Shown one piece after another: positions 1 to 33,458 of a stretch of 33,458 nucleotides of DNA (the stretch's first letter is position 1; every line of letters starts with the position of its first letter). The stretch is taken from assembly GCA_944322945.1 (NCBI GenBank), contig CALUQN010000026.1, forward strand, positions 1 to 33,458. Direction: 5' to 3'. The notes below the pieces were generated by a model. That model searched no databases. It saw nothing but the letters and a program-made list of their open reading frames with translations, and was not told the DNA's origin. The stretch is from Candidatus Gastranaerophilales bacterium (GTDB taxonomy: Bacteria > Cyanobacteriota > Vampirovibrionia > Gastranaerophilales > Gastranaerophilaceae). Position numbers and translations under genes: made by a program.

Positions 1-24
1 TCAACACAATGTATATTGTGTTGA
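1..24. promoter_or_regulatory. Perfect 10-bp inverted repeat upstream of glycan operon
   Basis: The arms TCAACACAAT and ATTGTGTTGA flank a 4-nt centre. No T-run follows on the + strand, so a simple intrinsic terminator for an upstream + strand gene is unlikely. It ends 21 bp before the first glycan gene and could be an operator or an mRNA leader hairpin. The window starts here, so the upstream context is unseen. Confidence 0.4.
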
Positions 25-45
25 ACAACAGAAGCGGAGAATATA

Positions 46-2082
46 ATGCTCGTGCTACAAAAAGAAAAAAAACAAAGCAGCAGATGTGAGTTAATTTCTT
101 TTGATATATTTGATACACTTGTCACAAGACGGGTTGCAACTCCTGCCGGAATTTTTGCAATTATGCAGAATATTTTGATGCAAGATACATCTTTTACTCC
201 TGATTTTAAAAATAATTTCTGCAAAATAAGAGTAGACTCTGAAAATCTCGCCAGAATTTCCGCAAAACAAGCAAACAACTACTGCGAAATATCATTTTAT
301 GAAATATACAATCTAATCCAACAAAAATTTAATCTTTCTGATTATCAAACAAAATTTTTGAAAAAACTTGAAATAGAAACCGAGATAAAAAACTTAGTGC
401 CAATAAATAAAAATATTGCACTATTGAAAGATTATCTCTCACAAGGTTCACGGGTTGTGCTTATTTCTGACATGTACCATTCTGCGGAAACAATCCGAAA
501 AATGCTGCTCTGTATTGATGACGTGTTTAAAGATTTAAAAATCTACGTTTCTAACGAATATAGAGTTTCAAAAGGCGAAGGCGGGTTATACAGCAGGATA
601 CAAGAACTCGAAAATACTAATTTCTGCAATTGGTCACACTGCGGCGATAACAAACACGCTGATATAAAAATTGCTAAAAAATACGGAATACAAACAAAAT
701 TTTTCCCGCTGCCTGCATTGAAGCCTTACGAAAAAATTTTATTAACAAAACATCCGGAAAATCTTGATTATCAAATAATTACAGGGTGTGCGCGGCTTGC
801 CCGCCTGCAAAACACGAGTATAAATCCTGGCAAATACGATTTTGGAGCGTCATTTGCAGGTCCGATTCTTTATAGTTTTGTTAATTTTGTAATTGAACAA
901 TCACTCGCGCGCGGTATTAAAACACTGTATTTCATAGCCCGCGACGGATATATTCCAAAAATTATTGCGGATATTATAATAAAAAACAAAGGATTAAATA
1001 TAAAAACAAAATACCTCTATGGTTCTCGCAAAGCATGGCGGCTTCCGGCTGAAAAAAATTATGACGACATTATTAACTGGTCTCTGGGAGAATATAAAAA
1101 TCGTATTTCTTATAATTTTATATCTTATCAACTTGGCGTAAGTCAGGAAAATTTACGCGCACTCACAAGGTTAAACATTCCTTTTGATAAAATTTTCAGC
1201 AAATCTCAACGCAAAAAACTTGAAAAAATCTTAAAAAATTCTCCGGATATCAAAAAATTAATCATTAACACAAATCTTCCCCAAATCGAACTGCTAAAAA
1301 AATATGTAAAACAGGAAATTGAATTAAATCCGGCTGAAAATGCATTTGTAGACTTGTGCGGCTCCGGGCGGTCTTTGGATGAACTTTTTAAGCTAACCGG
1401 AATACAGGAAAAATTTTCGTGTTTTTATTTTGTAAAAGTAAATTCCAATTATGAATTAAACCTGAATATAATCCCGTATCTGGATGAATTTTCCGAATGC
1501 CACTGGATCGAATTATTAAGCAAATCCTTTGACGGGCAGACCGTTGGTTATGTTGAAAAAGACAACCGCATTAAAGCCGTAACTGAAATAAATAACGGGA
1601 ATTTGATGAGACAATGGGGGCTGGAAGAATACATTCAAGGAATAAAAGATTTTACAAAAAACATATCAGATATTACAAAAATTAATGATATCCGAGAGGT
1701 GGACTTTAAGTCTGCTGCTGATGAATACATAAATTATGCACGGGATTTGGATAAAGAAACAGCAGACATTCTGGGGAGCATTCCGCACAAATTGACAGGT
1801 GATGAAAGCGTTTGTTCATGCGTTGCGCCGGAAATTTCGTTTTGGAAAAGCTTTATCGGATTTATTTTCTGTAGAAAAAATTTCGGCGCGTCGGAATATC
1901 CTTTTATTTCCATTGCCAAATCAACAGGACTCAAAAAAGTCTGGCTAAACTTTCAACAAAAATATCCGACATTACAAAAATTTTTGCTGAATATTCATAT
2001 TAACAGAAAAAATAAAGAATCCCGAATTACAATTCTCGGAATAAAAATACCGCTTGCAAAATTATTACGGAGGAAAAATTAA
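46..2082 (+). CDS. HAD-superfamily hydrolase of surface-polysaccharide type (COG5610-like), copy 1
   Basis: A 678-aa protein with an N-terminal HAD fold. Motif I is FDIFDTL with nucleophile Asp20; motif II is VVLISDMYHS; the motif III lysine lies in SKGEGG; motif IV is HCGDNKHADIKIA. The second Asp of the usual DxD is Phe22, as in the dehalogenase-like D-x-F/Y-x-T variant. The C-terminal two thirds carries the segments YFIARDGY and YGSRKAWRLP, also found in the next gene. It is cytoplasmic, with no signal peptide or membrane helix. A ribosome site CGGAGA lies 7 nt before the ATG. It is first in a five-gene operon with cytidylyltransferase and aldolase genes, so a phosphatase step or glycan-assembly role is inferred. 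It ends in a short tail, ILGIKIPLAKLL, that recurs in the neighbours. The exact substrate is unknown. Confidence 0.75.
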   Translation: MLVLQKEKKQSSRCELISFDIFDTLVTRRVATPAGIFAIMQNILMQDTSFTPDFKNNFCKIRVDSENLARISAKQANNYCEISFYEIYNLIQQKFNLSDYQTKFLKKLEIETEIKNLVPINKNIALLKDYLSQGSRVVLISDMYHSAETIRKMLLCIDDVFKDLKIYVSNEYRVSKGEGGLYSRIQELENTNFCNWSHCGDNKHADIKIAKKYGIQTKFFPLPALKPYEKILLTKHPENLDYQIITGCARLARLQNTSINPGKYDFGASFAGPILYSFVNFVIEQSLARGIKTLYFIARDGYIPKIIADIIIKNKGLNIKTKYLYGSRKAWRLPAEKNYDDIINWSLGEYKNRISYNFISYQLGVSQENLRALTRLNIPFDKIFSKSQRKKLEKILKNSPDIKKLIINTNLPQIELLKKYVKQEIELNPAENAFVDLCGSGRSLDELFKLTGIQEKFSCFYFVKVNSNYELNLNIIPYLDEFSECHWIELLSKSFDGQTVGYVEKDNRIKAVTEINNGNLMRQWGLEEYIQGIKDFTKNISDITKINDIREVDFKSAADEYINYARDLDKETADILGSIPHKLTGDESVCSCVAPEISFWKSFIGFIFCRKNFGASEYPFISIAKSTGLKKVWLNFQQKYPTLQKFLLNIHINRKNKESRITILGIKIPLAKLLRRKN

Positions 2083-2084
2083 TA

Positions 2085-4136
2085 ATGCCAAATGCGATTT
2101 TAGATAAAATAACCGCAAACGAAACCCAAACAGCTTATGATTTATATTCATTTGATATTTTTGACACGCTGATAACACGGACAACAGCAACACCAAGAGG
2201 TATTTTTGCAATAATGCAGGATGTCTTACTTAAAGATGAAAAATACAAAAATATTCCTGATTTTATAAAAAAGAATTTCTACGATTTACGGCTGCAGTAT
2301 GAAATGCACCTGAGAGATATGATGCGCAGAAATTATGAAAAAGAAGATATTGATTTTGACTTTATCTATGACCAGTTTGCAGAAAACTACACTCTTCCGG
2401 AAGAGGACAAAAATGCCCTGAAACAATTGGAACTTGACACCGAATACAAAAATATTCTTCCGATAAACAAAAATATCGACAGAGTAAAAGAATTAATCAA
2501 CACAGGTGCAAGAGTTGTATTGATTTCTGACATGTATCACAGTGAAAAAACTATCAGAAGTTTTTTGTGTAAATGTGACGATATTTTTGAAAACATCCCG
2601 ATATATGTATCATCAGCTTACGGTAAAGCAAAGGGTACCAAAGGGCTGTTTAAAATAGTGCAGGAAGCTGAAAATGTGGACTGTTCAAAATGGCTTCACT
2701 CTGGCGATAATGTAAAAGCAGATATAAATCCGGCACGGGATTTGGGCATAAGAGCTCAGCATTACAAATATATTGCATTAGAAGAATATGAAAGACAGAC
2801 AATAAAAAAATATGAAACTAATTCATTTATTCAGCTGGCTGTCGGAGCATCCAAAAACGCGCGGCTGTTTACACCTGATATGACACCACAAAAAAAACTA
2901 GGATGCAGCTTTGCAGCCTGCCTGTACGTCGGATATATAGAATGGCTGCTAGACGAAGCTCAAAGACAGGGAATAAAACGGCTTTATTTTCTTGCCAGAG
3001 ACGGATATTTGCTGCAAAAAATGTTTGATATTATAGCAAAAGCCCGCGGGGTTGATATAGAAACAAAATATATTTATGGTTCACGCGAGGCGTGGCGACT
3101 GCCCGCGATTAGTGAAGTTGGTATACAGTCAATTATTGAAATAAATCAGAATAATAATTTCACTCTATCCGATCTTGCTGAAAGTTTACATATTGATGAG
3201 CAGCAATTATTACACTTTTTGCCTAAAAAGTATCAATTAACAAATATCAAATTCAGTTCTAGTGAGTTAAAAGAAATAGCACATATTTTAAATACTAATG
3301 CGGATTTGAAACGGCTTTTAACTTCAAACACAGAAAAAGAGCGTGAATTAATAAAAGCATATTTTAAACAAGAAATCCTTGTTTCGGATAATAATTGGGC
3401 AATTGTTGATTTACAGGGTTCCGGTTTTACAATTTCTTGTTTAAAAATGATACTGGGTGATAGTAATATTAAATCTTTTTATATGCGATTTAATGGTTTA
3501 AAGTCCCCTTATGAAAAAAATTTCTATTCTTGGTTTAGCAATCGTAATTATACACATTTGTTCACTGAAATTTTTGCTAGAGCACTGCATGGCGGAACTT
3601 TAGGTTATAAGTATCTCAATAATAAAATAGTTCCAATTCTTGATGATGCTGAGGGTGATGCTCTTGCTAAATGGGGTTTTGAAGCATTTGCGCTTGGAAT
3701 AAATGCATTTAGTAAATTTTATGCAAATAGTTCTGCAATAAACAAAGATATTATCATTTCTGATGTAAAACTTTATTCTTCGTATTTTGATTACACGAAA
3801 AATTGCAGGAATGCAGATTTTGCAAATATTCTTGGTTCAATACCTTATTCACTAAAACAAGCCTACACGGACTCTGAAGCCGTTATTAAAAAATATAAAA
3901 CAAAAGAATTATTGATTCAATTTCTGAAAGGAGAACCAACAAATTCTTCTCTGGAAAATTTATCATATGCAAGGTGCTCAAATAATGCACGCAAAGTTTG
4001 GAAATTAAAAAAAGAATATAAAAGTCTGAGAAAATTCATAATTAACATTGATACAAATAGAAAAGAACGAAAAGCTGAATTATGTATTTTAGGTAAAAAA
4101 ATTAGTTTTAGCAAATTATTATGGGGGAATAAATAG
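2085..4136 (+). CDS. HAD-superfamily hydrolase of surface-polysaccharide type (COG5610-like), copy 2
   Basis: A 683-aa paralogue of the preceding gene, starting 2 nt after its stop behind a GGAGG site. It shares FDIFDTLITR (nucleophile Asp24), VVLISDMYHSEKTI, a GKAKGTKG lysine region, HSGDNVKADINPA, and the downstream segments YFLARDGYLL and YGSREAWRLP. The similarity runs the whole length, so this looks like a tandem duplication that has diverged. The C-terminus carries the same short tail, CILGKKISFSKLL. Base composition changes inside the gene: the 5' part resembles copy 1, while from about position 3115 it becomes richer in A/T-ending codons, like the next two genes. Function is inferred only from family and operon: phosphatase or assembly protein for a surface glycan. 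Confidence 0.75.
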   Translation: MPNAILDKITANETQTAYDLYSFDIFDTLITRTTATPRGIFAIMQDVLLKDEKYKNIPDFIKKNFYDLRLQYEMHLRDMMRRNYEKEDIDFDFIYDQFAENYTLPEEDKNALKQLELDTEYKNILPINKNIDRVKELINTGARVVLISDMYHSEKTIRSFLCKCDDIFENIPIYVSSAYGKAKGTKGLFKIVQEAENVDCSKWLHSGDNVKADINPARDLGIRAQHYKYIALEEYERQTIKKYETNSFIQLAVGASKNARLFTPDMTPQKKLGCSFAACLYVGYIEWLLDEAQRQGIKRLYFLARDGYLLQKMFDIIAKARGVDIETKYIYGSREAWRLPAISEVGIQSIIEINQNNNFTLSDLAESLHIDEQQLLHFLPKKYQLTNIKFSSSELKEIAHILNTNADLKRLLTSNTEKERELIKAYFKQEILVSDNNWAIVDLQGSGFTISCLKMILGDSNIKSFYMRFNGLKSPYEKNFYSWFSNRNYTHLFTEIFARALHGGTLGYKYLNNKIVPILDDAEGDALAKWGFEAFALGINAFSKFYANSSAINKDIIISDVKLYSSYFDYTKNCRNADFANILGSIPYSLKQAYTDSEAVIKKYKTKELLIQFLKGEPTNSSLENLSYARCSNNARKVWKLKKEYKSLRKFIINIDTNRKERKAELCILGKKISFSKLLWGNK

Positions 4137-5099
4137 ATGAGATTTATAGAAAAGATTTTTTCAATCACAAACTGTGATGACAAAGTGCATAAACTTATTA
4201 CGATATGCGGTTTAAAAATTAAATATAGAAAATCCAGTAAACTGACTGAAAAAAATATTCGTAAATTGCTGAGAGACAATAACAATATTATTTTTAATGG
4301 TGTCCAGCGTTCCATAACGACTGCATATTTGCATCAACAGACCTTTGCTGAATATAAAAATAAATATCAAGGGAGAACAATTGTACTTGTTGGCGCTGGA
4401 CCAACCGTCAACTATTTTGATGGCATTAAAGATGCTATTTACGTAGGTTGTAACAGGGCTTTTTTATATGAAAAAATAAAATTTGATTATTTATTTTCAA
4501 TCGATAAGGGTGGTTTAATAAATGATTACCAAAATCTTGTAGAACAATTTTTTCAATACAATGGTGAGAATTGTACAAAATTTATTGGCGATCAAAATCT
4601 CGGTGTTCATTTTCAAATACCAGAATCCCTAATATTGAAATATAAAAATCTTAAAAGGTACAAAACTAATGCAGGCTATAAATCTAGCCGTTTTACTTTT
4701 GATATCGCAACAGAACCTTTGGGAAATTTTGCTACTGTCGCATTACAGGCGTTGCAGTTTATTATGTACACAAATCCTGCAAAAGTTTATCTCGTAGGTA
4801 TTGACTGTAATGTAGCAACTGCTGGACATTTTGCAGGGTTCGAGTATGATTGTAGGCAAAGAAATGAAGATGTATCTAGAAATGATAGAAATAATATAAT
4901 TTATTGGTCTACAAATGCTAAAGATTTTATTAATATATATTATCCTGAAACGGAAATTATATCTGTAAATCCTGTAGGATTGCGTGGAGTTTTTAAAGAT
5001 GTTTATACACAAAATTATTTGAATGCAAATCCACAGTTAAAAAATGAAGTTAAAAATATTGAGCTGTTATCTCAAGAAAGTGAGGTATTATGCAAATAA
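4137..5099 (+). CDS. Putative CMP-sugar-type transferase (GT42 sialyltransferase / DUF115-like Rossmann protein)
   Basis: A 320-aa protein starting directly after the previous stop. An N-terminal extension has ITICGLKIKYRK, a version of the short tail that closes the two HAD proteins. The core begins with GRTIVLVGAGPTVNYFDGI, then VGCNRAFLYE, and later GNFATVALQALQFI followed by AKVYLVGIDC and GHFAGFEYD. This order (glycine-rich GxGPT/S loop, C-N-R/Q-x-F segment, hydrophobic helix plus YLxGID strand) matches the layout of GT42 sialyltransferases and DUF115/Maf-like proteins. The match was made by eye and is distant. It overlaps the downstream KdsB-type cytidylyltransferase by 10 nt, which suggests it uses that enzyme's CMP-sugar product. 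The whole gene is AT-rich (14 GC in the 60 nt from 4861). Moderate confidence in fold, low in substrate. Confidence 0.5.
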   Translation: MRFIEKIFSITNCDDKVHKLITICGLKIKYRKSSKLTEKNIRKLLRDNNNIIFNGVQRSITTAYLHQQTFAEYKNKYQGRTIVLVGAGPTVNYFDGIKDAIYVGCNRAFLYEKIKFDYLFSIDKGGLINDYQNLVEQFFQYNGENCTKFIGDQNLGVHFQIPESLILKYKNLKRYKTNAGYKSSRFTFDIATEPLGNFATVALQALQFIMYTNPAKVYLVGIDCNVATAGHFAGFEYDCRQRNEDVSRNDRNNIIYWSTNAKDFINIYYPETEIISVNPVGLRGVFKDVYTQNYLNANPQLKNEVKNIELLSQESEVLCK

Positions 5100-5833
5100 T
5101 CGGAGTTATACCAGCACGTTATGCGTCTACACGTTTTCCAGGAAAACCGCTTGCTGATATCTGCGGAAAACCTATGATTTGGTGGGTTTATCAACAAGTT
5201 ATTAAAGTTCAGGAATTTGCTGATGTCGTTGTTGCTACTGATGATAAAAGAATTGTAGATGCTTGTAATTCTTTTAATATCAAAACTGTTATGACAAGCT
5301 CTGATTCTCCTAATCATATACACAGAATTTGGGAAGTAAGTAACAAAATTCAGTCCGATTATTATGTCAGTATTAATGGGGATGAACCGTTAATTAAATC
5401 TGAAAATATAAAGATGGCGTTACCAGATGAAAAGTATATTGATCCCTATTTCCAAAGTGTATATAAGGAAATAACTGACCCTGCTGAATTAATCGATATA
5501 TCTAATGTAAAAATCGTTTTAGGACGAAATAAGCAATGTCTTTACCAATCAAGATTACCACTTCCAAGTACAAAAGGATCTATTCTGTTCAAGTATAAAA
5601 AGGCTATCGGTATTGAGTGCTTTAATAAAGCTGCACTAGATGCTTTTGTCTCATTGCCAATGGGTGAGCTTGAAAAAATAGAAGACATTGACCATCTCCG
5701 ATTTTTAGAAAATGGAATTCCTATTATTTACGAAAAAATAGATTCTGTTTCGCTTTCGGTTGACACACCAAAAGATCTTGAAAAAGTTCGAAAAATAATT
5801 TCTCAAAATAAGGAGATGATGCTAAATGAATAA
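5090..5833 (+). CDS. kdsB: CMP-Kdo synthetase-family cytidylyltransferase (KdsB-like, divergent)
   Basis: A 247-aa protein of normal KdsB length. It has the nucleotide-binding start GVIPARYASTRFPGKPLADI, GKPMIWWVY, VVVATDDKRI, NGDEPLI (residues 96-102; Asp98 is the likely metal ligand) and SLSVDTPKDLEKVRKI near the end. KdsB enzymes couple CTP to a 3-deoxy-ulosonic acid to give the CMP-sugar. Where typical KdsB has SGTDRxxEV, this protein reads SPNHIHRIWEV, and the usual QGDEP is NGDEP. These residues lie near the sugar site, so the substrate may be a different ulosonic acid. The start sits behind GTGAGG inside the 3' end of the preceding gene. The stop overlaps the following aldolase gene by 8 nt, implying translational coupling. 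Confidence 0.8.
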   Translation: MQIIGVIPARYASTRFPGKPLADICGKPMIWWVYQQVIKVQEFADVVVATDDKRIVDACNSFNIKTVMTSSDSPNHIHRIWEVSNKIQSDYYVSINGDEPLIKSENIKMALPDEKYIDPYFQSVYKEITDPAELIDISNVKIVLGRNKQCLYQSRLPLPSTKGSILFKYKKAIGIECFNKAALDAFVSLPMGELEKIEDIDHLRFLENGIPIIYEKIDSVSLSVDTPKDLEKVRKIISQNKEMMLNE

Positions 5834-7463
5834 CATTGAAATTTTGGATTGTACTTTAAGAGACGGCGGGCGCATAATAGATTGTCAATTTGCGGATGAT
5901 GATATTAAAGAAATTACCCAAAGATTAACTGAAGCCAAAATTGATGTTATTGAAATGGGCTTTTTAAGAGATCCTAAAAAAGTAACTTATAACGGCAACA
6001 GTACTTTCTTTACAAAAGTTTCGCAAATTGAAAAATTTATACCTGAAAATCACGGCAAAACGCAATACGCCGCGTTTATTGATTATTCTATGTTTGACTT
6101 TTCAACTCTTGAAAAATGTAATAAAAAATTTGTTACTGCTCTGCGAGTTGGCTTCACTAAAGAAGATTTTGACAATGATTATACGGGACTAATAACGGCT
6201 CTAAAGTTAGTCAAAAAACTCGGATATATTTTATATATTCAAGGTGTAAATTCTCTTGCTTACTCTGACGCTGAATTCTTAAAAGTAATCGAAATGGTTA
6301 ACAATATTAAACCTGATGTATTTGCCATAGTTGATACGTACGGGGCTATGTATATAGATGATTTTCAACATATTTACCGTTTAACTAACAAAAATTTAGC
6401 ACCTAATATAAAGATTGCATTCCACTCGCATAATAACTTCCAATTATCTTTTGCCTTAGCACAAGAATTTATTAAGTTAAGCCGAGAAACGCAACGGAAA
6501 ATTGTAATTGATGCAACTTTGAACGGAATGGGAAAATGCGCCGGCAATTTGAATACAGAATTGATTGTTGATTTTCTGGTCAGAAAATTGTACTACAATT
6601 ATGATTTTGAAGGAATACTTGATATTATTGATGATTATATGTATAAAATCAAACAAAATAAATTATGGGGATATTCTATACCGGCAGTTATGGCTGCAAT
6701 ATATCAATCACACCCCAATAACATTATTTATCTAACTGAAAAATTCCGACTTGCAACAAAAGATATTAAACATATTATATCTATGCTGCCACCTGACAAA
6801 AGAAAAAAATATGATTATGATTTAATCAAAAATTTGTATATTGAACATAATCATAGAAAAGTTGATGATAAAAAATGTCTAATAAAATTAAAATCAACTC
6901 TTAAAGATAGAACCATTCTATTACTATTCCCCGGCAAAAGCATCTTGGATTACAAAAACAAAATTGAAAAATTTATAAAAGAAGAAAAACCAATAGTTAT
7001 ACCTGTTAATTTCACGTCAAGATTTCTACCGGAATGTGAATGCCTCCCTTTCTTCGGCAGTGCTAAAAGATACAAAAAATTTATTAAAAAAGATTCCACA
7101 GGCAAAAGCATTGTTGTCTCTAATATTTTGGAACATCGCAATGACGATTATGTAGTTAATTACGAAAGTTTAATCGACAGAGAAAATGAAAACTTCGATT
7201 CATCTTCTATAATGCTTTTGAATTTATTAGCAAAATTGGACATCTATAAAATCAATATAGCCGGTTTTGACGGTTTTACAAATAACAGTCCTAATTATTT
7301 TGATAAAAATTCATTTGATGATGGTAGATTTTATACTAATTATGAACAAATTACGCAAGATACAGCCAAAATGCTTGAACATTATTCAAAGCGGCTACCA
7401 AATCCGCAAGATATAAAGTTCTTAACACCAAGTTTGTTTGAAAAAATATTTTTACAAACTTAA
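5826..7463 (+). CDS. DRE-TIM aldolase (HMGL/4-hydroxy-2-oxovalerate aldolase-like) fused to a Rossmann-like domain
   Basis: A 545-aa two-domain protein. Residues 1 to about 265 form a DRE-TIM metallo-aldolase: LDCTLRDGG (Arg12, Asp13; Asp8 as likely metal ligand), VIEMGF, AIVDTYGAMY, FHSHNN with His200 and His202 as metal ligands, and NGMGKCAGNLNTE. Residues 266-350 resemble the helical region that follows the barrel in oxovalerate aldolases. From about 355 comes a second domain with RTILLLFPGKSILDY and, later, SSIMLLNLLAKLDIYKINI followed by AGFDGF. That layout mirrors the glycine-rich loop and YLxGID strand of the gene at 4137. Known family members make or cleave C-C bonds with pyruvate-type donors. 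Here a role in building a 2-keto-3-deoxy sugar acid for the overlapping cytidylyltransferase is inferred. The ribosome site AAGGAG lies in the upstream gene. Confidence 0.7.
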   Translation: MNNIEILDCTLRDGGRIIDCQFADDDIKEITQRLTEAKIDVIEMGFLRDPKKVTYNGNSTFFTKVSQIEKFIPENHGKTQYAAFIDYSMFDFSTLEKCNKKFVTALRVGFTKEDFDNDYTGLITALKLVKKLGYILYIQGVNSLAYSDAEFLKVIEMVNNIKPDVFAIVDTYGAMYIDDFQHIYRLTNKNLAPNIKIAFHSHNNFQLSFALAQEFIKLSRETQRKIVIDATLNGMGKCAGNLNTELIVDFLVRKLYYNYDFEGILDIIDDYMYKIKQNKLWGYSIPAVMAAIYQSHPNNIIYLTEKFRLATKDIKHIISMLPPDKRKKYDYDLIKNLYIEHNHRKVDDKKCLIKLKSTLKDRTILLLFPGKSILDYKNKIEKFIKEEKPIVIPVNFTSRFLPECECLPFFGSAKRYKKFIKKDSTGKSIVVSNILEHRNDDYVVNYESLIDRENENFDSSSIMLLNLLAKLDIYKINIAGFDGFTNNSPNYFDKNSFDDGRFYTNYEQITQDTAKMLEHYSKRLPNPQDIKFLTPSLFEKIFLQT

Positions 7464-7557
7464 TTGCTTTTAACTATTTAAACTATTTCAATACAATTGA
7501 GAGTCGAGATTAATCCCTCTACCATCGGGGCAATTAAAGCCGTGCTTGTCTCATTAT

Positions 7558-7701
7558 TTAAACCTCCGCATATACTATCTTTAACCCGGCAAGCTCACTG
7601 TCTTTTATCCGGTATTCCCGAACCGTCAGCATAGAAGGTTCTATATTGAAACACCATACCAAAAGAAAAACTGTTAACGCTACCAAAATAATTTTAATCA
7701 T
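7558..7701 (-). pseudogene. Truncated N-terminus of a YkuE-type metallophosphoesterase
   Basis: On the - strand a 47-codon frame begins with a hydrophobic helix (IKIILVALTVFLLVWCF), continues IEPSMLTVREYRI and DSELAGLKIVYA, then ends at a stop. In membrane-anchored metallophosphoesterases this pattern leads straight into the metal-binding SDxHxG motif, which is missing here. A second frame of 27 codons (7478-7558, ending LISTLNCIEIV) follows and also looks protein-like, though I could not assign it. A -10-like TATAAT lies just upstream of the ATG. Most likely a deletion remnant; an expressed short membrane peptide is possible. Confidence 0.5.
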
Positions 7702-7743
7702 AAAACTATTATACTATAACTAATTTCACGATAATTTTTCCGT

Positions 7744-8460
7744 TTACAATTTTTCACCGCAGACAGGGCAATCAGGATTTCTGCTAACCTTTTGCTTTTT
7801 AAATTCCATTTTCAATCCGTTGTATGTCAAAAGCGTATTTTCCAGAGTTGTTCCGATTTTCAGAATATATTTTATAACTTCCATTGCCTCTATCGACGCA
7901 ATTTGTGTAACAGCAGGGCTAATCGCATCTTTCAAACGCTTGACGTTTACATTTTCATCAGGAAGTATACACCGCAAACACGGCGTCTTGTGCGGAACTA
8001 TTGTTGTTACCTGTCCGTAAAATTCCGTCAACCCAGCGTGAATTAAAGTCTTTCCTGTCTTTACCGCTATCGCGTTCAGCAAAAATTTAGACTTGTAAAT
8101 ATCAAAGCAGTCCACCAGAATTTCATAATCTTTTACTATTTTTTCGTAATTTTTTTCGTCCAGCCTGACTTTGTACTCCTTGACATCTACATCCGGGTTA
8201 AAACTTTCAACAAATTCTTTTGCTGTTTCAGTTTTATGCTTGCCGAGATTTTCTCTTTTATGAATTTTGTTCATATTGTTAACATCAATCACGTCGTCGT
8301 CAACAATCCCGATATGTCCTATGCCGAGTGCCGCAAGGTTCGCTATTACAGTAAGCCCCAATCCGCCGCAGCCACAGACCAGTACTTTTGAATGCAGCAA
8401 TTTATTCTGCCCTTCTTCCCCAATCTCTTTTATCAATATGTTTCTGGAATATCTGTTCAT
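7744..8460 (-). CDS. ThiF/MoeB/HesA-family adenylyltransferase (E1-like)
   Basis: A 238-aa E1-like enzyme that would adenylate the C-terminus of a sulfur-carrier or ubiquitin-like protein using ATP. It has the N-terminal RYSRNILIKEIGEEGQ, the nucleotide loop CGCGGLG (residues 29-35), IVDDDVIDVNNMNKI (the family's D-x-D-x-V-x-x-x-N-x-N/R segment), CFDIYKSKFLLN, and a zinc site made of Cys161/Cys164 (CLRC) and Cys231/Cys234 (CPVC). Length matches MoeB/ThiF without a rhodanese domain. No sulfur-carrier gene is adjacent, so the pathway (thiamine, molybdopterin or other) is open. It starts 8 nt after the GGDEF gene stop with no clear ribosome site of its own, consistent with a two-gene operon. Confidence 0.85.
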   Translation of the reverse strand: MNRYSRNILIKEIGEEGQNKLLHSKVLVCGCGGLGLTVIANLAALGIGHIGIVDDDVIDVNNMNKIHKRENLGKHKTETAKEFVESFNPDVDVKEYKVRLDEKNYEKIVKDYEILVDCFDIYKSKFLLNAIAVKTGKTLIHAGLTEFYGQVTTIVPHKTPCLRCILPDENVNVKRLKDAISPAVTQIASIEAMEVIKYILKIGTTLENTLLTYNGLKMEFKKQKVSRNPDCPVCGEKL

Positions 8461-8468
8461 ATAAAAAT

Positions 8469-9122
8469 CTAATCTGCCGGCTTGACCGTGTTTCTGCCGC
8501 TGTTTTTAGCTCGGTACAATGCTTTATCAGTTCTTTCAAAAAGTTCAAACGGTGAGGTAATACTTTCATCTTTTTCACAAACGCCGACGCTTATCGTAAC
8601 CTTGAAAGCTTCTCCGCCATAAACAAAAGGATATTCCTCAACATTTTTACGCAGTCTTTCACAAGGGATAATCGCTTTACTTATATCGGTTTCAGTCAAA
8701 ATAACAGCAAATTCCTCCCCGCCGTACCTGAATACCATATCGGTTTTTCTGAACGTCTGCAGGGCCAAATATGCTATTTCTTTTAATACATAATCACCGC
8801 AGCCGTGACCGTATGTGTCATTAATTTTTTTGAAAAAGTCAATATCAATCATTGCAAGGCTTAACTTGCCGTTATATCTTTCGCTGCGCAAAAATTCACG
8901 CTCAAAATTGCACTCAAAATGACGCCTGTTATACAATCCGGTCAAACCGTCCGTCACTGAAAGATATTTTGTCTGGGAATACATAAAGTTAATTTTTTTT
9001 ATAACATCAAGCTTGTTGTCATCCGGAATAGGAAAACTTTGTATAATCTCTTCAATATTATGCTGAATTTCATCCAGAACGTTATCAGGAATATCAAAAC
9101 TCAGTTCTAAATTATCTTCCAT
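8469..9122 (-). CDS. Diguanylate cyclase (GGDEF domain, GGEEF type)
   Basis: A 217-aa cytoplasmic protein. After about 50 residues of charged, helical N-terminus it has the full GGDEF domain: DGLTGLYNRRHFE, MIDIDFFKKINDTYGH, and the active-site GGEEF at 134-138. An inhibitory c-di-GMP site of RxxD type is present exactly five residues upstream (Arg125-Lys-Thr-Asp128). It should convert two GTP to c-di-GMP with product inhibition. There is no membrane segment and no recognisable sensor domain, so the input signal is unclear. It is followed after 8 nt by the E1-like gene. An extended -10 promoter lies about 40 bp upstream of the start. Confidence 0.92.
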   Translation of the reverse strand: MEDNLELSFDIPDNVLDEIQHNIEEIIQSFPIPDDNKLDVIKKINFMYSQTKYLSVTDGLTGLYNRRHFECNFEREFLRSERYNGKLSLAMIDIDFFKKINDTYGHGCGDYVLKEIAYLALQTFRKTDMVFRYGGEEFAVILTETDISKAIIPCERLRKNVEEYPFVYGGEAFKVTISVGVCEKDESITSPFELFERTDKALYRAKNSGRNTVKPAD

Positions 9123-9158
9123 CTTCTCACTCTCAACAATTATGTTCCCATCAAAAAT

Positions 9159-9167
9159 ATTATACCA
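9159..9167 (-). promoter_or_regulatory. Extended -10 promoter for the GGDEF gene
   Basis: Read on the - strand the bases are TGG TATAAT, an extended TGn-TATAAT -10 element 37 bp before the GGDEF start codon. It sits back to back with the + strand promoter of the HD gene. Confidence 0.5.
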
Positions 9168-9174
9168 TGAAAAA

Positions 9175-9203
9175 TTGCTGCCGATTTATTTTTTTGATAA
9201 AAT
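9175..9203 (+). promoter_or_regulatory. Promoter of the HD-domain gene, nearly leaderless
   Basis: A -35 TTGCTG (9175-9180), a 17-nt spacer and a -10 TAAAAT (9198-9203). The predicted start point near 9210 is only about 3 nt before the ATG at 9213, which has no Shine-Dalgarno sequence. The transcript may therefore be leaderless. Confidence 0.5.
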
Positions 9204-9212
9204 TACAGCATT

Positions 9213-9800
9213 ATGTTGATGTCCGTTGATGACATGTTAAGAGAATATTCAAACGATTCGGCGCATCCGCGTGAAGTCCGCCGCCTGTCAATGATGATTT
9301 TTGACGAAGTCTGCGAAAAAATTCTCGAGCTTCCGAACAAACACAGAAATTATCTTGAAGCCGCCGCCCTTCTTCACGACATCGGCTATGCCGTAAACTC
9401 CAAAAGCCACAACAAAGAAAGCCAAAAATTAATTCTTGATAACGGACTGAAAGAGTTTAACAACACTGAAACAAAAATTATCTCCTGCATTGCCCGCTAC
9501 CACAGAGGCAGCCTTCCGGATAAACGCGAGCACGATTTCTACAACACTCTGGATAAACAGGAACGCAAAATAGTCAAACGCTTGGCCGGAATTTTAAGAA
9601 TTGCTGACGGGCTGGACAGGGCGCATTTGAGCCTCATTAAAAAAATTAAAATTAATTACAATGAAGATGATGCCCTCGTTGAATTTATTCTGACCCCGAA
9701 TACCTATGAATATCATCCTGATATCTCTTATGCCGCAAGAAAACGCGACCTTTTTGAAATAGCTTTTAAGGCCCAGAGTTTCTTACGATTTGAAAAATAA
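9213..9800 (+). CDS. HD-domain phosphohydrolase (Ppx/GppA C-terminal-type HD)
   Basis: A 195-aa stand-alone HD protein. The metal-binding signature is LLHDIGYAVNSKSHNKES (His55-Asp56), with an earlier His18 and later IARYHRG and LAGILRIADGLDRAH. These last two blocks are typical of the HD domain that follows the phosphatase domain in Ppx/GppA exopolyphosphatases, but the Ppx catalytic domain is absent. It probably hydrolyses a phosphorylated nucleotide or related substrate, which I cannot name. ATG codons at 9213 and 9219 are both possible; neither has a ribosome site, in keeping with the nearly leaderless promoter. It is divergent from the GGDEF gene. Confidence 0.8.
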   Translation: MLMSVDDMLREYSNDSAHPREVRRLSMMIFDEVCEKILELPNKHRNYLEAAALLHDIGYAVNSKSHNKESQKLILDNGLKEFNNTETKIISCIARYHRGSLPDKREHDFYNTLDKQERKIVKRLAGILRIADGLDRAHLSLIKKIKINYNEDDALVEFILTPNTYEYHPDISYAARKRDLFEIAFKAQSFLRFEK

Positions 9801-9818
9801 TTTGTAAATTTTTGTAAC
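9801..9818. promoter_or_regulatory. HLR1-like direct-repeat box (RpaB-type)
   Basis: Two TGTAA cores at 9803 and 9813, in the form WWTGTAAM-NN-WWTGTAAM, match the reverse complement of the cyanobacterial HLR1 consensus at every defined position. A third half-site (ATTGTAAC, 9831-9838) sits another 20 bp on, in helical phase. The box is about 85 bp upstream of the small gene at 9895; with TATACT (9853-9858) as -10 it would be centred near -55. Confidence 0.5.
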
Positions 9819-9894
9819 AATTTTAGGAAAATTGTAACATTTCTTCATGAAATATACTTTATATATATAGGGAAAAATATAAAGGAAAATAGTC

Positions 9895-10176
9895 ATGAGT
9901 TTCGATGTAAATGTACTGAGTGCAAAACCGGTGATACGCGAAGCCCAGAGTATGCAAAATGACGGCGGAGGCGGTAATCTCGGTTATATGTCTCAAGGAC
10001 GCGGCGAAAAGCACAAAAAGAACTTTGAAGATGAAAAAAGTATTTTTCTTGCTAAAGATGAAACAGATACATTTGGTTTTGAAAAGGACTTAAAAATGCC
10101 GGAAGAAGAATTTTCCATCGCAAAGGTAGTAGCAAAAGTAATTTATGTGTTGAAAGATTTATTCACAAAAAAGTGA
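9895..10176 (+). CDS. Small uncharacterised protein (93 aa)
   Basis: A 93-aa soluble, charged protein with no recognised domain. It has a glycine run (DGGGGNLG, near residue 25), an acidic/lysine-rich middle and an amphipathic C-terminus (VVAKVIYVLKDLFTKK) that could contact a membrane or partner. No signal peptide. It is supported as a real gene by a ribosome site (AAAGGA, 8 nt before the ATG), an AT-rich promoter-like upstream region with an HLR1-like box, and a strong terminator 36 bp after its stop, so it is probably transcribed alone. Confidence 0.6.
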   Translation: MSFDVNVLSAKPVIREAQSMQNDGGGGNLGYMSQGRGEKHKKNFEDEKSIFLAKDETDTFGFEKDLKMPEEEFSIAKVVAKVIYVLKDLFTKK

Positions 10177-10211
10177 ACAGTATGAACTGAAAGCAAACCC
10201 GAAACAAAATT

Positions 10212-10244
10212 AAGACGTCTGCAACAAAAGACGTCTTTTGTTTT
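10212..10244 (+). terminator. Intrinsic terminator after the small gene
   Basis: A perfect 9-bp stem, AAGACGTCT / AGACGTCTT, with an 8-nt loop and a following T-rich tract (TTGTTTT). Confidence 0.8.
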
Positions 10245-10297
10245 GCCGAAAATTTTACCCCGGATAATAGCAGGTTGTAAAAAAATATGTAACTAAC

Positions 10298-10326
10298 TTG
10301 CCAATGTGAAAAATACATATTACAAT
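10298..10326 (+). promoter_or_regulatory. Promoter of the beta-lactamase-fold gene
   Basis: A -35 TTGCCA (10298-10303), a 17-nt spacer and a -10 TACAAT (10321-10326), placing the start point near 10333, about 20 nt before the ATG. TGTAA half-sites at 10276 and 10288 lie just upstream but are 12 bp apart, not the 10 bp of the HLR1-like boxes. Confidence 0.55.
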
Positions 10327-10352
10327 TAATATTACTTGGGTAGGGGGAATTA

Positions 10353-11531
10353 ATGCCGAAGTTAGCAAAACAAAACAGTAGCAGACAATACTACTATGAT
10401 GAAGTATACAAATTAAATGATTTTCAAAGCGGAAGATACATACATGAGGTACCGCGCCGTACGTATGAGCGGCCGAGGATTGTCCGCAAGAAAACTAAAC
10501 CGGAAAATCGTTTATCACGTGCGCTTGCAGTTATTGTGATGATACTTTTGGGAGTTTTTGTACTGCCGATAAGTTACGGAAAAATAACTAAAATGATGTT
10601 TGCGCCGACTCCGTTGAAAACGGTTAAGGCGGACTACTACAATATGCTGTTTCCGACAACGAATTACCTTTCAAACGACTGGTTTTTAGGAACAAGAGCA
10701 TTGCGAGGGGCGGAAGTTAAAAAGCCGCTTATGAACACTTTGACAGAAAATGTTCGTATGAGCGGTTTGGAGAACAGAATTAAGGATTTAATGGCGTTAT
10801 ACCCTACAATTGACCCATCTGTGTACGTTTGGGATTATGACACACAGGCTTATGCCGATGTAAATGCCGACAAAATTTATTCTGCTGCAAGTATAATCAA
10901 ACTGCCCGTACTTGTACAGTTATTCCGTTCAATAGAACGCGGTCAGGTAACTATATATGACGAGATGACTCTGACAGATTTTTACAGAGCGGAAGGTTCA
11001 GGCGGCTTACAGTTCAAGGCAGAAAATTCAAAATATTCAATAGACAATCTTGCACGTGTAATGATTACGGATTCTGACAATTCCGCTACCAATATGCTTA
11101 TGTCAAAGATAGGCGGGATGCCTGATGTAAATCAGGGTATCCGTGAGTGGGGTTTGAAAAATACAGGGGTACACACCTGGCTGCCTGACCTTGGCGGCAC
11201 AAACCATACAACCGCAAGAGATATGGCAACAATTTTATACAATATTGATAACCCGAACTTTTTGAGCGTATCTTCAAGGGAAAAGATTTTTGACTATATG
11301 GCTCACGTAAAAAATAACCGATTAATAGAAGCGGGTTTAAACCCTTCGGCAGTATTTCTCCATAAAACCGGCGACATCGGAAAGATGCTCGGGGATGCAG
11401 GAATTGTCTATGCTCCGAACGGCAAAAAATATATTGTCGTAATCCTTGCAAACCGTCCGCATAATTCCGTTGCAGGAAAAGAATTTATCGTAAAAGCATC
11501 AGAGATTATATACAATTACATGGTAAAATAA
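10353..11531 (+). CDS. Membrane-anchored class A beta-lactamase-fold serine hydrolase lacking Glu166
   Basis: A 392-aa protein. It has a cytoplasmic basic N-terminus of about 55 residues, one membrane helix (RALAVIVMILLGVFVLPISY, about 55-75), then an extracytoplasmic class A beta-lactamase fold. The catalytic motifs are present: SIIK (Ser180-Lys183), SDN (Ser241-Asn243) and KTG (338-340). The omega-loop segment that reads W-E-P-E-L-N in TEM-type enzymes here reads WLPDLG (276-281), so the deacylating Glu166 and Asn170 equivalents are Leu277 and Gly281. Efficient penicillin hydrolysis is therefore unlikely; a slow-turnover penicillin-binding, esterase or cell-wall role is more probable. It has its own promoter and a weak GGGGG-type ribosome site. 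The next gene starts 4 nt after its stop. Confidence 0.8.
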   Translation: MPKLAKQNSSRQYYYDEVYKLNDFQSGRYIHEVPRRTYERPRIVRKKTKPENRLSRALAVIVMILLGVFVLPISYGKITKMMFAPTPLKTVKADYYNMLFPTTNYLSNDWFLGTRALRGAEVKKPLMNTLTENVRMSGLENRIKDLMALYPTIDPSVYVWDYDTQAYADVNADKIYSAASIIKLPVLVQLFRSIERGQVTIYDEMTLTDFYRAEGSGGLQFKAENSKYSIDNLARVMITDSDNSATNMLMSKIGGMPDVNQGIREWGLKNTGVHTWLPDLGGTNHTTARDMATILYNIDNPNFLSVSSREKIFDYMAHVKNNRLIEAGLNPSAVFLHKTGDIGKMLGDAGIVYAPNGKKYIVVILANRPHNSVAGKEFIVKASEIIYNYMVK

Positions 11532-11535
11532 TTGT

Positions 11536-12477
11536 ATGTTAAAAAATCTGCTGGAAGAAAAACGATGCTTTAAACTGATATGCGGCGCCGGAAACGAAAA
11601 CGAAGCCGAAGTAGAAAAACTTGTGGCTTTGTATGCGTCTGCAGGGTGCAAATTTTTTGACCTTTCTGCAAAAGAAAATATTGTAGACTGTGCAAAGCGG
11701 GCTCTGGCTTACTCCGGGGTAACAGATGCAGAGCTTTGTGTAAGCGTGGGGATAAAAGGCGACCCGCACGTAAGCAAAGCCGTCATTGATTATGAAAAAT
11801 GTATTCAATGCGGGCACTGCGAATCTGTCTGCCCGCAGGGAGCAATAAAATACGCTAAAGTCAAAAAACTCAAATGTATAGGCTGCGGAAAATGCTCAAA
11901 AGTCTGCCCGAAAAATGCAGTCAGTTATATTTCAGAGGACAAAGATTTATCAGAAGTTATACCGCCGCTTGCAGAAAGAGGGATTAGCTGTATCGAATTT
12001 CACGTAATAGGTGAAGACACCCCTGAACTGGAACAAAAATGGAAATACTTAAACGAAAATTTTGACGGGATTTTAAGCATATCAATAAACCGTATGAAGT
12101 TAAGCGGGGAAGAAATGGTGAGCCGCATAAAAAAAATGACAGAAAACCGCGAACCCTACAGTACAATCATACAGGCAGACGGATTTCCGATGAGCGGAGG
12201 AGCAGATGATTACAAGTCAACATTGCAGGCAGTCGCAACGGCAGAACTTATCCAAAATGAAAAATTACCTGTTTATATATTGCTTTCCGGCGGAACAAAT
12301 TCAAAATCCAAAGAACTCGCGAAACTTTGCGGAATAAATATAAACGGGGTGGCTGTAGGCTCTTACGCACGCAATATAGTCAGAAAATACATAGAGCGCG
12401 ATGACTTTTTAACAAACAAAGAAATTTTTTCACAAGCAAAACAAATAGCGCAGACGCTTGTCAGGGCGTGCAGTTAA
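11536..12477 (+). CDS. LdpA-like iron-sulfur protein with two [4Fe-4S] motifs
   Basis: A 313-aa cytoplasmic protein. The N-terminus (FKLICGAGNENEAEVEKLV, then LYASAGCKFFDLSA) and the segment VGIKGDPH resemble the start of cyanobacterial LdpA, a redox-linked modulator of the circadian clock. Two ferredoxin-type clusters follow: Cys89/92/95/99 and Cys114/117/120/124, each CxxCxxCxxxCP. The remaining 180 residues look like a TIM-barrel-type C-terminal domain with YILLSGGTNSKS near the end. In a non-photosynthetic relative of Cyanobacteria, electron transfer or redox sensing is the cautious reading; a clock role is not implied. It starts 4 nt after the upstream stop, so is probably co-transcribed. 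An alternative is a generic ferredoxin-fused oxidoreductase. Confidence 0.65.
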   Translation: MLKNLLEEKRCFKLICGAGNENEAEVEKLVALYASAGCKFFDLSAKENIVDCAKRALAYSGVTDAELCVSVGIKGDPHVSKAVIDYEKCIQCGHCESVCPQGAIKYAKVKKLKCIGCGKCSKVCPKNAVSYISEDKDLSEVIPPLAERGISCIEFHVIGEDTPELEQKWKYLNENFDGILSISINRMKLSGEEMVSRIKKMTENREPYSTIIQADGFPMSGGADDYKSTLQAVATAELIQNEKLPVYILLSGGTNSKSKELAKLCGININGVAVGSYARNIVRKYIERDDFLTNKEIFSQAKQIAQTLVRACS

Positions 12478-12494
12478 AATTCAGATATATATTA

Positions 12495-12530
12495 TGTCAT
12501 ACCGAATTTATTTCGGGATTTTACCGGTTG
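12495..12530. repeat. Partial dispersed element (TGTCAT-CCGAA type)
   Basis: TGTCATACCGAATTTATTTCGG is the left end of the same family as the element at 12671: a TGTCATnCCGAA terminus with a CCGAA/TTCGG mini-hairpin. The rest is degenerate. Together with 12671-12785 it fills most of the 353-nt gene-free stretch between the LdpA-like gene and dut; I see no gene there. Confidence 0.5.
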
Positions 12531-12670
12531 GAAACAGATGCTTCAAGTTGGCAAGACAAACTCCTGCGGACTGAATAAACGTCCCCTGTATAAAGTTTTT
12601 CTACATGACTGCTTGAATTTTGGAATTTATATACAACTTTACACCAAATATACTCGAAATCTAGCTATAA

Positions 12671-12785
12671 TGTCATTCCGAACTTGTTTCGGAATCTTGC
12701 CATTGGTAAGACCATGCGGAAAACCGGACATTTTTCACAAAATCAAAGATTTTGGAAAAAGTAGTCAAACAAGTTCAGGGTGACA
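12671..12785. repeat. MITE-like element, 115 bp, with 19-bp terminal inverted repeats
   Basis: The left end TGTCATTCCGAACTTGTTT and right end AAACAAGTTCAGGGTGACA are inverted repeats with 3 mismatches in 19. The interior has an ATCTTGCC...GCGGAAAA arrangement also present in the elements at 29358 and 33243. It is non-coding, so any mobility would be in trans. Confidence 0.6.
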
Positions 12786-12830
12786 ATTTTAGCCTTTTTA
12801 GTGTAAACTGCGATATAAATCCCTGAACTT

Positions 12831-13268
12831 TTATTTGCCTGTAGAGCCAAACCCGCCTGTGCCGCGGACAGTTTCGGTTAATTCTGTAACAACTTCGATT
12901 TGTGCCTGTTCAACACGTGCAATTATCATTTGCGCAATTCTTTCCTGCGGCTGGATTGTATATGTTTCGTTTGAAAGGTTAACCACCGGCACGCAGACTT
13001 CCCCGCGATAATCTTCATCAATTGTACCGACACAGTTTATCAGTGTAATCCCGTGTTTAATAGAAAGTCCTGAACGAGGTCTTACCTGCGCTTCGTACCC
13101 GTGTTCAAGCTCTATCTTTAAGCCCGTCGGAATAAGCGCACGCTCAAGCGGCTTCAGTGTAACAGGCTCTTCTATTGCCGCACACAAATCCATGCCGGCG
13201 GCGCCTGCGGTTTGATATTGCGGCACATTTACGTTATGGGCTAATCTTTTTATCTTTAAAATCGTCAT
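12831..13268 (-). CDS. dut: dUTP diphosphatase
   Basis: A 145-aa trimeric-type dUTPase, hydrolysing dUTP to dUMP and diphosphate to keep uracil out of DNA and feed dTMP synthesis. All five family motifs are visible: AGMDLCA, PRSGLSIKHGI, VGTIDEDYRGEV, PQERIAQMII and the C-terminal RGTGGFGSTG lid. The start at 13268 (MTILKIKRL) is chosen over an upstream in-frame ATG because AAGGAG lies 9 nt before it and the family normally begins here. That ribosome site is buried in one arm of a perfect 12-bp hairpin (13272-13316), which may limit translation. The upstream gene is an uncharacterised - strand gene ending at 13346. Confidence 0.95.
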   Translation of the reverse strand: MTILKIKRLAHNVNVPQYQTAGAAGMDLCAAIEEPVTLKPLERALIPTGLKIELEHGYEAQVRPRSGLSIKHGITLINCVGTIDEDYRGEVCVPVVNLSNETYTIQPQERIAQMIIARVEQAQIEVVTELTETVRGTGGFGSTGK

Positions 13269-13271
13269 AAT

Positions 13272-13316
13272 AAAAATCTCCTTATACTTTTTAATATAAA
13301 GCACAAGGAGATTTTT
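13272..13316 (-). promoter_or_regulatory. Leader hairpin sequestering the dut ribosome-binding site
   Basis: In the dut mRNA, AAAAATCTCCTT pairs perfectly with AAGGAGATTTTT (12 bp, 21-nt loop). The second arm contains the dut Shine-Dalgarno AAGGAG, and the ATG follows 3 nt later. The 3' arm ends in a T-run, so it could also act as a weak terminator for the upstream gene. Either function would couple dut expression to an event in the leader. Confidence 0.55.
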
Positions 13317-13345
13317 GTAAAACTGTTAAGCTGTTTAAGACAACA

Positions 13346-13819
13346 CTAATCATTTTTGAAAAGTCCGGAAAGCCTTGCAATAATCGGCGGACGCTTGTTA
13401 TCATATTTAAACGCTTCATAATTTGCGATATCTTCCGCTATCGCAAATTTTCTGCCCTTCCCTCCATACCTGTATGCAAGCGGCTCCTCCACATCTTTAA
13501 TAAGAGTTTTGTATGCACGTGTGCGGAACACATTTGCCTGACGGCTGAAAAGCATTTCTTCAAAAGATTGGCGTCCTTTTTGAGGGCTGAAAATACTGCC
13601 TAAAATTCTCCAGTTTTTGCCGTCTATATCAACAAAAACATTGTCTCTGGCAACCGTAATATTTGATGATTTATTCTTTGACTGGCGTTTGATAAACTCA
13701 TCGCCGGCTGTCGGATTTTCGGCAAAAACTTTGCGGAAAAATTTCTTGCCGCCGGGTCTGAATTTTACTGCCATGCCAAATGACGGCTGGCTGCTCTGTG
13801 TCGGGGTAATTGTATTCAT
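13346..13819 (-). CDS. Uncharacterised protein (157 aa)
   Basis: A basic, soluble protein with no recognised domain. The N-terminus reads MNTITPTQSSQPSFGMAVKF, a low-complexity Ser/Thr/Gln/Pro stretch ending in SFGM, then a Lys/Arg-rich body. There is no signal peptide or membrane helix. The ATG at 13819 is preferred over the one at 13825 because the ribosome site AAGGAAG is 7 nt before the former but only 1 nt before the latter. It lies upstream of dut in the same direction and may share a transcript with it. Confidence 0.6.
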   Translation of the reverse strand: MNTITPTQSSQPSFGMAVKFRPGGKKFFRKVFAENPTAGDEFIKRQSKNKSSNITVARDNVFVDIDGKNWRILGSIFSPQKGRQSFEEMLFSRQANVFRTRAYKTLIKDVEEPLAYRYGGKGRKFAIAEDIANYEAFKYDNKRPPIIARLSGLFKND

Positions 13820-13937
13820 TTTCATACTTCCTTTTTTGATTTATTTTACATTTATATTGTATATCCTAAACGATTTAAAATCAACAGAGACGTTTTGAGA
13901 CTTATATAACAAATGCCGCCCAAAATTCTCAAAACTA

Positions 13938-13996
13938 TGTCATACTAAACGTCAGCGAAGTATCTCAATAAGATAGATTCTTCAGGCTACGTGCTT
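13938..13996. repeat. Fragment of a dispersed TGTCATnCT element
   Basis: Between two - strand genes lies TGTCATACTAAACGTCAGCG followed by AAGTATCTCAATAAGATAG, recognisable as a decayed copy of the GTCATnCTGA...GAAGnATCTC repeat type common in intergenic DNA of many bacteria. No gene is seen in 13826-14046. Confidence 0.4.
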
Positions 13997-14046
13997 TTTT
14001 ATTGTATCTGTAGAATTTGCTATATAAAATCCCATTTGATAACGCA

Positions 14047-14766
14047 TTATTCACACTGTTTAGTGAGTCCCAAATCTTCGCAGAGAATTATCGTTATATC
14101 TTCGCCGGCTTTAGCGTGGTAATTCAGCCCAGGCGTGATAAGCCCCGTGATTAAACCGACAGTTGTGCCGACAGGAATCCCGATTGCATACCCAACGCCT
14201 AGTTTGGCAGGATTAGGGATAAAAGCAAACCCTGTGCCGGCGCCCGCCCCGACAATCCCAAGCCCCAGAGTCCAGGCGGCAAGTTTACCCGCGGTATGCC
14301 ACGGTCCTTCTTTTAGTGAACCGTCTTTTGTACACGGTTTTGCTGACATTGTAATTGCTGTTCCGTCAGGCAGGACAAGACATTCAAAGTTCAAATAGAC
14401 ACGGGTATTTTTATTCGGAATACGTTTTTGTTCAATCTTAATTACTGTTGCGACAACTTTTGAACATGCAGGGATTAACAGTGTGCCTTCTTGAGTGTAG
14501 ATGCTTTCCGGCACTGAAAAATTGACCCTTTCTCCAGCTTTTGCACATTCTGACCAGAATTTGCAGTCGAAAACTACTTTGAAAGCGTTTCCTTTACAGA
14601 TTATGTTTCGTAAATTTGTAATGACTACCTGATTGTTAGCGGCACCTTTTTCACAAAACATGTGTTCATAAGACATCGGGCATTCATTCTCCTGCATTTG
14701 ACAGGGTTCTGCAAATACCTGTATACCGATTATAAATAAACATAATAAGGATAGTATTTTTTTCAT
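14047..14766 (-). CDS. Exported cysteine-containing protein of unknown function
   Basis: A 239-aa precursor. MKKILSLLCLFIIGIQVFA is a clear signal peptide with predicted cleavage before EPCQ, and the mature N-terminus is rich in Cys (CQMQENECPMSYEHMFC), suggesting disulfides in the periplasm. A beta-rich middle (VNFSVPESIYTQEGTLLIPA, then SKVVATVIKIEQKR) precedes a glycine-rich hydrophobic stretch of about 50 residues, then DITIILCEDLG. The start at 14766 is chosen over an upstream ATG because the signal peptide begins there. I do not recognise the family; the Gly-rich segment may insert in or lie against a membrane. It is downstream of rnhC on the same strand. Confidence 0.6.
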   Translation of the reverse strand: MKKILSLLCLFIIGIQVFAEPCQMQENECPMSYEHMFCEKGAANNQVVITNLRNIICKGNAFKVVFDCKFWSECAKAGERVNFSVPESIYTQEGTLLIPACSKVVATVIKIEQKRIPNKNTRVYLNFECLVLPDGTAITMSAKPCTKDGSLKEGPWHTAGKLAAWTLGLGIVGAGAGTGFAFIPNPAKLGVGYAIGIPVGTTVGLITGLITPGLNYHAKAGEDITIILCEDLGLTKQCE

Positions 14767-14821
14767 ACAATCAGTATGTGTGAAAGTTAAGAAAAAATAC
14801 ATTAACCAATTCGGCTAAACT

Positions 14822-15454
14822 TTATATTTCGTTAAAAGTTTTAAAATGAGTTTTACAGACTTCATTCAAACGATTTTTGCCATATTTTTCAATAAACTCT
14901 TTTGCAGCGGTTTTAACCTGCGGCGCGCAGCCTTTCGGAAAAACAATCCCGTAAGTGTCTGCCATTGTTTTCATTTTCTGAACAAAAGCCGCACGGGCAA
15001 GGACTGATGCCGCTGCGACCGCAACATCACTTTCAGCACGAACCATTTGTTCTAAACGAATATTTCTGCCGTTTTTCATTAAAGCTGATTTTATAAGGCT
15101 TTCGTCACCAAATTGGTCAGAGAGTGCGTATTCACACTGGTGTTTTTCCGCAATGTTCTCTATGACTCTGGCGTGCCCCCAGGCAAGCAGTCTGTTCAAA
15201 TTTTTAATATTTGCATACAACTCGTTGTATCTTCCGTTTGATATCGCAACAACAGAGTGAGGGGCATTGGCTTTTATGTGTTTTTCAAGTTCAAGGATTT
15301 TTTTATCAGAGATTTTTTTGCTGTCTTTAATACCCAAGTCCGCGAAAAGTTTTGCTGATTTTTCGTCAACAAGAACACCTGCAATGACAAGCGGACCAAA
15401 AAAATCGCCTTTGCCCGATTCATCAACCCCGATGTGTACTGCAAAATTTTCCAT
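14822..15454 (-). CDS. rnhC: Ribonuclease HIII, short form without N-terminal domain
   Basis: A 210-aa type-2 RNase H that cleaves RNA in RNA-DNA hybrids. The signature GVDESGKGDFFGPLVIAGVL (Asp11, Glu12, SGKGD) is the RNase HIII version of the active site; further motifs are GIKDSKKIS and VRAESDVAVAAASVLARAAF. Typical RnhC proteins have about 90 extra N-terminal residues forming a substrate-binding domain. Here the ATG lies 4 nt after the PBP stop, so that domain is absent by gene structure. It probably shares a transcript with the PBP gene. Type HII is the alternative, but DESGKGDFFGP favours HIII. Confidence 0.85.
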   Translation of the reverse strand: MENFAVHIGVDESGKGDFFGPLVIAGVLVDEKSAKLFADLGIKDSKKISDKKILELEKHIKANAPHSVVAISNGRYNELYANIKNLNRLLAWGHARVIENIAEKHQCEYALSDQFGDESLIKSALMKNGRNIRLEQMVRAESDVAVAAASVLARAAFVQKMKTMADTYGIVFPKGCAPQVKTAAKEFIEKYGKNRLNEVCKTHFKTFNEI

Positions 15455-15457
15455 ATC

Positions 15458-17665
15458 CTAATTCATCCCTCCGACAGGTATCGGGGCAGCACTTGGTGTA
15501 GGTGCAGGCGTTACAGGTTTTTCCGGTGCCTGCTGGGCAGGTGCAGGCTGCTGTGTCTGCTGTATTGACTGCGGCAATGCAGGCATATTCATCTGCGGAT
15601 TCTGGCGTTTGAAGTTTCTTATTATATCAGCAGGCGTCATATTTTGGACGTTTACAGGCAGCGGATTTTCAGCTTCTTCCTGTTCCTGTTTCAATTTTTC
15701 TTCTTCCTCTTTTTCTTTTTGCTCGTTATAAGCCTTAGGGTCAAGAACTTTTATATTAGCCGGGTTGAGGTGGAACGGTTTTAGTTCAACCTTAGGATAG
15801 CTGAAATCAAGTTTGCCGAATGGTTCTGTTGCAACTCTCATAACGTCGCGCCAGATAATCGCAGGCACCGTACCGCCTGTCAGGCTGCCCATTTTGGTGT
15901 TATCATCGTTGCCAACCCAGACGCCGGTTACAATGTTCGGGGTATAACCTACAAAATATGCGTCTTTGTAGTCATCTGTTGTACCTGTTTTACCGGCAGC
16001 AGGTTTTCCTATATTTGCAGCCATACCGGTACCGTTTGTGATTACCGTCCGCATAATTGCAGTCATGATTGCGGCTGTTCTTACGTTCAATTGATGGCTG
16101 ATTTTTGTTTTCGGCGCACGGTAGATAACTTTGCCGCGTGCGGTTTCTATTTTTTCTATTGCATAAGGTTCAACAACATAGCCGCCGTTTGAAAATGCGC
16201 CGTATGCACGGGTAAAGTCAAATAATTTTACGGCGTTTGACCCGAGCGCGATTGTATAATCGTATTCAAGCGGGGTTTCTATACCGAGAACTCTCGCCAT
16301 CTGGATTACGGAACGAATTCCTATTTCTCTGATAATCCTTGCCGCTGCAACGTTTGAAGATACCATCAATGCCGTATAAACAGGGATTGGACCTCTGTAT
16401 TTGTTACCGTAATTTCTGGGTGACCAGTCGCCTATTTTGACCGGGAGGTCATCGACCATAGTATTCGGGTCAAGCCCTTTTTCTATTGCGGCAGCGTACA
16501 CAAACGGCTTAAACGCTGAACCCGGAGGACGAAGTGCTTGAGTTACCCTGTCATATTGGCTCTGGGTGTAATCTTTTCCGCCGACATAAGCTAAAATTCT
16601 GCCGTCTATAGTGTTATATGTTAAAACTGCCGCCTGATGGTTTTTGCCTGTCATTCCCCAGCTTTTGAGGTTTCTTATGACCGCCTCGTTTGCGGCTATT
16701 TGTGTTTTGTAGTCAAGTGTTGTTATTACTTTGTAGCCGCCCTGCGAAATTTCTGTTTCCGTAAACCCGAGCTTTTCAAGTTCTTTAATTACATAATCAC
16801 AGAAATACGGTGCCTTGTTTGTGGTATAAAGCCGCGGCATTGTACTCAGTGTAACTTTTGCATCTTTTGCTTTGTTGTATTCATCTTTTGTGATGAATCT
16901 CATTTTATACATTCGTGTCAAAACCTGATTACGTCTTTTGACGGCAAGGTCAACACTGTTAAACGGTGAATACAAAGACGGAGCCTGCGGAAGACCGGCA
17001 ATCAGTGCAAGTTCCGGCAGGGTGCAGTCTTTCAGGTGTTTGTTAAAATAAATCTGTGCGGCACCTTCTGCGCCGTATGCGCCGGAGCCGAGATAAACGT
17101 TATTTATATACATCTCCAGAATTTTATCTTTTGAAATGGTTTTTTCTATTCTGGAGGCTATTACCAGTTCTTTTATTTTTCTGTCAATTGTTTTTTCGTT
17201 AGACAGGAAAAGCATTCTGGCAAGCTGCTGGGTGAGAGTGCTTGCTCCTTGAACAACATGTCCTGCAAGGATGTTCTGGACAGTTGAGCGTGCAAGCCCC
17301 ATTATATCGTAGCCGTTATGTTTATAAAAATTTTTGTCTTCGGTTGCAATCAGTGCATTAATAAAATTTTGCGGAACATCTTTTAAATCAACTTTGGAAG
17401 ATGTGTAAGCCGTGAAAGTTTTGATAATTTCGCCATCGTGTGAATAGAATTTTGTAACGATATTCGGCTTAAAGGATTCGAGGTTCTGTATAGGCGGCAG
17501 GGACGACAGATAAAGCTGAAAAGATGCAACCCCGGCAAGCACGGCAGCTACGGAAAATATCAAAAAGAATTTTGCACCGGACATAAAAGACTCCTGCTCC
17601 CGATGGATATTTTTTTTGCTGTAGTTATAAGCTTTGCTGTTATTCGATTTTCTGCTTTTCGCCAT
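15458..17665 (-). CDS. Bifunctional penicillin-binding protein (class A, PBP1A-type)
   Basis: A 735-aa inner-membrane protein that polymerises and crosslinks peptidoglycan. It has a basic cytoplasmic tail, a membrane helix at about 31-51, then a GT51 glycosyltransferase domain (ATEDKNFYKHNGYD with Glu109, STLTQQLARMLF, NVYLGSGAYGAEGAAQIYF). The transpeptidase domain follows with PGSAFKPF (Ser383-Lys386), VSSN and KTG (559-561) in GKTGTTDDYKDAYFVGYTPN. The C-terminus is an acidic/Glu-Lys segment and a Pro/Gln-rich tail (QQTQQPAPAQQAPEKP), probably disordered. A - strand TATAAT lies about 40 bp upstream of the start. rnhC follows 3 nt after the stop. Confidence 0.95.
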   Translation of the reverse strand: MAKSRKSNNSKAYNYSKKNIHREQESFMSGAKFFLIFSVAAVLAGVASFQLYLSSLPPIQNLESFKPNIVTKFYSHDGEIIKTFTAYTSSKVDLKDVPQNFINALIATEDKNFYKHNGYDIMGLARSTVQNILAGHVVQGASTLTQQLARMLFLSNEKTIDRKIKELVIASRIEKTISKDKILEMYINNVYLGSGAYGAEGAAQIYFNKHLKDCTLPELALIAGLPQAPSLYSPFNSVDLAVKRRNQVLTRMYKMRFITKDEYNKAKDAKVTLSTMPRLYTTNKAPYFCDYVIKELEKLGFTETEISQGGYKVITTLDYKTQIAANEAVIRNLKSWGMTGKNHQAAVLTYNTIDGRILAYVGGKDYTQSQYDRVTQALRPPGSAFKPFVYAAAIEKGLDPNTMVDDLPVKIGDWSPRNYGNKYRGPIPVYTALMVSSNVAAARIIREIGIRSVIQMARVLGIETPLEYDYTIALGSNAVKLFDFTRAYGAFSNGGYVVEPYAIEKIETARGKVIYRAPKTKISHQLNVRTAAIMTAIMRTVITNGTGMAANIGKPAAGKTGTTDDYKDAYFVGYTPNIVTGVWVGNDDNTKMGSLTGGTVPAIIWRDVMRVATEPFGKLDFSYPKVELKPFHLNPANIKVLDPKAYNEQKEKEEEEKLKQEQEEAENPLPVNVQNMTPADIIRNFKRQNPQMNMPALPQSIQQTQQPAPAQQAPEKPVTPAPTPSAAPIPVGGMN

Positions 17666-17703
17666 TATTCACACATCCTTTTTCAGCTAAATTTTACCTA
17701 AAT

Positions 17704-17720
17704 ATTATACCATGGTAAAA
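17704..17720. promoter_or_regulatory. Shared divergent promoter region with TACCATGGTA dyad
   Basis: TACCATGGTA is a perfect palindrome. On the - strand it abuts TATAAT (17709-17704), in extended TGn context, for the PBP-rnhC unit; on the + strand it leads into AAATATAA in front of the CxxCxxCC gene. It could be an operator acting on both genes. Confidence 0.4.
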
Positions 17721-17747
17721 TATAAAGCAAATATATTAAGGATACGT

Positions 17748-18152
17748 ATGCGGAAACTGTTAGATTTTTTGAGTTCAATATACAATGAGATACTGTCGTA
17801 TTTTGTGCCTGAGCGTGTGTCATACGAGATTACCGGCGAATGCAAAAAGTGCGGCAAATGCTGCAATTATATGTACAGCGTCGACACTTATACAGAAAAA
17901 GAATTTAAGATAATGCAGTTTTTGTTTCCGGCATACAGAAGATTTTATATAAAAGGTAAAGACGACGAGGGAAATTTTATATTTGCGTGTAAGCTTGTGA
18001 CAAAAGACGGCTTGTGTCCGGTGTATGACAAGCGCCCGAGAATGTGCAGAAATTATCCCGCAAAAAGGATATTTTACCCCGGCAAGCTCCACGAAGGCTG
18101 CGGGTACAAGGTTAATATAAAAACTTTTGAAGATTATATGAAGCAAGAATAA
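17748..18152 (+). CDS. YkgJ-family CxxCxxCC metal-cluster protein
   Basis: A 134-aa protein of the YkgJ/UPF0153 family (putative zinc or iron-sulfur chelating). The key motif is CKKCGKCC, followed by FACKLVTKDGLCPVYDKRPR, then MCRNYP and HEGCGYK, giving the conserved second set of cysteines. The biochemical role of the family is not well defined. The start at 17748 (MRKLLDFL) is supported by AAGGA 6 nt upstream; an in-frame ATG at 17712 has none and overlaps the TACCATGGTA dyad. It is divergent from the PBP gene and convergent with rpsT. A second member of the family lies at 21795. Confidence 0.8.
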   Translation: MRKLLDFLSSIYNEILSYFVPERVSYEITGECKKCGKCCNYMYSVDTYTEKEFKIMQFLFPAYRRFYIKGKDDEGNFIFACKLVTKDGLCPVYDKRPRMCRNYPAKRIFYPGKLHEGCGYKVNIKTFEDYMKQE

Positions 18153-18181
18153 AAGAGCTTTTGCTTCATATTTTTTTAATT

Positions 18182-18221
18182 AAAAAATCCCGTTTCAGCC
18201 GAACGCTAAAGCGGGATTTTT
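18182..18221. terminator. Bidirectional intrinsic terminator between convergent genes
   Basis: AAAAATCCCG pairs with CGGGATTTTT, with A- and T-runs on both sides. It lies between the stop of the + strand CxxCxxCC gene and the stop of the - strand rpsT, and can serve both. Confidence 0.75.
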
Positions 18222-18238
18222 GATTGAATTTTAATTAA

Positions 18239-18508
18239 CTATTTTGTCTGTAATTTATTTACAGCAATAGTTAATCTTGATTTTTTACGAGCAGCTGTAT
18301 TTTTGTGCAAAATGCCTTTTACAACAGCCTTGTCGCATAATTTATAAACATTAGAGACAGCTGAATTTAAAGCATCTTTGTCTTCGCCGGAAGCTAATTC
18401 CAATGCTTTTTTAATTGCAGTTTTGATAGCTGATTTTGCAGCTACATTTCTCAATCTGTTTCTTTCTGCGATAAGTACTCTTTTTTTAGATGATTTAATG
18501 TTTGCCAT
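18239..18508 (-). CDS. rpsT: 30S ribosomal protein S20
   Basis: An 89-aa basic, helical S20 that binds 16S rRNA early in 30S assembly. The typical start MANIKSSKKRVLIAERNRLR is followed by KSAIKTAIKKAL and, near the end, KGILHKNTAARKKSRL, the conserved S20 C-terminal block. The ATG at 18508 is preferred to the upstream in-frame one because S20 begins MANIKS and AAAGGA lies 9 nt before it. A plausible - strand promoter is TTGCAA (18605-18600), 16 nt, TAAAAT. An HLR1-like box lies about 145 bp upstream, shared with the divergent GH57 gene. Confidence 0.95.
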   Translation of the reverse strand: MANIKSSKKRVLIAERNRLRNVAAKSAIKTAIKKALELASGEDKDALNSAVSNVYKLCDKAVVKGILHKNTAARKKSRLTIAVNKLQTK

Positions 18509-18651
18509 TTTATTCTTTCCTTTACTCTTAGTCTGATTAATGACTTCAGACACATTTGAGGATGTGAGTATAAAATAATTTTATTCAAAAAAAATACTTT
18601 TGCAAGGGTTTGTAAAGCTTTTTTCATAATCACATACAATACAAAATCAAG

Positions 18652-18669
18652 TCTGTAAATATTTGTAAC
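18652..18669. promoter_or_regulatory. HLR1-like direct-repeat box between rpsT and the GH57 gene
   Basis: TGTAA cores at 18654 and 18664, exactly 10 bp apart, fit WWTGTAAM-NN-WWTGTAAM with one mismatch (C at 18653). It lies in the divergent intergenic region and could act on rpsT (- strand) or the GH57 gene (+ strand). The 280-nt gene-free region also contains a possible + strand -10 (TATATA near 18721). Confidence 0.45.
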
Positions 18670-18792
18670 ATTATTCTTAAAAACTAGCTCTGGAGGATTA
18701 TCTTTTTTATCCTTTTGTGGTATATATAAATAACATAAGGTTGAATTATAGTAAATAATAATTCAGCTCAAAAAAAGAAGATGGAGGCAAAA

Positions 18793-20514
18793 ATGTCAGT
18801 AGGACAATTCGTATTTATGTTACACAGCCACCTTCCTTATTATAGAAAAGCCGGCATGTGGCCTTTCGGGGAAGAAAACCTTTATGAATGCATGGCAGAA
18901 ACTTACGTTCCGTTATTGAACGCAATTTCCGAACTGTACGATGAAGGTATTAAGGCAAAATTAACTGTCGGTATAACCCCGATATTAGCTGAACAGCTAA
19001 ATGATGAACACCTTCAGCAAGGATTTGTCAAATACCTTGATACACGAATCGCATCAGTTTCTAAAGATTTGGACAGATATCCGGATCCGAAAGTTGCACA
19101 TTCACAACACTTGAAATACCTGGCTAAATATTATTTTGACTGGTTCAATCATATTAAAGATTCATTCGTAAACAAATACGGCATGGATTTGATTTCTCAG
19201 TTTAAAAAATATCAGGATTTGGGCTGTATAGAAATAACCACATCAGGAGCAACACACGGATTTTCACCGCTATTGGCAACTGACAGCAACCTGAACGCAC
19301 AATTCAAGGTTGGTTCTGATACAACAAAACGCCTCTTCGGTAAAAAAGCAATCGGATGCTGGCTGCCTGAATGTGCATACAGACAAGGGTATGAATACGT
19401 TGGCAAAGACGGTCAAAAGCACTGGAGACCGGCAATTGAAGTTACTCTTCAAAACAACGGCATTGAGTATTTCTTTACGGAATCTCACGTTATTGAAGGC
19501 GGCAACTCTATCGGTAACAGACGTGTAATCGGTGTTTACGGAAACATTGAATACATACCGCTTCCTGAAAGAGCAGCAACCGGTTATGACACATATTCAG
19601 CATACTGGCTGCCTGATGCACAAGTTGCGGTTATGGGAAGAAACGACAGAGCAGGCTATCAGGTTTGGTCCGCTGCTGACGGCTACCCGGGCGACGGATG
19701 CTTCAGAGAATTCCACAAAAAAGACGACAAATCCGGAATGCACTACTGGAGAATTACTTCACCGACTACTGATTTAGGTGACAAAATGCTCTACGATCCG
19801 GTTTTGGCTTTGAATAAAGTTAACGAAAACTCTGACCACTATACAACTCTCATTTACCATCTGCTGAATGATTATAAAAATTCACACAACGGTAAAGAAG
19901 GTCTGGTAATGGTATCATTTGATACAGAATTATTCGGACACTGGTGGTTTGAAGGTGTTGAATTTATCAAACAGGTAATCAAAAAATTCAACACATACCT
20001 TCCGGAAGTTGAAAGAATGACAGCAGGCGAATACATTCACGCACATCCGCCGACAGAAGCTATTCAAATTCCTGAAAGCTCCTGGGGACAAGGCGGTCAC
20101 TTCTACGTATGGCAGAACCACCTCACAGAATGGATGTGGCCTATTATTCACTCTTGCGAAAAACGTATCAACGCTATTGCAGACAAATATCCTGATATTC
20201 CGGAAGATAAACTTCTGCACAGAGCATTAAATCAACTGGCAAGAGAAAACTTACTGCTTCAAAGTTCAGACTGGCCGTTCCTGATTACAACATGGCAGGC
20301 AAAAGATTATGCTACAGACAGATTCAGAGAACACGTTGACAGATTTGAATTTATAGCGGACATGATTGAAAGCGGCAATATTGACGATGCAAAACTTAGT
20401 GAAATCGAAAGCATCGACAACTGCTTCCCTGTAATTGATTACAGAGTATACCAATCAATTGAAGAGGGCGTAATCCCGCAGCAATCTGCAAAACTCGCGC
20501 CGCTTTACAACTAA
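18793..20514 (+). CDS. GH57-family 1,4-alpha-glucan branching enzyme (DUF1957-type)
   Basis: A 573-aa glycoside hydrolase family 57 protein. Landmarks are FVFMLHSHLPYYRKAG near the N-terminus, TTSGATHGFSPLL, CWLPECAYRQGYEY with the catalytic nucleophile Glu193, and MVSFDTELFGHWWFEG with the acid/base Asp377, then SSWGQGGHFYVWQN. GH57 branching enzymes cut alpha-1,4 glucan chains and rejoin them as alpha-1,6 branches, so a role in glycogen-like storage is likely; an alpha-amylase-type activity is the alternative. The start at 18793 (MSVGQF) is preferred to the ATG at 18781 because GGAGG lies 6 nt before it, within the longer frame. It is monocistronic: a strong terminator follows. Confidence 0.85.
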   Translation: MSVGQFVFMLHSHLPYYRKAGMWPFGEENLYECMAETYVPLLNAISELYDEGIKAKLTVGITPILAEQLNDEHLQQGFVKYLDTRIASVSKDLDRYPDPKVAHSQHLKYLAKYYFDWFNHIKDSFVNKYGMDLISQFKKYQDLGCIEITTSGATHGFSPLLATDSNLNAQFKVGSDTTKRLFGKKAIGCWLPECAYRQGYEYVGKDGQKHWRPAIEVTLQNNGIEYFFTESHVIEGGNSIGNRRVIGVYGNIEYIPLPERAATGYDTYSAYWLPDAQVAVMGRNDRAGYQVWSAADGYPGDGCFREFHKKDDKSGMHYWRITSPTTDLGDKMLYDPVLALNKVNENSDHYTTLIYHLLNDYKNSHNGKEGLVMVSFDTELFGHWWFEGVEFIKQVIKKFNTYLPEVERMTAGEYIHAHPPTEAIQIPESSWGQGGHFYVWQNHLTEWMWPIIHSCEKRINAIADKYPDIPEDKLLHRALNQLARENLLLQSSDWPFLITTWQAKDYATDRFREHVDRFEFIADMIESGNIDDAKLSEIESIDNCFPVIDYRVYQSIEEGVIPQQSAKLAPLYN

Positions 20515-20525
20515 GCATTTTCATT

Positions 20526-20557
20526 AAAAAAGACCCGTTGTTAACGGGTCTTTTTTT
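20526..20557 (+). terminator. Intrinsic terminator after the GH57 gene
   Basis: A 14-bp A/T-flanked stem, AAAAAAGACCCGTT / AACGGGTCTTTTTT with a 3-nt loop, running into further Ts; the symmetric A/T flanks make it potentially bidirectional. A possible promoter for the next gene (TTGTTA 20538, TATAAA 20559, 15-nt spacer) overlaps it. Confidence 0.8.
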
Positions 20558-20591
20558 GTATAAATTTCAAACAAATTAAAGGAGGAAACGA

Positions 20592-21715
20592 ATGGCTGAA
20601 AACACAGGTATAATGAGGAAACAACAAGGGGGGGGGGGGGCAAATTCCTAAATGTTGAATTTTTAAGATTTATTTTTTCTGTCTTTATTGTAATACTACA
20701 CTTTTGCTGCATCCATTTTGCAAAATTCGGGGATATTGGAGATATTATAGGTAAAAACTCAGTTGTAAAGCATGGTTACTTGGCTGTACAATATTTTTTC
20801 ATTATTGCAGGATTTTTTCTCATTTACACACTCAACAAGAACCTTACTGTTATGGATTTTATAAAAAAGAAAATAGTCAGGCTCTGGCCATTAATGGCAC
20901 TCAATTTTGTTCTATTTTTAATGGCCAGCGGGTTCGGAATCGTAAAATTTAACTTTTATAAGTACGTATTCTCATTACTTTTATTAGAAAATATTGGTGT
21001 TACATTTGACCATACAATCCAGGGAGGGTGGTTTGTTTCAGTATTATTTTTTGTATCGCTTTTCTATTTTTATATTTTTAAATATTTTGACAAAAAGTAT
21101 TATAATTTTTACATCCCAATATTAGTAATTCTCGGGTACACATATATGGTGCACGGAACGAACGGGGCAATAGGCGCACAGCTCCAAATTATCGGGGAAG
21201 TTTTTAACGGCGGGGTGATTCAGGGCATAAGCGCAATGGGGCTTGGATTTTTAATACACGAATTTTACCGGTATTTGAAAACTCAAAACTATATTGAGAC
21301 ACTTAAATCAAAAATAATTTATACGCTGCTTGAAGGCTATTTGCTCGGATTTGTAGTCTACGAAACAATTATGCACAAAATACACTTTAAAAACCTGTTA
21401 ATATTAGTCATCGCATTTTGCGGCTTATTCATAACATTTCTATTGCAGCGCGGATATATCTCAAAAATATTAAACAATAAAATATCAGGGATATTGGGCA
21501 GATACGCATATTCATTATTTTTAACCCACGGATTTGTAATAATTCTTTTTAACTATTTTTACGTTAAAAAGAATACCGATATACTTTTCAATCATCCGTA
21601 CGAAATTCTCGGAATTGCGATTATACTGGCACTAATTTTTGCCGTATTGGTCTACCACCTTGTAGAAGTTCCGGCTGGGAAATGGCTGAAAAAGAAATTC
21701 TTTCCGGCTAATTAA
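20592..21715 (+). CDS. Phase-variable membrane acyltransferase (acyltransferase 3/OafA-like), out of frame here
   Basis: The real start is ATG 20592, 6 nt after a strong AAAGGAGG ribosome site. The frame runs MAENTGIMRKQQ into a G13 tract (20628-20640) and stops at 20649, giving 19 aa. The downstream frame, open from the tract to 21715, encodes LNVEFLRFIFSVFIVILHFC, then LAVQYFFIIAGFFLIYTLNK, GGWFVSVLFFV, and about ten membrane helices ending in VPAGKWLKKKFF, the layout of integral-membrane O-acyltransferases that modify cell-surface glycans. A tract of 14 (or 11) Gs would join the two frames into a 374- (or 373-) aa protein. So this is a slipped-strand contingency locus caught OFF, or a homopolymer sequencing error. 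An internal TTG start at 20780 has no ribosome site and would lose the first helix. Confidence 0.8.
20628..20640 (+). repeat. Poly-G tract (G13) in the acyltransferase gene
   Basis: Thirteen consecutive Gs, 12 codons after the ATG. The count puts the rest of the gene out of frame; 11 or 14 would restore it. This is the typical position and size of a slipped-strand mispairing tract. Confidence 0.9.
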
Positions 21716-21740
21716 ATTTTGTAAACTTTTAATAAATTAA

Positions 21741-21770
21741 CACCGGTCGTTGCCTGATCGGTGTTTTTTA
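21741..21770 (+). terminator. Intrinsic terminator after the acyltransferase
   Basis: CACCGGTC pairs with GATCGGTG (one G-T pair, 7-nt loop) followed by a T-run. An alternative start for the next gene at 21750 would fall inside this hairpin. Confidence 0.7.
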
Positions 21771-21794
21771 TTTAGAATACTTTTTGAGGGGTCG

Positions 21795-22409
21795 ATGATT
21801 GAAAATTATCAAAAATATCTTGATTTTTTAGATGAAAAACTGGCAAAATTTTTTAACAGCCAGCAGCCTTTTATACAATGCCGTAAAGGCTGCAGTAAAT
21901 GCTGCAAGATGGCACAGTTTCCGACATCAAGAATAGAAATGGTCTATCTGCTCACAGGATTTCTGAACACTGCAGATGAAAAAACTCAGGATATTGTGTC
22001 ACAAAATATCCAAAATATTTTGAGACTTCGAGATATTACAACGGATAAAAAAGAATTCCGGTATAACTGTCCGTTTTTGATAAATGACATTTGTTCGGTA
22101 TACCCATACCGCGGGATAATCTGCCGTACATTCGGATTGATGACACAGGGATGTAACGGAAAAATCAGCGTACCTTTTTGTTGTTTTGAGGGTATGAATT
22201 ATTCATCCGTAATTGATTCCAACACACAGATGCTGTCGCCGGAAAAAATTAAAACCCGGGGATTTGAAGAAGAACCCCTCGGGTTTAACGTAAGTTACGA
22301 ATATTTAACTGACAAAGATTTTGAAGAAACTTTCAAGTTTCAATTCGGCGAGAAAAAGCCTATGATTGAATGGTTTATAAACCCGCCTGTTACTGACGGG
22401 AAAAAGTAA
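21795..22409 (+). CDS. YkgJ-family CxxCxxCC metal-cluster protein, second copy
   Basis: A 204-aa member of the same cysteine-cluster family as the protein at 17748, with about 50% more sequence. The core is CRKGCSKCCKMAQFPTSRIE, then YNCPFLINDICSVYPYRGII followed by CRTFGL and a late FCCFEGMNYS. These give the family's conserved cysteines and the V-Y-x-x-R-x-x-x-C-R segment. The function is not established; metal chelation is the family annotation. The start at 21795 (MIENYQKYLDF) is chosen because GAGGGG lies 3-8 nt before it, and the longer frame would begin inside a terminator. Confidence 0.8.
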   Translation: MIENYQKYLDFLDEKLAKFFNSQQPFIQCRKGCSKCCKMAQFPTSRIEMVYLLTGFLNTADEKTQDIVSQNIQNILRLRDITTDKKEFRYNCPFLINDICSVYPYRGIICRTFGLMTQGCNGKISVPFCCFEGMNYSSVIDSNTQMLSPEKIKTRGFEEEPLGFNVSYEYLTDKDFEETFKFQFGEKKPMIEWFINPPVTDGKK

Positions 22410-22427
22410 TAATCTTCTTATACGCAG

Positions 22428-22700
22428 CTAGGCTTTCTTTGAATGTTGAAATGTATCACCTGCGTGACGCTGCGGTTGAACCGGTACTGACTCTTTTAAG
22501 TTTTTCTGGAACACATCATGATTCATCAAAGTTGCTTGACCGGGATTATTAGTATTTGATACAGCCATACACTTGTATCCGTTTTCAAGTTGAACTTCGC
22601 GCGCCATATAAGTATTTCCGGCTTTGTCCTGATATTTGATAATAGGAGTACCGGTCGGCGTAAGTTTCGGACTTACATTTGATTTGTCAATTACTGTCAT
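22428..22700 (-). CDS. Small uncharacterised protein (90 aa)
   Basis: A 90-aa soluble protein with no recognised domain: Thr/Pro-rich start (NVSPKLTPTGTPIIKYQDKA), a possible beta-hairpin (NTYMAREVQLENGYKCMAVS), then a Gln/His-rich tail. No signal peptide. It is supported by a good ribosome site (AAAGGA, 7 nt before the ATG) and by lying in an otherwise empty stretch. It is convergent with the CxxCxxCC gene and follows the GNAT-like gene on the same strand, 62 nt downstream. Confidence 0.55.
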   Translation of the reverse strand: MTVIDKSNVSPKLTPTGTPIIKYQDKAGNTYMAREVQLENGYKCMAVSNTNNPGQATLMNHDVFQKNLKESVPVQPQRHAGDTFQHSKKA

Positions 22701-22761
22701 AATTATTCCTTTCTACCTTGCTACATTATTAATAAAAACACAAAATTAAAAAAAATTGCGC

Positions 22762-23376
22762 TTATTGTGATAATTTTTTTAATTTATTTATATAACTTAA
22801 AATTTTAGAATAAAAACTTACTTTGCACGTATTTTCTTTTTTTAGCGGAAGATACATAGGCAGATTATCAGCCATTGACCAGTGCAATTGTTTATGTTTT
22901 CTTATACATTCATCAATGTATTTGATTCTGTCCTGATAAATAGACGTGAAACCGCATTTTCTATAAAAAATATGAGGAGGTCTGCGCGGGGTGTAAACTC
23001 TGCTTGCATCGAGATGCACTCTGCCGTTACACCCTTCTTTTCTGCTTTGAATTTTTGCAAGATTTATAAAAGCTCTGCCATATCCGAGTCCGGATTCTTC
23101 TGTTCTGAGGTATTCTATTTTTAAAGAGTCATAGCAGCTCAGTGTCGGATAATATTGCGAAAACAAATCTTCGGTTACTTTTTTGGTGTACATTGTACCG
23201 GCAAACTCGGAAGTCCTGGTGTCTGCCATTGTAAAATGGGTTATTTCTCCAAATCTCGGGCTTTGAACTTTCCGGGAATATATAAGTAAATCTGGGATTT
23301 TTTTAATTTTCGGGATATAAAGACTAAGCATAGAACTTATAAAACCGGTCAAGATTTTTTTTGCCCAATATGCCAA
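22762..23376 (-). CDS. GNAT-like acetyltransferase-fold protein
   Basis: A 204-aa protein. The middle carries a plausible GNAT motif A and B: LKIEYLRTEESGLGYGRAFI followed by NLAKIQSRKEGCNGRVHLDA and, later, HIFYRKCGFTSIYQD, where the G-x-G-x-G/A loop and the F-Y-x-K-x-G-F strand are the family's acetyl-CoA-binding and C-terminal signatures. The first 25 residues are weakly hydrophobic (LTGFISSMLSLYIP). The acceptor is unknown, and no toxin-antitoxin partner or resistance gene is adjacent. It is divergent from murC. Moderate confidence in fold only. Confidence 0.55.
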   Translation of the reverse strand: MAYWAKKILTGFISSMLSLYIPKIKKIPDLLIYSRKVQSPRFGEITHFTMADTRTSEFAGTMYTKKVTEDLFSQYYPTLSCYDSLKIEYLRTEESGLGYGRAFINLAKIQSRKEGCNGRVHLDASRVYTPRRPPHIFYRKCGFTSIYQDRIKYIDECIRKHKQLHWSMADNLPMYLPLKKENTCKVSFYSKILSYINKLKKLSQ

Positions 23377-23472
23377 AATTATTAAAAAATCATAACATTC
23401 AAACAGAATATTTTTTTGGTATTATAATATATAGATAGATAGTTATACTACAAATAGTTAGGGAAAGCGGTT

Positions 23473-24867
23473 TTGAATAAGAAATATTATTTTATCGCAA
23501 TAGGCGGAGTCGGAATGAGCGGGCTGGCAAAATATTTGCTGGAACAAGGATGTGATGTGAGCGGCTCTGACATCTGCGACAGCAAATACGTTCAGCAGTT
23601 AAGAGATTTGGGAGCAGTCGTACACATCGGACACAGTGCGGAAAATGTTCCGGAAGATTGCGTTGTAATAGCAAGCACGGCAATACGTGCAAACAATCCT
23701 GAAATCGTTAGAGCAAAAGAATTAGGTCTGCCAATTTATCACCGTTCGGATTTACTTGCAGAAATTTCGCGCGGCGGGAAGTTCTTTATAGGATATGCAG
23801 GCACTCACGGCAAAACAACAACCAGCGGACTGTCATCTTACGTTCTTGAAAAAGCCGGCTTAAATCCGTCGTTTGTTGTCGGCGGAATTGTCCCGGAAAT
23901 TTCAACAAACGCGCAATACCGCGACGGCAAATATTTTGTTGCGGAACTTGATGAAAGCGACGGCACTATTATTAAATATTCGCCGGATACAGTTGTGATT
24001 AATAACCTTGAAGCTGACCACCTTGATTTTTACAAAGAAGGTTTGTCCGCTATTCTGGATACTTTTGAAAAATTTTTGTCAGGCTTAAAGCCGGATGCAA
24101 TTATCCTTGCAAACAATGACAGCGACGGGGTCGAAGAATTAATCGGCGGGTGTTCCACAATTATCCCGAATCCGATTTTTTCATACGGCTTGAATGATGC
24201 GGATTACATCGCGAAAAATATTGTCTTTGGCGAAGATTTTACAACCTATGATATTTATTACAGGGACGAATTTTTAACCGATATGAAAATTATCCTGAAA
24301 GGCGTGCATAATGTTTATAATTCACTTGCGGTATTTGCAAGCCTTCACCAGGACGGTGCTGATATTAATTTGATAAAACCTCATTTTGCTACCTTCAGCG
24401 GAATGGGCAGAAGATTTCAAAAAGTCGGTGAGTTTGGCGGGATTTCGCTGTATGATGACTACGCACATCACCCGACAGAAATCAAGGCAACACTTTCTGC
24501 GTCTGCGGCGTTCCAAAACCACCGCGTAATTGCAGTTTTCCAACCGCATAGATATACAAGACTAAAGAGTCTATGGGGAGAATTTTTAAACGCGTTTTAC
24601 GGGGTGGATAAAGTTATAGTGACAGATGTTTATGCTGCAAGCGAGGACGTTATTGAAGGTATAAATTCCGAAAATTTCACAGCAGAACTCCAGACACGCG
24701 GGGTTGACTGCGAATATCTTGCAGGTGATATGAAGTCTGTAGCCCAGCAATTGTATCCGGAACTAAAATCCGGCGACGTAGTAATCGGACTTGGTGCCGG
24801 AACTATCACGTCTCTTGGCAAAGAATTGCTGCAGCTTGATAAGGAGATGGAAAAAGTTGCTGGTTGA
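23473..24867 (+). CDS. murC: UDP-N-acetylmuramate--L-alanine ligase
   Basis: A 464-aa cytoplasmic Mur ligase that adds L-alanine to UDP-MurNAc using ATP. It shows the N-terminal dinucleotide-type loop AIGGVGMSGLAKYLLEQG, the P-loop GTHGKTTTSG (110-119), the central NNLEADHLDFY and DDYAHHPTEI, and the C-terminal FQPHRYTR. Translation probably starts at TTG 23473, 5 nt after a GGGAAAGCGG region; no ATG gives a full N-terminal motif. A TATAAT (23423-23428) lies about 45 bp upstream. It is the first gene of murC-murB-ddl-ftsQ-nadE, a cell-wall/division cluster with overlapping ends. Confidence 0.95.
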   Translation: MNKKYYFIAIGGVGMSGLAKYLLEQGCDVSGSDICDSKYVQQLRDLGAVVHIGHSAENVPEDCVVIASTAIRANNPEIVRAKELGLPIYHRSDLLAEISRGGKFFIGYAGTHGKTTTSGLSSYVLEKAGLNPSFVVGGIVPEISTNAQYRDGKYFVAELDESDGTIIKYSPDTVVINNLEADHLDFYKEGLSAILDTFEKFLSGLKPDAIILANNDSDGVEELIGGCSTIIPNPIFSYGLNDADYIAKNIVFGEDFTTYDIYYRDEFLTDMKIILKGVHNVYNSLAVFASLHQDGADINLIKPHFATFSGMGRRFQKVGEFGGISLYDDYAHHPTEIKATLSASAAFQNHRVIAVFQPHRYTRLKSLWGEFLNAFYGVDKVIVTDVYAASEDVIEGINSENFTAELQTRGVDCEYLAGDMKSVAQQLYPELKSGDVVIGLGAGTITSLGKELLQLDKEMEKVAG

Positions 24868-25747
24868 AGAAAATTTTGACGTTACTAGACTGACATCTTT
24901 TAAATGCGGCGGAAAGATTAAAAAAGTTTTTTTCCCTGAATCTTTGGACGAATTTGTTCAGATTTTAAAAGAAACTCCGGAGGCAAAAGTTTTCGGCAAC
25001 CTTACAAATACTCTCGTGTCTTCTGACGGGTATTCAGGAGCAATTATCCTGACAACAAAGATGACAAATTTTCACTTTTCAGGCTATAGAGCAGAAGCCG
25101 AATGCGGCTTGAAAGGTGCAAAACTTTCTCAAGCTGCGGAAGAAAAAGGCTTGAGCGGACTGGAATTTATGATAGCGTTTCCGGGGACTATCGGCGGAGA
25201 AGTCTTTATGAACGCAGGTGCACACGGGCAGAATGTTGCCGGATGTTTGGTCGAAGCTAAATGCTACAATCCTGATTTAGGCGTGATAACTTTAAACAAA
25301 GAAGAGATGAAATTTTCCTACAGAACCTCTGTCTGCCAGTCAAAAAATCTGATAGTATTGAGTGCGGTGTTTGAATTACAGCCGGCACCTTCTGAAGATA
25401 TAAAGGCTAAAATGGAAGAAAATTTACATTTCAGAAAAACTCACCAGCCGTCCTTGACACTTCCCAATTGCGGCAGTGTTTTCAGAAACCCGGAAGGTAA
25501 TTCGTCAGGCAGACTGCTTGAACAGTCCGGCGTAAAAGGTTACGCCTCAGGCGGCGCAAGAGTATGGGAAAATCATGCCAATTTCATTATAAATAACGGA
25601 GGAACTTCTTCTGATATCCTGAACGTTATTCAAAAAATGAGAAACAGCGTAAGAGAAAAATTTAATATAGAACTAAAACCCGAAGTGAGATTTTTGGGTG
25701 ATAACATTAAAGAGGTAGAAATATGCAGAGATTTGAAAATCATATAG
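24857..25747 (+). CDS. murB: UDP-N-acetylenolpyruvoylglucosamine reductase
   Basis: A 296-aa FAD enzyme that reduces enolpyruvyl-UDP-GlcNAc with NADPH to UDP-MurNAc. The segments LTSFKCGGKIKKVFFP, GLEFMIAFPGTIGGEVFMNA, YRTSVCQ, PNCGSVFRNP (with the catalytic serine), and ELKPEVRFLG follow family order. The start is taken as TTG 24857, 10 nt after AAGGAG and overlapping the end of murC by 11 nt; longer readings of the frame enter murC without homology. The 3' end overlaps ddl by 25 nt. The order murC-murB-ddl makes substrate flow from MurB to MurC, and D-Ala-D-Ala supply, a single transcriptional unit. Confidence 0.93.
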   Translation: MLVEENFDVTRLTSFKCGGKIKKVFFPESLDEFVQILKETPEAKVFGNLTNTLVSSDGYSGAIILTTKMTNFHFSGYRAEAECGLKGAKLSQAAEEKGLSGLEFMIAFPGTIGGEVFMNAGAHGQNVAGCLVEAKCYNPDLGVITLNKEEMKFSYRTSVCQSKNLIVLSAVFELQPAPSEDIKAKMEENLHFRKTHQPSLTLPNCGSVFRNPEGNSSGRLLEQSGVKGYASGGARVWENHANFIINNGGTSSDILNVIQKMRNSVREKFNIELKPEVRFLGDNIKEVEICRDLKII

Positions 25748-26673
25748 ATAAAAACGCAAAAATAGCCGTGCTTTGCGGCGGAATGTCATCGGAAAAAGAT
25801 ATCTCCATCCGTTCAGGCAAAGGCTGCTATGAAGCATTAAAAAGATTAGGATTTAATAACGCCGAACTCGTTGTGGTTGACAGAAATATTGCAGAAACTT
25901 TGAAAAACGGCAATTACGATTACGCATATAACGCGCTCCACGGAAAATACGGCGAAGACGGCTGCATTCAAGGATTGCTGGAAATTCTTCAAATCCCTTA
26001 TACAGGCTGCGGAGTTATGGCAAGTTCAGTATGTATGAATAAAGAATATACAAAAAGAATTCTCTCAACTTGCAAAGACATTCCGCTCATCAGATCTGTT
26101 TTTGTAAGAAAAGGTGAAGATGTTATAGAAGCCTGCAAAGACTTGAATTATCCTCTGATAACAAAACCTGTGTGTGAAGGTTCAAGCTTTGGAATGACAA
26201 AAGTTAATTCAAAAGATGAACTCAAATCAGCATACAACGAAGCGGTTAAATACAATGATGATGTGTTAATTGAAGAATTTATAAACGGATTTTTTGTGAC
26301 CGTCGGTGTTCTGGAAAAAGACGGAAAACCTTTTGCCACCGAAATTCTTGAAATCATCCCGAAAAACGAATGGTATGATTTTGAAGCTAAATATACAAAA
26401 GGGATGTCCGAATTTATTCTTCCGGCAGAACTGGATGAAGAAACAACCAAACTTGTCAAAGAGATTTCGGTAAAAGCGCACGAAACTGCCGGCTGCCGCG
26501 GAGTTTCCAGAGTTGACTTTATGATTATGGATAACAAACCTTATTTTCTGGAAATCAATACCTCTCCGGGAATGACTGAAACAAGCGACCTGCCGGCGCA
26601 ATCAAATGCAATGGGTATTGACTACGACAACCTTGTGTTACTAATAATGAACAGTGCGGGCTTAAATAAATAA
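25723..26673 (+). CDS. ddl: D-alanine--D-alanine ligase
   Basis: A 316-aa ATP-grasp ligase making D-Ala-D-Ala for the peptidoglycan stem. Motifs are AVLCGGMSSEKDISIRSG, YNALHGKYGEDG, TKPVCEGSSFGMTKV, EEFINGFFVTVGVL, GVSRVDFMI and LEINTSPGMTETSDLP, which contain the grasp-loop and metal ligands. Length is normal. Its ATG lies inside the end of murB (25-nt overlap); its TAA overlaps the ATG of ftsQ by one base (TAATG), so the unit is translationally coupled. Confidence 0.96.
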   Translation: MQRFENHIDKNAKIAVLCGGMSSEKDISIRSGKGCYEALKRLGFNNAELVVVDRNIAETLKNGNYDYAYNALHGKYGEDGCIQGLLEILQIPYTGCGVMASSVCMNKEYTKRILSTCKDIPLIRSVFVRKGEDVIEACKDLNYPLITKPVCEGSSFGMTKVNSKDELKSAYNEAVKYNDDVLIEEFINGFFVTVGVLEKDGKPFATEILEIIPKNEWYDFEAKYTKGMSEFILPAELDEETTKLVKEISVKAHETAGCRGVSRVDFMIMDNKPYFLEINTSPGMTETSDLPAQSNAMGIDYDNLVLLIMNSAGLNK

Positions 26674-27548
26674 TGGACGATATAAAAAATAATCAGGAAT
26701 ATTCTGAAGAAGAAGATATTCTCGAGGCAAAAAAAGTAAAAAAAATTCAGCGTGAACGCCAGATTAGAAAAGGCAGAATGTGGCAGGAGCGTATTCGCGG
26801 AATTTTCAGATTTTTTGCCAGTATAGGGATAATTATTCTGCTGGTATTTCTTGCGGATTTGCCGCAGTGGTATCTTGCAAAATCCTCCTTCAAGATTTAT
26901 AACCCTGATAATGTCGCTATTGTCGGCAATAAAATTGTGCCGACAGCCAAAATTTTTAAAACACTTTATGATATAGAAGTGCCGAATATTCCTATTTATC
27001 TTTTCAGAACAGGAGAAATCCGTGCAAAAATTCGCGAATTATCACCGATAGATGAAGTTTACATAAGACGCTACGCATTTCCGGCACGGCTTGACATCAT
27101 AGTCAGAGAAAAAATCCCGTCTGTTGTAATTGCGCCGGATGAAAAAGTTAAGCCGGTTGCATTTTTTACAAAAGACGGAACTCTAGTCGGACGCGAATAC
27201 CTTCCGCTGCCGGCTGAATACAAGACTATAAAACTACTATCTTATGGCAACAAAGGTGACGATTACCACAATTGGAATAAAGAAAAAATCCAGAAAATTG
27301 AAAAGATTGTAAGGTATATAGAAACATACTCAAAAGAACCGGTTCTCTACCTTGATTTCAGAAATCCGAATGACATTTACGCAGAGATAAAAACAGTAAA
27401 AATCAGACTTGGCAAACTTGATGATACTGTGTTTGAGCGGATTGAACGTATTCCGTCAATTCTGCCGCAGGTAAAACTTATGGATACAAAAATTAAATAC
27501 CTTGACCTGAGCTGGGAAAAGGTTAACTACCTAAAACTTGACGAATAG
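26673..27548 (+). CDS. ftsQ: Cell division protein FtsQ
   Basis: A 291-aa bitopic protein of the divisome. It has a charged cytoplasmic N-terminus of about 42 residues, one membrane helix (GIFRFFASIGIIILLVFLAD, about 43-62), and a POTRA domain (about 72-140) with VAIVGNKIVPTAKIFK and SPIDEVYIRRYAFPARLDII. The FtsQ beta domain follows, with VREKIPSVVI and FFTKDGTLVGREYLPLP. In diderms FtsQ links early and late division proteins. Identity rests on the topology, the POTRA motif and its place after ddl, the normal dcw order. The sequence itself is divergent. Confidence 0.88.
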   Translation: MDDIKNNQEYSEEEDILEAKKVKKIQRERQIRKGRMWQERIRGIFRFFASIGIIILLVFLADLPQWYLAKSSFKIYNPDNVAIVGNKIVPTAKIFKTLYDIEVPNIPIYLFRTGEIRAKIRELSPIDEVYIRRYAFPARLDIIVREKIPSVVIAPDEKVKPVAFFTKDGTLVGREYLPLPAEYKTIKLLSYGNKGDDYHNWNKEKIQKIEKIVRYIETYSKEPVLYLDFRNPNDIYAEIKTVKIRLGKLDDTVFERIERIPSILPQVKLMDTKIKYLDLSWEKVNYLKLDE

Positions 27549-27562
27549 CGGGAGTAAAAAAT

Positions 27563-28975
27563 ATGAATATAGCGATTGCACAAACCAGATATAAAACAGG
27601 CGATTTTGAATTTAATTTGAATTCAATCAAAGAAAAAGTATTGAAAACAGATGCGGAACTTGTGATTTTTCCTGAAGCTGATTTGTATGAGATTGGCGGC
27701 AAAGATTTGCTGCTTGATAAAAAAGTTCAGGAAGCACAAATAAATTTTTATGACCGGCTTGCCGCTGAAAATTTTGAAAGAGCTATCTTAGTCGGCGATA
27801 TTCTAATCCAAAACGGGGAAGTAATTGTATCTGAAGACGGATTTTTTGATATAAACGGCAAAAAAGTTTACGTATCTGATACATATTCAGATGATGTAAT
27901 CTGCGACTTGTATGTACTTGCCAAAAACAGTTATTTTGCGATTAACAAATACAAAGAATTTGTGGCAAGCGTACAGACAAATAATGATTTTGTTTACATA
28001 AATACAATCGGGATAGCGGATGCCAACGTATTTGCCGGCGGAAGTTTTGCCAGAAACAGAGACAATGAATTAGTATTGCAGGCTCCGATGTGTGAGGAAT
28101 ATCTCTGCGGAGTTGATTTTACTACACCTGTGGAATTTGTTGATGAACCAATGGAACAACAGGTAATAGATGTCACAACATTTGCACTCAGGGAATACTG
28201 TGAAAACACAGGGATAAAAAAAGTTGTATTGGGGCTTTCCGGCGGGATTGACAGTGCATTGACAGCAGTGCTTGCCGCAAAAGCTCTCGGGGCTGAAAAT
28301 GTTTTAGGCATAATGATGCCGAGCATGTATTCTTCTGACGGTAGTGTGCTGGATTCTGTTGCACTTGCGGACAATCTTGGAATAAAAACAGAAAAACACG
28401 CTATCACACCTTTGTTTGAAAATTTTATGGAAAAAATTGCACACGAGAAAAAGGGCGATTTAGCGGAAGAGAATTTGCAGGCAAGATTGAGAGGATTAAT
28501 CCTGATGTTTTTCTCAAACAGAGGCGGGTACCTTCTGCTTTCAACAGGCAACAAATCCGAAAGCGCGATGGGCTTCGGAACTTTGTACGGGGATTTAGCC
28601 GGCGGCTACAATATGATTTGTGACTTAACAAAGACAAACGTGTATAGAATTTCAAATTACATTAACCGCTGTGGAGAGGTTATACCGCAGGCAATCATAG
28701 ACAAGGCGCCGTCTGCGGAGCTTCATCCGGGGCAAAAAGATCAGGACAGACTGCCTGAATATGCTGTTCTGGACGATATTATCGAGATGTATTTTGAACA
28801 AAACATTCCGGCAAACGAGATTTACGAAAAATACCCTAAATCCACAGTGGATGAAGTCATAAGAAAAACCTACAGAATGGCATACAAGCGTAAGCAAAGC
28901 TGTCTTGGAACAAGGCTCACAGAACGCTCATTCCTTGCGGGGATAAATTTGCCGATAGTACAGAAATTTTATTAA
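27563..28975 (+). CDS. nadE: Glutamine-dependent-type NAD+ synthetase with shortened amidase domain
   Basis: A 470-aa enzyme converting deamido-NAD to NAD with ATP. The C-terminal synthetase is complete: VVLGLSGGIDSALTAVLAAK (Ser226 in SGGxDS), GIMMPSMYSSDGS, STGNKSESAMGFGTLYGDLA and HPGQKDQD. The N-terminal nitrilase-like domain is only about 190 residues and lacks the usual K-x-x-L-P-x-Y...FDE-x-R-Y-F loop. Candidate triad residues are Glu38 (FPEADL), Lys100/101 (GKKVYV) and Cys114 (VICDL, in place of ICEDxW). Whether it still hydrolyses glutamine is uncertain; it may use free ammonia. It starts 14 nt after ftsQ behind GCGGGAG and is last in the operon. Confidence 0.92.
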   Translation: MNIAIAQTRYKTGDFEFNLNSIKEKVLKTDAELVIFPEADLYEIGGKDLLLDKKVQEAQINFYDRLAAENFERAILVGDILIQNGEVIVSEDGFFDINGKKVYVSDTYSDDVICDLYVLAKNSYFAINKYKEFVASVQTNNDFVYINTIGIADANVFAGGSFARNRDNELVLQAPMCEEYLCGVDFTTPVEFVDEPMEQQVIDVTTFALREYCENTGIKKVVLGLSGGIDSALTAVLAAKALGAENVLGIMMPSMYSSDGSVLDSVALADNLGIKTEKHAITPLFENFMEKIAHEKKGDLAEENLQARLRGLILMFFSNRGGYLLLSTGNKSESAMGFGTLYGDLAGGYNMICDLTKTNVYRISNYINRCGEVIPQAIIDKAPSAELHPGQKDQDRLPEYAVLDDIIEMYFEQNIPANEIYEKYPKSTVDEVIRKTYRMAYKRKQSCLGTRLTERSFLAGINLPIVQKFY

Positions 28976-29059
28976 ATTTCAGACAGACTGAAAAATCAGA
29001 CCGACATAAAAATCAGAGCACTTATACTTAAATAAAAATGAAGCAAACGTTACGTTTAC

Positions 29060-29094
29060 TGTCATCCTGAAAGCGTAGAAAATCCGTTTAAAAA
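29060..29094. repeat. Left-end fragment of the TGTCATCCTGAA element
   Basis: The fragment and its flank (CAAACG TTACGTTTAC, then TGTCATCCTGAAAGCGTAG) match the left side of the elements at 29358 and 33243, but the copy breaks off after AATCCGTTT. A matching right end is found alone at 29822-29833, so other repeats may have been inserted into an older copy. Confidence 0.55.
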
Positions 29095-29263
29095 GGACGA
29101 TAAGACGTTAGGACGATAAGTTCGTTTCACCCTCTCCTAAATTAGGAGAGCGATTTTGCGGACTATAACTTCTCTTCCCCCCGCGGAGCAGTGGGGGAGC
29201 GGATTTGCGGGCTATAAATACTCCTCCCCTTGATGGGGGAGGCAGGGTGGGGGTGTCTCGGTG

Positions 29264-29302
29264 AGTTTAAGTAGGTCAGGCAATGCCTGACCTACTTAAA
29301 CT
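29264..29302. repeat. 39-nt near-perfect palindrome (GTAGGTCAGGCA family)
   Basis: Nineteen-base arms AGTTTAAGTAGGTCAGGCA and TGCCTGACCTACTTAAACT pair without mismatch around one central A. The 12-bp core recurs at 33378-33402 and, with its right arm cut short, at 29491-29511. Confidence 0.85.
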
Positions 29303-29357
29303 TTGTACCCTCCCCAGGTCGGGGAGGGCAAGGGTGGGGAGCAAACGTAACGTTTAC

Positions 29358-29486
29358 TGTCATCCTGAAAGCGTAGAAAATCCGTTTTTCAAAAAACGAG
29401 ATTTTCAAGCTGTTCAGGATCTTGCCGTGCGGAAAATCTTGCCAGCACTTTACGAACTAAGACCCTGAAATAAATTCAGGGTGACA
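29358..29486. repeat. MITE-like element, left copy (129 bp)
   Basis: It runs from TGTCATCCTGAA to TTCAGGGTGACA (12-bp terminal inverted repeats, one mismatch). The interior AAGCGTAGAAAATCCGTTTT, then AAGCTGTTCAGGATCTTGCC and GCGGAAAATCTTGCCAGC is nearly identical to the copy at 33243, in the same orientation. Confidence 0.75.
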
Positions 29487-29690
29487 ATAAGTAGGTCAGG
29501 CATTGCCTGACAGCATTACTCGCGATTAACGAGTCTTGGCATTGCCTGCTTGTTTTGCTCCTGCAAGCCAACTCTGCAATGCCGGCGCCCTCAGCTCGTT
29601 CGCGCTATCGTCCTCAAAAAACATTTCTCCTCTGTTTTTTGCTATGACAAAAGAAGAGATTAAGTCACTCTAAAGACGTTAGGACAATTT

Positions 29691-29738
29691 CACCCTCTCC
29701 CGATTTGGAGAGGGTGGCACGTAGTGCCGGGTGAGGGG
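29691..29738. repeat. CCCTCTCC / GGAGAGGG-type dispersed repeat
   Basis: CACCCTCTCCCGATTTGGAG followed by AGGGTGGCACGTAGTGCCGG and GTGAGGGG, containing two nested hairpins (CCCTCTCC/GGAGAGGG and GGCAC/GTGCC). This type of intergenic palindrome is widespread in bacteria. Non-coding. Confidence 0.5.
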
Positions 29739-29870
29739 ACAAACATAATGGTTCTCGCCTCCCCCCCACCTAACCTGTCTTGAATTTGCTTCCCCAAGCC
29801 GGGGAAGGAGGTTTAAACAAATTCAGGGTGACAGATTAATGAAATGGACTTAACGTCTTAACGTCCTTTT

Positions 29871-29888
29871 TCTGTAAACTTTTGTAAC
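29871..29888. promoter_or_regulatory. HLR1-like box, distal, upstream of the autotransporter
   Basis: TGTAA cores at 29873 and 29883 (10 bp apart) fit WWTGTAAM-NN-WWTGTAAM with one mismatch (C at 29872). It is about 195 bp upstream of the autotransporter ATG. Confidence 0.4.
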
Positions 29889-29967
29889 AAAATAATTTTT
29901 CACCCTGAAAACTACCTTCAAAAATCTCAAAAATAAAACCCGCTTATATCAAGCCTTTCAGATACAA

Positions 29968-29985
29968 ATTGTAAATAATTGTAAA
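29968..29985. promoter_or_regulatory. HLR1-like box, proximal, upstream of the autotransporter promoter
   Basis: ATTGTAAATAATTGTAAA fits WWTGTAAM-NN-WWTGTAAM with no mismatch (cores at 29970 and 29980). It is centred about 61 bp before the start point predicted from the promoter at 30003-30031, a normal position for a response-regulator activator. Confidence 0.55.
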
Positions 29986-30002
29986 AATGTCACTTAAAAC
30001 AC

Positions 30003-30031
30003 TTGAAATTTTAATTAAAATAGTATATAAT
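30003..30031 (+). promoter_or_regulatory. Sigma70-type promoter of the autotransporter
   Basis: A -35 TTGAAA (30003-30008), a 17-nt spacer and a perfect -10 TATAAT (30026-30031). The predicted start point is near 30038, leaving a leader of about 28 nt with the ribosome site AAAGGA. Confidence 0.8.
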
Positions 30032-30065
30032 GAAGATATAGACGATATACAGAAAGGATACTAGC

Positions 30066-33000
30066 ATGAAAGATATTGATTACATTACCTCAAAACCCTT
30101 AGCCTGCAAAGAAATCGGGGGGGGGTAGCCTCTAAAGCCTTACTGATAGCGGTTTTGCTGGGGGTGACTCCTGCGGTTGCGGCGGATGGTGACCTTTCAG
30201 CCCCAAGTAATGACAGCTTGTACACTTTGAACAGAGTTGAGACAGCGGGCGAAAACACTATTACAAAATTTGAATACAACAGCGCAACAGGCGAATTCAC
30301 GCCTGTTTATTATCGTTTGCAGCTGAACAATACGCAGTTTGGAGCGCAGGATGGCGATGTTGAGCTCAATTTTGGCTGGCAGACGGGTGCTGACGGCAAT
30401 CCGGAGTTTGTCAAAGACCCTGCAAATCCTGTAGGTCAGTCTATTGTCTACAAGTATCTTTCTTCTGTTACACAAAATCCAAGATTAGAACCTGATGATG
30501 GAGAAGATGTAACCGGCAATTTTGTTGGTATTCTTACAGAAAATGAAATCTTTGGTGGTGTAATATTTAATGAATATCATCAAATTGGAGATATAACTAG
30601 TAATTTTATTGATAATACGCTAATTTCTGAAGCAGGGAATGCAGGTGGTGTTATTTCTTCATTTGGTACAGTAAAAAGCATCACAGGTGATTTTATAAAT
30701 AACAAAGCTATAACGTCAGGTTCGGCTTCCGAAACGTCTATACCTCTAACTGTTGGCGGGGGGATACACAATGCTGGTGGTGGTACTGATTATTTGAAAG
30801 GAAATTTTATTAATAACTCTGTTGTTGGAGTTGTTGTTTTGGGTGGTGCTATTTATAATGTAAGTTCATTTGGAGAATTTACAGGTAATTTTATTGGTAA
30901 TCATGCAATTTCAGGGCAAAATGGCAGTGCACAGGGTGGTGCTATAGCTAATTCAGGGATGATAGGTAGAGATATAGATGGAGCACTCATTGATAGTTCA
31001 GCAGCACTGTATACTGCAAAACTTAATCTAGTAAATAATAAAACTGGTGAAGTTTTAACTCTGTATTCTAAATTATGGAATTCTGAAGAAGAGTTAAAAC
31101 AGCTTGTAGGGGAGCTGCAAGAGAGTTATTTAAATGCTGGGTATAAGTTTTATGATGTTGGTATGGATACTATAATTCCAGATGACCAATGGGATTTATA
31201 TAAAGAGGAGTATGAATCCTATATTGAGCAAGGCTACTATACAACAACTAATGAATTAGCTGAGGCCTTAGGTGATTCAGCCTTTGTGAATCCTGTCGGT
31301 GGTATCGAAAACTCAAGTTTTATCGGGAACTATGCTGTTGCCAAAGATGGTATAGCGCGCGGCGGTGCGATTTATACAATAACAGATCTAAAATTAACAG
31401 CCAAAGACGGCTATACATCAGTCTTTGCCGGTAACTATGTCAGCGACAAAGACGGTACCCGCGATGAGGGTATATACGTAAGCGGTGCGGAATTGACCCT
31501 GAACACGGAAACCGGCGGTCAAATCCTTATGGACGATATGATTAACGGTTATGAAGGGTATTCGTTGAGCCTTGAAGGTGACGGCACAGGCGCAATTTAT
31601 CTGAACAGACCCGTTACAGCACAAAAGTATGACGAAAATGCCGGCGGGCTTGTCTCAACAGCTGCAACAATCAACGTAAACAACGGCGCAAACGTCTACC
31701 TCAACAACGAAACCAACATTGATAACAACAACCTTAATATGAACGGCGGCTTTGTTTCGCTAATCAACAATACAATCGGTGTTTCCGCCCTCAACTCAAT
31801 GACAGTGAGCGCTGATACAGATATCGTGGCGGATGTTGACCTTGCAGCGAAAGAAATGGATAGATTCACGGCAACTTCTTACGGCACACACACAGGCAGC
31901 CTGAATGTTGTCGGGATGAACATCCTCAAAGATGCAGTTGAAGGCGAAGACGTCACAGCGGTCTACTTTGCAGAACCGGGCTTAAAAGACCACGTGACAA
32001 CAAGTATGAGCGAAGTTCCTGACAGCTTCCAAATGACAGCCTACACGCCAATCTACAAGTATAATGTAACTTACGACAACGAAAACGAGTATGACGGCAA
32101 AGGTGACGGCGGCTACTTTCTGTTCACCCGCGGCGATAAAATTTTGGGCGGAGGCTCTACAGGCGGCGGTTCAACCGGCAACCCGTCTGACGCCTTCAAC
32201 CCTGCAGTTTTAGCAACACCCGTCGCAAACCTTGCAGCAGGTCAGGCCGCTGTGAATGAGGCGTTTAAGCATGTTTTTGAACACGCGGATTCATTCACAC
32301 AGCTTCCGGCAATGGAGCGTTATGCAAAGATTAACGCTAACAAATACGCTATAAATACTGAGTTTAACGACTACCTGCCAAGCTATGCAGAACAACTCCA
32401 AAACAAAGGCGTCTGGTTCCGTCCGTATACAACCTTTGAAAGCATAAACCTCGACAACGGACCTGACGTTGACGCGATTACCTATGGAAGTTTGGTCGGT
32501 TTTGACGGTGATTTCAAAGAGATGAAAAACGGTTGGCACAGAGTCTTTACTGGCTACGCAGGCTATATGGGGTCTTCTTTGAACTACTCCGGCGTTGATA
32601 CCACTATGAACGGAGGTTTGTTAGGCTTCACTGAAACCTTCTACAAAGGTAACTTCTGGACTGCCATCACAGCTTCTGCGGGCGCCTCTGTCGGCGAATC
32701 CCATACTATGTACGGCAAAGAAGATTATACATCACTTTTAGCAGGTGTTGGGTCAAAAAACGGTTACAACTTCGAATTTAAAGACGGTAAGTTCATCATC
32801 CAGCCGATTATGTATTTGAGCTATACGTTTGTTAATACATTCGATTATAAAAACGCCGCTGGTGTAAACATTGAATCTGACCCATTACACACTATTCAAT
32901 TAAACCCGAGTGTAAGATTCATCGCAAACCTCAAAGGCGGCTGGCAGCCTTATGCCTCTGTTGGTATGGTATGGAACCTTATGAATGAAAGCAAGGTCAC

Positions 33001-33226
33001 AGCCAACAACGTGAAATTGCCGGAAATGTCTGTTAAACCGTACGTTGAATACGGGGTTGGTGTACAGCGGAACTGGGCGGATAAGTTCACGGCGTTCTTG
33101 CAGGCGATGATAAGAAACGGCGGACGTAATGGTATTGCGCTCACCGGCGGCTTCCGATTCATGCTCGGCTCAGATGACAAAGACAACGACAAACCGAAAG
33201 TTAAAAAAGAAATCAAGTCACTATAG
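30066..33226 (+). CDS. Phase-variable Pmp-like autotransporter, out of frame here
   Basis: From ATG 30066 (AAAGGA 7 nt upstream) the frame reads MKDIDYITSKPLACKEI into a G9 tract and stops at 30126 after 20 aa. The downstream frame continues VASKALLIAVLLGVTPAVAA, a signal-peptide core with a cleavage site, then a 740-residue passenger and a C-terminal autotransporter beta-barrel (from GVWFRPYTTFE, about residue 781, to GGFRFMLG), plus an 18-residue charged tail. Ten (or seven) Gs would give a 1053- (1052-) aa protein. The passenger has repeated FxxN (FIDN, FINN, FIGN) and GGAI/GGVI/GGGI motifs, as in chlamydial polymorphic membrane proteins. It probably acts as a surface adhesin or variable antigen. 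Part of the passenger (about 30480-31310) is more AT-rich than the rest. An internal TTG start would lack half the signal peptide. Confidence 0.82.
30117..30125 (+). repeat. Poly-G tract (G9) in the autotransporter gene
   Basis: Nine Gs, 17 codons after the ATG, between the start and the hydrophobic core of the signal peptide. With nine the frame ends at TAG directly after the tract; ten or seven restores it. Confidence 0.9.
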
Positions 33227-33242
33227 CAAACATGATGTTTGC

Positions 33243-33373
33243 TGTCATCCTGAAAGCGTAGAAAATCCGTTTTTTTTGAAAAACGTGATTTTCAAGCTGT
33301 TCAGGATCTTGCCATGCGGAAAATCTTGCCAGCTCTTCACAAGCTAAGACCCTGAAATAAATTCAGGGTGACA
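33243..33373. repeat. MITE-like element, right copy (131 bp)
   Basis: Same orientation as, and close to identical by eye with, the copy at 29358-29486: TGTCATCCTGAA ... TTCAGGGTGACA ends and the same interior. It starts 17 nt after the autotransporter stop, so the gene sits between direct repeats about 3.9 kb apart. Confidence 0.75.
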
Positions 33374-33377
33374 ATAA

Positions 33378-33402
33378 GTAGGTCAGGCAATGCCTGACCT
33401 AC
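33378..33402. repeat. GTAGGTCAGGCA palindrome, third copy
   Basis: Twelve-base arms GTAGGTCAGGCA / TGCCTGACCTAC around one A, followed by ACTTTGTACCCTCCCCAGGT, the same flank that follows the palindrome at 29264. The rest of the window (to 33458) shows no gene. Confidence 0.75.
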
Positions 33403-33458
33403 ATAAACTTTGTACCCTCCCCAGGTCGGGGCATTGTTAACAAACTAATGCTTTAAGG

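Follow-up and report, generated by a model that had tools for sequence, protein, structure and literature searches.

We believe that the gene starting at position 30066 of the window is very probably a translational phase-variation (contingency) locus, in which slipped-strand mispairing at a G tract would switch a surface protein, and that it is one of a set of switching genes; this is a reading of sequence. The window is the whole stretch of DNA analysed (33,458 nucleotides, contig C26) and belongs to a MAG consensus genome of 2.12 Mb (98.6% complete), which was examined through pattern searches and sequence stretches.

In the proposed mechanism, the G tract, placed between the leader codons and the hydrophobic signal-peptide core, would gain or lose bases through slipped-strand mispairing in replication. 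The 1032-codon protein with its signal-peptide core would be read from the start codon at every third tract length; all other lengths would give short peptides (20 aa here), and the assembly would have caught the OFF state. Several autotransporters of the genome, together with prepilins and enzymes for surface glycans, would switch independently, yielding a population with mixed surfaces. We infer replication slippage as the cause, as well as its reversibility and expression in the ON state. The contingency-locus reading is supported because G runs are enriched at gene starts, tract lengths differ between copies with the same flanks, the register is random only in genes with a tract, and purifying selection has acted on OFF copies. 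Loss of mismatch repair as the source of raised slippage was considered and rejected, as the genus has both MutS and MutL.

The autotransporter gene and its companion in the window

The features of the two genes are as follows.

20592-20640, + strand: start (20592) and G13 tract (20628-20640), both 5' of the O-acyltransferase frame (from sequence)
20642-21715, + strand: O-acyltransferase frame (PF01757), 357 codons, OFF in the assembly (frame analysis, Pfam)
30003-30031, + strand: sigma-70-type promoter-like site, TTGAAA-17-TATAAT (matches 11 of 12 consensus positions, more than any other site in the region; a consensus match only)
30053-30058, + strand: Shine-Dalgarno-like AAAGGA ahead of the ATG at 30066 (from sequence)
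30066-30128, + strand: OFF-state frame of 20 aa, with start ATG, leader codons and stop TAG at 30126-30128 (from sequence)
30117-30125, + strand: G9 tract (from sequence)
30128-30184, + strand: signal-peptide core ASKALLIAVLLGVTPAVAA in the long frame, without a usable downstream start (hydropathy; motif shared with paralogs)
30128-33226, + strand: Pmp-like type V autotransporter frame, OFF in the assembly (1032 codons, open to 33223; TIGR01414; dN/dS)
32420-33223, + strand: autotransporter beta-barrel region (TIGR01414, 55.5 bits; 94-99% identity in the closest paralogs)

The leader ATG at 30066 (+ strand) is followed 17 codons on by the G9 tract. As originally predicted, the frame from this ATG ends directly after the tract (stop at 30126), and the neighbouring frame, open for 1032 codons, codes for the signal-peptide core; the predicted length of 1053 aa is consistent with the leader codons, the tract and these 1032 codons taken together. 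The promoter-like site and the Shine-Dalgarno sequence both serve the ATG ahead of the tract and are therefore counted for phase variation. A translation start 3' of the tract was considered and is unlikely, because the long frame has no ATG between its opening and 30959, and the non-ATG starts by the signal peptide (TTG at 30155, GTG at 30164) are without a Shine-Dalgarno sequence; these starts would also remove most of the hydrophobic core.

The O-acyltransferase gene has a strong start at 20592, and its G13 tract stands between this start and the 357-codon frame. The expectation that both poly-G genes of the window are OFF is borne out in the assembly, since G9 and G13 each part the start from its frame; in a MAG consensus a 9-base homopolymer may be miscounted, and single tract lengths are not trustworthy to one base. 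An Rfam search of the window for an RNA element gave no match.

The window protein carries the C-terminal beta-barrel of a type V autotransporter (TIGR01414, 48-55.5 bits against a cut-off of 16, with 48 for the 1032-codon frame); PF03797 is above cut-off in paralogs and is not reported for the window protein. A Sec signal peptide and a beta-helical passenger are indicated by the hydrophobic core and by a structural model in which the passenger is predicted to be all-beta (pLDDT 80-90 across residues 410-590); its best PDB match is pertactin, a weak one (E 0.003). The prediction is also weak in the barrel, where the predicted strands are of low confidence. The passenger has 3 GGA[ILV] and 8 FxxN motifs, exceeding nearly all shuffles, and the corresponding repeat family PF02415 is above cut-off in the paralog L061, not in the window protein. 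Relatives of the protein are found mostly in Candidatus Gastranaerophilales and Melainabacteria MAGs.

G tracts in the genome and in related genomes

In a 433-kb sample, which contains the window, counts of G/C runs drop about 6.6-fold per extra base up to length 7; extrapolation from these shorter runs gives about 0.08 runs of at least 9, and 5 were observed. The whole genome has 17 G runs of at least 8. The enrichment at gene starts that had been suggested as a check was found: 8 of the 17 lie at the 5' ends of genes, on the coding strand, just 3' of an ATG and before a long frame, compared with 1.9-3.2% of random positions under a similar rule. A homopolymer beyond chance length in the promoter or 5' coding region, the mark of a contingency locus, is thereby present. 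The eight genes are six autotransporter-like ones (C2, C5, C8, C17, C21 and the window gene on C26), a prepilin (C31) and the O-acyltransferase behind 20628; the C8 gene has a weak Shine-Dalgarno sequence at its start and a 2843-codon frame without a Pfam match. Not all tract genes are OFF, since the C21 autotransporter is ON.

The remaining nine runs comprise seven outside long frames, one inside an AlgX-like gene and one ending a 330-codon frame. Hence the original prediction of a genome-wide poly-G strategy was right and even understated as to its extent, with the qualification that about half of the long G runs fall outside 5' coding positions, many of them (among the seven outside long frames) in an intergenic repeat. 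This repeat consists of GGGGGAGGnTAGGT followed by a G run and is the source of many non-coding G runs; there are 8 copies in a 400-kb sample (L056, L060, L107, L110, L112 and, in the window, about 29700-29830 are among the loci).

Four congeneric genomes contain 17 autotransporter genes with G9-G12 between the leader (e.g., NLDKSAF.. or KPLNS..F) and the signal-peptide core (..LLAALLLG..PA.A), so that poly-Gly stands between the two. Five of these genes are in register and 12 are out, whereas all 10 scorable paralogs without an unbroken tract are in register and 8 of the 10 are fully open (Fisher p 0.0004 and 0.018, respectively). The latter group includes L035 and L037, in which the tract is interrupted by T; two tract-free paralogs, L066 and L051, have an in-frame stop. 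Tract length thus sets the frame of one downstream protein, and it also differs between copies whose flanks agree: a gene almost identical on both sides of the tract is ON with G11 in this genome (L063) and OFF with G9 in G001 (L098); the local score is 150 over the 160 nt before the tract and 94 over the 100 nt after it. Such variation pertains to L063 and L098, not to the window tract: a search of the genus and of viral contigs gave no copy of that locus. Among all scored tract genes, 14 of 63 are in register and 49 are out, i.e., somewhat below one third in register (p 0.06), a shortfall that speaks against the reading.

In type IV prepilins of the genus, the tract is inside the leader peptide (e.g., MLK.RYRANFGGG before GFTLAEVL). 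One prepilin N-terminus has 112, 124 and 99 matches in G076, G012 and G049 (another genus of the same family), and the tract is present in 16 of 21 prepilins of G076 (a 400-kb sample chosen independently of prepilins). Their median identity is 95-98% over the first 60 residues and about 50% over the rest; samples of G043, G016, G006 and G063 contain too few prepilins to speak for those genera. The arrays L149-L168 (G076) and L189-L208 (G012) show the same picture of near-identical N-termini and divergent C-terminal parts, with G8-G14 in most leaders. The one such prepilin scanned has a sub-cut-off match to Lcl_C at its end. Ahead of eight G076 prepilins (L151, L155, L158, L159, L160, L163 and L168 among the loci) the poly-G contains NN, an assembly gap inside the run, which mixed tract lengths may have caused.

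G runs of at least 9 occur in 81 of the 95 genomes of the family, a count that says nothing on their location. In G087, from another genus, G15 after the start precedes an autotransporter-type frame with PF02415 repeats well above cut-off. A mid-gene switch may exist in G018, from another genus, in which a G10 run (L170:1210-1219) marks the meeting point of two frames, one passenger-like (L170:1-1221) and one of autotransporter type (L170:1130-3841). The AlgX-like gene, probably involved in glycan acetylation, has a mid-gene tract in three species: G11 in register (L062:4738-4748), G12 out (L104:2805-2816) and G11 in (L114:5176-5186), a variation that speaks for phase switching. In G001, tracts in register were also observed in a glycosyltransferase (G12, L095:6030-6041) and a short-chain dehydrogenase gene (G10, L096:2624-2633).

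Alternative explanations and the mosaic structure of paralogs

If RNA polymerase or the ribosome slipped at the tract, some full-length protein would be made at any length and the gene would never be fully OFF. Expression slippage likewise predicts free drift of length and selection kept on OFF copies, so the comparative traces would be the same; it is nonetheless unlikely, considering that the precedent for poly-G in surface genes is replication slippage (PMC5953494, PMC6321876) and that the same tract occurs in unrelated gene classes with cell-surface location as their sole common feature. An error of sequencing or assembly, by which a tract of constant, in-register length would have been called OFF wrongly, is suggested by the MAG consensus, by the proneness of G-rich homopolymers to error and by the NN inside eight G076 prepilin tracts. 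We consider it very unlikely: the 49 of 63 tract genes out of register come from independent assemblies in which tract-free paralogs are in register, and error alone would not account for selection that keeps long, uninterrupted stretches of G at a single position across many genes.

The register mismatch and the in-frame stops of L066 and L051 would also suit a pseudogene heading for loss, frameshifted at a mutable spot, and progressive decay has been argued for the Campylobacter cap genes (PMC7168839). For the window gene this is hardly credible, even less so than an assembly error. It retains 1032 stop-free codons, an intact promoter-like site and an intact Shine-Dalgarno sequence, and a sister with the same tract (L063) is in register. 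Between the window gene and the C5 gene, both OFF, dN is 0.046 and dS is 0.93 in the barrel (dN/dS about 0.05); in the passenger the values are 0.48 and 2.2. The low barrel dN relative to dS means that selection acted on the protein despite the OFF registers, and therefore the copies are not decaying.

Similarity between paralogs is in some cases one-sided with respect to the tract (L097, L099, L116, L123 and the window at 30117). The C3 and C6b genes of G001 are alike up to the tract and unlike beyond it (local score of 158 over the 160 nt before the tract, 10 over the 100 nt after it); the reverse holds for C2 and C44 of G003 (26 upstream, against 79 of 100 and 297 of 300 on the other side), and the window gene resembles the C5 gene mainly downstream (67 vs 24 upstream). 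The pattern would follow from an exchange of leader cassettes at or close to the tract. We tentatively propose that poly-G where leader and secretion core join may be, in Gastranaerophilales, both a general switch module of unrelated secreted families (including, in one genus, prepilin arrays with about 100 members per 1.8-Mb genome) and a site of recombination by which paralogs swap promoter-leader cassettes; we regard this as a serious possibility rather than as probable. If the comparative picture is true, gut commensals of the Gastranaerophilales depend heavily on random surface switching, one genus may carry an unusually large set of switchable pilins, and surface variation in the gut is directly testable with existing metagenome reads.

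Comparison with known systems

Poly-G phase variation is known chiefly from host-adapted proteobacteria and chlamydiae; in Neisseria pilC the poly-G falls in the signal-peptide-coding region. Gastranaerophilales (Melainabacteria) are gut-dwelling non-photosynthetic relatives of cyanobacteria and little-studied commensals. In the open-access literature searched, we found no paper tying poly-G phase variation to Melainabacteria or Gastranaerophilales.

The window gene is similar to pilC in that an ORF-internal poly-G (G9-20 in pilC) sets the frame of a surface protein (PMC5953494); however, pilC is proteobacterial, has two genes per genome and encodes a pilus-associated adhesin, neither a pilin nor a Pmp-like autotransporter. 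Chlamydia pmpG (C. trachomatis and C. pneumoniae) has an in-frame poly-G of 8-9 residues, for which phase variation was proposed (PMC4488443). The likeness lies in Pmp-like autotransporters, possibly with GGA[ILV]/FxxN repeats in the window protein too, and in poly-G; the phylum is unrelated, and here the tract occupies one fixed junction before the signal-peptide core in many paralogs, a junction shared by other gene classes. The Campylobacter capD autotransporters also mix members with poly-G in the ORF and tract-free ones (PMC7168839), although the capC tracts are upstream of the start and the authors prefer decay to phase variation (PMC7168839). The large prepilin repertoire recalls Neisseria pilE/pilS, where pilins are varied in the population (PMC5953494); the latter relies on recombination into one expressed gene, while here every prepilin has a separate start and most have a separate tract. 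The mechanism is of a known kind (Neisseria pilC, Chlamydia pmp); the lineage, the placement of the tract and the scale look new.
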